Source: Halomonas sp. (GTDB taxonomy: Bacteria > Pseudomonadota > Gammaproteobacteria > Pseudomonadales > Halomonadaceae). From it: 64,000 nucleotides of DNA. A program made the position numbers and the translations under genes. Positions within the stretch are counted from its first letter, which is position 1; every line of letters starts with the position of its first letter. Shown piece by piece: positions 1 to 64,000 of the stretch. Location of the stretch: positions 1 to 64,000 of the forward strand of contig NZ_REBQ01000074.1 in the NCBI RefSeq assembly GCF_007692655.1, written 5' to 3'. A model generated the notes under the pieces. It did not search any database. It saw only the letters and a program-made list of their open reading frames with translations, and was not told the origin of the DNA.

Positions 1-36
1 CTATGGTCACGGGCGGTTGTTCTTGTGTATAGCGCT

Positions 37-65
37 TTGTTTTTTTACCATAGAGCGTATTTAAT
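37..65 (+). promoter_or_regulatory. possible sigma-70 promoter of petABC
   Basis: TTGTTT at 37-42 and TTTAAT at 60-65 are 17 bases apart and lie about 60 bases before the petA start. The -10 matches consensus at five of six positions; the -35 matches only the first three. A 7-base inverted repeat, CTATGGT at 1-7 and ACCATAG at 47-53, flanks this area and may be chance. The rest of 1-125 shows no gene. Confidence 0.3.
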
Positions 66-125
66 ATTCGTCGCTGCGGGACACCTTTTGTGGCGGAACG
101 AGTAAGCTGATGGGAGAAACTTGAA

Positions 126-716
126 ATGGCAGATAACGGCGTAAACAAAGGCCGACGCCGTTTCCTCGTAGGCGCCACCTCCGTTGTAGGTGCGGTTGGT
201 GCTGTCGGGGTAGCGGTTCCCTTTGTTGCTTCTTGGCAACCTAGTGCCAGAGCGTTGGCGGCGGGTGCGCCGGTTCGTGCTAATTTTTCTAAGCTCGAGT
301 CGGGGCAGCGTATGACCGTCGAATGGCGCGGTCGTCCAGTGTGGATAATAAATCGAACGCCTGAGATGATTGAGCGTACCGAAAACTTGGACCCTGGTCG
401 GCTATCCGATCCTGATTCCAATGAGCAGCAGCAGCCAAGCTATGTAACGGGGCCGCTACGCTCTGTACGACCTGAAGTGGGTGTCATGATTGGTATATGT
501 ACCCACCTTGGGTGCTCACCGCTCTTTCGTCCTGAGCCTGAGGCGGCTGTCACTGATAATTGGCCAGGCGGTTTTTTCTGTCCTTGTCATGGCTCCTATT
601 TCGATTTGGCAGGTCGCGTCTTCCGCAATGTGCCAGCACCTACCAACCTTGAAGTGCCTCCCTATCGGTTTGAGGGTGACGACATCATTGTTGGTGAAGA
701 TGAGGAGACTACCTGA
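126..716 (+). CDS. petA: Ubiquinol-cytochrome c reductase, Rieske iron-sulfur subunit
   Basis: This is the high-potential 2Fe-2S subunit of the cytochrome bc1 complex; it takes electrons from ubiquinol at the Qo site and passes them to cytochrome c1 on the periplasmic side. Cluster-binding motifs CTHLGC (125-130) and CPCHGS (152-157) are intact. The N-terminus has a twin-arginine motif (GRRRFLVG, near residue 9) followed by a hydrophobic stretch to about 35, so export and anchoring through Tat is expected. Length 196 is normal. A GGAGA ribosome site precedes the ATG. It overlaps petB by one base (stop TGA, start ATG), indicating translational coupling in petABC. Confidence 0.97.
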   Translation: MADNGVNKGRRRFLVGATSVVGAVGAVGVAVPFVASWQPSARALAAGAPVRANFSKLESGQRMTVEWRGRPVWIINRTPEMIERTENLDPGRLSDPDSNEQQQPSYVTGPLRSVRPEVGVMIGICTHLGCSPLFRPEPEAAVTDNWPGGFFCPCHGSYFDLAGRVFRNVPAPTNLEVPPYRFEGDDIIVGEDEETT

Positions 717-1975
717 TGGCCAATCCAAACAAAGCCAAGGCTGAAAGCGGGATCATGCGCTGGGTAGACGACCGCTTCCCTGCCACGCAGATGATGCAAG
801 ATCATCTCACGCAGTACTACGCTCCCAAGAATTTCAATTTCTTCTATATCTTTGGTGTGTTGGCGTTGCTAGTGCTGGTTAATCAGATCTTAACCGGCGT
901 ATGGCTGACGATGAGTTATAACCCTTCGGCGGAAGGGGCTTTCAACTCTGTTGAGTACATCATGCGCGATGTTGAATATGGCTGGATCATCCGCTATATG
1001 CACTCAACAGGGGCATCTGCCTTCTTTGTCGTTATTTATCTGCATATGTTCCGCGCGTTACTTTACGGATCTTACAAGGCGCCTAGGGAGCTGGTCTGGA
1101 TTTTTGGCATGACGATTTATCTGCTGTTGATGGCAGAGGCCTTTATGGGTTACCTGCTTCCTTGGGGGCAAATGTCCTATTGGGGTGCGCAGGTCATCAT
1201 TTCGCTATTCGCCACTATTCCGGTGATTGGACCAGACCTTGCCCAGTGGATTCGCGGTGATTTTCTGATTTCGGGCATCACGCTTAACCGCTTCTTTGCT
1301 CTTCACGTCGTTGCACTGCCGATCGTCATTCTGGCGCTGGTGGTACTGCACATCATTGCTTTGCATGAGGTGGGGTCCAACAATCCAGACGGCATTGATA
1401 TCAAGCAGAAAAAAGATGAGGCTGGCAAGCCGCTTGATGGTATTCCTTTCCATCCGTACTACACCGTGAAAGATCTGGTGGGTATAGCTGTTTTCTTGTT
1501 TGTCTTTGCTGTGGTGCTGTTTTATTTCCCTGAAGGTGGTGGCTACTTCCTGGAGCGGCCAAACTTTGAGCCTGCCAACCCGATGGTGACACCAGACCAT
1601 ATTGCCCCCGTCTGGTACTTCACACCTTTCTATGCCATTTTGCGCGCTATTACGTTTGACTTTTTAGGCTTGCGAGCAGAGTTTTTAGGTGTTCTGGCAA
1701 TGGGTGGTGCGATAGCTATCCTATTTGTGCTGCCATGGCTTGACCGAAGCCCCGTCAGGTCCATGCGTTACAAAGGTTGGTGGTCGCGGATAGCCATTAC
1801 TGTTTTCGCTATCAGCTTTGTTATTCTAGGGATCTTAGGTGCGATACCTGGAACACCAACGCGTACGTTGATATCGCAAATATGCACGGTACTTTACTTT
1901 GCCTTCTTCCTGCTGATGCCGATTTACACCAGTATGGAGAAGACTAAACCCGTTCCGGAAAGGGTGACTGGCTAA
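716..1975 (+). CDS. petB: Cytochrome b of the bc1 complex
   Basis: Membrane core of the bc1 complex, carrying hemes bL and bH and the Qo and Qi sites. Several hydrophobic helices are evident over 419 residues. Histidine pairs H96/H110 and H197/H212 have the spacing of the two heme-ligating helices. The Qo-site motif reads PVWY (298-301) rather than mitochondrial PEWY; I recall this variant from other beta- and gammaproteobacteria. It overlaps petA by one base and its TAA shares a base with the petC ATG, so the three genes form one coupled operon. Confidence 0.97.
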   Translation: MANPNKAKAESGIMRWVDDRFPATQMMQDHLTQYYAPKNFNFFYIFGVLALLVLVNQILTGVWLTMSYNPSAEGAFNSVEYIMRDVEYGWIIRYMHSTGASAFFVVIYLHMFRALLYGSYKAPRELVWIFGMTIYLLLMAEAFMGYLLPWGQMSYWGAQVIISLFATIPVIGPDLAQWIRGDFLISGITLNRFFALHVVALPIVILALVVLHIIALHEVGSNNPDGIDIKQKKDEAGKPLDGIPFHPYYTVKDLVGIAVFLFVFAVVLFYFPEGGGYFLERPNFEPANPMVTPDHIAPVWYFTPFYAILRAITFDFLGLRAEFLGVLAMGGAIAILFVLPWLDRSPVRSMRYKGWWSRIAITVFAISFVILGILGAIPGTPTRTLISQICTVLYFAFFLLMPIYTSMEKTKPVPERVTG

Positions 1976-2742
1976 TGAAAAAGCAACTGTTCTTACTGCT
2001 CTTCGTGCTGGTGCCTTTTGGGGTCATGGCTGCGCCATTTCCGGAGCAGCCCCACTCAATGACTCCTGACCTGCAGAACAAAGAGTCACTGCAGCGTGGT
2101 ATGCAGCTATATGTAAATTACTGCATGGGGTGTCACTCTCTGGAGCATCAGCGATTTTCGCGGGCCGCGGCAGATTTTGATATTCCACAAGATCTGGTCG
2201 AAGAGAATTTGATCTTCTCTAGCGAACTGGCCTTCAACGATCAGATGCATATTGCTATGCAGGCGGGTGAATCAGAGAACTGGTTTGGTGTTACACCGCC
2301 GGATCTTACGCTGTTCAACCGTTTACGCGGGCCGGACTACATTTACTCTTACCTGCTGAGCTTCTATCGCGATCCTAGCCAGCCGCTTGGTGTCAACAAT
2401 ACGGTGCTCGAAGCTTCGGCGATGCCCAATGTGCTTGAGCCTCTCCAAGGTGTGCAGGAGATGGTGTGTGCAGAGACTGATCGGCCTGTTGATGGTCAGT
2501 CGCCTGACCCGCTGTCTGGCAAGTACCAGTCTTGTGAAGTGCTGCAAGTCACTGAGCCAGGGCAGTTAGAGCCAGCAGAGTTTGAGGAAGTGGCCTACGA
2601 TATAACCAATTTCTTGGCTTATGTAGGCGAGCCGTCTAAGCTTCAGGCTCAGGCGTTAGCTCCTAAAGTGCTGATATTTATCTTCATTTTTGGTGTGATT
2701 GCTTATCTGCTCAAGCGTGAGTACTGGCGAGATGTCCACTAA
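1975..2742 (+). CDS. petC: Cytochrome c1 of the bc1 complex
   Basis: Membrane-anchored c-type cytochrome that accepts electrons from the Rieske protein and delivers them to soluble cytochrome c. A Sec signal peptide (about 1-19, ending MAA) precedes the heme-binding CMGCH motif at 50-54. A methionine in SAMPN (around 143) is the likely sixth heme ligand. A C-terminal membrane helix (about residues 228-246) ends in the charged tail KREYWRDVH. 255 residues is typical for the proteobacterial protein. Last gene of petABC; a strong hairpin terminator follows. Confidence 0.96.
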   Translation: MKKQLFLLLFVLVPFGVMAAPFPEQPHSMTPDLQNKESLQRGMQLYVNYCMGCHSLEHQRFSRAAADFDIPQDLVEENLIFSSELAFNDQMHIAMQAGESENWFGVTPPDLTLFNRLRGPDYIYSYLLSFYRDPSQPLGVNNTVLEASAMPNVLEPLQGVQEMVCAETDRPVDGQSPDPLSGKYQSCEVLQVTEPGQLEPAEFEEVAYDITNFLAYVGEPSKLQAQALAPKVLIFIFIFGVIAYLLKREYWRDVH

Positions 2743-2766
2743 TTAGCAGTAACTAGTGGCCAGTGG

Positions 2767-2798
2767 GGCGCACGGCTTAAGCCGTGCGCCTTTTGTTT
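2767..2798 (+). terminator. Rho-independent terminator after petC
   Basis: A perfect 10-bp stem, GGCGCACGGC (2767-2776) with GCCGTGCGCC (2781-2790), closes on a TTAA loop and is followed by TTTTGTTT. It lies 24 bases past the petC stop and ends petABC before sspA. Confidence 0.9.
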
Positions 2799-2891
2799 GT
2801 CAGCATGGTAATAAAGCAAAGCACGCTAGCTTCCCCTAAGTTAGGGCTGGCGTGTTATTATCCAAGATTGTTTTGATGTGAGGATGCTTTC

Positions 2892-3518
2892 ATGGGTGTT
2901 GTGGCCAAACGGTCGTCGATGATCTTTTACTCAGGCAGTGATGATCATTTCAGTCATCGTGTGCGCATTGTGCTGGCCGAAAAGGGGGTTGCTGTCGACA
3001 TCGTTGATGTTCTTGACGAGAAACCGCCAGAAGAGCTAGCAGACCTCAATCCGTACAACAGTGTGCCGACGCTGTTAGATCGTGACCTGGTTCTCTATGA
3101 GTCCAAGGTCATGATGGAGTACTTGGATGAGCGTTTCCCGCATCCTCCGCTGTTGCCTGTTTATCCAGTAGCGCGTGCGCAAAGCCGCCTATGGATGCAC
3201 CGCATTGAGCGTGAGTGGTGCCCGATGGTCGATCAAATTCGCAGCGGTGGAAAGAAAGAAGCAGATAAGGCCCGTAAAGAGCTGCGTGAAAGTTTGATTG
3301 GGATATCGCCAATTTTTGAAGATATGCCTTATTTCATGAGCGAAGAGTTTACGCTAGTGGACTGCTGCTTAGCGCCTGTGCTATGGCGTTTGCCTGATCT
3401 CAATATCGAGCTGCCTGAAAAACAGGTGAAGCCGCTGTTGAGCTATATGTCGCGTGTATTTGAGCGTGAAGCGTTTAAGGCATCTTTGAGTGAGCGTGAA
3501 AAAGAGATGCGCGCTTGA
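2892..3518 (+). CDS. sspA: Stringent starvation protein A
   Basis: RNA-polymerase-associated protein with a glutathione-S-transferase fold; in E. coli it acts in stress and acid tolerance and in phage P1 late transcription. The sequence follows the SspA pattern closely, with the conserved NPYNSVPTL strand region (about 53-61) and the surface PHPP loop (83-86) followed by [10 protein letters not shown], then the [13 protein letters not shown] segment. 208 residues is the normal length. GAGG sits a few bases before the ATG. sspB follows after 63 bases, which include a GGCCCCT/AGGGGCC hairpin (3528-3555) that could attenuate between the two genes. Confidence 0.95.
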
Positions 3519-3581
3519 ATTCATTCGGCCCCTTTGCCTTTTGAGGCCAGGGGCCTTACTTGTCAGGAGGAGGGAGTCTAG

Positions 3582-4112
3582 ATGAAATCGAGTCGCCCCT
3601 ATCTCGCCCGAGCGCTTTATGAGTGGCTATTAGATAATGAGTTAACCCCCTATCTGGTAGTTGATGCCACTTTGCCAGGTGTGGAGGTGCCTCGCCAATT
3701 TGTTCAAAATGGTCAGATTGTGCTGAATGTGGCGCCTACTGCTGTGCGTGATTTTTTTATGGAAAATCAAGCCATTGGATTTAATGCTCGATTTGGTGGG
3801 CAGCCTATGCAGGTGATGATTCCCACCCCAGCGCTGATTGCTATCTACGCTCGGGAGAATGGTGCTGGCATGGTGTTCGGGCACGAGCCTGAACTGAGTG
3901 AAGAGACGGATTCGCTGAGTGGCGTGGAAAGTGAGGAGCAGGAGTCTGATAGCTCAGCGCCTTCCCAGTCTAAATCACACTCTTCTACTCGACCAGAGCT
4001 ATCAATTACCGAGCCCGTTGCTGGAAAAACCAATCAGTCCGATGACGCCTCTGGGTCCTCAAGCAAAACCGGTAAAGCCAAGAAAAAGCCGACATTGAGA
4101 GTGGTTAAGTAA
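3582..4112 (+). CDS. sspB: ClpXP adaptor SspB
   Basis: SspB tethers ssrA-tagged products of stalled ribosomes and other substrates to ClpXP. The N-terminal ~100 residues form the substrate-binding domain (VDATLPGVEVPRQFVQ region, then NARFGG). A long acidic and serine-rich linker (about 105-160) leads to a basic C-terminal tail ending LRVVK, which matches the ClpX-binding tail of E. coli SspB. A strong AGGAGGAGGG ribosome site precedes the ATG. Pairing with sspA is the usual arrangement. 176 residues, within family range. Confidence 0.94.
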   Translation: MKSSRPYLARALYEWLLDNELTPYLVVDATLPGVEVPRQFVQNGQIVLNVAPTAVRDFFMENQAIGFNARFGGQPMQVMIPTPALIAIYARENGAGMVFGHEPELSEETDSLSGVESEEQESDSSAPSQSKSHSSTRPELSITEPVAGKTNQSDDASGSSSKTGKAKKKPTLRVVK

Positions 4113-4140
4113 GCACACTCACGCTGTCGACTAAATATGC

Positions 4141-4174
4141 AGGCCTCGCTCACGATATGGCGAGGCCTTTTTAT
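4141..4174 (+). terminator. Terminator after sspB
   Basis: AGGCCTCGC (4141-4149) pairs with GCGAGGCCT (4160-4168), followed by TTTTATT. It separates sspB from the convergent dolP, whose stop lies 11 bases further on. Confidence 0.85.
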
Positions 4175-4184
4175 TGGCTGTTAC

Positions 4185-4757
4185 TTAATCAAGGTATTCA
4201 AACACTTTCACAATTCGCTGTACGCCGCCGACAGCGGAGGCTGCGTTGACGATCCTTTCAGCTTCTGCTCGGGTCACGATGCCCATCAAGTAGACGCTGG
4301 CATTTTCAGTCGTCACCTTTATTTTTGAAGAGTCGATGCTGTCATTCGTTGCCAAGTGGCTGACCACGTTAGTGGTTAACCACGTATCTGTCAGGCGCTG
4401 GCTGGCAGGCAGGCGTGCTGCAACGGTTAATTCGTTATGTACCTCGTTAACCCCGCGTAAGTTGCTGGTGACTTCGCCGGCCTTTTCCCGTAGTTCTTGG
4501 CTAGGCACCTGGCCAACCAGCAGCACCACGCCGTTGAAACTGTTGGCACGAATGCGTGCATCGCCTAGGCGTGCGTCGGCACGGCTTAGGGCACGTTCAA
4601 CTTCACGCTCAATCGTTGTATCTACTGCTTGAACGTCATCGCTGCGCTGAGCGTAGTTGGATTGATTGGACGCTGTATTATTGGCGCAGCCGCTAACAAA
4701 CAACACCGCGCAGAGAGTGGCAGCCATGAGGCCATAAGAAGAGAAGCGCTGGGTCAT
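4185..4757 (-). CDS. dolP: Outer membrane BON-domain lipoprotein (DolP/YraP)
   Basis: A lipoprotein with two BON domains. E. coli DolP binds anionic phospholipid, localises at division sites and supports outer membrane integrity. The signal peptide ends in lipobox VSGC (Cys24). BON 1 spans roughly 50-110 and BON 2 roughly 124-190, each with the conserved glycine/hydrophobic pattern (GVVLLVGQV and ASVYLMGIV). The ATG at 4757 is chosen over an in-frame TTG one codon earlier; AGGAG lies upstream. It is last in lpoA-yraN-diaA-dolP, the same order as in E. coli. OsmY-like naming is possible but fits the context less well. Confidence 0.9.
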   Translation of the reverse strand: MTQRFSSYGLMAATLCAVLFVSGCANNTASNQSNYAQRSDDVQAVDTTIEREVERALSRADARLGDARIRANSFNGVVLLVGQVPSQELREKAGEVTSNLRGVNEVHNELTVAARLPASQRLTDTWLTTNVVSHLATNDSIDSSKIKVTTENASVYLMGIVTRAEAERIVNAASAVGGVQRIVKVFEYLD

Positions 4758-4801
4758 CAATGTAACTCCTGGGTGTTAATAGTTGAAAGGGCTGGCAGCG
4801 G

Positions 4802-5778
<977 letters not shown>

Positions 5779-5789
<11 letters not shown>

Positions 5790-7284
5790 TGCTTTCCCGA
5801 CTGGGGCTCAAAATGGGGCTAGGGGTGCCATTCTGAAATTGCGCCCAGGGCAGCTCGCGATAAATGCGGCCATCACTTTGTAGGTGTAGCGTCCCAGTGC
5901 TGCCGGTTAATCCATCCAGCTCAGCGAGATTGGAAAGGCGGATGGCAAGCTCGTAGGCGTCAACGCCCATGGCCATTAGACGGAACATGGAGGCGTCAGA
6001 TTCATCTCGCAGACTGCGGTAAGTGGAGGCAAACGGAAGAGCTTCTTCGCCGCCAACGGCTGCATTGGGGATCTGCCAAGGAATATCCATGAACATAACG
6101 TCGTTGAGGTCTTGGTCAAGGCGAGTCTGTTGGCGTCCCTCATATAAATGCGACGTGGCATAAATCGGCAGATTAGGGGCGTAGTAGTAGTCCATGGTGG
6201 GCGGTACTTGGCGAGCGTATTCGGGTAGGGCAAGTAGGAAAAGAGCATCAATATTGCCTAAGCGAGCACGCTCACCGCTGACATTAAGGGCGGTTTGAAC
6301 AGCATTGGAAACCGAGCTTTCTGGGTTGTAACGCACGGCATTGGTGATTTCACCGCCCTGTCTCTGCCACTCATTCCAGAAGGCTTCCCCGACGCGACGA
6401 CCCCAACCGTTATCTGGGACCATCATCGACATTTGGCGGTGGCCATCCTGCCAGGCGCGGCGGGCAGCCTGGCGTGCTTCATCTTCCGCAGATAGGCCGT
6501 ACTGGAACAGGCGCTGGGCTTGATTGTTGTCGCTGTTGCCATAGTTAAGCGCAAGGGTCGGTAGTGGGACGCTGTCGCGCTGTTCTAGTTGGGTAACTTG
6601 ATCTTTATCGAGAGGGCCGATGATAAGCTGAGCATTCATCTGCTGGGCGCGATCATATAACTCTTCAAGTGAGTAGCGTGAAGCGTCTAAGAAACTTAGC
6701 TCGGCGCTGCCGCCTTGAACCTCGTGATGCTGACGCATGGCGGTTGCAATGGTGTTGGCAACGCTGCTGAGCGGGCCTGATTCAGGTAGGGCAACGACGA
6801 TGCGACGAATTTCCTGCCCCTCAAGTTCGGGGAGAGCGACGCGCACGGGGTCAGCCTGATCAAGTGCAGTACGGGCCCACTGTTGCCGCTCCTCAAGGAC
6901 TTCTTGCTGATTGGCTTGCATCGACAGCCCGTCATCAAGTACTTGGGTGGCCCGCAATACGGCACGTGGCTCGTTCAGGGCGCGGGCAAGCTCCGAGAAA
7001 AGCAGGGCCCAGCGCACGCGATCTGTTTCTGATAGAAGGCTTTCATCAATTGCCTCCGCTGTTTCAAAGGCGTTGTCGCGCTCCCCTTGGCGAGCCATGA
7101 TGCTGGATGCCTCAAGGCGCGTTTTAGCGGCTTGCTCGGGCGCTTGCTGTTCGGCCTGGCCTAGCAGCTGGTCTGGGTCTTGATCCGGTGCGCGATCAAC
7201 CACGCCTGGGGGTTGCATTGCGCAACCAGCAACCAGAATTGCCACCAAGGCAGCGGCGAGAAAGCCACGTAATGACTGTTTCAT
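5779..7284 (-). CDS. lpoA: Penicillin-binding protein activator LpoA (lipoprotein)
   Basis: Outer membrane lipoprotein that in E. coli reaches through the periplasm to activate PBP1a. The signal peptide ends in lipobox VAGC (Cys21). An N-terminal helical region (about 30-145) is followed by a periplasmic-binding-protein-like C-terminal domain (about 155-480), with IIGPLDKDQV typical of this family. At 501 residues it is clearly shorter than E. coli LpoA (about 680), so the TPR-like N-domain is reduced. AAGGAAGGA precedes the ATG. First gene of lpoA-yraN-diaA-dolP and divergent from rsmI with about 115 bp between. Confidence 0.87.
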
Positions 7285-7399
7285 GTATCCTTCCTTAAGT
7301 TTCCATTTGCGCTGTCGCTGCTTGCCAGCGATTTAGCTAGGTCTCTGCACAAGCATAGCGTACCGGCAGGGCAAGCCATCAACGAATTGAGAGTCATAA

Positions 7400-8257
7400 A
7401 TGACAGACCATAATCCGGGCACATTGTACGTGGTTGCTACGCCAATTGGGAATTTGGATGACTTAACCGCGCGTGCTGCTCGGGTATTAGGGCAAGTCAC
7501 GCGTATTGCTGCTGAAGATACACGTCATAGTGGGCGTTTGTTAGCGCACCTAGGACTTAATAAACCGATGATCTCATTGCATGATCATAATGAAGCGCGT
7601 CGAGTGGATACGCTAGATAGTTATCTTGCCGCGGGTGAGGATATTGCCCTGATTAGCGACGCGGGCACACCGTTGATCAGTGACCCAGGTTTTGTTCTGG
7701 TGCGGGAACTGCGGGCACGCAATCGTCACATCGTCCCGGTCCCTGGCCCCTGCGCGCTGATTACAGCCCTGTCAGGCGCTGGCTTGCCAACAGACCGTTT
7801 TGTATTTGCTGGTTTTCTACCATCAAAACCGGGAGCGCGACGTAAAGCGTTGGATTCTTGGAAAGCTCGCGAAGAAACCTTGGTTTTTTATGAGTCCCCT
7901 CATCGTATCATCCACACCCTTGAAGCACTTCAAGAACAGATGGCTGAGCGGGATGTGGTGCTGGCACGGGAGTTGACCAAAACCTTTGAAACGTTTTTGC
8001 ATGGAACGCCAGAAGGGTTGCTAGAACAGTTGGCTGCAGATCCTAACCAGGCGCGGGGCGAATTTGTCATTATTATCGCCGGGGCCCCGCCAGTCGAGCA
8101 GGAAGAGCACCAGGATGTAACAGCTGATGCACTGTTATCAGCCCTGTTGGCAGAGGGAGTTGGAGTGAAGCAAGGGGCTGCCATTGCCGCGCGAATACTC
8201 GGTGGCCGGAAGCAAGCTTGGTACGCTCGTTTGCAAGCATTGAAAGGTGAGCATTGA
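7400..8257 (+). CDS. rsmI: 16S rRNA (cytidine1402-2'-O)-methyltransferase RsmI
   Basis: RsmI adds the 2'-O-methyl group to C1402 of 16S rRNA; RsmH, encoded just downstream, adds N4-methyl to the same base. The sequence begins with the family signature LYVVATPIGNLDDLTARA and continues with AAEDTRHSGRLL and the ALISDAGTPLISDPG glycine loop of tetrapyrrole-methylase-type enzymes. 285 residues is the usual length. The rnpB promoter overlaps the last bases of this gene. Confidence 0.95.
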   Translation: MTDHNPGTLYVVATPIGNLDDLTARAARVLGQVTRIAAEDTRHSGRLLAHLGLNKPMISLHDHNEARRVDTLDSYLAAGEDIALISDAGTPLISDPGFVLVRELRARNRHIVPVPGPCALITALSGAGLPTDRFVFAGFLPSKPGARRKALDSWKAREETLVFYESPHRIIHTLEALQEQMAERDVVLARELTKTFETFLHGTPEGLLEQLAADPNQARGEFVIIIAGAPPVEQEEHQDVTADALLSALLAEGVGVKQGAAIAARILGGRKQAWYARLQALKGEH

Positions 8258-8282
8258 GGCAAATCGAGGGCGCTGGTATGCT
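8254..8282 (+). promoter_or_regulatory. sigma-70 promoter of rnpB
   Basis: TTGAGG (8254-8259) and TATGCT (8277-8282) are exactly 17 bases apart. A start about 8 bases after the -10 falls at 8290, which is the first base of the predicted P1 helix of RNase P RNA. The -35 overlaps the rsmI stop codon. The discriminator after the -10 (TGCCGCC) is GC-rich, as in stringently controlled stable-RNA promoters. Confidence 0.75.
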
Positions 8283-8289
8283 TGCCGCC

Positions 8290-8657
<368 letters not shown>

Positions 8658-8670
8658 CTATTTTCCTAAT

Positions 8671-8694
8671 CCAGGACGTGCATGCACGTCCTGG
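8671..8694 (+). terminator. 24-nt perfect palindrome after rnpB, possible terminator or processing hairpin
   Basis: CCAGGACGTGCA at 8671-8682 is followed directly by its complement TGCACGTCCTGG at 8683-8694. It begins 14 bases past the mature rnpB 3' end. The T-rich tract does not follow at once (AAAACGTTGCC intervenes before TTTTA), so it may be a weak terminator or a 3' processing structure. Confidence 0.55.
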
Positions 8695-8705
8695 AAAACG
8701 TTGCC

Positions 8706-8809
8706 TTTTAGAACTTGGTTTTTTAGAGCTTAGTTTTTAGAACTCAGTCTTTTAGAGCTTAGCCTTTTAGAAATCGGTCTTTTAGAATTCGGTCTTTTAC
8801 AAACTTGTG
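8706..8809 (+). repeat. Seven imperfect 15-bp tandem repeats upstream of rsmH
   Basis: Seven head-to-tail units with consensus TTTTAGARYTYRGTC start at 8706, 8721, 8736, 8750, 8765, 8780 and 8795. Six are 15 bases and the third is 14. The block ends 10 bases before the rsmH ATG, where mraZ and its operator repeats would lie in many relatives. Units differ at 2-5 positions, so this is not a recent perfect duplication. No protein use is evident. Function unknown; regulatory DNA or a structured leader are possible. Confidence 0.85.
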
Positions 8810-8819
8810 TGAGAAAAAA

Positions 8820-9776
8820 ATGTCTTCTCCTGACGCTGAACAGGTTGCTAATCGCTTTCGCCATACCAGCGTACTTCTGGAGGGTGCTGTTGATGCCTTG
8901 ATCCACGACGGTGATGGAGTTTACCTAGACGGTACTTTTGGAAGAGGAGGGCACTCACGTTTGATACTAGACCGTCTCAGCCCGCAAGGTCGGCTGCTTG
9001 CCATGGATCGTGATCCTCAGGCGATCGCCGCCGCCGCTGAAATAACAGATTCGCGCTTTCAAATTGCTCAGCGTGAATTTGCTCAGTTGGCAGAGTTTGC
9101 CCGTGAACAGGGCGTGTACGGTAAACTGTCGGGCGTGCTGTTAGACGTGGGTGTATCATCGCCTCAGCTGGATGACCCCGAGCGAGGCTTTAGCTTTATG
9201 CGTAATGGTCCGCTAGATATGCGCATGGATCCCACCCATGGGCAGAGTGCTGGCGAGTTTTTAGCACGGGCCAGTGAATCGGATATCGCCTATGTATTTA
9301 AAACCTACGGTGAAGAGCGCTACGCTAAACGTTTGGCCCGAGCCGTAGTGACCCGCCGTGTTGAAAAGCCGTTTACCCATACAGTAGATTTGGCCGAGGT
9401 GTTAAAAGTGGCCCATCCCGCTTGGGAAAAAGGCCGCCACCCCGCGACAAAAGCTTTTCAGGGTCTGCGTATTTTTGTTAACGGCGAGCTTGAGCAGCTA
9501 GACAGCGCGCTTGATGCGGCGCTGGAGGCATTGGCCCCAGGCGGACATTTAGTCGTGATCAGTTTCCATTCGCTAGAAGACCGCCGGGTGAAGCGCTTTA
9601 TTCGTCATCATGTGCGCGGTGATACACACCTGCCTCGCGGTTTACCTATCCGAGACGACCAAATGAACCGGCGCCTTGAGGCGTTGGGCAAAGGAATGCG
9701 GCCAAGCGGTGAGGAAGTCGATGCTAATCCTCGTGCTCGCAGTGCCGTCATGCGAGCAGCCCGTAAACGGATGTAA
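8820..9776 (+). CDS. rsmH: 16S rRNA (cytosine1402-N4)-methyltransferase RsmH (MraW)
   Basis: SAM-dependent methyltransferase that modifies N4 of C1402 in 16S rRNA. Motifs include [13 protein letters not shown], the SAM-binding [12 protein letters not shown] stretch, [20 protein letters not shown] and [20 protein letters not shown] at 8820 gives 318 residues with the usual N-terminus; a TTG five codons earlier is less likely. A GAG at 8811-8813 is the only ribosome-site candidate. First coding gene of the dcw cluster here, since mraZ is absent. Two bases separate its stop from ftsL. Confidence 0.95.
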
Positions 9777-9778
9777 TT

Positions 9779-10114
9779 ATGAGCATGGATCGGATTGAGC
9801 AGTGGGCAACCACGCTACGCGCCGAATGGCCCTTTAAGCTGCGTTTACGCCTCTGGCCTGTGGTTATTGGCCTGATGTTTTTGCTGTGTCTCGCGTCAGG
9901 GTTGGGTGTGGTCGTGACGACGCATATGACCCGGGTTCAATTTGCTCAGTTGCAACAGTTGGAGCAAGAGCAGAACCAGCTTCAGACAGAGTGGGGGCAG
10001 CTTTTGCTGGAAGAGGGGGCATGGTCAACGCCTGCGCGTATTGAGCAAATTGCTACAGAGCGTCTGGGGATGCGTATTCCTGACGTTAACGATGTTGAGG
10101 TGATTCGACCATGA
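9779..10114 (+). CDS. ftsL: Cell division protein FtsL
   Basis: Small bitopic divisome protein that pairs with FtsB and FtsQ and signals to FtsWI. The 111 residues show a short cytoplasmic N-terminus, one membrane helix (about 27-47), and a periplasmic coiled-coil rich in Gln, Leu and Glu (about 52-80), then the family ending with IATERLGMRIP. The low conservation is typical; position between rsmH and ftsI makes the call secure. It overlaps ftsI by four bases. Confidence 0.93.
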   Translation: MSMDRIEQWATTLRAEWPFKLRLRLWPVVIGLMFLLCLASGLGVVVTTHMTRVQFAQLQQLEQEQNQLQTEWGQLLLEEGAWSTPARIEQIATERLGMRIPDVNDVEVIRP

Positions 10115-11817
10115 GGGACGGTCGCCGAGGAGTCGTTTCCCGCCAGCAACCGATTGCCCCGCCTTTGGGAGGCGGTCGGTTCTTCTTTATTCTGCTCGCC
10201 ATTGGTTTGGCGTCGGCTATTTTAATTGGTCGCATTACGCTTCTGCAGGTTATTGATCGTCCCTTCTTACAAAGCCAAGGCGACGCACGCACCCTGCGTC
10301 ATGAAGCGATCCCTGCCCACCGCGGTATGATTACCGACCGTAATGGTGAGCCCTTGGCGATTTCAACGCCGGTAGTCACCCTGTGGGCCAATCCTCAAGA
10401 GCTGCCCGACGATGCCATTCAGCGTATTGTGCTTGCCCAAGCACTCGGTATGAGCCTGGATGACTTTGAATCACGAGTGGCGCGCTTTAGTAGCCGTGAG
10501 TTTATGTATTTGCGCCGCCAGATGACGCCCGCAGCAGCTCAGCAGATTCTCAATTTGAGAACGCCGGGGGTATACCCTCAGCGAGAATATAAGCGTTACT
10601 ACCCCGCCGGTGAAGTCGCCGCCCAATTGCTGGGGGTTACCAATGTGGATGACGTTGGCCAAGAAGGCTTAGAACTCTCCTATCAACCCTACCTAGCGGG
10701 TCATCCAGGACAGCGACGGGTGATTAAAGATCGCCGTGGTGGCCTGGTGCGCGAACTGGGTGTGATTAACGAAGCCCAGCCAGGTGGTGAGCTGACGCTT
10801 GCCATCGATCAGCGTATTCAATACATGGCCTACCGTGAGCTACGCGCTGCAGTGGCAGAGCATGAAGCTGACGGTGGCGTGCTGGTGATGATGGACGCTC
10901 GTACCGGCGAAGTGTTGGCGATGGCCAACCTGCCGTCCTACAACCCAAACAATCGTGCAGGGCTTGATCCGCGAGGGTTGCGTAACCAAGCGCTGGTAGA
11001 TGTGTTTGAGCCCGGCTCAGTGATGAAGCCGCTGGCCATGGCGGCTATTTTGGAAAGCGGTGTTGTTGACCGTAATGTAGTGGTGAACACCTCACCAGGC
11101 TGGATGCGGCTTGACCAGTTTACGATTCGCGATTTTCGTGACTATGGTGAGCTGGATTTAGCCGGTATTTTGGAAAAATCTTCAAATATTGGTATGTCGC
11201 GTTTAGCGCTGCAGCTAAGTGATACCGCCATTTGGGAAAAGTATCATCAGTTAGGGCTAGGGCAGGCGCCAGGTACGGGGTTCCCAGGGGAGTCGACGGG
11301 CAGCCTGCCCGCGCCTGTACGCTGGTCGCGCAGTGAGCGGGCGGCACTCTCGTATGGGTATGGGTTGTCCGCCTCAGCGGTTCAGATAGCCAGTGCCTAT
11401 ACCGCAATAGCCAACAATGGCGAACGTCTACAGCCATCATTGCTGCGTCTTGCTGAGCCGCCTCAGGGTATACCTGCCATGTCGTCTACTGTGGCTAACG
11501 ATCTACTGAATGTATTAGAAACGTCCGTGGCCGCCTATACCGGTGGGCGACGAGCGCGCGTGGAAGGCTATCGTGTAGGGGGTAAAACCGGCACGGTGCG
11601 TAAAACAGGCCTGCAAGGTTATACCACCGATGCATACCGCAGTGTTTTTGCAGGGATTGCGCCTATTTCTGATCCTCGCATTGTTACTGTGGTAATGATT
11701 GATCATCCCAAGGCGGGTGAGTTTTACGGCGGTGCCGTTGCAGCACCGGTCTTTTCCAGTGTGACGGGTAACGCGTTACGATTATTGGACGTGCCGCCGG
11801 ACCATGAGGCGGAGTAG
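10111..11817 (+). CDS. ftsI: Peptidoglycan transpeptidase FtsI (PBP3)
   Basis: Septal DD-transpeptidase working with the FtsW polymerase. A single N-terminal membrane helix (about 24-46) precedes the pedestal domain and the penicillin-binding domain. Active-site motifs are complete: SxxK as S303-V-M-K306, SSN at 357-359, and KTGT at 492-495. 568 residues is normal. The ATG overlaps the end of ftsL in ATGA form, so translation is coupled. Confidence 0.97.
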   Translation: MRDGRRGVVSRQQPIAPPLGGGRFFFILLAIGLASAILIGRITLLQVIDRPFLQSQGDARTLRHEAIPAHRGMITDRNGEPLAISTPVVTLWANPQELPDDAIQRIVLAQALGMSLDDFESRVARFSSREFMYLRRQMTPAAAQQILNLRTPGVYPQREYKRYYPAGEVAAQLLGVTNVDDVGQEGLELSYQPYLAGHPGQRRVIKDRRGGLVRELGVINEAQPGGELTLAIDQRIQYMAYRELRAAVAEHEADGGVLVMMDARTGEVLAMANLPSYNPNNRAGLDPRGLRNQALVDVFEPGSVMKPLAMAAILESGVVDRNVVVNTSPGWMRLDQFTIRDFRDYGELDLAGILEKSSNIGMSRLALQLSDTAIWEKYHQLGLGQAPGTGFPGESTGSLPAPVRWSRSERAALSYGYGLSASAVQIASAYTAIANNGERLQPSLLRLAEPPQGIPAMSSTVANDLLNVLETSVAAYTGGRRARVEGYRVGGKTGTVRKTGLQGYTTDAYRSVFAGIAPISDPRIVTVVMIDHPKAGEFYGGAVAAPVFSSVTGNALRLLDVPPDHEAE

Positions 11818-11833
11818 CTTTGAAGGAGATTGC

Positions 11834-13327
11834 ATGAGGCTGAGTCCAAGCGATGTGTTAACGGCGCTCACGCAAGTTTGGCCAAGCGTATCACTGCCCG
11901 ATGATTTGCCAATGCTTCCGGATCAGGTATGCATTGAGATGGATACCCGCAAGCTTGAGAAGGGTGACATCTTTATAGCCGTGCCGGGCAGTCAGCGTGA
12001 CGGTCGTGAGTTTATTGAACAAGCGCTTGGAGCTGGCGCTTCACTAGTATTGGCTCAGGGCCAGCAAAGTGATGCACAGCTTGACGGGCGGGTGCTGAGC
12101 TTGCCGCACCTGTCAATGCGTTTGGGTGAGTTGGGTCGTGCTTTGTATAAGGTGCCGAGTGATCTTGAAGTGATTGCGGTGACCGGCACTAACGGTAAAA
12201 GCTCGGTTACCCACTATATTGCTGCCCTCAGTGAGGCGTTAGGAACACCTGCGGGGCTTATTGGTACTTTAGGTGTGGGGCGCCTAAGTGAGCTAATGGA
12301 TAGTGGCCTGACCACTCCAGGCCCTCTAGCGCTTCAAGCAGCTTTGGGAGCGCTGGCACAGCAGGGGGTGCGGCGAGTTGCTTTGGAAGCTTCATCTCAT
12401 GCGTTGGACCAGCGTCGCATGGAAGCCGTCAACGTTAATGTGGGGGTGTTTACTAACCTGTCGCGGGACCACCTTGATTATCACGGCAGCATGGTGGCTT
12501 ACGCCGCCTCCAAGGCGAAATTGTTTCGCCGCGCCGAACTCAGCTTGGCCGTGGTGAACGGTGATGATCCCTTGGCGCGTCTGATGCTGGCGGGTTGTGG
12601 TGTTGGCGTGCGCGTTTTGGCCACTGGCGAAGATGAGGCGGTGACGCTACGGGTAGTGGATTGGCAGGCGTTTGAGAAGGGACAGCAGGCAATGATTGCC
12701 ACGCCCGAAGGTGAGAAAATGCTGTCATTAAGCTTAATGGGGCGCTTTAACTTAGACAACGTGCTGCTGGCGATAGCCGCGCTGTATGGGTTAGGCGAGA
12801 CGCTCGATGAACTATTCGAGGCAGCATCATCGTTAACGCCTGTATCCGGTCGAATGGAGCTCTATCGTGATGCCGACGCCCCAAGTGTAGTAGTGGATTA
12901 CGCCCATACGCCAGATGCATTGAAGAATGCGCTGCAAGCGCTGCGTGCCCACCTGGGCGATGCTGGCAAACTATGGTGTGTGTTTGGTTGTGGGGGCGAG
13001 CGCGACACGGGTAAACGAACTGAAATGGCTAAAGCGGCTGAACAGCTGGCAGACCGCATCGTGATCACCGATGATAATCCTCGCGGTGAACCTGCCGAGA
13101 AGATCCGCCAGCAGATTTTGACCGGTTTTTCTGCGTCTGCGCAGCCTGCTGAAATAGGTGATCGCCGTGAAGCCGTTGCCTCTGCTATTTGCCAAGCGTC
13201 CTCTCAGGATGTGGTGTTAATCGCAGGGAAAGGTCATGAAGCGTACCAAGAGATCAATGGGGTGCGCCACGCCTATGCCGACAGTGAGGAAATCCAACGG
13301 GCGTTTGCTGCGCGGAGACCTCGCTAA
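11834..13327 (+). CDS. murE: UDP-MurNAc-L-Ala-D-Glu:meso-diaminopimelate ligase MurE
   Basis: ATP-dependent cytoplasmic ligase that adds the third stem amino acid. The ATP loop is GTNGKS at 118-123. The DNPR motif at 414-417 indicates meso-diaminopimelate rather than lysine, as expected in a Gram-negative. ATG at 11834 is preceded by GAAGGAG; an in-frame ATG ten codons earlier overlaps ftsI and lacks a good site. 497 residues. The stop TAA shares one base with the murF ATG. Confidence 0.96.
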   Translation: MRLSPSDVLTALTQVWPSVSLPDDLPMLPDQVCIEMDTRKLEKGDIFIAVPGSQRDGREFIEQALGAGASLVLAQGQQSDAQLDGRVLSLPHLSMRLGELGRALYKVPSDLEVIAVTGTNGKSSVTHYIAALSEALGTPAGLIGTLGVGRLSELMDSGLTTPGPLALQAALGALAQQGVRRVALEASSHALDQRRMEAVNVNVGVFTNLSRDHLDYHGSMVAYAASKAKLFRRAELSLAVVNGDDPLARLMLAGCGVGVRVLATGEDEAVTLRVVDWQAFEKGQQAMIATPEGEKMLSLSLMGRFNLDNVLLAIAALYGLGETLDELFEAASSLTPVSGRMELYRDADAPSVVVDYAHTPDALKNALQALRAHLGDAGKLWCVFGCGGERDTGKRTEMAKAAEQLADRIVITDDNPRGEPAEKIRQQILTGFSASAQPAEIGDRREAVASAICQASSQDVVLIAGKGHEAYQEINGVRHAYADSEEIQRAFAARRPR

Positions 13328-14685
13328 TGCATAGGACACTTGGTCAGGTTGCCGCCGCGCTCGGCCTTGAAGCGCCCCGGGGGCATGCCCAGTTGCCGAT
13401 CAGTGAGGTGGTGACTGATACCCGTAAGGTTGCGCCAGGGTGCTTGTTTGTTGCCTTAAAAGGACCGCGCTTTGACGGCCATGATTTTGTTGGCAGCGCT
13501 TTTGATAAAGGCGCGGCAGCGGCGTTAGTCGAAATGTCCAGTGAATGCCCCTTGCCGCAGTTGGTTTGTTCGGACACGCGCCTTGGCCTGGGGTTGTTGG
13601 CAGGTGCGCAGCGCAGTGCTTGGCAAGGCCCGGTGGTGGCGATCACCGGTAATAGCGGGAAAACGACCGTTAAAGAAATGTGCGCAGCTCTGCTTGCTCC
13701 TTTAGGCGACGTGCTCGCCACGCATGGCAACCTGAATAATGATATTGGGGCACCGCTTACTCTATTGAGGCTAGAGCAGCGTCATCAGGCCGCCGTGATA
13801 GAGCTTGGGGCGAATCATTTGGGTGAAATTGCCTGGACGACTCAGCTAGTTAAACCCGATATTGCCATCATTACCAACGTCACCGGAGCCCACGTTGGGG
13901 AGTTCGGTGGAATGGGGCAAATCGCCCAGGCGAAAAGCGAGGTGTTAGCTGGGCTTGGTGAGGGTGGGAGCGCTATATTGAACCGGGATGATCGCTACTT
14001 TGAATTTTGGTCTGCCTTTGCAGCACCGCGTCGGGTAGTGAGCTTTGGCTTCCATGTTAACGCCGATGTGAGTGCGTCGGCGCTTTCTTGTGATCCTCAA
14101 GGGCGTTATGCTTTCACGCTTATGCAGCATGGCCAAGCGCTGGGCGAGGTGCGTTTACCGTTACTGGGTAAGCACAACGTTAGTAATGCGCTGGCGGCCG
14201 CTGCGGCCGCCCTGGCGTTGGGAGTGTCCGCCCAGCAGATTATTGAAGGTCTGCAGTCGCTTCAAGGATTAGCAGGCAGGTTAACAGTGGTGCCCGGTTT
14301 ACGGGGTGCCAGCGTGCTGGATGATACTTACAATGCTAACCCTGGCGCGGTTAAAGCCGCCTTGGATACGTTGGTGAGCTTGCCGGGCCCGCGCTGGTGT
14401 GCGCTTGGCGAAATGGGCGAGCTGGGAAGCGAGTCGGCCGCGCTGCATGCGGAGATTGGCCGTTACGCTGCGGCGCTCGGCATTGATGAGTTCTTGACGC
14501 TGGGAGACGCCGCCCGTGCTGCCAGCGAGGCCTTTGGTCGTGGGCTGCACTTTAACGATCACGAGGCGCTAACGCGCCATGTCACTAATACTTTGCCGCC
14601 TAACACCACGTTGCTGGTGAAAGGATCGCGCAGTGCGGGCATGGAACATCTTGTCGATGCACTGCGTTCGGATGAAATAAGGTAA
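13327..14685 (+). CDS. murF: UDP-MurNAc-tripeptide:D-Ala-D-Ala ligase MurF
   Basis: Adds D-Ala-D-Ala to the UDP-MurNAc-tripeptide, completing the pentapeptide. The ATP loop GNSGKT lies at 108-113, followed by HGNLNNDIGAPLTLL and the central-domain signature ELGANHLGEI. DDTYNANP near 335 is the conserved C-terminal-domain entry. 452 residues. Overlaps murE by one base; mraY follows after nine bases. Confidence 0.96.
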   Translation: MHRTLGQVAAALGLEAPRGHAQLPISEVVTDTRKVAPGCLFVALKGPRFDGHDFVGSAFDKGAAAALVEMSSECPLPQLVCSDTRLGLGLLAGAQRSAWQGPVVAITGNSGKTTVKEMCAALLAPLGDVLATHGNLNNDIGAPLTLLRLEQRHQAAVIELGANHLGEIAWTTQLVKPDIAIITNVTGAHVGEFGGMGQIAQAKSEVLAGLGEGGSAILNRDDRYFEFWSAFAAPRRVVSFGFHVNADVSASALSCDPQGRYAFTLMQHGQALGEVRLPLLGKHNVSNALAAAAAALALGVSAQQIIEGLQSLQGLAGRLTVVPGLRGASVLDDTYNANPGAVKAALDTLVSLPGPRWCALGEMGELGSESAALHAEIGRYAAALGIDEFLTLGDAARAASEAFGRGLHFNDHEALTRHVTNTLPPNTTLLVKGSRSAGMEHLVDALRSDEIR

Positions 14686-14694
14686 ACGCCGTTC

Positions 14695-15777
14695 ATGTTA
14701 CTTCATTTGGCGAATTTTCTGTCGCAGTACCAATCTGCTTTTCAGGTAGTTAACTATTTGACAGTGCGAGTTATTTTTGGTGCTTTAACGTCGTTGATGC
14801 TCTGCCTTTGGCTAGGGCCTTGGATGATCAGGCGCTTGGTTGAAGGTCAGATTGGTCAAGCCGTACGCGATGATGGCCCGCAGTCGCATCTTTCCAAAGC
14901 AGGTACCCCTACCATGGGTGGGGCGATGATCCTGCTGGCAATCGCTATCAGTACCTTGCTTTGGGGGGACTTAACCAATCTGTATATTTGGATAGTCCTC
15001 GGCGTCACCTTGGGGTTTGGTGCCATCGGCTGGGTTGATGACTACCGTAAAGTCGTGGAGAAAAACCCGCGTGGTTTGCCTGCCAGATGGAAATATTTTT
15101 GGCAATCGGTGGTAGGGCTGGGTGCCGCTATACTGCTCTATCTGACGGCATCCTCTCCGGTTGAAACCAGCCTGTTGGTACCCTTGTTTAAGGACATCGC
15201 CCTGCCTTTGGGTGTGTTCTATATTGTTCTCACCTATTTTGTGATTGTGGGTAGCTCCAACGCTGTCAATTTGACCGATGGTCTTGATGGGCTTGCCATT
15301 ATGCCCACCGTACTGGTGGCGATGGGCTTATCGGTATTTGCGTATGCCAGTGGCAATGTGGTGTTTGCCGAATATTTACATATCCCGTTTATCGCCGGAA
15401 CCGGAGAGCTAGCTATCTTCTGTGCCACCATTGCGGGTGCGGGACTTGGTTTTTTATGGTTCAACACCTATCCGGCCCAAGTGTTTATGGGAGATGTTGG
15501 TGCGCTGGCGTTAGGCGCCGCACTTGGGGTGGTGGCGGTGATTGTTCGCCAGGAAATCGTGCTGTTTATCATGGGCGGTATTTTTGTTTTGGAAACGGTG
15601 TCAGTGATTCTGCAGGTGGGATCTTACAAACTCACCGGGAGGCGTATCTTCCGTATGGCTCCTTTACATCATCATTATGAATTAAAAGGCTGGCCTGAGC
15701 CGCGGGTGATTGTGCGTTTTTGGATTATTACCGTAGTGCTTGTGCTACTTGGCCTCGCGACGCTCAAAATTCGTTAA
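14695..15777 (+). CDS. mraY: Phospho-MurNAc-pentapeptide transferase MraY
   Basis: Integral membrane enzyme that moves phospho-MurNAc-pentapeptide to undecaprenyl phosphate to make lipid I. Many hydrophobic helices span the 360 residues. Family signatures are [11 protein letters not shown] (70-80), the Mg-binding Asp pair D115/D116 in [17 protein letters not shown], and the C-terminal [12 protein letters not shown] histidine motif. Typical length and N-terminus. Confidence 0.97.
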
Positions 15778-15835
15778 TGCATTTGGTCAGAATGGCACCG
15801 ATTGTCCATGGGCATGATGCGATAAGGAGCCTGCG

Positions 15836-17218
15836 ATGGTTCGAGTAGCTAAAGGTTTGACGCTGGTAGTGGGCCTTGGGTTGTCCGGCCGTGCGATTTG
15901 TCGCCATTTAACGCGCTTAGATGTGCCTTACATGGTGGCGGACACCCGCGCAGTACCTCCTGGCCTGGATGACTTTCGTGCTGCTCATCCTGGCGTGGAG
16001 ATCTACTGCGGCTCGTTAGCATCGCTAGACCTCACCGATGCCCATGAGGTAGTGATCAGTCCTGGTCTTGATCCACGTATGGCAGGTTTGGAAGGGCTCG
16101 CTGAGCGGCTGAATCCTAACACCGGCGAACCCATGGTGGTGGGCGAAATCGCCCTGTTTGCTCGCGCTGCCAGTGCGCCTATTGCGGCCATTACCGGCTC
16201 TAATGCAAAGTCTACGGTGACCACCTTGCTCGGTGAGATGGCTACTGCTGCAGGTGTTCGCGCTGCCGTTGGCGGAAACCTGGGTACGCCTGCGCTGGAT
16301 CTTTTGGCCGACCAGCCTAATGCCGAACTCTATATTCTGGAACTCTCCAGCTTTCAGCTCGAAACAACACCTCACTTGGGTGCTGCCTGCGCTGCATTCT
16401 TGAATCTAAGCGAAGACCATCTAGATCGGCACGGTGATATGCACAGTTACTGCGCCGCTAAACAGCGAATTTTCACAGGAGCGCAGTGTGCCGTTGTCAA
16501 TGGCGATGAACCTAAGACGTGGCCAGATCAGCCTGTCTCTCAGGTTGTCAGATTCTCGCATAAAGCCCCCATGGAAAATGAGTGGGGGCTGGCTGATTAT
16601 CAAGGCCAATTAACGCTAATGCAGGGAGCCAAACCCTGGCTTGCCATTGAAGAGCTAAAAATGGCGGGCCAGCACAACTATTTGAATGCGTTAGCTGCGT
16701 TGGCGATGGGCCATTCGCTTGGCTTTGCGGCAGAGCCGATGTGCAGTGTGCTGCGCGAATTCAAAGGTTTAACCCATCGCAGCGAAGTGATCGCAACGAT
16801 CAACGGCGTTACCTGGATAAACGATACGAAAGGTACCAATGTAGGCGCCACCTTGGCGGCCATTAATGGCATTGGTGCCACGCTGAAGGGACGTTTGGTG
16901 CTATTGGCAGGAGGCGTCGGTAAAGGCGCCGATTTTTCACCCTTAGCAAAACCATTATCAACCTGTGCCCGCCACGTGCTGCTCTTTGGGCTGGATGCGC
17001 CGCGTCTTGCTAACGTGCTTATTGAGCACGTCAGTGTCCAGCAGTTAGAGGATTTAACTCAGGCCATGCAAACGGCGTTTGAGCTTGCCCAGCCGGGTGA
17101 CTGCGTGCTGCTATCGCCCGCTTGCGCAAGTCTGGATCAATTTGCCAATTATCAAGAGCGCGGTGAAGTGTTTCGCCGCTGGGTACAGAAAAAAGCACAG
17201 CAGGTAGAGGCAATATGA
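15836..17218 (+). CDS. murD: UDP-MurNAc-L-alanine:D-glutamate ligase MurD
   Basis: Adds D-glutamate to UDP-MurNAc-L-Ala. An N-terminal Rossmann-like domain (VVGLGLSGRA) precedes the ATP loop GSNAKS at 121-126. The Ala replacing the usual Gly of the loop is, as I recall, also found in pseudomonad MurD. ELSSFQLETTP and the C-terminal LLSPACASLDQFANYQERG are diagnostic. AAGGAG lies before the ATG. 460 residues; its TGA overlaps the ftsW ATG by four bases. Confidence 0.96.
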   Translation: MVRVAKGLTLVVGLGLSGRAICRHLTRLDVPYMVADTRAVPPGLDDFRAAHPGVEIYCGSLASLDLTDAHEVVISPGLDPRMAGLEGLAERLNPNTGEPMVVGEIALFARAASAPIAAITGSNAKSTVTTLLGEMATAAGVRAAVGGNLGTPALDLLADQPNAELYILELSSFQLETTPHLGAACAAFLNLSEDHLDRHGDMHSYCAAKQRIFTGAQCAVVNGDEPKTWPDQPVSQVVRFSHKAPMENEWGLADYQGQLTLMQGAKPWLAIEELKMAGQHNYLNALAALAMGHSLGFAAEPMCSVLREFKGLTHRSEVIATINGVTWINDTKGTNVGATLAAINGIGATLKGRLVLLAGGVGKGADFSPLAKPLSTCARHVLLFGLDAPRLANVLIEHVSVQQLEDLTQAMQTAFELAQPGDCVLLSPACASLDQFANYQERGEVFRRWVQKKAQQVEAI

Positions 17219-18399
17219 CGAGTCGTTTTCAGCGCCTGCGTGACGCGCTTACTACACGCAACATGCCGTGCGATATCTGGCTGGTCATGGCGTCTGTCGC
17301 TTTGGCGGGGTTGGGTTGGGTGATGGTAAGTTCAGCGTCAATTGGCTTGCTGGAAGATACCTATCACTACTCGCGGCAACACGGTATTTTCCTGGTGATG
17401 GCGATTATGGCGTGTCTATTCATGCTCTGTGTGCCGCTTGAAGCCTGGCGTCAGAACGCCGCGCTTATTTTACTGGTGAGTATTTTTCTGCTCTTTTTGG
17501 TGCTGCTCATTGGTCAAGAAGTTAATGGTAGTAAGCGCTGGATTGCACTGCCTGGTCCACTGCCAAGCTTGCAGGTGTCAGAATTTGCCAAAATTGGGCT
17601 AATTCTCTACATGGCGGCGTTTATGTCACGTTTCACCTACGACCTGCGGCGGCGCGCTTTTAGCATGTGGCGCCCCCTAGCGGTTCTGGCCGTGCCCGCC
17701 GGGTTGCTTTTTTTAGCCCCAGATTTTGGTGGCATGGTGGTGTTTACCATCTGTGTCATCGGAATGTTAATGATGAGCGGTGCTTCGTTGGTGCTGTTGG
17801 GGGGGAGTGGCGCACTGCTGGGCACTGGGGCGGTGATGATGGTCGTTATCGAGCCTTACCGGCTGGCGCGGTGGACAAGCTTTTTAGATCCATGGGCGGA
17901 TCAATTTGCTACCGGCTACCAGTTGACCCAGGCGTTGATTGCGTTTGGGCGGGGGCATGTCACGGGAACGGGGCTTGGCAATAGCGTCCAGAAACTGCAC
18001 TACCTTCCAGAGGCGCATACGGATTTCATTTTTGCGGTCATCGCCGAAGAGCTTGGCATGATAGGGGCGATTATCGTGGTGCTACTGTTTACTGTTTTTA
18101 TCGCTCGCGCCATGTGGGTGGGGCGTAGGGCAGAGCTTGCTGGCCACCTTTTTGGCGCTTACGTAAGTTATGGTATTGGTTTTATTGTGGCTGCCCAGGC
18201 GTTTATTAATATGGCGGTAAGCTCAGGCTTGCTGCCCACCAAGGGGCTAACACTTCCACTCATGAGCTACGGGGGCTCTAGTTTGCTGGTGACCGGCATC
18301 ATGATCGGGCTACTGCTGCGCACGGATGCCGAAACACGCCATCGCCCCCGGCGTGCTTCAACCCCTTATAGATCACGCCATGAGCCGCGTTTATCGTAG
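17215..18399 (+). CDS. ftsW: Septal peptidoglycan glycosyltransferase FtsW
   Basis: SEDS-family polymerase that builds septal glycan strands from lipid II with FtsI. About ten hydrophobic helices are visible in 394 residues. Conserved stretches include VNGSKRWIALPG, LAPDFGGMVV, the periplasmic-loop LPEAHTDFIFAVIAEELG, and the C-terminal LPLMSYGGSSLL. Start ATG overlaps murD in ATGA form. Confidence 0.96.
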   Translation: MTSRFQRLRDALTTRNMPCDIWLVMASVALAGLGWVMVSSASIGLLEDTYHYSRQHGIFLVMAIMACLFMLCVPLEAWRQNAALILLVSIFLLFLVLLIGQEVNGSKRWIALPGPLPSLQVSEFAKIGLILYMAAFMSRFTYDLRRRAFSMWRPLAVLAVPAGLLFLAPDFGGMVVFTICVIGMLMMSGASLVLLGGSGALLGTGAVMMVVIEPYRLARWTSFLDPWADQFATGYQLTQALIAFGRGHVTGTGLGNSVQKLHYLPEAHTDFIFAVIAEELGMIGAIIVVLLFTVFIARAMWVGRRAELAGHLFGAYVSYGIGFIVAAQAFINMAVSSGLLPTKGLTLPLMSYGGSSLLVTGIMIGLLLRTDAETRHRPRRASTPYRSRHEPRLS

Positions 18400-18435
18400 C
18401 GCTATGCCATATAGTGTTATACCAGGAGTTTTAAT

Positions 18436-19533
18436 GTGACGATCAACGCACGCCGTCGGGTTCTTATTATGGCAGGTGGCACGGGTGGCCACGTCTTCCC
18501 CGCGCTTTCCCTCGCTCGGGCATTACGCGCCCAGGACGTAGACGTTGAGTGGTTGGGAAGCCCCAGGGGGATTGAAAACCGACTCGTCCCCGAGGCGGAT
18601 ATTACCCTGCATACCATCGCGGTGAGCGGATTGCGCGGCAATGGTGCAGCGGGCTGGCTTAAAGCGCCGCTCAATTTAACGCGTGCTGTTATACAGGCGC
18701 GTGCCGTCATTCGCCACTTTAAACCCCATGTGGTGGTGGGACTAGGCGGGTTCGCCAGTGGCCCTGGCGGCTTGGCGGCGTGGCTGTCACGCATTCCGTT
18801 GGTTATTCACGAGCAAAATGCCGTGGCCGGGCTCACTAATCGTGTGTTGTCGCGGTTGGCAAAGCGTACCTATGCCGCGTTTCCCGATGCCTTTGGCTCA
18901 CGAGCAGAAGTGATTGGTAATCCGGTGCGCGAAGACATCGCTTTGCTTGGTGCTACGCCGCGAGATGAGAAGACGTTGTCTTCTCGGCCGCTACGCTTGC
19001 TGGTTGTTGGTGGCTCGCTTGGCGCAGTCGCCCTTAATGAGCGTTTGGCGCCCGCGCTTGCTGCTTTGCCTATTGAAAAGCGTCCTCAGGTGCGCCATCA
19101 GGCAGGTAAAGATCGCGAAGCGGAGACCGCCGCGCTTTACGAGCTAAACGGTGTCGGCGCTGAAGTTAGCCCGTTTATAGATGATATGGCTGCTGCCTAC
19201 GACTGGGCCGACCTGGTCGTGTGCCGGTCTGGTGCGCTGACAGTGGCCGAATTGGCGGCGGCGGCCAAGCCAGCGCTGCTGGTGCCTTTTCCGTTTGCGG
19301 TTGATGACCATCAGCGTCTCAATGCACAGGTTCTAGTCACAGCGGGAGCCGCGAAATGTGTTGTCCAGTCTGAGTTAACCGTTGAGCGTCTCACCGATTT
19401 TTTAAATGAATTGCTCGTCCCCTGCACCCTGGCCGAGATGGCAGCAAATGCCAGGCAAGCCGCATACTTAGATGCGACTGAGCGCTTGGCGAAGGGGTGT
19501 TTGGCGATGGTGCCGTTAGGAGATTCTGCGTGA
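18436..19533 (+). CDS. murG: UDP-GlcNAc:lipid I N-acetylglucosaminyltransferase MurG
   Basis: Peripheral inner-membrane GT-B enzyme that converts lipid I to lipid II. The N-terminal glycine loop GGTGGH lies at 14-19, with [13 protein letters not shown] and [13 protein letters not shown] following, and [15 protein letters not shown] in the nucleotide-sugar domain. The start is GTG at 18436 with AGGAG upstream. 365 residues. The last bases overlap the murC GTG start. Confidence 0.96.
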
Positions 19534-20999
19534 CCGATTCGAACACTACTATGACGCCCCACCGTGGCTGTACCACCGGCCCAGGCATGCGCCGTATACG
19601 GCGTCTCCACTTTGTGGGTATTGGTGGCGCCGGGATGTGTGGTATCGCTGAAGTATTAGCTAATCAGGGATATACCGTTAGCGGCAGCGATATGAAGACA
19701 TCCTCAGTGGTTGAGCGATTGCGCCAGTGCGGTGTTGAAGTGGCCATTGGCCATGCTGAAGCCAATGTGGAAGGCGCTGATGTGGTGGTGGTGTCTAGTG
19801 CCATCGATGAAACCAATCCTGAAATCCGCTGGGCTCATGAGCATCGCGTGCCGGTGGTGCGGCGGGCGGAAATGCTGGCCGAACTTATGCGTTTTCGCCA
19901 TGGAATCGCCGTAGCGGGTACCCATGGTAAAACCACTACCACCAGCCTAACGGCAACGTTGCTGGCTGAAGGTGGGCTTGATCCTACGTTTGTCATTGGT
20001 GGCAAGCTAACCAGCGCTGGCGCTAATGCGCGTTTAGGGGAGGGTGACTATTTAGTCGCTGAAGCCGATGAGTCAGATGCCTCATTTCTGCATTTACAGC
20101 CGATGGTGTCGATTGTCACCAACATCGATGCTGACCATATGGCGACCTATGGCGGTGACTTTGAACGCTTAAAAAGCACGTTTATCGAGTTTCTGCACAA
20201 TCTGCCGTTTTATGGGCTAGCGGTGCTGTGCATTGATGACCCGCATGTTCGCGTGTTGTGTGAGCAGGTAAAGCGCCAGTTCGTCACCTATGGATTTGAC
20301 AGCGATGCCGATTACCGCATTGTTGATTTTACGCAACAGGGTGGCGAGGTTTCATTCACCGCTCTACGGCCCGGTAAGGTGGCACCGCTTGATGTGCGAT
20401 TGGCGATGCCGGGTCGCCATAACGCACTGAATGCCATGGCGGCGATTGTCGTAGCCACTGATGCAGGCGTTAGCGATAGCGCAATTTTAAGCGGCCTGGG
20501 TAGTTTCGCAGGGGTAGGCCGGCGTTTTCAGGTGCATGGCCATTTTCCTGCGCCAAAGGGCGGTGGCGATATCATGCTGGTGGATGACTATGGTCATCAT
20601 CCTCGCGAGGTGGACATGGTCATTCAGGCAATTCGCGCTGGCTGGCCGGAGCGGCGCTTGGTAATGCTCTACCAGCCCCACCGCTACAGCCGTACACGTG
20701 ATTTGTATGAAGACTTCGTACGTGTGCTCTCGCAGGTTGATACGTTGGTGCTGCTTGATATTTACAGCGCTGGTGAAGCCGTTATTCCCGGCGCTGAGGG
20801 TAAGACATTGGCGGGCTCCATTCGCCAACGTGGCGAGGTAGACCCGCTTTTTGTCGAGCACAAACAAGAGTTGCCTTCCTTGTTAGCCAATATATTACGG
20901 CCTGGTGATATTTTTATTACTCAGGGAGCAGGGGATGTCGGGGGTATCTCTCTCCGTTTGGCACAGGCAAAGTTGGCGATGAGTGAGGTGGAACTGTGA
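19530..20999 (+). CDS. murC: UDP-MurNAc:L-alanine ligase MurC
   Basis: First amino-acid ligase of peptidoglycan precursor synthesis. The Rossmann loop [17 protein letters not shown] lies at about 27-43 and the ATP loop GTHGKTTTT begins near residue 130. DYGHHPREV and [10 protein letters not shown] are family marks. GTG at 19530 overlapping the murG stop is favoured, with TAGGAG seven bases upstream; an ATG at 19551 is an alternative. 489 residues. Confidence 0.94.
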
Positions 21000-21937
21000 G
21001 CGTTGATATGGAAAAAGCTCAATTTTCAGGAAACGTCGTGGTCGTTTACGGTGGTACATCTGCTGAGCGTGAGGTGTCGCTTAAAAGCGGTGCGGCAGTG
21101 CTGGATGCCCTTAAGCGTAAAGGGGTGAATGTTCAGGGCTACGATCTGCGTGACAAAGGCTTGGTAGGTTTGGAGCAGCTAGCCCCTTCAGTGGTCTTTG
21201 TTGCCCTGCATGGCCGTGGCGGCGAAGACGGCACCCTGCAGGGAGCACTGGAGCTGCTTGGCATTCCCTATACAGGGAGTGGCGTTCTGGCCTCGGCACT
21301 TGGCATGGATAAACAGCGCACTAAACAGGTATGGAGTGCGGTTGGGCTTCCAACGCCTGAGAGCATTATGCTGGATGCGAGCTCTGACTGGTCAGCAGTG
21401 GTGGCTGAGCTTGGTTTGCCGCTGATTGTAAAGCCTGTGCATGAAGGCTCCACGTTGGGCATCAGCATCGTAAAAAGTCAGGCTGCACTTGAGCAGGCCT
21501 ATCGCGATGCTGCGCAGTTTGACGCCCGGGTGATGGCAGAGCGCTTCGTGGTTGGGGAGGAGTACACGGTGGCGCTACTGGGCGATCAGGTGCTACCCGC
21601 AATTCGTGTTGAGGTGCCAGGCGGCTTCTACGATTACGAGGCCAAATATATTGCCAATACTACCCAATACCATCTGCCCTGCGGTTTATCTGCTGAACAG
21701 GAAGCTGAACTGGCTGCACTGTGCCAGCAAGCGTTTGCGGCGATTGGTGGGGTAGGCTGGGGCCGCGTTGATGTGATGCGTGACGGCGGAGGGCATTTTT
21801 GGCTGTTGGAAGTTAATACCGTTCCAGGCATGACTGACCACAGCCTAGTCCCCCAGGCAGCGGCTCATGCAGGTATTGATTTTGATGACCTGGTACTGCA
21901 GATACTCAATACCGCCAGTGAGCCATCCACATCATGA
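20996..21937 (+). CDS. ddl: D-alanine:D-alanine ligase
   Basis: ATP-grasp enzyme that makes D-Ala-D-Ala for MurF. The glycine loop [17 protein letters not shown] opens the protein; [11 protein letters not shown] and [15 protein letters not shown] are ATP and metal-binding segments. GTG at 20996 overlaps the murC stop, with ATG at 21008 as an alternative. 313 residues; DdlB type by its dcw position. ftsQ follows after 39 bases. Confidence 0.95.
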
Positions 21938-21976
21938 GCAATCTACATTATGAACAAGCGCTAATAAAAGCTCCTT

Positions 21977-22690
21977 ATGAAGAGGCGTAATGCTTGGTTG
22001 GGAATTATCCTGCTGGCCCTGTTAATGGGGGCCGGCAGCCGTGCGCTTTGGCTATGGCTAGATCGTCCGATTGAACGGGTGTCTATTCGCGGTGAGTGGG
22101 AATATGTCAGCGCTGATTACTTGCGCACTCAGCTCGCCCCGCTGGTGGTAGATGCGACGTGGCTCTCGGCCGATCTAGGTGAGCTACGGGAGCGAGCGTT
22201 ACAGATTGGCTGGCTAAATGAAGTGCGTATTTCCCGAGAGTGGCCTAATGCATTAGTGTTTGAGTTAATCGAGCAAGAGCCGGTAGCGCGTTGGAATGAT
22301 GATTTTTTGCTTAACCCTGATGGCGAACCTTTTGCCTTTGCACCGTTAATGCCGCCGTCAGGTCTTCCCGACTTGGCTGGACCTACCGGAAGCAGCGAAG
22401 AGGTGTTGCACTTTTATCACCGTCTAGGACCACACTTTGGGCAGTTGTCTCTTGATCTTACGCAGCTGCGTTTAGAGCCGCGTGGGGCTTGGCGGCTACA
22501 GTTAAATGATGGTGTATGGGTTATGTTAGGCCGGCGTCAGCATGAAGTGCGTTTAGCACGCTTATCAGCGTCGTGGCAAAGAGAGTTGTATCGTCTAGGT
22601 GACCAGATCCGCTATATTGACTTACGCTACCCCAATGGCGTTGCTGTTGCCTGGCATGGACAAAGCGAGTTTGAGGAGCAGGAGGAGTAA
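21977..22690 (+). CDS. ftsQ: Cell division protein FtsQ
   Basis: Bitopic divisome protein that links FtsL/FtsB to early division proteins. A short basic N-terminus and one membrane helix (about 8-27) are followed by a POTRA domain (IERVSIRGEWEYV to about 100, with LNEVRISREWPNALVFEL) and the beta domain to the end. 237 residues, slightly shorter than E. coli (276). It is separated from ftsA by 310 bases, unlike the tight spacing usual in this cluster. Confidence 0.93.
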   Translation: MKRRNAWLGIILLALLMGAGSRALWLWLDRPIERVSIRGEWEYVSADYLRTQLAPLVVDATWLSADLGELRERALQIGWLNEVRISREWPNALVFELIEQEPVARWNDDFLLNPDGEPFAFAPLMPPSGLPDLAGPTGSSEEVLHFYHRLGPHFGQLSLDLTQLRLEPRGAWRLQLNDGVWVMLGRRQHEVRLARLSASWQRELYRLGDQIRYIDLRYPNGVAVAWHGQSEFEEQEE

Positions 22691-23000
22691 TGATGGTATT
22701 AATTAATGCAAATAATGTGTAAAGGTGAGTGGACGGCACCATTGAAAAGCTATTAATTGGCTTTAATTTGTCTGCAAAGCCTATTATTGTGTTTTTGTAC
22801 TAGTCGTATTCCAGCTATTGTTTCTATACTATAGGCCAACTGTGATTAAGTGGCTTTTAAATTTGCCGACTAGTACTTAGCAAATGTTTGCAAAATACCA
22901 CTGATTATTTTGGGTTGTACGCCCCATGGTTAAGTATTGAATTAAGCGTATACTTATTTAAATTTACTTTTATAAATCACGCAAGGAGATTTCCCGACTC
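22691..23000. other. 310-bp AT-rich intergenic region between ftsQ and ftsA
   Basis: No gene is supported here; the one frame crossing it runs into ftsA out of frame. The stretch is markedly AT-rich compared with its neighbours. It holds a perfect 10-bp inverted repeat, GTACTAGTCG at 22797-22806 and CGACTAGTAC at 22867-22876, and a GCAAA-NN-TTTGC palindrome near 22880. TATACT occurs within each half and TATAAA close to ftsA, all possible -10 elements without convincing -35 partners. It likely holds the ftsA-ftsZ promoter(s). AAGGAG at its end is the ftsA ribosome site. Confidence 0.6.
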
Positions 23001-24290
23001 ATGGCAGGCTCACCTAACGCATCCAATATGGTGGTCGGGCTGGACATTGGAACGTCCAAGGTCGTCGCGATAGTCGGTCAACCTACCGATGACGGCGGAA
23101 TTGAAATTGCCGGTATTGGCTCGCATCCTTCACGGGGGATGAAGCGCGGCGTAGTGATCAATATTGAATCGACAGTGCAGTCTATTCAGCGCGCGGTCGA
23201 AGAAGCTGAGTTAATGGCTGGGTGTGATATTCACTCAGTCTATGTTGGGGTAGCGGGTAGCCATATCAGTTCAATGAACTCTGATGGTGTTGTGGCCATT
23301 AAAGATCGTGAAGTGGCTCCCTCCGATATTGAACGGGTGATCGATTCTGCCCGTGCTCGCGCTATCTCAGAGGGCCAGCGTGTGCTTCACGTACTGCCTC
23401 AAGAGTTCTCGATTGACGCCCAAGGGGGGATTCGTGAGCCTTTGGGTATGTCAGGTGTGCGGTTAGAGGCACAGGTTCACTTAGTAACGGCTGCTTTAAA
23501 TGCAGTTCAGAATATTGAAAAATGTGTACGTCGCTGTGGCTTAGAGGTTGATGCCATTATTTTAGAGCAGCTTGCCTCAAGTATGGCAGTGCTGACCGAA
23601 GATGAGCGTGAACTTGGGGTTTGTATGGTCGATATCGGTGGTGGTACTACTGATATGGCGATCTTTACCGAAGGGGCTATACGTCATACGGCAGTCATCC
23701 CTATTGCAGGGGATCAAGTGACTAACGATATTGCGATGGCACTGCGGACGCCCACACAGCACGCTGAAGAGATTAAAGTTAAATATGCTTGTGCGCTCAC
23801 GCATTTAGCGGCAAGCGATGAAATGATTAAAGTGCCTAGCGTAGGTGATCGTCCAGCGCGTGACTTGTCACGACAGGCTTTAGCTGAAGTAGTAGAGCCA
23901 CGCTACGAAGAGTTGTTTACGCTGGTAAGAGATGAATTACGCCGTAGTGGCTACGAAGACATGGTGGCAGCTGGGATAGTGCTTACCGGTGGTACCTCGC
24001 GCATGGAAGGTGTTAGCGAATTGGCGGAAGAGATTTTTCATATGCCTGTTCGTATCGCATGTCCGCAGAATGTAAGAGGTTTGGCGGATGTCGTTCGTAA
24101 CCCGATTTATGCGACAGGCGTTGGCCTGCTGCATTATGCCTTGCAGGAAACGCGTCATGGGCAAGGCCTAAAAAGCCACGGGGGAGTTGTTGCAGTGCAT
24201 AAAGGCCGCAACGAGCTCGCTCGGCGTGATATCAAGGACGATCATTCGGCGCTGGCAAGAATTAAAGGCTGGTTCAAAGGAAATTTCTGA
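23001..24290 (+). CDS. ftsA: Cell division protein FtsA
   Basis: Actin-like ATPase that tethers FtsZ to the membrane and recruits later division proteins. ATP-site segments [15 protein letters not shown] (about 13-27) and [13 protein letters not shown] (about 211-223) are present, as is [12 protein letters not shown]. The C-terminus ends in a short amphipathic helix ([12 protein letters not shown]) that serves as membrane anchor. 429 residues. A strong AAGGAG precedes the ATG. ftsZ begins 34 bases downstream. Confidence 0.96.
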
Positions 24291-24324
24291 CAGGGCCGCA
24301 AGCGCGGTTCAGGAGACGGGGCTT

Positions 24325-25503
24325 ATGTTCGAATTGGTAGATAACGCACCCTCGAGCAGTGCGGTCATAAAAGTGGTTGGTGTTGGCGGCGGTGGCGGCA
24401 ATGCTGTTAATCACATGGTCGAGAGTAACATTGAAGGCGTTGAGTTTATCTGCGCCAACACGGATGCGCAGGCATTAAAGCGCGTATCGGCGAAAACCGT
24501 CCTGCAACTGGGCGCTGAAATCACTAAAGGACTGGGTGCGGGTGCCAATCCTGAAGTGGGTCGCCAAGCTGCCATGGAAGATCGCGAGCGCATCGCGGAA
24601 TTGCTGGTAGGTGCCGATATGGTGTTTATCACTGCTGGCATGGGCGGCGGTACAGGTACCGGTGGCGCCCCCGTCGTTGCTCAGGTTGCTAAAGAGCTCG
24701 GTATCCTTACCGTTGCTGTTGTGACACGTCCCTTCCCGTTTGAAGGGCCGAAGCGCATGCGTGCCGCTGAAGAAGGCATGAAAGAGCTTTCTGAGCATGT
24801 CGATTCATTGATCACTATTCCTAATGAAAAGCTGCTGTCAGTGCTGGGCAAGAATGCCACGCTGTTGACTGCTTTCAGTGCTGCTAACGATGTGCTGTTG
24901 GGCGCCGTTCAGGGCATTGCTGAGCTAATTACCAGCCCGGGTATTATCAACGTCGATTTTGCCGATGTGCGCACCGTGATGTCTGAAATGGGCATGGCGA
25001 TGATGGGCACCGGTGGCGCAACGGGCGAAAATCGCGCTCGTGAAGCGGCCGAGAAAGCGATTCGTAGCCCGCTATTGGAAGATATCGACCTGCATGGCGC
25101 GCGTGGTATTTTGGTTAACATCACTGCTGGCCCTGATTTGTCGATTGGGGAATTCAATGATGTTGGTGCCACGGTACAAGAGTTCGCTTCTCCCGACGCC
25201 ACTATTGTGGTGGGCACCTCCATCGATATGGAAATGTCGGATGAGTTGCGGGTAACCGTGGTGGCGGCTGGTTTGGATGGTCACAAGGCTAAAACTGCAG
25301 CTCGTGAGCCGGCGCGTCGCTCGGCGGCAGAATCTTCATCTGATTATCGCAAGCTACAGCAGCCTACCGTTATGCGTCAGCAGTCGACGGCGCGATCTGA
25401 ATCACAGGAAGCTGCCGCTAAACCACGCCCTGAAAAGCGTCGTGCTACTGAAGCTGATGATTATTTGGATATCCCCGCGTTTCTACGCCGCCAGGCGGAT
25501 TGA
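24325..25503 (+). CDS. ftsZ: Cell division GTPase FtsZ
   Basis: Tubulin homologue that forms the Z ring. The GTP-binding GGGTGTG signature lies at 107-113, with NTDAQAL and the T7 synergy region [11 protein letters not shown] following. The conserved C-terminal peptide [15 protein letters not shown] (378-392), which binds FtsA and ZipA, follows a charged linker. ATG at 24325, preceded by AGGAGACGGGG, gives 392 residues; longer in-frame extensions overlap ftsA and are not credible. Confidence 0.97.
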
Positions 25504-25638
25504 TCCTCTTTATCAGGCTCATTGCAATAGCGAGCGGGCGTTTAATTGGCTAAAACGCTCGTTTGCTGTTAAAGTGAACACTGTTTGATAACTTTTTTCC
25601 TCGCGGTAATTACCGTCCTTAGAGTTCGACCACTGCCC

Positions 25639-26550
25639 ATGATCAGACAACGCACCCTACAAAACGTCATTCGCGCTACCGGAGTGGGTTTGCACTCTGG
25701 TAAAAAAGTCCATTTGGCCTTGCGTCCGGCGCCAGCCAATACTGGGATTGTGTTTGTCAGAACGGATCTGGACCCTGTAGCGCATGTGCCTGCGCGTGCT
25801 GAATTGGTAGAAGATACCAAACTGTGCACGGCACTTGTGTTTAACGGCGTAAAAGTGGCTACGGTCGAACATCTGATGTCTGCGTTTGCGGGCATGGGCA
25901 TCGACAATGCGTTTGTTGATGTCAGTGAGCCGGAAGTGCCGATTATGGATGGCAGTGCAAGCCCGTTCGTGTTCCTGATTCAGTCGGCGGGTATTCTAGA
26001 GCAAGATGCCGCAAAGAAGTTTATTCGCATTAAGCATCGCGTCGCCGTTAGCGATGGTGATAAAGAAGCGGTGTTCCTGCCCCACCAGGGTTTTAAAGTC
26101 TCTTTTGCGATTGATTTTGACCACCCTGTGTTTGACCAGCAGAAGCAAACAGCGCTGATTGATTTTTCAACGACATCGTTTGTAAAAGAAGTATCTCGGG
26201 CTCGTACGTTTGGCTTTATGCGTGATCTAGAGTTTTTGCGCTCTAATAACTTGGCGCTCGGTGGCAGTTTGGACAATGCGATCGTCGTTGACGATTACCG
26301 TATTGTTAATGAAGGCGGTCTGCGCTACGAAGATGAGTTCGTTAAACATAAAGTGCTAGATGCTATCGGTGACTTGTACCAGTTAGGCTATAGCTTGATC
26401 GGTGAATTCCGCGGCATTAAATCCGGGCATGCGTTGAATAACCAGCTTTGCCGTGAGCTTATGGCACAGCCTGATGCTTATGAGATCGTCACTTTTGAAG
26501 GTGAAAAGGCAGTTGCGCCGATTTCCTATGCCGCGCCTGCTATGGCATGA
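25639..26550 (+). CDS. lpxC: UDP-3-O-acyl-N-acetylglucosamine deacetylase LpxC
   Basis: Zinc amidase of the committed step of lipid A synthesis. Zinc ligands H78 (in TVEHLM), H237 and D241 (in [11 protein letters not shown]) and catalytic H264 (in SGHALNN) are all present. ATG at 25639 gives the usual 303 residues beginning MIRQRTLQN; upstream in-frame starts extend beyond the family N-terminus. E. coli LpxC is controlled by FtsH proteolysis via its C-terminal tail; here the tail ends AAPAMA, a hydrophobic end in keeping with that. Confidence 0.96.
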
Positions 26551-26594
26551 TTTGATAGCGATAAAGGTATAGAGAAATACCCATTATTTAACCC

Positions 26595-26627
26595 ATAAAG
26601 CACCGCCTAGCGGTGCTTTATGCATTT
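26595..26627 (+). terminator. Terminator after lpxC
   Basis: A 12-bp perfect stem, ATAAAGCACCGC (26595-26606) with GCGGTGCTTTAT (26610-26621), closes on a 3-base loop and is followed by GCATTTT. It closes the dcw/lpxC cluster. Confidence 0.8.
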
Positions 26628-26651
26628 TAAAACATGCCCATGCCCATTGCC

Positions 26652-26689
26652 TGCCGTACCTGAAAGAGCTTGCCGTTCCTGAAAGAAGA
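26652..26689. repeat. Two 19-bp direct repeats downstream of lpxC
   Basis: TGCCGTACCTGAAAGA at 26652 and TGCCGTTCCTGAAAGA at 26671 differ at one base and repeat with a 19-base period. They lie in the non-coding gap between the lpxC terminator and the dciA stop. No role is evident. Confidence 0.6.
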
Positions 26690-26763
26690 GGGGGCGGCTA
26701 GGCATAAGCAGGGTTATAAATAAAAGGCGTCGATAATGGTAGCAACACGCAGAGATGGTGCCG

Positions 26764-27225
26764 TTATTTTGGCGGGTGAGCGTGAGACGCCAGTCGCTCT
26801 AGTGCACGTTTAAGCGCGGGGTTGGTTGTGTCTTCAGCGCAATCCGCTAATGTTTTCCCTGCATCCACTGACAGGCTGCGGGTATTGCGTGGTGGAGCTA
26901 CAATAGGGCGCACGGGGCGTACTTTAAAAGTGAAGCCATTGACGCCTTCAAACCCAGGTAACTGATGCAGCAGCTCTAGTAGGCGGCGCTGTTCGAAGCG
27001 AAGCCATGTTAGCCAACTGGCTTGGCCGCTGATGACTGTTAAGCGCCCCTCGCGAAAACCGCCGACAAAAATATGCTCACGCATCTCTTCGGGTAAGTGA
27101 GCGCGCAGGTGGCGCTGGGCCTGATCAATCAGGCGAGACAGGCGCATTAGTTGACTAATATCGCCAGACTTTGACAGCAGGCGGGCAATGGGCTGTGCGT
27201 GAGAACGCTTAACCTTTATACTCAT
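26764..27225 (-). CDS. dciA: DciA-like DUF721 protein
   Basis: Member of the DUF721 family, whose studied member DciA loads the replicative helicase DnaB in bacteria lacking DnaC. The 153-residue protein has a basic N-terminus (MSIKVKRSHAQPIARLL) and the KH-like core with GGFREGRLTVISGQASWLTWLRFEQ. ATG at 27225 is preceded by TAGGA; a 19-codon extension is unlikely. The lpxC-dciA-secA neighbourhood is usual in relatives. Family firm, helicase-loading role inferred. Confidence 0.8.
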   Translation of the reverse strand: MSIKVKRSHAQPIARLLSKSGDISQLMRLSRLIDQAQRHLRAHLPEEMREHIFVGGFREGRLTVISGQASWLTWLRFEQRRLLELLHQLPGFEGVNGFTFKVRPVRPIVAPPRNTRSLSVDAGKTLADCAEDTTNPALKRALERLASHAHPPK

Positions 27226-27239
27226 ACACTTAATTCCTA

Positions 27240-27265
27240 GGGTACCGCTGTTTGAGGGTACCGCT
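27240..27265. repeat. Two GGGTACCGCT direct repeats in the dciA/secA divergent region
   Basis: GGGTACCGCT occurs at 27240-27249 and again at 27256-27265, a 16-base period. TATAAA at 27265-27270, a possible -10 for rightward transcription toward secA, abuts the second copy, and no good -35 is visible. On the reverse strand the repeats lie in the dciA leader. Confidence 0.65.
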
Positions 27266-27337
27266 ATAAATAACGTCGGCATTTCTGGCCGATGGCCAAT
27301 GATCAGATACTACCACGCTCAGGAGCCGGTCTACAGC

Positions 27338-27700
27338 ATGTCACCAACGCTTGATAATCAGCCTGCTTTGCCTCGGCGCCAACGCCGCTACGGTATCGCG
27401 CGTTGGTGGCTGGCTGGCCTGCTGGTCAGTTGCCTGTTGCCTGCTGGCTTAGGCGCGGCCGATGTCTTTCGAGGCAGTGAGCGTGGCGCCACTATTTGCT
27501 TTTGGGTGCCCGCTATTTTACGCGCTCAATCGCACTGGATTGCCAAAAGGCAACGCGCTTTGCGCCGCTGGGCCCAGCGGCCTCGGCGCTTTGTACCCGC
27601 TCGGAGCCAATTTAATTGGCTACCTCCCATGGCCATACTGGTAGCGGCGCATGATGTGTTGACTCAGCGCGGTCCACCGCTTCATCGAGTGAGTTGTTAA
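27338..27700 (+). CDS. Unrecognised small secreted-type protein upstream of secA; candidate SecM-like arrest peptide
   Basis: I do not recognise this 120-residue protein as a named family. A basic N-region of 22 residues (with RRQRR) precedes a hydrophobic core (about 23-39) ending GLGA-A, which looks like a long signal sequence as in SecM. The rest is Arg-rich, with Trp at 57, 67, 78 and 94. The C-terminus has Q110-R-G-P-P114 six residues before the stop, resembling the RAGP end of SecM and the RAPP end of other arrest peptides; the upstream Phe/Trp spacing of SecM is not matched. AGGAG lies 12 bases before the ATG. secA starts 65 bases after the stop. It may instead be a degraded gene; pseudomonads carry, as I recall, an M23 peptidase gene here. 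Confidence 0.5.
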   Translation: MSPTLDNQPALPRRQRRYGIARWWLAGLLVSCLLPAGLGAADVFRGSERGATICFWVPAILRAQSHWIAKRQRALRRWAQRPRRFVPARSQFNWLPPMAILVAAHDVLTQRGPPLHRVSC

Positions 27701-27764
27701 TACACCTACTTTCTCGAAATAGGGCGAATTCCCGATGGGTCGCTCGTGAATATTTGGATATTTC

Positions 27765-30500
27765 ATGCTTAATAATTTATTACGTAAAGTCGTTGGCTCT
27801 AAAAATGACCGCGATGTCAAACGCATGCATAAAAACGTGCCGCATATTAACTCGTTAGAAGCCGAGTTTGAGGCGCTAAGTGATGCTGATTTACAGGCCA
27901 AAACAGCCGAACTGCGTCAACGTCTAGAAGCAGGTGAAGCCCTTGATAGCCTGTTGGCACCCGCCTTTGCGATAGTTCGCGAAGCCAGTAAGCGGGTCAT
28001 GGGCATGCGCCACTTTGATGTTCAGTTGGTCGGTGGCATGACGCTGCACCGTGGCCGTATTGCAGAAATGAAAACGGGTGAAGGTAAAACCCTTGTGGCA
28101 ACGCTGGCGGTATACCTCAATGCGCTGCCCGGCAAGGGCGTTCATGTTGTTACAGTGAACGACTACCTGGCTCGTCGTGATGCCGAGTGGATGCGTCCGC
28201 TATACGAATTCTTGGGTTTATCCATCGGTGTAATTTTCTCTGGCCAAACAGGCGAAGAGAAGCGTCACGCTTACCAGTGTGATATTACCTACGGCACTAA
28301 TAACGAGTTTGGCTTTGATTACCTGCGCGATAACATGGCGTTCTCGTTAGAAGATAAAGTGCAGCGCGGATTGCACTTTGCAATTGTCGATGAAGTTGAC
28401 TCTATCCTTATTGACGAAGCACGTACCCCGCTTATCATTTCAGGGGCTGTTGACGAGAATACTGATCTCTACAAAGTCGTTAATGAACTCGCTCAGCAGC
28501 TTGAGAAAGGCGAGGAGATTGAGGATGAAGAAGCAACGATCGTTGGTGATTTTCTCGTTGATGAAAAGCAAAAGCAGGTCGAACTGACAGAGCAAGGGCA
28601 CAACAAGGTCGAAGAGCTAATGCGTGCTGAGGGGTTGCTAGGCGCGGATGATTCGCTCTACGCCGCCCAGAATCTCAACCTGTTACAGCATATGCATTCA
28701 GCGCTGCGCGCCCGTCACCTTTATCACCGCGATGTTGACTATATCGTTTCCGAAGGCCAGGTGGTGATCGTCGACGAACATACCGGGCGCTCGATGCCGG
28801 GTCGCCGCTGGTCAGAAGGCTTGCACCAAGCGGTAGAGGCCAAGGAGGGCGTCACGGTCCAGCGCGAAAGCCAAACGCTGGCATCCACCACCTTCCAGAA
28901 CTACTTCCGTTTATATGAAAAATTAGCTGGGATGACCGGCACGGCGGATACCGAAGCCTTTGAGTTCCGGCAAATTTATGGCCTTGACGTGGTGGTTATC
29001 CCTACTAACCGCCCGTTGGTCCGTAAAGACCAGAATGATTTGGTTTTCCTGAGCGCTGAAGAGAAATACGAAGCGATCATTAAAGATGTAAAAGCTGAGA
29101 CGGAAGCCGGACGCCCCGTGCTGGTGGGTACTGCTTCGATTGAAACCTCCGAGTACCTTGCCAAGCTGATGCGTGAAGCTGGCTTAGCGTTTAACGTGCT
29201 TAATGCCAAGCAGCACCAGAGCGAAGCCGAAATTATTGCTCAGGCGGGTCGTCCAGGCGCGATTACCATTGCCACCAACATGGCCGGTCGAGGCACCGAC
29301 ATTATGTTAGGCGGTAACTGGGAGGCTGAAGCGGCCAAGCTACAAAACCCCACTGAAGAGCAACTTGAAGCACTCAAAGCCGAGTGGCAGGCGCGCCATG
29401 ATGGCGTACTGGCCGCTGGTGGCCTGCACGTAGTGGGCTCTGAGCGTCACGAATCGCGGCGTATCGATAATCAGCTGCGGGGTCGCGCCGGACGCCAGGG
29501 GGATCCAGGCTCAACGCGGTTCTTCCTGTCGCTGGAAGATAGCCTTATGCGCCTATTTGGCTCTGATCGCGTTAAGCGTCTGATGCAGGCGTTAGGTCTT
29601 GAGCGTGGTGAAGCGATTGAGCATAAGATGGTCTCCAATGCCGTTGAGCGGGCTCAGAAGAAAGTCGAAGGACGTAACTTCGATACCCGTAAACAGCTGC
29701 TTGAATATGATGATGTTGCTAACGACCAACGGCGAGTCATCTACGACCAGCGTAATGAAATTCTTGCCGCAGACGATGTCGCTGATGCTGTTCTCGGGAT
29801 TCGTGAAGAGGTCATGGAGACAACGATCAGTGATTACGTGCCGCCCCAGAGCCTGCCAGAGCAGTGGGATTTGCCAGGCTTGGAAGCGCACCTGAAAACA
29901 GAATTTAATCTCGACGCTCCGGTGGTTAACTGGGCCGCTGAGGATGATCGCTTCAGCGAGGAGAAGCTACGCGAGCGTTTGCAGACGATGCATCGCGAAG
30001 CCTACGCAGCCAAAATTGAGGCGGCCGGTGAGAAATTGATTCGCCGCTTTGAGAAGCAGGTCATGCTTCAAGTGTTGGATACACGCTGGAAGGAGCACTT
30101 GCAGTCAATGGACCATCTGCGGCGCGGTATTCATCTGCGCGGCTATGCCCAGAAAAATCCCAAGCAAGAGTATAAGCGTGAATCTTTTGAGCTGTTTCAG
30201 CAGTTGCTTGAAAATATTAAAGCCGATGTCACCCGCATATTAAGCCATGTCCAAGTACGTCAGCCTGAAGAAGTCGATGCCCTCGAGCGCCAGCGCCGGG
30301 AGGCCTTGGCGCGAGAAACCGCGACGGCAGCAAGCCGACACGATGATCCAGCCAGTCAACAACAGCCAGCACCTAAGCAGGAAGCGCCGGGAGTTGATGG
30401 TCGTCCGGTGCGTCGCGAAGGGCCTAAAGTTGGCCGCAACGACCCTTGTTTTTGTGGTTCAGGTAAAAAGTACAAGCAGTGCTGTGGGAAATTGAGTTAA
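27765..30500 (+). CDS. secA: Preprotein translocase ATPase SecA
   Basis: Motor ATPase that pushes unfolded preproteins through SecYEG. Walker A MKTGEGKT is at 102-109; [21 protein letters not shown] carries Walker B and the DEAD-like motif; [13 protein letters not shown] and [11 protein letters not shown] are the second nucleotide-binding-fold motifs. The C-terminal zinc tail has C895, C897, C906 and C907 for SecB and lipid binding. 911 residues. The start has only a weak GGA at 27756-27758, so translation may depend on coupling or release from the upstream ORF. Confidence 0.97.
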
Positions 30501-30542
30501 CGGCGATAGTATCTACGTAACGCCTGCTTAAAGGAGAAAATC

Positions 30543-31772
30543 ATGGCGGTGGGAAATATTCCTTTTCCAGAGTTGCCACCCCTAGAAGGGGTGCGCCTGG
30601 GAGTTGCAATGGCGGGTATTAAAAAGCCAGATCGCCGTGATTTGGTGGTAATTGAGCTGCCTGAAACCGCAACGGTCTCTGGTGTATTTACCCGCAATGC
30701 CTTTTGCGCAGCGCCTGTGTTGGTGGCTAAACAGCACCTTGAGCAGTGCCGTGCGAGCCAACGTTCGCCGCGCTTTTGGTTAATCAATACCGGCAATGCC
30801 AATGCGGGTACTGGCGAATCGGGCTTGCGCGATGCACGCACCAGCTGTGCTGAGCTTGCCCAACAGGTCGGGGTTTCTGAGCAGGAGGTGCTACCTTTCT
30901 CAACGGGTGTCATTGGCGAGCCTCTGCCCATGGAGCGCTTGCTGGCGGGGTTAGCTCCGGCCCTGGAAAGCTTGTCTGGCGATGGGGCTGCTTGGCAGCA
31001 AGCAGGTCAGGGCATTTTAACCACGGATACCCGGGCAAAAGGGTCGACCGTTACACTGGCAATTGGCGATCAGCAGGTGACGATTAACGGCATTGCCAAA
31101 GGGTCGGGCATGATCAAACCCAATATGGCGACCATGTTGGGCTTTGTGGTGACCAACGCTGCCATTGAGGCGCCGTTATTGGATCGTTTACTGCGTGAGA
31201 CCGTGGATCGCTCCTTTAACTGCATTACGGTGGACAGCGACACCTCCACCAATGACGCCTGTATGTTAGCCGCGACCGGCACAGGGCCTCGAGTAGAGAG
31301 CGAAGAGCAAGTTGCCGTCTTCCGTAATGCTTTGCAGCGCGTAATGACAGAGCTTGCACAGGCAATTATTCGCGACGGAGAAGGGGCAACGAAATTTGTT
31401 ACCCTGCAGGTGGGTGAGGCAAAGAGTCATCAAGAGGCCCTTGATGTGGCTTTTACCGTTGCTCACTCCCCCTTGGTCAAAACGGCGCTGTACGCCTCAG
31501 ATGCCAATTGGGGGCGTATTTTGGCAGCCGTGGGTCGTGCCCCGGTAGAAGATTTTGACGTCAATCGGGTGGTGATTGACTTAGGTGATGTGCGCTTAGT
31601 CGAAAATGGTGGTCGTGCCTCAGGCTACACCGAAGCTGCTGGAAGCGCGGTTATGGCGCAATCAGACATTACCATTCGCATTACTTTGGGGCGCGGCGAA
31701 GAAAGTGCCACGGTATGGACTTCCGACCTTTCCCATGACTATGTGTCCATCAACGCGGATTATCGCAGTTAG
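30543..31772 (+). CDS. argJ: Glutamate N-acetyltransferase / amino-acid acetyltransferase ArgJ
   Basis: ArgJ recycles the acetyl group from N-acetylornithine to glutamate in arginine synthesis; bifunctional members also use acetyl-CoA. It is an Ntn-type enzyme that cleaves itself before a threonine, here in KGSGMIKPNMATMLGF between Ala and Thr. TRAKGSTVTL, DSDTSTNDACML and the C-terminal LSHDYVSINADYRS are family marks. 409 residues. AAAGGAG precedes the ATG. secA-argJ-mutT order is shared with pseudomonads as I recall it. Confidence 0.95.
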   Translation: MAVGNIPFPELPPLEGVRLGVAMAGIKKPDRRDLVVIELPETATVSGVFTRNAFCAAPVLVAKQHLEQCRASQRSPRFWLINTGNANAGTGESGLRDARTSCAELAQQVGVSEQEVLPFSTGVIGEPLPMERLLAGLAPALESLSGDGAAWQQAGQGILTTDTRAKGSTVTLAIGDQQVTINGIAKGSGMIKPNMATMLGFVVTNAAIEAPLLDRLLRETVDRSFNCITVDSDTSTNDACMLAATGTGPRVESEEQVAVFRNALQRVMTELAQAIIRDGEGATKFVTLQVGEAKSHQEALDVAFTVAHSPLVKTALYASDANWGRILAAVGRAPVEDFDVNRVVIDLGDVRLVENGGRASGYTEAAGSAVMAQSDITIRITLGRGEESATVWTSDLSHDYVSINADYRS

Positions 31773-31831
31773 TTATTGGCTCAAGCGAGAGTCACTCACT
31801 AGTCGTGGTAAAGGGCAAACGCAGCTAGATA

Positions 31832-31854
31832 GCGCCGATTGATGCTATCGGCGC
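31832..31854 (+). other. GC-rich hairpin upstream of the mutT-thiE fusion gene
   Basis: GCGCCGAT (31832-31839) and ATCGGCGC (31847-31854) form a perfect 8-bp stem with a 7-base loop. No T-run follows, so it is not a standard terminator. It lies 22 bases before the likely start of the next gene and may shape its leader. Confidence 0.45.
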
Positions 31855-31876
31855 GCAGACAGTGGATAAAGACGTA

Positions 31877-32833
31877 ATGAGTGTAAAGGTAAAACGACGG
31901 GTTCACGTCGCGGCAGCTGCGATTATCAGCGCCGATCAACAGCAGGTACTGATCGCTCGTCGGCCGTCAAGCGTCGATCATGGCGGGCTATGGGAATTTC
32001 CGGGTGGCAAGTTGGCCCCTTACGAGACCGGGCTTGAGGGGTTAAAACGTGAGCTGCACGAGGAGCTGGGCATTGAGATTGTGTGTGCCCAGCCACTGAT
32101 TCGTGTGCATCATGAGTATCCAGACAAGCACATCTTGCTAGACGTATGGCAAGTGCATGAGTTTGCTGGTGAACCTTTTGGTCGAGAAGGGCAGGCGGTG
32201 CGCTGGGTGCCCATGAGTGAGCTATCCAATTACCCTTTCCCCGCAGCCAATGTGCCCATTCTGCGCGCGGTAAGGCTTCCCACTGAGTATCTGATAACTG
32301 GTGAAGAAGCCGACGAGGCGCGGTTTGACGCATGCTTAGAACGAGCGCTGCGTGAAGACAACATTCGCCTGGTTCAACTGCGCGCGAAACAGTTGGACGA
32401 AGCGGCTTACCTCGCCCGTGCCCAGCGTGCTCTAAGCCTGTGTCACCAGCACGGTGCCAGGCTGTTGCTTAATGCTGAGCCAGCGCTGCTTGATCATATT
32501 GATGCTGATGGCATTCATTTGACCAGTGAGCGACTCATGCAGCTAGAGCGCCGTCCGATTGCTGAGAATAAGTGGCTGTCGGCATCCACGCATAACCAAA
32601 CGCAGCTCACTCAGGCGGCGGCTTTAGGTTGTGATTTTGTGAGCCTATCGCCGCTTCGCACTACGCCGTCACACCCAGAAGTATCGCCGCTGGGCTGGCA
32701 TGATTTTCAACAGCTGGTTGAGCGTGCGGGCATGCCGGTGTTTGCCCTTGGTGGTATGACGCGCTTTGATGCCAACCATGCCCGTGCCGTGGGCGCTCAG
32801 GGGATCGCCTCTATCCGCGATTTCTGGAAATAA
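31877..32833 (+). CDS. Nudix hydrolase (MutT) fused to a thiamine-phosphate-synthase-like domain
   Basis: The N-terminal domain is a Nudix hydrolase of MutT type, which would remove 8-oxo-dGTP; its box lies at about 43-66, GGKLAPYE through REL and EEL. After about residue 135 there is a ThiE/TenI-like barrel, with LRAKQLDEAAYL, DADGIHLTSERL, FVSLSPLRTTPSHP and VFALGGMT. Whether the second half still acts on thiamine intermediates is uncertain. ATG at 31877 is chosen over an in-frame GTG at 31862; neither has a strong ribosome site. 318 residues. This fusion occurs in other gammaproteobacteria next to secA-argJ. Confidence 0.88.
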   Translation: MSVKVKRRVHVAAAAIISADQQQVLIARRPSSVDHGGLWEFPGGKLAPYETGLEGLKRELHEELGIEIVCAQPLIRVHHEYPDKHILLDVWQVHEFAGEPFGREGQAVRWVPMSELSNYPFPAANVPILRAVRLPTEYLITGEEADEARFDACLERALREDNIRLVQLRAKQLDEAAYLARAQRALSLCHQHGARLLLNAEPALLDHIDADGIHLTSERLMQLERRPIAENKWLSASTHNQTQLTQAAALGCDFVSLSPLRTTPSHPEVSPLGWHDFQQLVERAGMPVFALGGMTRFDANHARAVGAQGIASIRDFWK

Positions 32834-32859
32834 AGCAGCGCTAGCGATTTGTTACTACA

Positions 32860-32905
32860 AAAACGCCTGCCTCGGAGTTATCCAAGGCAGGCGTTTTGTT
32901 TTTCT
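32860..32905. terminator. Terminator between mutT-thiE and aguB
   Basis: AAAACGCCTGCCT (32860-32872) pairs with AGGCAGGCGTTTT (32885-32897) around a 12-base loop, followed by GTTTTTC. A-rich bases on the 5' side give a T-tract on the reverse strand as well, so it can serve both convergent genes. Confidence 0.85.
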
Positions 32906-32942
32906 GCCAGTTTTAACTATGCAGTTTTAACTATGGCCTAAG

Positions 32943-33845
32943 CTAATCCCTGTAGCGGCGGGTCAAGTCGCCATAGGCATCCACTCGGCGGTCGCGTAGA
33001 TAGGGCCAGATGCGCCGGGTATTCTCGCTACGTGCCATATCAAGCGTGACGACTAACTGCTCAGACTCTTCTCCCGCATGGGCCAATAGCTCTCCCTGAG
33101 GGCCGCAGATAAAGCTACCGCCCCAGAATTGAATGCCATCGCCGACAGCGGAGTGATCCGCCTCGAAGCCGACGCGGTTGGCCACTATCACGGGCAGGCC
33201 GTTAGCCACGCCATGGGCGCGCTGAATCACGGTCCAGGCATCTTTCTGACGGCTTTTTTCAGCCTCGTCGTCGTTGGGGTCCCAGCCAATTGCGGTCGGG
33301 TAGAGCAGTAAATCGGCGCCTGCCAGGGCCATCAAGCGCGCGGCTTCTGGGTACCACTGATCCCAGCACACCAGCACGCCCAGGCGTCCTACCGAGGTTT
33401 CAATCGGCGTAAACCCCTCTTTGCGGGCGCTGTCGTGATCCCCTGGGGTAAAGTAAAACTTCTCATAAAAGCCAGGATCATCGGGGATATGCATCTTGCG
33501 GTACTGGCCTACACGGCCCTTGGCACGGTCATAGACCACCGCCGTATTGTGATATAGCCCCGCAGCGCGGCGCTCAAACAGTGATCCTACTAGCACAATG
33601 TCAAGTTCTTGAGCGAGCGCCGCCAGGCGCTGCCCGGTAGGCCCATCGAGTGGCTCAGCGAGGTCAAACAGCGAAGGGTCTTCAAATTGGCAAAAGTAGT
33701 GGGTGGCATGGAGCTCTTGAAGCAGCACCAATTGCGCGCCTTGTTTAACGGCGCTACGAATCCCCTCTTCACTGGCCGCAAGGCTGCGGGCTTTATCAGG
33801 CCAAGCGGGTTGTTGTACAACGCCGACGGTCAGAGTGGTTGGCAT
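32943..33845 (-). CDS. aguB: N-carbamoylputrescine amidase
   Basis: Nitrilase-superfamily enzyme that hydrolyses N-carbamoylputrescine to putrescine. The Glu-Lys-Cys triad is visible as E44 (LLQELHATHYF), K117 (YRKMHIP) and C160 (VLVCWDQWYPEAARL). ATG at 33845 is preceded by AGGAG; a 15-codon extension into aguA is rejected. 300 residues. It lies 10 bases after aguA, forming a two-step operon from agmatine to putrescine. Confidence 0.93.
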   Translation of the reverse strand: MPTTLTVGVVQQPAWPDKARSLAASEEGIRSAVKQGAQLVLLQELHATHYFCQFEDPSLFDLAEPLDGPTGQRLAALAQELDIVLVGSLFERRAAGLYHNTAVVYDRAKGRVGQYRKMHIPDDPGFYEKFYFTPGDHDSARKEGFTPIETSVGRLGVLVCWDQWYPEAARLMALAGADLLLYPTAIGWDPNDDEAEKSRQKDAWTVIQRAHGVANGLPVIVANRVGFEADHSAVGDGIQFWGGSFICGPQGELLAHAGEESEQLVVTLDMARSENTRRIWPYLRDRRVDAYGDLTRRYRD

Positions 33846-33855
33846 GATGGCTCCT

Positions 33856-34920
33856 TTAATCAATCTCAGTTGATCGAGTCTTGGGGGCAAGTGTGCCCTG
33901 CGGCAGTTGCATGGTTAAGCAGTGAAGGCTGCCGTGCTGGCGAATTACGCTGGTGCAGTCAATCGGGATCAGGGCGCGTTCGGGAAACGCTTGCGCTAAT
34001 GCTTTGAGTGCCGTGACATCTGCCGGGTCTCCGTAAGTGGGAACCAGCACGGCCTGATTAATAATCAAAAAATTGGCGTAGGTCGCTGGCAGGCGGTGAC
34101 CATCGTCTGGGTCGAAACAAGCGTTAGGCCAGGGCAGGGCTATCAGCCGATAGGGCTCGCCACTGCGCTGGCGAAAGTTTTTTAGCTCTTGCTCCATGGC
34201 CATCAATGCTGAGTAGTGCGGGTCGTTTGGGTCATCGCAGCGTACGTAGGCGATGGTGGACGGATTGCAAAAGCGGGCCAGGGTATCGATATGGCTGTCG
34301 GTATCGTCACCTTCTAAGTGGCCGTTGGCTAGCCAAAGCACACGGTCGACCCCCAAATCCTGGGCAAGCAGAGCTTCTACACCTTCGCGGGATAGGCTGG
34401 GGTTGCGGTTGGGATTCAGTAAGCACGCTTCGGTAGTCAGCAGCGTGCCTTCTCCGTCAGTCTCAATGCCGCCACCTTCCAGCACTAAATCCCTAGAGGC
34501 AACGGGGCACGTCCATGCCCCCGCATCGGCGAGCCACTGGGTAAGTAGGTTGTCGCGTTGTGCAGGGAACTTTCCGCCCCAGCCGGTAAAGGTGTAGTCC
34601 AGCATCAACAGTTGGTTATCTTCGTCGATCACACTGATGGGCCCATGGTCACGCGCCCAGGTGTCATCGGTGGGTGCGACAATAAGCAGCAGGCGGCCGG
34701 TGGGCACGCCATAAGCGTCAAAGGTGTCGGCTAAACGTTTTTTCGTCCATTCATCAGGAACGCAAATGAGGACACGCTGGTAATGTGCCGTGGCGATCAC
34801 AATACGCTCAAGGGTTGCTTCAATACGCGCAAGCAAAGGTGCCCAATCGCCGTCGTGGCGCGGCCAGGTCAGTTGTATGCCGTCTTGAGGGTGCCACTCG
34901 GGGAGTAAGCGGTGAGTCAT
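33856..34920 (-). CDS. aguA: Agmatine deiminase
   Basis: Converts agmatine to N-carbamoylputrescine and ammonia. The guanidine-modifying fold shows QLTWPRHDGDW, WARDHGPISV, LEGGGIETDGEGTLLTTE, and GHLEGDDTDSHIDTLARF. The nucleophile is C334 in GSLHCLTMQ. ATG at 34920 gives 354 residues; a TTG three codons upstream is possible. No clear ribosome site is seen. Upstream of aguBA on the reverse strand, TTAACA and ATAAAG spaced by 17 bases could be its promoter. Confidence 0.94.
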   Translation of the reverse strand: MTHRLLPEWHPQDGIQLTWPRHDGDWAPLLARIEATLERIVIATAHYQRVLICVPDEWTKKRLADTFDAYGVPTGRLLLIVAPTDDTWARDHGPISVIDEDNQLLMLDYTFTGWGGKFPAQRDNLLTQWLADAGAWTCPVASRDLVLEGGGIETDGEGTLLTTEACLLNPNRNPSLSREGVEALLAQDLGVDRVLWLANGHLEGDDTDSHIDTLARFCNPSTIAYVRCDDPNDPHYSALMAMEQELKNFRQRSGEPYRLIALPWPNACFDPDDGHRLPATYANFLIINQAVLVPTYGDPADVTALKALAQAFPERALIPIDCTSVIRQHGSLHCLTMQLPQGTLAPKTRSTEID

Positions 34921-34989
34921 AGTAGCCAACGTTGTGTATGCCTTTATGCCATAAAAATAAACAGTGTTAAGCGACGCCTAGATAAAATA

Positions 34990-35018
34990 GCCGATTCCTA
35001 GGCAAGCAGGAAATCGGC
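34990..35018. other. Inverted repeat in the aguA/lolC divergent region
   Basis: GCCGATTCCT (34990-34999) pairs with AGGAAATCGGC (35008-35018) with one bulged base and an 8-base loop. It lies in the 234-bp divergent gap between aguA and lolC. It could be an operator or leader hairpin. Nothing else certain is seen in that gap. Confidence 0.4.
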
Positions 35019-35154
35019 GCAATGTAGGTGCTCCGGCAACAAGTTGCAAGCTTACTGTGAACGCTGGTTGTGTTGGCTGCTCTAATGGGCGTTTGAACAT
35101 GCAGAGAGCCTAAAAAAACCGTACCATGAGCGCTTATTGATAAGGAATGACGCC

Positions 35155-36396
35155 ATGCTTGATCGTTTGCCTTTTCTGGTGGGGCTGCGCTACGTGCGCG
35201 CTAAACGCCGGAACCACTTTATTTCGTTTATTTCGCTTACCTCTATGTTGGGATTAATGTTGGGGGTCGCCGTACTTATTCTGGTGTTGTCGGTGATGAA
35301 CGGCTTTGACCATGAATTGCGTACGCGCATTTTAGGCATGGTGCCCCACGCTAAAATTGAAGCTCGAGAGGGCATGGTTGAGTGGCAGGCGCTTGCCGAA
35401 GAGTTGATGCAACGCGAGAGGGTGATTGGTGCAGCGCCCTTTGTGGAGCAGCAGGGTATGTTCTCAGCGGCTGGGCGCAATCAAGGTGCCATGGTGAATG
35501 GCATTAACCCGGATTGGGAAGGCCGGGTGTCCATTATTGGCCGGCATATGCGTCAAGGTGAACTGGCTGACCTGGTGCCCGGGGAATGGAACGTGGTGCT
35601 GGGCTCTATGCTGGCACGTAGCTTAGGCGTTGGCGTTGGCGATCGTGTGACGCTATTGGTTCCCGAAGCATCCATTACCCCAGCAGGGGTCTTCCCCCGC
35701 TTAAAGCGCTTTACCGTTAGCGGTATTTTTAGTGTCGGCGCTGATTTAGATGCCAATTTGGCCTATGCCAACATTGAGGATATGCAAACGCTTGCGCGGA
35801 TGGGCGATACGGTAGGCGGCTTACGTCTAGAGCTTGATGATCTGTTTGTAGCCGGTAGTGAAACCCAGGCGATCCTTAATGAGCTCGGCTCAGGGTATAG
35901 CGGCAGTGACTGGACGTTCTCCCACGGCAACTTGTTCCAGGCTATTCAAATGGAAAAGCGCATGATTGCGCTGCTGTTAACCGTCATTATCGCCGTGGCA
36001 GCGTTTAATATCGTCTCCACCTTGGTCATGGTGGTTACTGACAAGCGCGCAGACATCGCTATTTTACGTACCATTGGGGCAACCCCACGTTCAATTATGG
36101 GTATTTTTATTGTTCAAGGCATGGCCATTGGGATCATTGGCATCGCAATAGGGGTGGCCGTCGGGGTGTTATTGGCACTGACCATTGCGGATCTGATTGG
36201 CTGGATAGAAGGCGTGCTGGGAATTCAGTTCCTGGATGCGGGCGTCTATTTCGTTAGTAATTTGCCTTCTCGTCTGCACTGGGATGATGTTACTCGCATC
36301 GTATTGGCAGCCTTTGGCTTGACGTTCCTGTCAACGCTTTATCCTGCTTGGCGTGCGGCCCGTGTTCAGCCAGCGGATGTGTTGCGCTATGAATAA
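35155..36396 (+). CDS. lolC: Lipoprotein-releasing ABC transporter permease LolC/LolE (possibly LolF-type)
   Basis: Inner-membrane subunit of the transporter that extracts lipoproteins for LolA. The N-terminal LPFLVGLRYVRAKRRNHFISFIS segment and first helix, a large periplasmic domain (about 50-265) and three C-terminal helices in FtsX-type topology fit the family. The LRTIGATPRSIMGIF coupling region and C-terminal YPAWRAARVQPADVLRYE are diagnostic. ATG at 35155 follows AAGGA; 413 residues. E. coli has lolC-lolD-lolE; only one permease gene is present here, so a homodimeric LolF-like arrangement is possible unless a second copy is elsewhere. Confidence 0.92.
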   Translation: MLDRLPFLVGLRYVRAKRRNHFISFISLTSMLGLMLGVAVLILVLSVMNGFDHELRTRILGMVPHAKIEAREGMVEWQALAEELMQRERVIGAAPFVEQQGMFSAAGRNQGAMVNGINPDWEGRVSIIGRHMRQGELADLVPGEWNVVLGSMLARSLGVGVGDRVTLLVPEASITPAGVFPRLKRFTVSGIFSVGADLDANLAYANIEDMQTLARMGDTVGGLRLELDDLFVAGSETQAILNELGSGYSGSDWTFSHGNLFQAIQMEKRMIALLLTVIIAVAAFNIVSTLVMVVTDKRADIAILRTIGATPRSIMGIFIVQGMAIGIIGIAIGVAVGVLLALTIADLIGWIEGVLGIQFLDAGVYFVSNLPSRLHWDDVTRIVLAAFGLTFLSTLYPAWRAARVQPADVLRYE

Positions 36397-37141
36397 CGGT
36401 TTTCGAAATGAGAATGCAGACATGAGTATGCCCATGGAAACACCCCAAGAAGCCGCCATTATGCTTGATTGCCAGGGCCTGACCAGAACGTACAGTGAAG
36501 GGCCACAAGACTTGACGGTACTGGATCAGCTTAATTTGCAGGTGCGTGCTGGAGAGCGGGTCGCTATTGTCGGTAGCTCTGGTTCTGGAAAGACAACGCT
36601 GCTTAACCTCTTGGGCGGTCTTGACCGCCCTAGTGAGGGCAGTGTTGTGATCGCTGGCGAGCCGCTGTCCGGCTTGAATGAAGCGGCGCTAGGGCGCTTT
36701 CGTAACCGCTATATTGGCTTTGTTTACCAATTTCACCATCTGCTGGCAGAATTTACCGCGGTAGAGAATGCGGCGTTGCCGTTGATTATTCGTGGCCAGT
36801 CGAAAAAACAGGCCGAGCAGCGTGCCATGCAGATACTCGAACGGGTCGGTATGCAGCCACGGGCGGACCATAAACCAGGTGAGCTATCCGGGGGCGAGCG
36901 TCAGCGCGTGGCGATAGCCAGAGCGCTAGTGACAGACCCAAGCCTGGTATTGATGGATGAGCCCACGGGCAACCTGGACCAGACCACGGCGGCGACCATT
37001 TTGGCACTAATGGATGAGCTGGCCAAAGAGAGTGCCTGTGCGTTTGTGATTGTCACCCACGACGTAGGACTTGCTGCACACCAAGACCGAGTGCTTAAGC
37101 TTGATGGCGGCAAGTTAGTAGAAGAAAGCGCCGTGATTTGA
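36389..37141 (+). CDS. lolD: Lipoprotein-releasing ABC transporter ATPase LolD
   Basis: ATPase of the Lol complex. With the ATG at 36389, Walker A GSSGSGKT is at 62-69, the Q-loop in VYQFHHLL, the ABC signature LSGGERQ at 166-172 and Walker B into DEPTG at 190-194. The N-terminal ~25 residues exceed E. coli LolD, so starts at 36422 or 36461 are equally possible; 36389 overlaps the lolC stop and has no ribosome site. It ends 19 bases from the convergent DUF2062 gene. Confidence 0.93.
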   Translation: MNNGFRNENADMSMPMETPQEAAIMLDCQGLTRTYSEGPQDLTVLDQLNLQVRAGERVAIVGSSGSGKTTLLNLLGGLDRPSEGSVVIAGEPLSGLNEAALGRFRNRYIGFVYQFHHLLAEFTAVENAALPLIIRGQSKKQAEQRAMQILERVGMQPRADHKPGELSGGERQRVAIARALVTDPSLVLMDEPTGNLDQTTAATILALMDELAKESACAFVIVTHDVGLAAHQDRVLKLDGGKLVEESAVI

Positions 37142-37160
37142 CTATCGGCCAACCCCTCGC

Positions 37161-37712
37161 CTAATCATCAAGCTCTGCTTCAATCTGGGCCCGCCGCTGC
37201 CGACGCTTCAGGCCGCGGCGTTTCCAGTGGTGAGAGACGTGCCAGCGCCAGATTAAACGAATGCCCACATTGACGACGATGGCCAAGATAACGGCTGTCA
37301 CTAATGAGCCGACGATCAACGGCGGCATCATGTCGTGCATCTGCTCAGCTATCCAGCGTGTCGAAATACGCGATGGTGCTTCGCGTACCGGCGTTCCCAG
37401 TATGAAAGTTCCCACCCGATAATTGCCGTAAAAGATCAGCGGCATGGTCAAAGGGTTCGTGATCCACACCAAACCTACCGATAGCGCTAAGTTGCAGCGA
37501 GTTAGGCGAGCGCCCAACGCCGCGACCACCATCTGGAAGGGGATGGGCAACATGGCGCAAAATACGCCCACGCTAAACGCATTCGCTACGCTTCGGCGAG
37601 TTAAAAGCCATAAACCCGGGTCTGCTATCAGCGGCGCCATAAAACGTAACGAGCGCTGTTTCCTGATGGTGTCGGGTTTTGGCATGTAGCGCTGCAGGAA
37701 ACGGCGCGGCAT
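37161..37712 (-). CDS. DUF2062 membrane protein
   Basis: A 183-residue protein of the DUF2062 family, function unknown. The N-terminus is basic; hydrophobic segments lie at about 45-70, 78-97 and 132-153. The family core includes SVANAFSVGVFCAMLPIPFQM and GLVWITNPLTMPLIFYGNY, a loop with conserved NPLT. The C-terminus is highly charged (HWKRRGLKRRQRR). As I recall, it also neighbours lolCDE and comEC in pseudomonads, suggesting a membrane or envelope role; no specific function is claimed. Confidence 0.85.
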   Translation of the reverse strand: MPRRFLQRYMPKPDTIRKQRSLRFMAPLIADPGLWLLTRRSVANAFSVGVFCAMLPIPFQMVVAALGARLTRCNLALSVGLVWITNPLTMPLIFYGNYRVGTFILGTPVREAPSRISTRWIAEQMHDMMPPLIVGSLVTAVILAIVVNVGIRLIWRWHVSHHWKRRGLKRRQRRAQIEAELDD

Positions 37713-37809
37713 GACGGATACTCTTACTTATCGATGTGGCCTATTATCCATATAGCGTTGCCCTTCGGCTATGCTAGGCAAGCAATCAACCGTCGCTAAG
37801 GAGGGCCGA

Positions 37810-40077
37810 ATGCGGTTAGGTGTTGCCATACCAGCCGCTTTAGCGGCGCTAATAGGAGGCGCTTTTGCGTGGTATAGCACCATTGCAGAGATCGCCCCAT
37901 ACGCCGTTGGGCTGGTGCTATTGGTCGCGGTGATAGTGCTGGTGTGGTGGCCAAGGCACGTTATATGGCTACTGATCGCCTTGTGGGTCTTTGCAGGCGT
38001 GCAGCGTGAATGGTCTAGCCGCTTACCTGCAGGGCTCAGTGGTGAGGATTTAACGGTTGAGGCGACGGTTTTAACCACCCAGCCTGTCGGTGAAGCAAGC
38101 CGGTTACTACTGCAAGTGGATGAGTGTCAGTCCCCCGCCCAGCGGCCAAGCTGTGCCGAGCTCTCAAAAGTGCGGGTGACCGCTTATAGCGATGATGTTT
38201 TTGAGCCCGGTGAACAGTGGCAAATGACGCTGCGTCTGCGACCTCCCCGTGGTTTTAGCAATCCAGATACCTTTAATTTTGAACAATGGCTGTGGCGAGA
38301 AGGGATTCACGGGACGGGATATCTACGTCAAGATCCAGCGCCCATTAGGCTATCTGAATCCGGTTTATCCCTACGCCAGTTAGCGGTCGATCGATTAGCC
38401 CAGCAGTCGCTAAACGAGCGTACCCAGCGTTGGTTAGCCGCACTAACGCTGGGTGACAGCGAGCAGCTCACCCAAGACGATTGGACGTTATTAAACGCTA
38501 CCGGTACGACGCATTTGGTGGTGATTTCGGGTCTTCATGTTGGGCTAGTGGCGTCGTTTGTGCTGCTGCTCGCTAAACTGGCTGCGCGGTTTGTTACGCC
38601 TACCAGTTGGAGGATGCGCACCTGGCCGTGGTGGTTAGCGGGCGTGGCCTGCATTGGCTATGCCGCCCTTGCGGGCATGGCACCGCCAGCCATGCGGGCG
38701 ATGGTAATGACCTTGATTGGCCTTTGGGTGCTTAGTGGGCGCCATGCGCCGAGCCCTTGGCAGGGGTGGTGGCTAGCGCTAGCGCTGGTGCTAATAGCTG
38801 ATCCGCTAGCCCTGTGGCGGCCGGGAATGTGGCTATCGTTTGTGGCGGTGGCATGGTTGATCATTATTTGGCAAGGGCGCCAGCGGCCACAGGGTATTAA
38901 AGGCTGGTGCTGGGCATTGGTCAGAACGCAACTGCTGCTTGCGCCGCTGATGGCGGCAGCCGTACTGGTCGCCTTTGGGCGAGTAGCCCCTGCAGCTCCG
39001 CTGATTAATTTGCTTGCCGTACCCTGGGTCAGCTCGGTAATGGTGCCTACGGCGCTGCTGGGTTGGTTCTTGTCACCGCTGCCTTTTGTGGGCCAGGCGC
39101 TATGGTGGCTATTTGAGATTGCCCTGAACATATTTCACTTTCTACTGACGCTGTCTGTTCAACAGTGGCCGCTATGGGAGCCTGATCAGCCACTGACCTA
39201 CCCGCTGGCGCTGGCTTTACTGCTGGTGTCTCTATGCTGGGGACTACCTGCTGTGCTACCGGGGCTAAGGCTGGCGTCGACGGCTTTGGTCGTCACGCTG
39301 CCTTGGTGGTCGCTATCGCCGTCTATCCCCCACGGTGTGGTGAGAGTGAGCGTGGCTGATGTAGGGCAAGGGCAGCTCATTGAGCTGCGTAGCAAAAACT
39401 ATCGCCTTCTCTACGATACAGGGCCGCGCTTTCGTGGTGGTTTTATGCCGCTACAGACGCTTTGGGCGCCGGGGCAGCATTTTGACCAAGTGATCGTGAG
39501 TCATGCGGACAATGATCATGCGGGAGGCGTTCGGGCGCTATTGGACGATCATCAGGTCGATCGGTGGATGGCGCCGTTGGGCGAACAACTGCCAGTCACA
39601 GCCAATGTTTGTCAGCGTGGTCAAGCGTGGCGACGAGATGGGATTAATTACCGTATCTTATGGCCGCCTGCCGGCATTAATACACTGTCGGCCAATGATC
39701 GCTCCTGCGTACTGGAGGTTAGTATTGGGGAGCAACGGTTACTGATTACCGGAGACGTAAGTACCGAGATAGAGCGCCGTTTTCTGCTTGAGATAGAGCC
39801 GCCCCTCAGTGTTTTAGTGGCAGGGCATCACGGCAGTGGCACCAGCTCAGGGATTCAATTTGTCCGCCACACGGCGCCTGAACACGTCATTTTCAGCGCT
39901 GGGCGGGATAATGCTTTTCGCCATCCAGTCGACTCGGTAGTGCGCCGCTTTCGCCAGGAATCAAGCTGTCTATGGAATACAGCGCATGACGGTGGACTGC
40001 GTTTTTGGCTAAAAGCTGCCGATCCTGTGCAAATCAATTCAACGCGGCAGCTACCAGGTCGTCGCAACCGGTGTTGA
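37810..40077 (+). CDS. comEC: DNA internalization protein ComEC/Rec2
   Basis: Membrane channel for uptake of single-stranded DNA in natural transformation. The N-terminal OB-like DUF4131 region (about 30-180) is followed by the competence domain with many helices (GTTHLVVISGLHVGLVASF at about 233-251) and a C-terminal metallo-beta-lactamase domain with SHADNDHAGG at 564-573, a likely nuclease. ATG at 37810 has AAGGAGGG upstream; 755 residues, full length. No other uptake genes lie in this window, so competence is not shown. Confidence 0.93.
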   Translation: MRLGVAIPAALAALIGGAFAWYSTIAEIAPYAVGLVLLVAVIVLVWWPRHVIWLLIALWVFAGVQREWSSRLPAGLSGEDLTVEATVLTTQPVGEASRLLLQVDECQSPAQRPSCAELSKVRVTAYSDDVFEPGEQWQMTLRLRPPRGFSNPDTFNFEQWLWREGIHGTGYLRQDPAPIRLSESGLSLRQLAVDRLAQQSLNERTQRWLAALTLGDSEQLTQDDWTLLNATGTTHLVVISGLHVGLVASFVLLLAKLAARFVTPTSWRMRTWPWWLAGVACIGYAALAGMAPPAMRAMVMTLIGLWVLSGRHAPSPWQGWWLALALVLIADPLALWRPGMWLSFVAVAWLIIIWQGRQRPQGIKGWCWALVRTQLLLAPLMAAAVLVAFGRVAPAAPLINLLAVPWVSSVMVPTALLGWFLSPLPFVGQALWWLFEIALNIFHFLLTLSVQQWPLWEPDQPLTYPLALALLLVSLCWGLPAVLPGLRLASTALVVTLPWWSLSPSIPHGVVRVSVADVGQGQLIELRSKNYRLLYDTGPRFRGGFMPLQTLWAPGQHFDQVIVSHADNDHAGGVRALLDDHQVDRWMAPLGEQLPVTANVCQRGQAWRRDGINYRILWPPAGINTLSANDRSCVLEVSIGEQRLLITGDVSTEIERRFLLEIEPPLSVLVAGHHGSGTSSGIQFVRHTAPEHVIFSAGRDNAFRHPVDSVVRRFRQESSCLWNTAHDGGLRFWLKAADPVQINSTRQLPGRRNRC

Positions 40078-40133
40078 AGCTCGCCGCCATAAGGTAGAAT
40101 CCAGCGCATTGCACACTATTGCCAGGAGCGCGT

Positions 40134-41870
40134 GTGACTGATTCAGGTTGGGATATCTACAAGCGGTTATTAAGCTACGTTAAACCGCACTGGCGAGCGT
40201 TTGCATTGGCGCTGGTGGGATTCGTTATTTATGCCGCATCAAGTACTGCGTTAGCGGAAATGATGAAACGCTTGATTGACGGCATACAAAATCCAGATGC
40301 GGCCTTCCGGCTATTTCTGCCACTGTTTGTGATTATTATGTTCTCCGCCAGAGGGCTAGGTACTTTTCTAAGTACCTATTTTATGTCCTATGTGGGGCGC
40401 TACGTGATTCACACCCTGCGTTGCAACGTTTTCGCTCATCTTCTTCATCTCCCTGGCTGGTTTTTTGATCATCACTCCAGCGGCCAATTAGTTTCGAGGG
40501 TGACCTACCACGTTGAGCAAGTAGCAGGAGCGGCCACGAAAGCCGTCACGATTATTCTGCGTGAAGGCCTGTTTGTGCTCGGGCTGATCCTGTACTTGCT
40601 ATGGACCAACTGGATGCTAACGCTGCTGTTTCTGGGGGTAACACCGATCATTGCGCTGGTGGTCAATTACGTCAGTAAACGTTTTCGGCGTATTTCCAAA
40701 CGCATACAACACTCCATGGGCGATGTCACACATATTGCTTCGGAAGCGCTGTCGGGTTACCGGGTGGTGCGCACTCACGGGGCAGAAGCCTACGAAAAAC
40801 AGCGGTTTGAGCGAGTAAGTGAAGAGAATCGCCGTCAAAGCATGAAAGAGGCCATGACCCGGGCAGTCAGTTCACCCGTGATTTTGATGCTCGTCGCGGT
40901 CTCTATGGCGCTGCTGGTATGGCTAGCCATGGCGCCATCGCTGATGGCAAACATGACGCCCGGCGAGTTTGTTGCTTTCATTACCGCTGCTGCATTAATG
41001 ATTAAACCGGTGCGCCAATTAACAGAAATTAATGGTGAAATTCAGAAAGGGATTGCAGCAGCATCGGAGCTCTTTGGATTGCTGGATATGACGCCTGAAC
41101 CAGATGATGGCAAACACATCGCTAATCGCTTAAACGGCGATGTCGTGATGGATAATGTTAGCTTTCGCTATTCAGCTGATCAGCCCAATGTGCTGCATAA
41201 CATCAACCTACGCGTAGCCCCGGGCGAGCTGGTCGCCATTGTCGGCCGTTCGGGGAGTGGTAAGTCAACGTTGGTGAGTTTACTGCCGCGTTTTTATTGC
41301 CCCAGCGAGGGCAGTATCACCATTGACGGCATTAATGTTAATGAGTACGCCTTGGGCCCACTGCGCCAGCAAATCGCCTTGGTTTCACAGCAGGTAACGC
41401 TATTCAACGCCTCTATCGCCGACAATATTGCTTATGGCGTGGAAAATCCTGACCTTCAAGCCGTCAAAGCAGCCGCTGAGGCTGCTTATGCCCATGAGTT
41501 TATTGACAAGCTTCCCGATGGTTACGCAACCACTGTGGGTGAAAATGGGGTAATGCTTTCAGGTGGGCAACGCCAGCGCTTAGCGATTGCCCGGGCTATT
41601 TTTAAAGATGCGCCGCTGCTGGTGCTTGATGAAGCTACCTCGGCGCTGGACACTGAATCAGAGCGCTATATCCAAAAAGCCCTTGAGCGTGTCTGTGAGG
41701 GGCGTACTACGTTAGTGATTGCCCATCGCCTATCCACCATTGAGCGAGCAGACAGAATCATTGTGATGGATCAGGGGCGGATTATTGAAGAGGGGCCTCA
41801 TCAGGCGCTATTGGATGCCAATGGCGCCTATGCGGCATTGCATCAGCTACAGTTCCAAGAAGCGCTATGA
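40134..41870 (+). CDS. msbA: Lipid A export ATP-binding/permease MsbA
   Basis: Homodimeric ABC exporter that flips core-lipid A across the inner membrane. Six transmembrane helices occupy about residues 1-320. The ATPase domain has Walker A GRSGSGKST near 371, signature LSGGQRQ and LVLDEATSALD. GTG at 40134 with CAGGAG upstream gives 578 residues, normal length. It overlaps lpxK by four bases, the usual msbA-lpxK pairing. Confidence 0.96.
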   Translation: MTDSGWDIYKRLLSYVKPHWRAFALALVGFVIYAASSTALAEMMKRLIDGIQNPDAAFRLFLPLFVIIMFSARGLGTFLSTYFMSYVGRYVIHTLRCNVFAHLLHLPGWFFDHHSSGQLVSRVTYHVEQVAGAATKAVTIILREGLFVLGLILYLLWTNWMLTLLFLGVTPIIALVVNYVSKRFRRISKRIQHSMGDVTHIASEALSGYRVVRTHGAEAYEKQRFERVSEENRRQSMKEAMTRAVSSPVILMLVAVSMALLVWLAMAPSLMANMTPGEFVAFITAAALMIKPVRQLTEINGEIQKGIAAASELFGLLDMTPEPDDGKHIANRLNGDVVMDNVSFRYSADQPNVLHNINLRVAPGELVAIVGRSGSGKSTLVSLLPRFYCPSEGSITIDGINVNEYALGPLRQQIALVSQQVTLFNASIADNIAYGVENPDLQAVKAAAEAAYAHEFIDKLPDGYATTVGENGVMLSGGQRQRLAIARAIFKDAPLLVLDEATSALDTESERYIQKALERVCEGRTTLVIAHRLSTIERADRIIVMDQGRIIEEGPHQALLDANGAYAALHQLQFQEAL

Positions 41871-42916
41871 CCCCGCCTGAAACAGCCCAGCCAACGCGGA
41901 CATTGGCAGAGCGCTGGCTGCAAGGGGCCTATCAGGGTAGCCGCTGGCTTTGGCCACTGAAGCCCTTGGGTGCGCTCTATCAGTGGGGCATGGCGTATCG
42001 TGAGCAAGCGTATCGACGCGGTAAAAAGACGACGTGGCAGGCCCCCGTGCCGATTATCGTGGTTGGCAACATTACACTAGGCGGTACCGGCAAATCGCCG
42101 TTGGTGGCGTGGTTGGCCAAATGGCTTGTGGCCCAAGGGTGGTCACCCGGTATCGTTAGCCGCGGCTATGGCGGTAAGGCCGCGCAATATCCTCTCTTCG
42201 TCAGCCCCGAGACAAGCGTTGCCGAAAGTGGTGATGAACCGCTGATGCTGGCGCAGCAAACCGGGCTGCCGGTAGTGGCTGACCCCAAGCGAGTGCGCGG
42301 CGTTCAGGCGCTGGTGGAGGCGGGGTGCGACATTGTCTTAAGCGATGACGGTTTACAGCACCTTGCGTTGGCAAGGGATATTGAGCTGTTGGTGATTGAT
42401 GGGGCGCGGGGGCTTGGTAATGGTTGTTGTCTGCCCGCCGGGCCGCTGCGCGAGTCTTCCGAGCGGTTAAAGCGTGTGGATGCGGTGATCATCAATGGCG
42501 AATCTCAGCAGTCATTGCCGGTTGACGCTGCCACGATAATGACATTGGCGCCGCTATGCTGGCGCCGTTTGGAAGACGGTGCGCATTTTCCATTATCGCC
42601 CTTGCCCTTCAGCTTGCCAGTGCATGCAGTGGCGGGCATAGGTCATCCCGAGCGTTTTTTTCGTACGCTAACTGCCTTGGGGGTGAGTGGCGATTGGCAT
42701 CCATTGGCCGACCATCAGCGCTTTAACGCTGAAGCGCTAAACTTTGCAGACACTCGCCCGGTAGTGATGACCGCGAAAGACGCTGTTAAGTGTTTTGACT
42801 TGGCACCGGCCAACAGTTGGGTATTAGATGTGGAAGCAACGCTCCCCATCGAATTTGAACACTGGCTGGCAGCAAGGCTGTCGGCACTTTCCTACAGGAG
42901 ACACGCGCATGGATAA
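41867..42916 (+). CDS. lpxK: Tetraacyldisaccharide 4'-kinase LpxK
   Basis: Phosphorylates the 4' position of the lipid A disaccharide to make lipid IVA. The P-loop is GGTGKS at 72-77 within [42 protein letters not shown] is the conserved second motif. ATG overlaps the msbA stop. 349 residues, near family length. The last bases overlap the next gene. Confidence 0.95.
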
Positions 42917-43118
42917 GGAACTGCTGGCAATGCTGGTTTGCCCGTTGTGCAACGGTAAACTGAAATATGACCGCGATGCCCAAGAGCTGCGCTGTCACTA
43001 CGATGGGTTAGCCTATCCTATCCAGGACGGTATTCCGGTAATGCTGCCTGAGGAAGCCCGGGTCATGGACGCGGATGAAAAACTGCCTAATTCTCCAGGA
43101 CGTACAGGAGACGTTTAA
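42909..43118 (+). CDS. Trm112-family small zinc-ribbon-like protein (YcaR)
   Basis: A 69-residue Trm112-like protein. It starts [18 protein letters not shown] with Cys11 and Cys14, then [25 protein letters not shown], the family signature. Its bacterial role is unsettled; eukaryotic Trm112 activates methyltransferases. ATG at 42909 follows AGGAGAC. It overlaps lpxK by eight bases and kdsB by one, so it is co-translated with lipid A and KDO genes, as in E. coli. Confidence 0.9.
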
Positions 43119-43909
43119 TGGCCTTTGTAGGTGATAAAGCAGCCGACTTTACCGTCGTCGTGCCCGCGCGCTATGGCTCTACTCGGCTGCCGGGTAAGCC
43201 GCTGCTCGATATCGCCGGTGAGCCGATGGTGGCCCACGTTTGGCGTCGCGCCTGTCAAAGCCAGGCCAGCCGTGTCGTTGTCGCCACCGACGACTGCCGC
43301 ATCCGTGATGCCATGCTGCCCTATGGCGCCGAGGTGATCATGACCCGCGAGGATCACCCTTCGGGCACTGACCGCCTGGCGGAAGTGGCTGACACGCTTT
43401 CACTGGCGAGTGATGCGCTGCTGGTGAATGTGCAGGGCGACGAGCCGCTTATTCCCCCTGGGCTAATCGATCAAGTGGCGCTGCGTTTAGCGGAGGATCC
43501 CGAGGCTTCGATCGCGACGCTTGCGGAGCCTATTTACGACGTTGACACGCTGTTTAATCCCAATGTGGTCAAGGTGGTACGCACCCTGCAAGGTCGGGCG
43601 CTCTATTTTTCCAGGGCGCCCATCCCCTGGGATCGCGAACAGTTTAAACAGCCCCCCTCGATGCTAGCAACCGATGCCTGGCTGCGCCATATCGGCCTGT
43701 ACGCGTACCGTGCTAGTTTTCTGGCCGCTTACCGAGACTGGCCAGCCTCAAGCCTTGAGCAGCTCGAACAGCTGGAACAGCTGCGCGCACTGCAAAACGG
43801 CCATTTGATACAGGTGGCGTTAGCCTGCGAAGTAAATCCCGCGGGTGTGGACACGGCTGAAGACCTGGAGCGTGTACGGGCGCTGCTTGCTCATCCACGC
43901 AATCAATAA
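43118..43909 (+). CDS. kdsB: CMP-KDO synthetase (3-deoxy-manno-octulosonate cytidylyltransferase)
   Basis: Activates KDO as CMP-KDO for attachment to lipid A. The nucleotide-binding start [38 protein letters not shown] and the C-terminal [14 protein letters not shown] are family marks. AGGAGACG precedes the ATG, which overlaps the previous stop. 263 residues; a Leu-Glu-Gln triplet repeats near residue 212 without changing the fold region. Confidence 0.96.
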
Positions 43910-43928
43910 GTAGTTAAGGAGCGCGACA

Positions 43929-44393
43929 GTGAAAGTGTTATTTGTGTGTTTGGGTAATATTTGCCGCTCACCCACTGCAGAAGGTGTCTTTCGCCGTGCC
44001 GTTGAGCAGGCCGGCATGGCCGATACCATTGAAATAGACTCCTGTGGGGTCGGCAATTGGCATGTGGGCAAAGCGCCGGATGCGCGGGCTCAACAGGCGG
44101 CGCTGCGGCGAGGCATTGATTTAAGTGCACTGCGCGCTCGACAGTTACAAGAGCACGACTTTATTGAATTTGATTACGTGCTGGGAATGGATCAAGACAA
44201 CTTGCGCGCAATCCACGACTTGAAGCCTGGGAACAACAGGGCGCAGGTGGGACTGTTCTTGGATTATGCAGGCACCCCGGGCGCTGAAGTTCCTGATCCC
44301 TATTACGGCGGTGAAGAGGGGTTTGAGAACGTGCTGAATATGATTGAAGCCGCGTCAGATGGGTTGATTCAACACCTCAAGCGTGGGCTGTAA
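43929..44393 (+). CDS. Low-molecular-weight protein-tyrosine phosphatase
   Basis: A 154-residue phosphatase with the CX5R loop at the N-terminus (C7-L-G-N-I-C-R13-S), and the catalytic aspartate in VPDPYYGGEEGFENV near the C-terminus. Relatives such as Wzb/Etp act on BY-kinases of capsule export, but no kinase gene is here, so its target is unknown. The start is GTG with AAGGAG upstream. It sits between kdsB and murB as in pseudomonads. Confidence 0.93.
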   Translation: MKVLFVCLGNICRSPTAEGVFRRAVEQAGMADTIEIDSCGVGNWHVGKAPDARAQQAALRRGIDLSALRARQLQEHDFIEFDYVLGMDQDNLRAIHDLKPGNNRAQVGLFLDYAGTPGAEVPDPYYGGEEGFENVLNMIEAASDGLIQHLKRGL

Positions 44394-44394
44394 T

Positions 44395-45444
44395 GTGAAT
44401 GATGGTGTGGCTAAACAGGTGAATATTGCCAGTCGTGCCGATCTATCCTCTGAAAATACCCTGAAGCTGCCTTGCCAAGCTGAATACTTCGCAACACCGG
44501 GCACCCTGTCAGCCCTTAGCGATGTGCTAGGCAAGGCAAATCGCGAGGAGTGGCCGATTACGTTGCTAGGTGGGGGCAGCAATGTACTGCTGCCTGATTG
44601 GTTACCTGGCTTGGTGGTGCGCCCAGCCTTGCAGCAGTGGTGGGTCGCCGTGCCAGATCGGCCTGAAATTGCTAAGGGCGATGTATTTGTCCATGTGGGA
44701 GCGGGAGTTAATTGGCACACCTTGGTAATGGCGATGGCAGCGCGGGGGCTGTGGGGGATCGAAAACCTCGCGTTGATTCCCGGCAGCTGTGGGGCCGCGC
44801 CGGTGCAAAATATAGGCGCTTATGGCGTCGAGCTTGCTGATACGCTTCATTCCGTGCAGGTGATGGAACTTGCCACAGGCCGCTGCTATTGGTTAAACGC
44901 TAATGAGTGCGTCTTTGGCTACCGAGACAGCATCTTTAAGCGCAACTTAACCGATAAAGTGGTGATTACTCAATTAATCCTGCGGTTGTCCCGTAAGCCA
45001 ATGCCTCAGCTTAATTACGGTGACCTTGCGGCGAGACTACCCCGTTTGCCAACGCCATTGGCGGTGGCGGAAGCGGTGTGTGATATTCGACGTGAAAAAT
45101 TGCCTGACCCCAACGTACTTGCCAATGCGGGCAGCTTTTTTAAGAATCCCCTGGTTAGCGATCATCAGGCGGCACAGTTATTAGCAAGGTACCCAAGCAT
45201 GCCGCACTTTCCGCAAGCGAGTGGGCAGACAAAGCTGGCAGCCGGTTGGTTGATTGATCAGTGTGGCCTAAAAGGCCTGCGCGACGGCGCATTTGGGGTG
45301 CATCAGCATCAAGCACTCGTGCTGGTGCACTTTGGTGGTGGTGATCGCCATGGCCTGATGAAACTAGCCAACTATATTGCCGCTCAGGTTGAAGGTCGTT
45401 TTGGCATTCTACTTGAGCCGGAACCGCGGCTCATCAACCCTTAA
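44395..45444 (+). CDS. murB: UDP-N-acetylenolpyruvoylglucosamine reductase MurB
   Basis: FAD enzyme that reduces enolpyruvyl-UDP-GlcNAc to UDP-MurNAc. LLGGGSNVLLPD and the FAD-binding IPGSCGAAPVQNIGAYGVEL segments are present, with GYRDSIFK and NAGSFFKNP carrying type I active-site residues. The start is uncertain: GTG at 44395 or 44383, or an internal one; none has a strong ribosome site. About 349 residues. A strong terminator follows. Confidence 0.93.
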   Translation: MNDGVAKQVNIASRADLSSENTLKLPCQAEYFATPGTLSALSDVLGKANREEWPITLLGGGSNVLLPDWLPGLVVRPALQQWWVAVPDRPEIAKGDVFVHVGAGVNWHTLVMAMAARGLWGIENLALIPGSCGAAPVQNIGAYGVELADTLHSVQVMELATGRCYWLNANECVFGYRDSIFKRNLTDKVVITQLILRLSRKPMPQLNYGDLAARLPRLPTPLAVAEAVCDIRREKLPDPNVLANAGSFFKNPLVSDHQAAQLLARYPSMPHFPQASGQTKLAAGWLIDQCGLKGLRDGAFGVHQHQALVLVHFGGGDRHGLMKLANYIAAQVEGRFGILLEPEPRLINP

Positions 45445-45461
45445 CGCTGTTATGCTATAAC

Positions 45462-45491
45462 GCAAAATCCCCGCCTAGGCGGGGATTTTGC
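45462..45491. terminator. Bidirectional terminator between murB and rne
   Basis: GCAAAATCCCCGCC (45462-45475) and GGCGGGGATTTTGC (45478-45491) form a perfect 14-bp stem with TTTT on both strands. It sits midway between the convergent murB and rne genes. Confidence 0.9.
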
Positions 45492-45519
45492 TGTTGCATG
45501 ACGCGACTATCGATGCGAT

Positions 45520-48500
45520 TTACTCGGATTGAGAGTCTTGTTGCGCCTGTTTACGCTTTTCACGCGGATCATTGTGGGCGCGGGTGCGCCGACGACGAGG
45601 CTTAGGCGTCTCTTCAGCAGGTGCGTCGCTGACGTCTGTTGCCTTAGGTTCAACGGTTTGTGCTTCAGTAACTTGCTGCTTATCAGCCTGCGCTGGCTCC
45701 ACCGTAGACGGCTCTTCTTTAGCAGCAGGTTCTTCAACAGCAGGTTCTTCAGCAGAGGGTTCTTCAATAGAAGCTTCTTCAGCAGAACCGGGTGCCTCAG
45801 CCGCAACAGCGTTTTCAGAAGCGCTGGTCAGCTTAGCGTCCTGAGGGGCGCTTGCTGCAGTGGCTGATGAACGCTCGCTGCTGTCTTGAGCAGTCTCTGC
45901 ATTGGTTGGCAGCTCAGCGGCGCGAGGCTCCCCTACAGACGAGGTAGGTTCGACAGCTTCTGCGTCAGGTGTCTCGATAGCTTCAGGCGTTACCGGTTCG
46001 CTAGCACTGCTGGCAGGCTGGTTTTCGCTGATTGGATCGAGTTCTGCAGGTGCTGCTTTAGCTTCCGATGGCGCTGGTTTTGCCGCATGGTTTTCGTCGT
46101 GAACCTCCGCTGTTTCAGCGGCTGGCACTGCCTGCTCCTCGCTGGCCTTCATCGCTGTTTCATGCGAATTTTCAGCGGCGTTAGGCTGCTCAGCGGTGTC
46201 GGCAGATGGCGCTGGTGTTACCTCAGAGCTAGTTGCCTTCGGCTGACGACGTTGATGCGTTGAGCGACGTGCTTTGGCGCCCTCTGCGGCGGGCCTGTCG
46301 GCTGTCGTAGCGTTGTCAGTTGATGATGGCTCAACGTTCTCTTCAGGCGATGCCTTAGTGACTGGGGCATCGTGCTGTGCTGCTTCAGTGACTGGAGCTT
46401 CCGTTGCTGGAGTCTTGGTTTCTGAAACGTTAGCTTCTGAAGCTTCCGCTGCTGTGGTGGCAGCCGTTTCGTCCTGCGGTGCAGCAGTATCAGGCGTTTC
46501 AAGTGGCGCTTCTGCCTGCAGTTTTAACTGCTCGGCTTCTGCCTGAGGGTTGATAGCCTTAGTGCGAGTACGGTTACGCGGGTTATTGCGGGTACGTTTT
46601 GGCTTACCGTCGTCCGGCTTCTCCGCAGACTGCTTATCCGTAGGCTGGTTGGCTGCTTCATCGCGCTGGTTATCTTGGGCTGGCTGACGGGCCTCGCCAC
46701 GCGGCGTCTTCTGCGCAGCCTTACCGACGTTATCGCTGCTGCTGTCATCCTTCGTGCTGGCGCTATCCTGGCCGCTGCTGCTCTCTTGTTGAGGATGCCG
46801 ACGACGGTTGCGTGTACGGCTGGGGCCGCTGCGCTTATCGCTATTGTCTTCACTGGCTGGGCGGGGAGGGCTACTGCGCTGTTCAGTCGTTTTCTGCTCG
46901 GCTTTCTGCTCAACTTTATTGCTGTTCTCGCCGCGAGACTCGTTGCGGCTGCTGTTTTCGCCGCGTTCAGCGCGAGGTGGCCGCTGGCGCGATTCGCTGT
47001 TGCGCTGAGTGGTTTTGCGCTCGCTTGGTTTACGTGCCGCCGGTGTTTCAGCCTTTGGTGCTGGCGCAGGTTCAGCAGGTGTCTCTTCACCGCCGAGCAG
47101 TTTAGCGAAGCCGCGCATAAAGCGGCCGATCACACTAGGCTGCTCGCTAGGGGCAGGTGCTGCCTTGCTCGCAGGAGCAGGAGAGGCGGCAGGTGCTTGC
47201 TCTTCAGTTTGAAGCGATGCGGGGGCCGGCGCATTGTGGGTTACGCTTTTAACCGCCGCCTCGGCGCGCTGAGCGGGGGGCACAAAACTAGGCGCGGGCT
47301 CTTTACCCACTTCCGTGTCGGTGGAGAGTTCAAAGCTCGACAGGCTCTGAGTGTCATCCTCATCCAAGTGGTCATCACGCAGGCGCTGTACGTCGTAGTG
47401 TGGCGTATCCATGTCTGGATTAGGCAGCAGTACCACGCGGACACCCTGGCGAGACTCAAGATCTGCCAGTACGCTGCGTTTTTCATTGAGCAGGTAGGTG
47501 GCGACCGGTACCGGAAGAATGGCGCGAATCTGCGCGCTGTTCTCTTTCATGGCCTCTTCTTCAATCAGACGCATGATGGAGAGCGAGAGCGAACGCACGT
47601 CGCGAATCGTGCCCTGGCCATTACAGCGCGGGCATACCACGCCGCTGGTCTCGCCCAGCGAGGGACGCAGGCGCTGGCGGGACATTTCCATCAGGCCAAA
47701 GCGGGAAATACGTCCGATTTGAACCCGTGCACGGTCTAATTTGAGCGCGTCGCGCATGCGGTTTTCGACTTCCCGCTGATTACGCGCAGGCCCCATGTCG
47801 ATAAAGTCGATCACTACTAAACCGCCGATGTCTCGCAGGCGTAGCTGGCGGGCAATTTCGTCGGCGGCTTCTGAGTTGGTCTGTAACGCGGTTTCTTCGA
47901 TATCGCTGCCGCGGGTTGCGCGGGCGGAGTTGATATCAATGGAGACCAGTGCCTCAGTGTGATCGATGACAATCGAGCCCCCTGATGGCAGCTTCACTTC
48001 ACGCTGGTAGGCGGTTTCGATTTGTGACTCGATCTGGAAGCGTGAGAAAAGCGGCACTTCATCTGCGTAAAGTTTGATTTTCTGCTGATAAGAGGGCATC
48101 ACCTGACGGATAAAGCCCAGCGCTTCAGCGTGAATCTCGGGGCTGTCGATCAGTACTTCGCCGATATCCTGACGCAAATAATCGCGCATCGCGCGGATGA
48201 TGACGTTGGATTCACGGTAAATCAGAAACGGAGCGGAGCGTTTGGCGGCTTCAGTGGTGATGGATTCCCACACCTGTACCAGATAATCCAGATCCCACTG
48301 TAGCTCTTCCGGGTTGCGACCAATGCCAGCGGTGCGCACGATCAGGCCCATTTTATCGGGGACCGTTAACTGCCCCATGGCGTCTTTAAGCTGGCTGCGC
48401 TCGTCGCCTTCGATACGGCGTGAAATACCGCCTGCTCGTGGGTTATTGGGCATCAGTACCAAAAAGCGGCCTGCCAAGCTGACAAAGGTAGTCAGCGCGG

Positions 48501-48834
48501 CGCCTTTATTGCCACGCTCCTCTTTATCGACCTGAACGATAACTTCCTGACCCTCTTTCAGCACTTCTTTGATGCTCGGGCGTCCCGAAACGTCTTTAAC
48601 GAAGTACTCGCGAGATATCTCTTTTAGGGGCAAAAAACCGTGACGATCGGCGCCGTAGTCGACAAACGCGGCTTCCAGGGAGGGCTCTACGCGGGTGATT
48701 TTGCCGCGGTAAATATTGGCTTTTTTCTGTTCTCGTGCGCCAGATTCGATATCTAAATCGTAAAGGCGTTGTCCATCAACTAAGGCGACGCGCAGCTCTT
48801 CGGGCTGGGTCGCATTAATAAGCATCCGTTTCAT
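45520..48834 (-). CDS. rne: Ribonuclease E
   Basis: Endoribonuclease and degradosome scaffold. ATG at 48834 gives [10 protein letters not shown], as in E. coli. The S1 domain is about 37-120; catalytic Asp are D300 ([12 protein letters not shown]) and D343 (VIDFIDM), three positions before their E. coli numbers. The zinc link CPRC is at 401-404. From about 510 to 1104 the protein is low-complexity, with Arg-rich tracts (about 605-700) and a long acidic Ala/Glu/Pro region. The end reads [18 protein letters not shown]; an NDPR motif near the C-terminus also occurs in pseudomonad RNase E. Antisense frames across the repeats are artefacts. Confidence 0.96.
45710..45787. repeat. 15-bp tandem repeats inside the rne C-terminal coding region
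   Basis: Units of 15 bases such as GGTTCTTCAACAGCA occur at 45728, 45743, 45758 and a diverged one at 45773, with a related copy at 45710. On the coding strand each encodes five residues of Glu-Glu-Pro-x-x type. This is typical of expansion in disordered RNase E tails. Confidence 0.75.
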
Positions 48835-49551
48835 AGTGTCTCGCATAGCGTTGCGTACCGGCGAACTGCCTATAGGGTGACGTAGGCGAACCGCTGGTTG
48901 CTGCGTGCTTGTGCTCGGCGCATAGCTATGCTGACGCGTAAAGCCGGGAAGGCGTCATCGCCAACCCGGCCAACAGGGCGTTGAGTACGTGGCGGAGGCA
49001 GGACATGTTCCGGTGGCTGTCACGTCCATCCGGCCCTGCTGACACCGCCAACACCTGGCATTCATCGATTCACCAACGCCGGCCACCGGCACAGCGTTGA
49101 ACTTTGCGTTCTGAACTAGTCAACGCCTTGTGACGAATAAGGAGGGGCTGTTCAGAACGTGGCGTTTTTAGTCTCTACCTGCCGTTCAGGGCAGGGTTTA
49201 ATTCTCTCTGCCGGTATCAAAAACGGGCGGCAGAGTTGCTGCATTTTTTAAATCAGGTTTTGATGCGCTAAAACGGCCAATGCGTACACTGTTGCCGTTT
49301 ATTGCTCAGGCCTGCGTGTTAGTCGGGCAGGCGCATTAACCAAGCTCAGCGGTCATGCTTTCAGTTGCGTTTATTGACCAGTGGTAACGTCAGCCGGTCG
49401 ATAGAGGCAAAGAAGCTTTCTGCGCTTGGCTGGTGAGCATTTTGGAATATAACAGTAAAGACAACGACCAGCAATTGACGCAATGCCCTTGGGTCTACGC
49501 TAGAATGCCGTTTTGTCTGAAGCAATAGCATGTCAGCAGGAGTAAGCGGCA
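48835..49551. other. 717-bp divergent region: rne leader and rluC upstream region
   Basis: No credible gene is present; a 63-codon reverse frame at 49361-49552 has no support. The rne side would give a long 5' leader, as in E. coli, where a leader hairpin mediates autoregulation. Visible structures are a perfect 10-bp inverted repeat CGTTCTGAAC (49107-49116) and GTTCAGAACG (49150-49159), and CCTGCC/GGCAGG around 49179-49194. Near rluC, TTGACG (49475-49480) and TAGAAT (49501-49506) are 20 bases apart, too far for a confident promoter. Confidence 0.6.
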
Positions 49552-50493
49552 ATGTCCGAAGGGCGTGAAGTACAGTGGGTGGATATCGCCCCGGAGCAAG
49601 CAGGGCAGCGAATTGATAATTTTCTCATGACGCGTCTTAAGGGTGCGCCACGTGCGCTCATCTACCGCATTGTGCGAAAAGGTGAGGTGCGCGTTAATAA
49701 AAAGCGCGTCAAAGTTGACTACCGCTTACAGGCCGGTGATTTAGTGCGCGTTCCGCCGCTGCGCTTAGCGCCTCGCGAGGCGGTAAAGGAAGTGAGTGAT
49801 AATTTGCGCGACCTGTTGGTTGGCAGCGTTATTATGGAAGGCCCAGATTGGATGGTGTTGAATAAGCCCTCGGGTCTGGCGGTGCATGGTGGTAGCGGAG
49901 TTAAAATCGGCTTGATCGAAGCGTTACGTCAGGTGCGCGATGACTTAAGCTTTTTAGAGCTGGTTCATCGCTTAGATCGGGATACCTCAGGCTGTTTGCT
50001 GCTTGCCAAATCCCGCGATGCGCTGGTAACGCTCAACGAGTCATTGAAAAAGCACGGCATGGATAAGCGCTACTTGGCGTTGGTGAGTGGGCGCTGGCCT
50101 GCGCGTAAAACCTATGAGAGCGCTCGTTTGGACCGTTTTGATGCCGGTAACGGGGAGCGCAGGGTGCGGGTAGACCCCAACGGTAAAGTATCCCGCACTC
50201 ACTTTTCCGTCGTTGAAACCTTTGAAAAAGTAACCCTAATAGAGGCTGAGCCGGTCACTGGCCGTACCCACCAGATTCGCGTGCACGCCGCCCATGCGGG
50301 ACATGCGCTGCTGGGTGACGATAAATATGCCACCCGCGAAAGTGGACTTCTTACTAAGCAGCTAGGGCTAGGGCGGCTTTTTCTGCATGCTCGCGCGCTG
50401 ACCTTTCCAGAGCCCGGTAATGGTCGCCCCGTTACTGTTAAAGCGCCGCTGCCAGAAGCTCTGGAAGAGACGCTCAAGCGTGCCCGTCGATAA
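49552..50493 (+). CDS. rluC: 23S rRNA pseudouridine synthase RluC
   Basis: Makes pseudouridines 955, 2504 and 2580 of 23S rRNA in E. coli. An N-terminal S4 domain (about 18-80, with RIDNFLMTRLKGAPRALIY) precedes the RluA-type catalytic domain; HRLDRDTSG at 139-147 holds the catalytic D144, and GRTHQIRVHAAHAGH follows. 313 residues. CAGGAGTAAG lies before the ATG. Divergent from rne, the conserved arrangement in E. coli and pseudomonads. Confidence 0.95.
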   Translation: MSEGREVQWVDIAPEQAGQRIDNFLMTRLKGAPRALIYRIVRKGEVRVNKKRVKVDYRLQAGDLVRVPPLRLAPREAVKEVSDNLRDLLVGSVIMEGPDWMVLNKPSGLAVHGGSGVKIGLIEALRQVRDDLSFLELVHRLDRDTSGCLLLAKSRDALVTLNESLKKHGMDKRYLALVSGRWPARKTYESARLDRFDAGNGERRVRVDPNGKVSRTHFSVVETFEKVTLIEAEPVTGRTHQIRVHAAHAGHALLGDDKYATRESGLLTKQLGLGRLFLHARALTFPEPGNGRPVTVKAPLPEALEETLKRARR

Positions 50494-50532
50494 CGCGCTC
50501 TTCACTGACTTACCCTTCAATAAGGAGCTGCC

Positions 50533-51183
50533 ATGCAGTACGAGCTGATTATATTTGATTGGGACGGCACCTTAATGGACTCCGTGCCGCGCATTGTGTC
50601 GTGTATGCAGGCCGCAGCGCAGGAGGCAGAGTGGGGGGAGCTTTCGGTAGCAGAGGTTGAAGATATTATTGGCTTGGGGCTGCCTGAGGCGATTGCTCAG
50701 CTTTGCCCAGGTATTCTGCCTGCCCAGGCAGAACGGCTGCGCGAGCGCTACTCGCACCATTTTGTTGCTGCTGATACGACGCCGATGCAGTTTTTTGTCG
50801 GCGTAGAAGCGCAGATTGCACGCCTGCGTAGCCGTGAGCAGCAGCGCCTGGCGGTGGCCACGGGTAAAAGCCGCCGTGGCTTGGATCGTATTTTTACTGA
50901 AACAGGCAGCGGTGAATGGTTTCATGCCAGCCGAACGGCAGATGAGACCCGTTCAAAGCCGCACCCACAAATGCTTTCCGAGCTACTGGCAGAGCTTTCT
51001 GTGCCCGTTGAGCGGGCCGTCATGGTGGGTGATACGGAATATGATCTTGAAATGGCCCGTGCGATCGGGATGGATCGGGTGGGCGTGACTTACGGTGTGC
51101 ATACGCCAGAACGCTTGGCGCTGAGTCAGCCCAGGTGGATTGCCCATAGCGTTGAAGAGCTTTTTGACAGGTTACACGGCTAA
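50533..51183 (+). CDS. HAD-family phosphatase (phosphoglycolate phosphatase-like)
   Basis: A 216-residue haloacid-dehalogenase hydrolase. Motif I is FDWDGTLMDS with Asp9 and Asp11; motif II VATGKS; motif III/IV KPHPQML and MVGDTEYDLEMARA. The small helical cap suggests a Gph-like enzyme acting on a small phosphorylated metabolite. Substrate cannot be told from sequence. AAGGAG before the ATG. It follows rluC by 39 bases in the same direction. Confidence 0.9.
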   Translation: MQYELIIFDWDGTLMDSVPRIVSCMQAAAQEAEWGELSVAEVEDIIGLGLPEAIAQLCPGILPAQAERLRERYSHHFVAADTTPMQFFVGVEAQIARLRSREQQRLAVATGKSRRGLDRIFTETGSGEWFHASRTADETRSKPHPQMLSELLAELSVPVERAVMVGDTEYDLEMARAIGMDRVGVTYGVHTPERLALSQPRWIAHSVEELFDRLHG

Positions 51184-51228
51184 TCAAACCACCTGGATTT
51201 ATATAAGGCGTCTACATAAGGATAGTTT

Positions 51229-52269
51229 ATGAGCGACGATCGCTGGACAGAAGGGCCGGAAGTATCATCAAACAAGGCAGCGCCAATGGCGGGCGCTCCT
51301 GGGGATGATGCCGAAACGCTGCGCGAGCGACAGCGGCTGGCGCAGCTGGAAATGATGGATCATTGGATTGGTGGTGTCTTAACAGAGCAGCGGCGTACTC
51401 GTCGTTGGAAGCTCTTTTTCCGTCTCATGTTGCTAACGGTTGTGTTGGCAACCCTATTTACGTCGCTGTATAGCGTATTTTGGGATACGTCAGGTACGGC
51501 AGTGCCTGCTCAGCGCCACCTGGGTATAGTGGAAGTTAATGGGGTGATTGCGAGCGACGCGCCAGCCAACGCAGAGCGTATTATCAAGGGCTTGAATCGC
51601 GCCTGGGATTCGGAAAGTGCCGCTGCGGTGGTATTACATATTAATAGTCCTGGCGGCAGCCCTGTGCAGTCTCAGCGTATTTATGCAGAAATTATGCGCT
51701 TACGTGAGCAGGGTGATAAGCCGATCATTGCCGTTATTGAAGACCTTGGTGCCAGCGGTGCTTATTACATAGCCGCGGCGGCCGATGAGATCTTTGCCTC
51801 ACCCGCCAGCCTGGTGGGGTCTATTGGCGTCATCTACGCAGGGTTTGGTTTTGAAGAAGCGATTGAGAATATTGGCGTTGAACGGCGAGTACTGACAGCG
51901 GGAGATAACAAAGCCTTTCTGGATCCGTTTCAGCCTCTTGACGGCGATGCAGAGGTATTTTGGCAGGGAGTGCTGACGCAAACCCATCATCAGTTTATGG
52001 CTGATGTACGTGCGGGACGAGGCGAGCAGCTCAGCGACAGTCCGGAAATTTTCTCAGGCCTGATCTGGAACGGTGAGCAAAGCGTTGAGCTGGGGTTAGT
52101 GGATCAGCTGGGGAGTCTTGAGCAGGTGGCGCGCGCCAAGGTAGGTGACACTCACTGGGAAGACTATACGCCGAGCCTCGATCCCTTTGAGCGTTTGACG
52201 CGGCGCTTTACCCAGGTAGTCGCCGAAGTGCTAGGTGTTCGCTCCTCAAGCACCCCGTTACGTTTTTAA
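51229..52269 (+). CDS. SppA-type signal peptide peptidase (S49 family)
   Basis: Membrane-bound serine protease of the short SppA form. A cytoplasmic N-terminus of about 60 residues is followed by one membrane helix (about 63-83) and the S49 domain. The nucleophile is Ser176 in GASGAYY, with Lys228 in AGDNKAFLDPF as the likely general base; NSPGGSP forms the oxyanion region. It would cleave leftover signal peptides in the membrane. 346 residues, about half of E. coli SppA, so it would work as a larger oligomer. AAGGA precedes the ATG. Confidence 0.9.
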   Translation: MSDDRWTEGPEVSSNKAAPMAGAPGDDAETLRERQRLAQLEMMDHWIGGVLTEQRRTRRWKLFFRLMLLTVVLATLFTSLYSVFWDTSGTAVPAQRHLGIVEVNGVIASDAPANAERIIKGLNRAWDSESAAAVVLHINSPGGSPVQSQRIYAEIMRLREQGDKPIIAVIEDLGASGAYYIAAAADEIFASPASLVGSIGVIYAGFGFEEAIENIGVERRVLTAGDNKAFLDPFQPLDGDAEVFWQGVLTQTHHQFMADVRAGRGEQLSDSPEIFSGLIWNGEQSVELGLVDQLGSLEQVARAKVGDTHWEDYTPSLDPFERLTRRFTQVVAEVLGVRSSSTPLRF

Positions 52270-52291
52270 GTGGTGTAGAAAGCCTCAGTCG

Positions 52292-52909
52292 TTAGCGAGC
52301 GCCAAGTGGGTCAAGACCTGCTTGGCGCAGCATGTCACAAAGGGCAATCAGCGGTAGCCCGATTAGCGCGTTGGGGTCGCGGCCCTCTAGCTTTTCAAAC
52401 AGCGCAATGCCTAACCCCTCCATGCGGAAGCTGCCCGCGCTATCCAATGGCTGCTCTTTAGCGACATAGTTGTCAATTTCCTGGGGGGTGAGGGTGCGAA
52501 ACACCACCTCAAAGGGTTCGACATGCACCTGATGGCGCTGGCTTCGGGTATCCAATAGCGCTAAACCAGTCAGGAAGGTGACGCGTTGACCAGAAAAGCG
52601 GGTAAGGTTGGCGCGGGCCTTTTCTTCGGTGTGTGGCTTGCCGAGAATGTCGCCTTCAAATACCGCAACCTGATCAGAGCCTATAATGCAGTGCTGGGGA
52701 AAATGCGCGGCGACGGCATTGGCTTTGCTAAGTGCCAGTCGGTGAACCAGCGCTTGAGGTGTTTCACCAGGATGAGGGGTCTCATCAATATCCGGCGAGT
52801 AGCTCTGATAGGGTAGCTGTAGGCGGTCAAGTAGTTGGCGCCGCCAGCGTGAGCTAGAGGCAAGCACCAGCTCGGTTGACGATGCCTCTTGGGTCGATGT
52901 TGAGGTCAC
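52292..52909 (-). CDS. Maf-family nucleoside triphosphate pyrophosphatase (YceF type)
   Basis: Hydrolyses modified or non-canonical nucleoside triphosphates; the YceF subgroup acts on m7GTP. ELVLASSSRWRRQLLDRL, DIDETPHPGETP and the core IIGSDQVAVFEG match the family, with RFSGQRVTFLTGL following. The start is GTG at 52909 with AGGAG six bases upstream, giving 205 residues; longer frames enter the divergent region. It is divergent from yceD, as is usual in this neighbourhood. Confidence 0.91.
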   Translation of the reverse strand: MTSTSTQEASSTELVLASSSRWRRQLLDRLQLPYQSYSPDIDETPHPGETPQALVHRLALSKANAVAAHFPQHCIIGSDQVAVFEGDILGKPHTEEKARANLTRFSGQRVTFLTGLALLDTRSQRHQVHVEPFEVVFRTLTPQEIDNYVAKEQPLDSAGSFRMEGLGIALFEKLEGRDPNALIGLPLIALCDMLRQAGLDPLGAR

Positions 52910-53114
52910 AACTGTCTCCTGTATCGCTTGGTTGCGCTTTTGAAAGTCAAAAAAGTAGCGTGTGGCGAAAGCTGACAAGTGTATCGAAAGCAGACAGAAC
53001 TGCCTATTTTGGTGAGTTGTTGCGGCCCATATTGAATTATTTATCGATGAAAGTAGGAAGAATTGTAATGACAGCTTTGACACCAGCAGGGGGAGTGCCT
53101 ATCATTGCGCGCCT

Positions 53115-53645
53115 ATGTTGACCTCACAACTCCCCAGTCGGGTTGAGCCTTATAAGCTTGCAGCCCGCCACGAACGAATCGAAGGCTTGGTAGCGCTTGA
53201 TAAGCTGCCGCGTCTTGCCGAAGAAGCGGGTGTCCAAACCGGCGACTGTTATGTCGTGCTTGAGTTTGGCGTCGATTCTCAAGGCCGTCGTGAAATTCGT
53301 GGCCACTTGCAAGCGACCTTGGCGCTTGCCTGTCGACGCTGCTTGGTGCCGTTGCCTCAAGAGGTTAGCAGTGACTTTTTGCTTGGAATGGTCACTGATG
53401 AAGCCTTAGCGGCCGAGCTGCCTGCTAGTCATGAACCGGTGCTGGTGGAAAAGGAACAGCTGGACCTTCTCACGGTAGTTGAGGATGAATTGATCCTCAG
53501 CTTGCCTCAGGTGGTCTATCACGACGAAGCCGACTGTCATGTCTCGGCGGAGCAGCTGGTCAGCAAAACAGAAGGCGCGGCGCTGGAAACAACGCCAGCG
53601 ACAAATCCTTTCGCGGTGCTGAATGTCTTGAAAGGCAAAAAATAG
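53115..53645 (+). CDS. yceD: DUF177 protein YceD (23S rRNA accumulation protein)
   Basis: A 176-residue DUF177 protein; the family is linked to 23S rRNA accumulation, and it is nearly always encoded with rpmF. A CRRC motif (about 74-77, LACRRCLVPL) and the acidic ELILSLPQVVYHDEADC stretch are typical. No strong ribosome site precedes the ATG at 53115. rpmF starts 35 bases after its stop. Confidence 0.9.
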   Translation: MLTSQLPSRVEPYKLAARHERIEGLVALDKLPRLAEEAGVQTGDCYVVLEFGVDSQGRREIRGHLQATLALACRRCLVPLPQEVSSDFLLGMVTDEALAAELPASHEPVLVEKEQLDLLTVVEDELILSLPQVVYHDEADCHVSAEQLVSKTEGAALETTPATNPFAVLNVLKGKK

Positions 53646-53680
53646 CACCCTTTACCTTAAATACCTTGGAGTAAACACCC

Positions 53681-53851
53681 ATGGCAGTTCAGCAGAACCG
53701 TAAAACTCGTTCCAAGCGCGGCATGCGTCGCAGCCACGATGCACTGACCGCCCCGACCCTGTCTCAGGACAAGGAAACCGGTACGACTCACCTACGTCAC
53801 CACGTTTCTCCTGACGGTTTCTACCGTGGTCGTAAAGTGGTTGAGGTATAA
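53681..53851 (+). CDS. rpmF: 50S ribosomal protein L32
   Basis: A 56-residue protein starting [20 protein letters not shown], the L32 signature, then [13 protein letters not shown] and a C-terminus [10 protein letters not shown]. It lacks the zinc cysteines, as in E. coli. TTGGAG lies 10 bases before the ATG. It lies between yceD and plsX, the standard order tying ribosome and fatty acid synthesis. Confidence 0.97.
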
Positions 53852-53894
53852 GTCTCAACTTCTTTATCAAGCGGCTTAATAGATTCGGTGCGGT

Positions 53895-54920
53895 ATGCGC
53901 CTAGCGATTGATGTCATGGGGGGTGACCAAGGCCCTCATGCAATTGTCGCAGGCTCTGCCAGGGCGGTGGTGGAACACCCGGCCCTTGAGCTGATTCTGT
54001 TTGGTCCGCGTCAGCAGATTCTTGCTGAGATTTCTCGCTTGCCGCAGCCTCTGGCTGCGGCAGCGTCACGTTTAGCAGCACGTGATGCGCCTGAGAGTGT
54101 TGCACCATCAGCGACAGCCGCCTGGGCGCTGCGCAGAGGGCGTGACACCAGCATGTCGCATATGCTGCGCAGTGTGGCTCAGGGTGAAGCGGTGGCGGGG
54201 GTCAGTGCAGGCAATACAGCAGCACTGGTGGCAATGGCAAGGCGCGAGCTAGGAATGATAGAAGGTATTTCGCGTCCCGCGATCAGTACCGCCATTCCTG
54301 CCCGAGGAGGGCGGCGCTGCTATTTGCTTGATTTAGGCGCTAATGTCGATTCGCCCGCCCATCGGCTGGTCGATTTTGCGCTGATGGGGGTTGCTATGGC
54401 CCAGTGTGTCGATGGCACGGTTAAGCCGCGTGTCGCGTTGCTTAATGTTGGAGCCGAGGCGACGAAGGGCAGTGCCAGCGTGCGTGAAGCGGATCGTCAA
54501 CTGCGCGAGTACCCAACCAGCGATGCCTTTATTTACCAGGGCTATGCAGAAGGGGGGGATCTGTTTAAAGGTCAGCTTGATGTGGTGGTGTGTGACGGTT
54601 TTGTGGGCAACGCCGTTCTGAAAGCAAGCGAAGGTTTAACAAGTATGTTGGTAGAGCGTGTGCAAATGGCATTTGAGTCGCGCCTAAGCGGACGTTTAGC
54701 GAGTCTACTGGCTAAACCTGTGTTAAGACGGTTAAAGCAAGAGCTTGATCCCGTGCGCTATAACGGAGCCAGCTTATTAGGGTTGCGCGGTATTGTAGTT
54801 AAAAGTCATGGCAGTACCCATGCCGATGGTTTCTACTACGCTATTGAGCGAGCGTTGAAGGAAGTCGAGCATAATTTACCTGCGCGGATCGCAGGCCGTT
54901 GGCAAGCGCCATCATTTTAA
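53895..54920 (+). CDS. plsX: Phosphate acyltransferase PlsX
   Basis: Makes acyl-phosphate from acyl-ACP, feeding phospholipid synthesis. It starts MRLAIDVMGGDQGPHAIV, with GVSAGNTAALVAMA, LLDLGANVDSPAHRLVDFA and VVCDGFVGNAVLKASEG as family signatures. 341 residues. The ATG follows a GGTGCGG stretch rather than a clear AGGAG. Unlike E. coli, fabH does not follow. Confidence 0.95.
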   Translation: MRLAIDVMGGDQGPHAIVAGSARAVVEHPALELILFGPRQQILAEISRLPQPLAAAASRLAARDAPESVAPSATAAWALRRGRDTSMSHMLRSVAQGEAVAGVSAGNTAALVAMARRELGMIEGISRPAISTAIPARGGRRCYLLDLGANVDSPAHRLVDFALMGVAMAQCVDGTVKPRVALLNVGAEATKGSASVREADRQLREYPTSDAFIYQGYAEGGDLFKGQLDVVVCDGFVGNAVLKASEGLTSMLVERVQMAFESRLSGRLASLLAKPVLRRLKQELDPVRYNGASLLGLRGIVVKSHGSTHADGFYYAIERALKEVEHNLPARIAGRWQAPSF

Positions 54921-55057
54921 ACTGATGCGCCTTGTCGGCCATGATATAGATAATAAACAGTTAATTTTTTGCGGGTTTATAGGTGGCATCAGGATGTGCC
55001 AATAATCTCGCCTATCGCTCATATGAGCAAATGCCTACAAGAGCAAAGGTGAACGAC
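54921..55057 (+). other. Gap between plsX and fabD where fabH would lie in E. coli
   Basis: This 137-bp region is AT-rich and holds no gene. GCTCATATGAGC at 55017-55028 is a perfect 12-base palindrome. TTGTCG near 54932 and TAAACA about 16 bases later could be promoter elements, at low confidence. AAAGGTGA before 55058 is the fabD ribosome site. Confidence 0.5.
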
Positions 55058-56017
55058 ATGTCTCAACCCCTTGCCCTCATTTTCCCCGGGCAAGGCTCTC
55101 AGCAGCTTGGAATGCTGCGAGAGCTGGCCGAGCGTTATAGTGTTGTGGGAACGACATTTGAGGAAGCTTCTAGTGCTTTGGGCTACGACTTGTGGAAAGT
55201 CGTCCAGGAAGGCCCCGAAGCGTCGTTAAACGCCACTGCTTGCACCCAGCCTGCGCTGCTCTCTGCAAGCGTCGCTATCTGGCGAGTGTGGCAAGAGCTG
55301 GAAGGGCCACGACCTAGCGTGATGGCGGGCCATAGCTTAGGCGAATATAGTGCCATGGTGTGTGCCGGCGTTATGAGTTTTGCCGAAGGTGTGAATCTAG
55401 TACGCCTGCGCGGTGAGGCTATGCAGGAAGCGGTTCCCGCTGGCGAGGGGGGGATGGCAGCTATCCTGGGATTGGCAGATGATGCCGTCGAAGCGGCCTG
55501 CGAAAAGGCAGCTCAAGGCGATGTTGTTTCCGCGGTCAATTATAACTCTCCTGGCCAAGTCGTGGTGGCTGGGTCCAAGGCGGCCGTTGAGCGGGCTATG
55601 GTTGCTTGCCAAGAGGCGGGTGCCAAGCGTGCCATGGCGCTACCCGTGTCAGTCCCTTCACACTGCGCATTGATGCGCCCCGCGGCTGAACGATTGGCCG
55701 CTGCGATGCAAAATATTGAGCTGCGAGCGCCGCGTTATACGGTTATTCAGAACGTGGATGCCCAGGCCCACGCGGATATCGCTACACTACGTACACGCTT
55801 AATTGAGCAGCTTTATCAGCCTGTGCGTTGGAGCGCATGTGTTGAAGCAATGGTGGCTCAAAACGTCAATGTGTTTATTGAATGTGGGCCGGGAAAGGTG
55901 TTGACTGGCCTCAATAAGCGTATCGTAAAAGGTAGTAAAGGGTTGGCGGTGAATGATCCCGACAGCCTGGACGCCGCGCTTGAGCTGGCGCGTGAAACGT
56001 TGACTGGCAAGGCATGA
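55058..56017 (+). CDS. fabD: Malonyl-CoA:ACP transacylase FabD
   Basis: Transfers malonyl from CoA to ACP for chain elongation. It starts MSQPLALIFPGQGSQQLGML. The nucleophile is Ser93 in GHSLGEYSAMV; the active-site His is in VPSHCALM; VNYNSPGQVVVAG and IECGPGKVLTGLNKRI are also typical. ATG at 55058 follows AAAGGTGA and gives 319 residues; an upstream GTG-type extension of 25 codons is not family sequence. Confidence 0.96.
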   Translation: MSQPLALIFPGQGSQQLGMLRELAERYSVVGTTFEEASSALGYDLWKVVQEGPEASLNATACTQPALLSASVAIWRVWQELEGPRPSVMAGHSLGEYSAMVCAGVMSFAEGVNLVRLRGEAMQEAVPAGEGGMAAILGLADDAVEAACEKAAQGDVVSAVNYNSPGQVVVAGSKAAVERAMVACQEAGAKRAMALPVSVPSHCALMRPAAERLAAAMQNIELRAPRYTVIQNVDAQAHADIATLRTRLIEQLYQPVRWSACVEAMVAQNVNVFIECGPGKVLTGLNKRIVKGSKGLAVNDPDSLDAALELARETLTGKA

Positions 56018-56058
56018 TCGCTATCCTTGTTTGGTGACACGGTTAAAGGCAGAAAGTT

Positions 56059-56802
56059 ATGACGCAAGAACGTAGAGTTGCACTGGTGACTGGTGCTAGT
56101 CGCGGTATTGGACAGGCTATTGCCCGAGAGCTTGGTCGTCAGGGCCGTATAGTGATCGGCACGGCAACCAGTGAAGCAGGTGCTGAGAAAATCGATGCCG
56201 ATCTCAAAGAGAATGGCATTGAAGGGGCCGGTCTATGCCTGAATGTGACGGATCAAGCCAGTATTGATGGCGTCTTGAAAGACATTACTGAGCGTTTTGG
56301 AGCCCCGACTATTTTAGTCAATAATGCTGGCATCACCCGTGATAACTTGTTGATGCGCATGAAGGAGGACGAGTGGGACTCCGTCATGGATACCAACTTG
56401 AAGTCGGTATATCGGGTGAGCAAAGCATGCTTGCGGGGTATGACTAAAGCGCGTTTTGGGCGTATTGTGTCTATCAGTTCTGTGGTGGCAACCATGGGCA
56501 ACCTGGGTCAAACTAACTATGCTGCTGCTAAAGCGGGCATGGAAGGTTTTAGCCGAGCACTGGCACGTGAGGTTTCTTCACGCGCTATTACGGTCAATGC
56601 GGTGGCGCCGGGCTTTATTGCTACTGATATGACCGGGGCATTGCCTGAAGCGCAGCATGAAATGCTGCTTAAGCAAATTCCGCTAGCCCGTTTAGGGGCG
56701 CCGGAAGAGATTGCCGCTGCAGTGGGGTTTTTAACCAGCGATGCGGCTGGTTATATCACCGGAGAGACGCTGCACGTTAATGGCGGCATGAATATGCGTT
56801 GA
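56059..56802 (+). CDS. fabG: 3-oxoacyl-ACP reductase FabG
   Basis: NADPH-dependent short-chain reductase that reduces 3-ketoacyl-ACP. The cofactor loop TGASRGIG lies at 11-18, NNAG at 88-91, and the catalytic Ser141-Tyr154-Lys158 set lies in SISSVV and NYAAAKAG. 247 residues. It follows fabD by 41 bases; acpP is 124 bases further on. Confidence 0.97.
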
Positions 56803-56926
56803 TGGCCTTGGGCTTGGCGGTTGCGTCGACCCAAGGGCGTCTATAAACTACCCCGCAGCTTTTGGCTTGCGGTTTCCAAATAGCTGGTTATCAAAAACGG
56901 CTAATGTGAACGACTGGAGTACGTTG

Positions 56927-57160
56927 ATGAGTACTATTGAAGAGCGCGTTAAAAAAGTTGTAGCAGAGCGCCTGAACGTTAAAGAAGAAGACATCCAAAA
57001 CAGCTCTTCTTTTACAGAAGACTTGGGTGCTGACTCGCTCGACACCGTTGAGCTGGTAATGGCTTTGGAAGAGGAATTTGATACTGAAATTCCCGATGAA
57101 GAAGCTGAGAAGATCACCACGGTTCAAGAAGCTATCGACTACGTAAACGCCCACCAGTAA
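56927..57160 (+). CDS. acpP: Acyl carrier protein
   Basis: The 77-residue carrier of fatty acid synthesis. The phosphopantetheine site is Ser37 in [10 protein letters not shown]. The protein is strongly acidic, as usual. ATG at 56927, with GGAG upstream, begins [16 protein letters not shown]; the in-frame extension is not part of the family. A hairpin terminator lies 50 bases past its stop, allowing more acpP mRNA than fabF mRNA. Confidence 0.98.
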
Positions 57161-57209
57161 GGGCTGCGTCGATGCATCAAACCAGGGTGGGGTGCTAGTC
57201 ACCCGCCTT

Positions 57210-57240
57210 AAAAGCCGTCCTTTCCCAGGGCGGCTTTTTT
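57210..57240 (+). terminator. Terminator or attenuator between acpP and fabF
   Basis: AAAAGCCGTCC (57210-57220) pairs with GGGCGGCTTTT (57228-57238; one G-U) and runs into a T6 tract. It would cut acpP transcripts short of fabF. Confidence 0.85.
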
Positions 57241-57278
57241 GCTTTGCTGCCACAATGCTAATTAGGTTCAATATTCGC

Positions 57279-57322
57279 TATACTGTTGACCAAATTTAAG
57301 CGGCAAATGACCCAATTGGGTC
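57279..57322 (+). promoter_or_regulatory. Possible fabF promoter with 14-bp palindrome
   Basis: TATACT at 57279-57284 is a good -10 without a clear -35. A perfect palindrome, GACCCAATTGGGTC, lies at 57309-57322, just past the expected start of transcription and 31 bases before the fabF ATG. It may be an operator. Confidence 0.4.
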
Positions 57323-57352
57323 GCGTCACCATGGATGCCTGGAGGAAAGCTG

Positions 57353-58591
57353 ATGGCACGGAAAAGGGTAGTGGTAACTGGGTTAGGCCTGGTGACCCCA
57401 GTGGGCAATAAAGTTGATGAGACATGGGCAAACATTGTTTCAGGCAAAAGCGGCATCACGCCGATTGAACATTTTGACGCCAGCGGTTTTAACACTCGCT
57501 TTGGTGGTTCAATTAAAAACTTTGATATCAGCCCGTATTTGAATCCTAAAGATGCCCGCAAGATGGATCTGTTCATTCAATATGGAATGGCGGCGGGCGC
57601 CCAGGCGGTGGAAGACTCGGGTATCGAGTGTAGCGAGGAGAACGCTGATCGTATTGGCGTGGCTATTGGCTCAGGGATTGGCGGCCTGCCCATGATTGAG
57701 CATAACCACAATGCGTTAAATAAGGGCGGTGCTCGCAAGGTGTCGCCGTTCTTTGTGCCCGGCTCAATCATCAATATGATTTCCGGGAATATGGCGATCC
57801 AGCATGGCTTTAGAGGTCCCAATATTGCCATTACGACTGCCTGTACAACCGGCACTCACAATATTGGTTACAGCGCTCGTACCATCGCCTATGGCGATGC
57901 AGATGTCATGATCTGCGGCGGCGCGGAAATGGCGACGACGCCGTTAGGCTTAGGTGGCTTCTCTGCCGCTCGCGCGCTCTCTACGCGTAACGACAGTCCA
58001 GAAGCGGCAAGCCGCCCCTGGGACGTTGACCGAGACGGTTTTGTTTTATCCGATGGTGCCGGTGTGCTGGTGCTTGAGGAGTATGAGCACGCAAAAGCCC
58101 GAGGCGCCAATATCTATGCGGAGCTGGTAGGCTTTGGCATGAGTGATGATGCCTACCACATGACCTCGCCGCCGGAAGATGGTCGTGGTGCAGCGCTCTC
58201 CATGCGCAATGCCATTAAAGATGCTCAGATAGATGTGTCTAAGGTGCATTATATCAATGCCCATGGGACCTCCACGGCAGCGGGTGACTTGGCTGAAAGC
58301 CGTGCCATTGAAAGCGTATTGGGCGGGGCTGCAAATAATGTGGCAGTAAGCTCGACTAAATCAATGATTGGTCACCTTTTGGGAGCGGCCGGTGCCGTTG
58401 AGGCGGTGTTTAGTATCCTGGCTATTCGTGATCAGGTCGCGCCTCCAACGATTAATCTGGATAACCCACAGGAGGGCTGTAACCTGGATTACGTACCGCA
58501 TACTGCGCGAGATATGCGTATTGATGTAGCGCTCTCTAACTCCTTTGGCTTCGGTGGTACTAACGGGTCACTGCTGTTTAAAAAGATCTAG
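57353..58591 (+). CDS. fabF: 3-oxoacyl-ACP synthase II FabF
   Basis: Elongating condensing enzyme. The Cys-His-His triad is C164 ([12 protein letters not shown]), H304 ([11 protein letters not shown]) and H341 ([14 protein letters not shown]). GGAGG lies before the ATG at 57353, giving 412 residues. The C-terminus [16 protein letters not shown] is typical. pabC follows at once. Confidence 0.97.
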
Positions 58592-58597
58592 TTGCAG

Positions 58598-59416
58598 ATG
58601 TTACAGCCCCCATTGTGTGTCGATGATCAAGTGCCCTTCGATGACCGGGGGCTGGCGTATGGTGATGGCGTGTTTGAAACCGTATTGCTGCGTTCTGGCG
58701 TACCGATACTGTGGCGCTATCACACTGCACGCTTGGCGCATGGCTGTCAGCGCTTAGGTATTCCATTGCCTTGCCAAGCATCGTTAGCGGCGACATGGCA
58801 AGGTACACCTACCGCCGACCTCGAAGTGCTAAAGCTGATTCTGACGCGAGGCAGCGGAGGGCGCGGTTACGCTCAGCCTGAAGACGTGTTGCCTCGATTG
58901 CTTAGCCGTCGAATGCCTTTCCAGCCTTTGGCCAGCCGCTGGCAAGAGGGTGTGACGGTGCGCGTTTGTGATTTACGCCTAGGGCACCAGCCGCTGTTGG
59001 CGGGTATTAAACATCTTAACCGATTAGAAAACGTATTGGCTCGACGAGAGTGGAGCGATATGAGCATTGCTGAGGGTGTGCTTGCTGATAGTGACGGTTT
59101 GGTGATCGAAGCTACCAGCATGAATATTTTTTGGCAGCAGGCGGGCGAGGTGTTTACGCCCTTGCTTAATCAGTGTGGGGTCGCAGGTACGCTGCGAGAT
59201 GCGCTAATCGAGCAAGGTACGGTTACCCAAGCCGCACTGCCACTTAGCCAGTTAGCAAAGGTAGAGCGGCTATGGGTGGCAAACTCAGTACAGGGCATGT
59301 GGCCTGTTAGCAAGCTGCTGGCCGCCGACGGTGCGTTACTGCAGTGCTGGCCGGTCAACGCTGCCGATCCGCTGCAGCGCTTGGCGCATCAGCTGTTAGG
59401 CTACGAGATTATTTGA
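58598..59416 (+). CDS. pabC: Aminodeoxychorismate lyase PabC
   Basis: PLP enzyme that releases pyruvate from 4-amino-4-deoxychorismate to give p-aminobenzoate for folate. Fold type IV signatures are DRGLAYGDGVFET (16-28), the PLP lysine K138 in GIKHLNRLENVLARREW, and VIEATSMNIFW. ATG at 58598 is chosen; a TTG at 58592 is possible. 272 residues. Order fabF-pabC-mltG-tmk-holB is conserved in E. coli and pseudomonads. Confidence 0.94.
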   Translation: MLQPPLCVDDQVPFDDRGLAYGDGVFETVLLRSGVPILWRYHTARLAHGCQRLGIPLPCQASLAATWQGTPTADLEVLKLILTRGSGGRGYAQPEDVLPRLLSRRMPFQPLASRWQEGVTVRVCDLRLGHQPLLAGIKHLNRLENVLARREWSDMSIAEGVLADSDGLVIEATSMNIFWQQAGEVFTPLLNQCGVAGTLRDALIEQGTVTQAALPLSQLAKVERLWVANSVQGMWPVSKLLAADGALLQCWPVNAADPLQRLAHQLLGYEII

Positions 59417-59422
59417 GGTGTC

Positions 59423-60430
59423 ATGGTGAAACGGTTATTTATCGCTTTGTTAATGTTAGTGATTGTCGGGACGGCAGCTGCGGCGGGTGGCTATTTTTAT
59501 TGGCAGAGCCGACTAGAGGCACCTCTTGCGCTGGATGAACCTAGGCTCTACCAGGTTCCCTCTGGGGCAGGATTCAATCAGGTGGTCACTCAATTAGAAA
59601 GAGAGGGGGTCATTAATGACGCTTGGGCCTTTCGCTTGCTGGCTCGAGTTGAACCTGAACGCGTGCCACGCTTGCGCACCGGCGAGTATCAGTTAGTGCC
59701 TGATATGAGTGGCCTGGAGATGATGGCATTACTAGGCAGTGATAAGGTCGTCACCTATCCGCTTACCATCCCTGAAGGCTGGACTTTCCGACAAATGCGC
59801 GGACTGCTGAACTCAGCGCCTAAATTGGAAAATCGTACGGCTGAAATGAGCGATGAAGAAGTGATGGCTCTGCTAGGTCGAGAAGGCACGTTTCCGGAAG
59901 GCTGGTTTTTCCCCGATACTTATCGTTACCACCTGGGGATGAGCGACGTTGATATTTTGCGCCAATCGTTGGCTCGTATGGAGCGCATTCTTGAAGAGGT
60001 ATGGGCAGAACGGGATGATGACTTGACCATCGATTCTCCCTACGAAGCCCTGATTATGGCCTCCTTGATTGAGCGGGAAACCGGCGCGCCAGAGGAACGT
60101 CGCGAAATTGCCGGGGTATTCAAGCGGCGTATGGAACAGGGGATGCGGCTGCAAACAGACCCGACGATTATATATGGCATGGGCGAACGCTATGACGGGC
60201 GGATTACCCGCGCCGATATACGCGAGGCCACGCCGTACAATACCTACGTGATTGACGGTATGCCGCCCACGCCGATTGCCATGCCGGGACGCGCTTCTCT
60301 AGAAGCGGCGGTGAATCCACTGCCTGGGGAAACGCTCTATTTCGTTTCTCGTGGCGACGGGACGCATCATTTTTCGCGTACCCTGCGTGAGCATAATAAC
60401 GCCGTTAATCGCTATATTCGTAATCGTTAA
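59423..60430 (+). CDS. mltG: Endolytic peptidoglycan transglycosylase MltG
   Basis: Inner-membrane lytic transglycosylase that cuts nascent glycan strands and sets their length. One N-terminal membrane helix (about 5-24) is followed by a LysM-like region (IPEGWTFRQM) and the YceG catalytic domain. The catalytic glutamate is E219 in SLIERETG; LQTDPTIIYGMG and NTYVIDGMPPTPIAMPG are conserved. GAGGTG precedes the ATG. 335 residues. Confidence 0.95.
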   Translation: MVKRLFIALLMLVIVGTAAAAGGYFYWQSRLEAPLALDEPRLYQVPSGAGFNQVVTQLEREGVINDAWAFRLLARVEPERVPRLRTGEYQLVPDMSGLEMMALLGSDKVVTYPLTIPEGWTFRQMRGLLNSAPKLENRTAEMSDEEVMALLGREGTFPEGWFFPDTYRYHLGMSDVDILRQSLARMERILEEVWAERDDDLTIDSPYEALIMASLIERETGAPEERREIAGVFKRRMEQGMRLQTDPTIIYGMGERYDGRITRADIREATPYNTYVIDGMPPTPIAMPGRASLEAAVNPLPGETLYFVSRGDGTHHFSRTLREHNNAVNRYIRNR

Positions 60431-60484
60431 TGCTATGGTCCATCACCAATGAGTGACTGCCAACGTCATTCATTATCAAAATAA

Positions 60485-62124
<1,640 letters not shown>

Positions 62125-62194
62125 CCGAGTGGCGTTAGCAGTAAGAGATTAATAGTTTGAAATTAATGATTCCACGACGCCACTTGAGGTCGTT

Positions 62195-62530
62195 ATGGTC
62201 GCTCAAAAAGCACTCTCTTTAACCGTACCCGATGTGCCCACGCTGCTATCAGCGTATATGCCTTTTCTTGAGCGCGGCGGGATTTTTATTCCCACCAGTA
62301 CCCCTTATGCGCTTGGCCAACAACTATTTTTACTGCTCACGCTGCCGGGCGAAAGCGAACGCCTTACCATCACCGGGCAGGTGGTGTGGGTGTCGCCTGA
62401 GGGCGTGAGCGGGCAGCGTATGCCGGGCGTTGGTCTACATTTTAGCCAGCAAGATTACCCTGTGCGTGACCGGATTGAGACACTGCTTGCTGGTCAGCTA
62501 GATAAAGCGGCAATTTCTTTTACGCTCTGA
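62195..62530 (+). CDS. pilZ: PilZ-domain protein (type IV pilus PilZ type)
   Basis: A 111-residue protein resembling the founding PilZ of Pseudomonas, needed for type IV pilus assembly and encoded at the same place between holB and tatD. The core GGIFIPTSTPYALGQQLFLLL and VVWVSPEGVSGQRMPGVGLHF fit. The RxxxR and DxSxxG motifs that bind cyclic di-GMP are absent, as in that PilZ. Only comEC elsewhere in the window hints at pilus-linked functions. Confidence 0.88.
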   Translation: MVAQKALSLTVPDVPTLLSAYMPFLERGGIFIPTSTPYALGQQLFLLLTLPGESERLTITGQVVWVSPEGVSGQRMPGVGLHFSQQDYPVRDRIETLLAGQLDKAAISFTL

Positions 62531-62577
62531 ACCACACCGTCATAACCTTTTATGGCCTATCTGTTTGCGAGATCTGC

Positions 62578-63408
62578 ATGTTTGTCGATTCACATTGTCA
62601 TCTAGACCGCCTATCCGAGCAGACCCACGGGGGAGATGTTGCCGCCACGCTTGCTGCCGCCCGCGCTGCCCACGTTAGTCAATTTCTTGCTATCGCCGTG
62701 ACGCTAGAAAGCATGCCGCAACTGGCCGCTATAGCACGTGCCCACCGGGATGTGGCGATTTCCGCTGGCTTGCATCCGTTACATTTAGCGGAGCAAGAGC
62801 CCAGCGTTGCCGATATCAAAGACGCTGCCGAGCAATATGGCGCAGTGGCGATTGGCGAAACGGGGTTGGATTACCACTATCGAGACAGCGTGCCTGTTGA
62901 GATCCAGCACGAGCGCTTTAAGCGCCATTTGATGGCTGCACGGGAGCTTGAGCTCCCGGTGATTATCCACACTCGCGAAGCTAAAGAAGAAACGCTGGCG
63001 CTACTGCGAGAATATAGCGATCCTCAGGTGGGCGGTGTATTACACTGCTTTACCGAAGATTTGGCGATGGCCCGCGAAGCAGTGCGGTTAGGTTTTTATA
63101 TCTCCCTGTCAGGTATTATCACCTTTCGCAATGCTGCCCCGCTCAGAGAGCTGGCCCGCCAGCTGCCGTTGGATCGTCTGCTGATTGAAACGGATAGCCC
63201 CTACCTTGCGCCGGTACCTTATCGCGGCAAGCCTAATGAGCCCGCCTGGGTGGTTCAAGTGGCAGAGTGCATTGCCAAAGAGCGGGGGATTAGCGTCGAT
63301 GAGGTTGCGATGCAAACCACTGCCAACTTTTATCAGCTCTTTCGTGCCGCTGCTCCCGATGCTCCGGAGCACGTGAAAGAAGCGCTGGCAACGTCTGGGC
63401 TCTTATAG
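62578..63408 (+). CDS. TatD-family metal-dependent deoxyribonuclease
   Basis: A TIM-barrel metallohydrolase with DNase activity in studied members. Metal ligands are His6 and His8 (FVDSHCHLD), the glutamate in IGETGLDYHY, His in IIHTREA and HCFTED, and Asp in IETDSPYLAP. 276 residues. By its place next to holB it is the YcfH-like paralogue rather than TatD itself. Confidence 0.93.
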   Translation: MFVDSHCHLDRLSEQTHGGDVAATLAAARAAHVSQFLAIAVTLESMPQLAAIARAHRDVAISAGLHPLHLAEQEPSVADIKDAAEQYGAVAIGETGLDYHYRDSVPVEIQHERFKRHLMAARELELPVIIHTREAKEETLALLREYSDPQVGGVLHCFTEDLAMAREAVRLGFYISLSGIITFRNAAPLRELARQLPLDRLLIETDSPYLAPVPYRGKPNEPAWVVQVAECIAKERGISVDEVAMQTTANFYQLFRAAAPDAPEHVKEALATSGLL

Positions 63409-63447
63409 CCTAAGGCGCTTCGACTATGCTAAAGCGAGGTGGGCGAG

Positions 63448-64000
63448 ATGAATATTGATCGATTGCTGCAGCAACGTGACACAAATGACGGACGCACCGG
63501 CGCTATTCCGCCCCTTGATGAGTGGCTACCTCCACTCTCAGGCGATATGAACATAAAAATTCATGCTGATGGCAGCTGGTGGCACGAAGGGCAGCGATTT
63601 GCTCGTCCTAAAGTGGCCCGCCTGTTGGCAACACTGCTGCGTCTTGATGAGGATGGGTACTGTCTGGTCACACCGGTAGAGCGGTGGCGGATAGAGGTTG
63701 AAGACCTACCGCTGGTGGCGGTTGAGGCTGATTATCGAGACGACGCTTGGTGGTTTACTACCCAGTTTGATGACGTTGTTCGCTTGGATGCTGAGCACCC
63801 TCTCACCGTTACGCTCACTCCCCAGGGAGAGGCTGTGCCGCAACTGTTGGTGCGCTTCGGGCTCGCTGCACGGCTGCATCGCAATGTCTATTATCAGCTG
63901 GTCGAGGCTGCAGAAACGCGTGATGTAGGCGATGGTATGAGCGAAATTGGGCTGATGAGCGCTGGGCACTGGTATGCCTTCGGTCAGCTCAATGATGAAT
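63448..64000 (+). CDS. DUF1285 protein (partial, cut by window end)
   Basis: The frame starting ATG at 63448 stays open to the end of the window; 184 codons are seen. Sequence features such as PPLDEWLPPLSGDMNIKI, ADGSWWHEGQRFARPKVARL and the YCLVTPVERWRIEVEDLPL stretch match DUF1285, a family of unknown function. GCGAG lies before the ATG. It follows the TatD-like gene by 39 bases in the same direction. The C-terminus is not visible. Confidence 0.85.
   Translation, partial: MNIDRLLQQRDTNDGRTGAIPPLDEWLPPLSGDMNIKIHADGSWWHEGQRFARPKVARLLATLLRLDEDGYCLVTPVERWRIEVEDLPLVAVEADYRDDAWWFTTQFDDVVRLDAEHPLTVTLTPQGEAVPQLLVRFGLAARLHRNVYYQLVEAAETRDVGDGMSEIGLMSAGHWYAFGQLNDE

Follow-up and report, generated by a model that had tools for sequence, protein, structure and literature searches.

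A candidate RGPP arrest peptide encoded upstream of secA in Halomonadaceae

Upstream open reading frames (uORFs) that stall the ribosome and thereby monitor protein export are best known from Escherichia coli SecM, for which the main text of PMC10987492 gives the motif F-x4-W-I-x4-G-I-R-A-G-P and describes a stem-loop that hides the secA Shine-Dalgarno (SD) sequence until a stalled ribosome opens it. Other secA uORFs, with RAPP-like ends, have been described, among them a group named uA_RQH_Pseudomonadales within the RQH family of Fujiwara et al. 2024 (PMC10987492). The RQH family is defined by an N-terminal secretion signal or TM segment, a conserved RAPP-like C-terminal sequence and a distance of over 30 residues from the signal to the arrest site; toeprints of its members show the P site occupied by the third motif residue, and there is no overall similarity between such RAPP-like groups (PMC10987492). 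In vitro, the R109GPP representative of uA_RQH_Pseudomonadales stalls ribosomes from both E. coli and B. subtilis with fAP > 0.9 (PMC10987492).

Passages of PMC12992588 report that the E. coli MG1655 proteome contains no RGPP, that the most robust arrest was generally obtained with RGPP in the contexts tested, and that RGPP versions of SecM and ApcA depend little on contacts at the tunnel constriction. For RAPP arrest, passages of PMC10951233 suggest from structures that the residue before the P-site Pro stops the nitrogen of the A-site Pro from attacking. Here we analyse a frame with RGPP near its end that lies in front of secA in a Halomonas genome, and its relatives across the family.

The frame upstream of secA and its distribution

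An earlier note on the window, by which we mean the whole 64,000-nucleotide stretch of DNA that was analysed, had described a 120-codon frame upstream of secA. Such a frame is present and open at 27338-27700 on the plus strand, closing with TAA at 27698-27700. The features of the locus are listed below in order of position.

26764..27282, minus strand: dciA (DUF721), the divergent neighbour; Pfam PF05258, E 8e-8
27338..27700, plus strand: uORF for a 120-aa candidate secretion monitor (arrest peptide); open frame, homologues, omega 0.12
27404..27451, plus strand: hydrophobic signal core WWLAGLLVSCLLPAGL, residues 23-38, with Cys32 at 27431-27433; Cys in 135/135, omega 0.036 (residues 22-40), alignment of 36
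27644..27667, plus strand: upstream part of the arrest motif, AAHDVLTQ, residues 103-110; family pattern, omega 0.039
27668..27679, plus strand: arrest core Arg-Gly-Pro-Pro, residues 111-114; 127 RGPP and 8 RAPP among 135, no nonsynonymous change in 21 sequences
27672..27676, plus strand: predicted anti-SD GUCCA inside the Gly-Pro codons; duplex prediction pairs it with 27755-27759
27722..27745, plus strand: possible intergenic hairpin GGGCG...CGCTC; consensus fold of 37 more distant sequences
27753..27759, plus strand: weak secA Shine-Dalgarno UUUGGAU; -3.1 kcal/mol to the 16S tail
27765..30500, plus strand: secA, 911 aa; Pfam PF07517

A longer alternative start at 27299 would give 133 aa; an ATG stands 31 codons before the conserved Cys in all 21 aligned sequences (the window and 20 close relatives), and in the window this is 27338. 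The note's description of the product as a basic N-region, a hydrophobic core and an Arg-rich body is borne out: the N-terminal signal, seen by sequence, combines a conserved basic region with a hydrophobic core, and the body of the window protein holds 11 Arg and 3 acidic residues, for a net charge of +9. The protein ends ...VAAHDVLTQRGPPLHRVSC, the last residues being Q-R-G-P-P-L-H-R-V-S-C, so that Q-R-G-P-P occupies residues 110-114 and six residues follow it, as the note had said. The weak ribosome site that it ascribed to secA is likewise found, its energy having been computed with a 16S tail sequence entered by hand. The note was right that secA is near, but not in the exact distance of 65 bases: 64 bases lie between the uORF and the secA ATG at 27765. 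This secA is the one SecA_DEAD match in the window's genome, and lpxC sits upstream of dciA.

Neither Pfam nor NCBIfam gave any match to the window uORF protein at E up to 10. One sub-threshold Rfam match was taken as chance, and scans for promoters (1 found, 1.4 expected) and terminators (3 found, 1.7 expected) stayed near expectation. The leader before the uORF (27290-27400) has a pattern, CTA..CACGC..AGGAG......ACAGC-ATG, that is similar in many of the 23 loci printed and is not shared by L054, L121, L142 and L147.

The family was sampled as 151 genomes, an even draw from a larger group with the window's own genome included. Retention of the frame among relatives, on which the note's reading depended, is extensive: a protein search (E <= 0.01) found a uORF homologue in 133 of the 151. 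The secA-upstream stretches of all 151 were obtained, 30 loci from the protein search, 100 by fetching and 21 by anchoring on secA, the last being the 18 genomes without a protein match together with the three weakest matches. Anchoring revealed two further genomes with a uORF too diverged for the protein search, which brings the count to 135 of 151, distributed over 20 of the 24 genera sampled in the family. In each of the 135 the uORF is a small frame directly in front of secA on the same strand. The remaining 16 genomes comprise 15 with an M23-like frame in its place and one with neither.

R[GA]PP is present in all 133 homologues, which were found by whole-protein similarity, and the arrest core of the 135 uORFs reads RGPP in 127 and RAPP in eight. 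It lies no more than 14 residues from the stop in 131 of the 133 homologues and 133 of the 135 uORFs, the exceptions being L079 and L106. Given that no E. coli MG1655 protein carries RGPP, yet R[GA]PP is kept in every homologue here, its occurrence goes beyond chance. Judged from its homologues, the uORF is a real gene. RGPP is also found in 79 of 80 named loci (80 kept of 185) titled Halomonas, Vreelandella, Billgrantia, Chromohalobacter, Litchfieldella, Onishia or Halovibrio.

Several single loci depart from the common form. The sole named locus without RGPP is L188 (Halomonas olivaria TYRC17, AP019416.1), where the length of the match is not a multiple of three; in L174 (Vreelandella olivaria TC10) the frame is intact, unlike L188. 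In L079 (G071, genus g12; secA at locus position 1088) the RGPP uORF has no stop and reads in frame into secA, which could be either a real fusion or an assembly error. In L106 (G146, also g12) 44 residues follow RGPP, with a 4-nt overlap between the frame and the start of secA. The RAPP forms belong to six g7 loci and two g19 loci (L107 and L110), and the ends of the latter two read R-A-P-R-A-P-P, duplicated in appearance.

Conservation within the peptide and its origin

Selection was analysed in 21 sequences, the window and 20 close relatives, and the overall omega of 0.12 is the synonymous-biased substitution that the earlier note had named as a mark of its reading. By stretch, omega is 0.274 for residues 2-21, 0.036 for 22-40, 0.059 for 41-72, 0.183 for 73-102, 0.039 for 103-110 and 0 for RGPP. 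Purifying selection is concentrated in the signal core and the arrest motif, not in residues 73-102, and the C-terminal residues are conserved above that stretch, as the note had anticipated. The RGPP codons themselves vary without amino-acid change, Pro113 being written with four codons and Gly112 with three. Synonymous divergence is lowest near the start (pS 0.238 in codons 2-21); this and the leader at 27290-27400 may possibly reflect a promoter or an RNA element at the start site.

Across the family the arrest motif is D-V-L-[ST]-R-R-G-P-P, with D in 121, V in 106, L in 97, S/T in 115 and R in 107 of the 135 uORFs, R and PP being fixed by definition, since entry to the motif table required R[GA]PP. 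Counted back from the Arg of the core, positions -8, -7, -2 and -1 are A (94), A/G (113), S/T (115) and R (107) of 135. At the other end of the protein, the signal core W-W-L-A-G-L-L-V-[GS]-C-L-L-P is strongly conserved in an alignment of 36. Its Cys occurs in 135 of 135 uORFs (134 by pattern, L125 by eye), and in each of the 134 scored the spacing from Cys to the first Pro falls within 77-84 residues, with a mean of 79.8 and an sd of 1.9. A lipobox-like L-V-[GS]-C is found in 112 of 134.

The invariant Cys and strongly conserved signal core would also be expected of a small exported protein with its own function, for example a lipoprotein (L-V-[GS]-C), in which RGPP would be merely a conserved tail, and constraint on residues 41-72 (omega 0.059) fits such a protein as well. 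The stretch that follows fits it less well, as residues 73-102 are freer (omega 0.183) while the spacing stays at 77-84. Moreover, the gene precedes secA in all 135 genomes, and in the window protein the residue immediately preceding the core is basic, which departs from a strict lipobox. We consider such a protein an unlikely explanation; a secretion monitor for SecA, the interpretation of the earlier note, is most likely on the sequence evidence.

The label "SecM-like" that the note attached to the peptide suits its layout and expected action, but not its descent. PF06558, which we take to be the SecM family in Pfam, has no match in the window protein (E up to 10) or in 36 family members (E up to 1), and the F-x4-W-I-x4-G-I pattern is absent, a mismatch that the note itself had pointed out. 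Individual relatives matched 8 Pfam families, each in one member and none better than E 0.0082, and these matches were judged chance. The peptide might still be a true SecM orthologue diverged past recognition: it has the same place (lpxC ... secA) and a similar layout, and a weak BLASTP alignment with E. coli SecM starts from the signal region, with E 0.018 for one comparison. However, this alignment fails to join the two arrest motifs, no SecM Pfam match was found in the members or the window, and no R[AG]PP uORF occurs in the single genomes taken from 29 other families of the order. Orthology with SecM is therefore highly improbable, and the uORF cannot be recognised as a SecM homologue.

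The order Pseudomonadales of GTDB r202 presumably includes the Halomonadaceae, which NCBI places in Oceanospirillales. A search of 293 genomes of the order with profile A1 matched 15, of which 12 are within the family; the three non-family matches (E 2.6e-4 to 0.01) are partial, with long or broken frames, and likely due to chance. For 30 other families, each represented by a single genome, anchoring retrieved secA in 29, and none of these has an R[AG]PP uORF upstream of it, so that the note's term "lineage-specific" stands as far as sampled. A lone RDPP frame 321 nt upstream of secA in L254 was judged spurious. Directly upstream of secA, 20 of the 29 other families have an M23-like peptidase frame (by motif; loci L247-L275), and for three of these frames, from L249, L135 and L144, Pfam gives Peptidase_M23 with E of 6e-32 or lower. 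In Halomonadaceae the uORF occupies this position, which in most other sampled families of the order is held by an M23 peptidase gene. Derivation of the uORF from that gene was rejected on sequence grounds, with no similarity in either direction (best E 0.75 and 0.098).

In a SecA tree (81 rows, 190 columns), the 45 rows with the uORF group in a single part, which also takes in three outgroup rows. A single origin of the uORF is not recovered on this tree, two changes being needed and one change sufficing in 0% of 200 bootstrap trees; the starred branches force only one change and are compatible with a single origin. The simplest reading would be a single gain, and the uORF probably arose in the core Halomonadaceae.

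Pairing of the arrest region with the secA initiation site

Coevolution between the arrest region and the secA start was mapped by comparing the pairing of each genome's own strands with that of strands swapped between genomes. In genera other than that of the window (n=60), the strongest of 56 cells joins P-3..P+20 to -30..-6 of secA (z -9.6). When own pairing was averaged by genus and compared with permuted genera for a near-identical window pair, p was 0.00025, uncorrected for the choice of that pair. Of 20 genera, 15 show stronger own pairing, while in g6, g8, g10, g18 and g23 it is weaker; genera with strong pairing include g4, g11 and g20. The letters that pair differ by genus: g2 pairs its Gly-Pro codons with GGAUCUC at the SD, and three other genera use the codons after RGPP, CCUGCCUGAU with GUCAGGCAGG in g4, CUGUCCU with AGGACAG in g7 and GUGUUCGCUC with GAGUGAACAC in g12. 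In 40 of 110 genomes, against roughly 2.8 expected, the arrest-site window pairs with the secA initiation region better than any upstream window set does, and these 40 come from 9 of 19 genera; in the same comparison ten of the 19 other genera have no genome among the 40, and nine have a mean z above zero.

When the mRNA up to P+14 is removed, to represent a stalled ribosome, the SD goes from 0.29 to 0.45 unpaired over the 110 genomes, with a change above 0.05 upwards in 70 and downwards in 14. With the edge at P-20 there is no rise (0.28). As the edge was scanned, exposure averaged over 19 genus means stayed at 0.29-0.33 as far as P-20 and was 0.40-0.44 from P-10 onwards; depending on the genus, the rise comes somewhere between P-20 and P+20. 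Mean exposure falls in g6, g15 and g17. The E. coli secM-secA control gave 0.10 -> 0.29 with an SD that was picked automatically and may be wrong, and its duplex was unexceptional, 34% of control windows being equally strong. In about half of the other genera, the arrest codons or tail pair and coevolve with the secA SD region, with computed exposure of that region on stalling.

This pairing in several genera would also suit a peptide that serves only as a leader, whose translation couples to or shields the start site of secA with no need for stalling, as would the low synonymous divergence near the start (pS 0.238, codons 2-21). Pure coupling, however, would not hold R-G-P-P through the synonymous changes at Pro113 and Gly112, and we give a leader of this kind very little credence.

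In the window's own genus an RNA switch is not supported. SD exposure moves from 0.56 to 0.60, up in 8 and down in 3 of 25 genomes, and folding stalled versus unstalled mRNA in eight genus members gave no consistent change in exposure. Pairing of the arrest site with the SD region is on average weaker than that of upstream windows (mean z +0.6), the window genome being the one of 25 in which it exceeds them all. Own pairing with the SD cells is weaker than swapped pairing (z up to +3.4), the best cell being P-16..P+10 with -40..-16 (z -4.5), and direct pairing of the tail with the SD does not exceed swapped pairing (p 0.57 in 19 sequences, p 0.99 in 37). For the tail after RGPP, pairing is better with the genome's own hairpin region than with swapped ones (p 0.05 in 21 sequences, 0.0002 in 39), in a comparison confounded by relatedness and composition. 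The hairpin at 27722..27745 has 28-36 of 36-37 paired per pair in 37 more distant sequences taken as genus members, and is not in the consensus of the 21 closest sequences, window included, which show other pairings instead. The tail/hairpin pairing is suggestive, and could be another form of switch.

Proposed action and comparison with known arrest peptides

We consider it very probable, from the sequence evidence, that the uORF encodes a secretion-monitoring arrest peptide for SecA, which would stall when export is slow and, in several genera, raise secA through a freed SD. The N-terminal signal, as its sequence suggests, would target the nascent chain to the Sec translocon. Once R111-G112-P113 occupies the P site, with Pro-tRNA114 next to it in the A site, RGPP would block peptide-bond formation, by analogy with published RAPP and SecM arrests, and the toeprints of the RQH family (PMC10987492) lead us to expect the stall with the first Pro codon, 27674-27676, in the P site. 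Stalling of the uORF is strongly expected. As in SecM, active export would pull the chain and release the stall, and slow export would prolong it. A stalled ribosome would hold the mRNA of the arrest codons single-stranded, and by calculation this frees the secA SD region in several genera; because that region would be freed from the arrest codons or the few after them, SecA would be made when export is limiting.

More tentatively, it is possible that the region is constrained at both levels: RGPP would stop the ribosome as peptide, and the arrest codons and tail would serve as an anti-SD strand that shuts secA, its letters rebuilt in each genus. The Cys and the 77-84 spacer would then tune release, possibly in a lipoprotein precursor.

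The uORF most likely belongs to the group published as uA_RQH_Pseudomonadales. We infer this identity from the position upstream of secA, the RGPP, an Arg at position 109 in 15 of 134 uORF proteins (with our start choice), which fits R109GPP, and the lack of such a uORF in any other sampled family; it can only be inferred, as the main text of PMC10987492 names no species. The spacing of 77-84 residues from Cys to first Pro exceeds the 30 residues required for the RQH family, and the C-terminal sequence is RAPP-like throughout (127 RGPP and 8 RAPP of 135). A literature search for Halomonas and secretion monitor found no paper, Halomonas is unmentioned among the literature matches listed, and no second paper using the name uA_RQH_Pseudomonadales was found in the literature searched.

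These genomes would offer a candidate secA-controlling arrest peptide in 20 of 24 sampled genera, with no SecM match in the members tested. Its 135 natural variants make it testable how much sequence around RGPP the arrest needs, and whether coevolution ties arrest codons to the start of translation under their control. How export force releases the stall could be approached through the signal core, which is nearly invariant, and the narrow spacer.

Compared with E. coli SecM, the uORF shares its place upstream of secA, an apparent signal sequence, a C-terminal arrest motif that starts with Arg and ends with Pro, and possibly sequestration of the secA SD in RNA structure, the last here by calculation and in several other genera, not the window's. 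It differs in having RGPP rather than RAGP and in lacking F-x4-W-I-x4-G-I. Its spacer, 77-84 residues from the Cys and by estimate roughly 70-80 from the signal end, is shorter than that of the long SecM class (median 131.5) and close to that of the short class (71) (PMC10987492). With ApdA and ApdP it shares, according to passages of PMC12992588 and PMC10951233 respectively, the arrest core, which is R-A-P-P in those peptides with RGPP supporting arrest there as well, and the expected action at the peptidyl transferase centre. ApdA is found in Actinobacteriota and ApdP in Alphaproteobacteria with secDF (PMC10987492), a distribution in which the uORF differs from both. For uA_RQH_Pseudomonadales itself, the main text of PMC10987492 reports stalling, not an effect on secA; regulation is shown there for the Alteromonas secDF uORF. 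The kind of peptide is therefore already known, and what the present sequences appear to add is a family-wide SecA monitor that has a narrow spacer and an invariant Cys in its signal, and whose arrest region would double as anti-SD in several genera.
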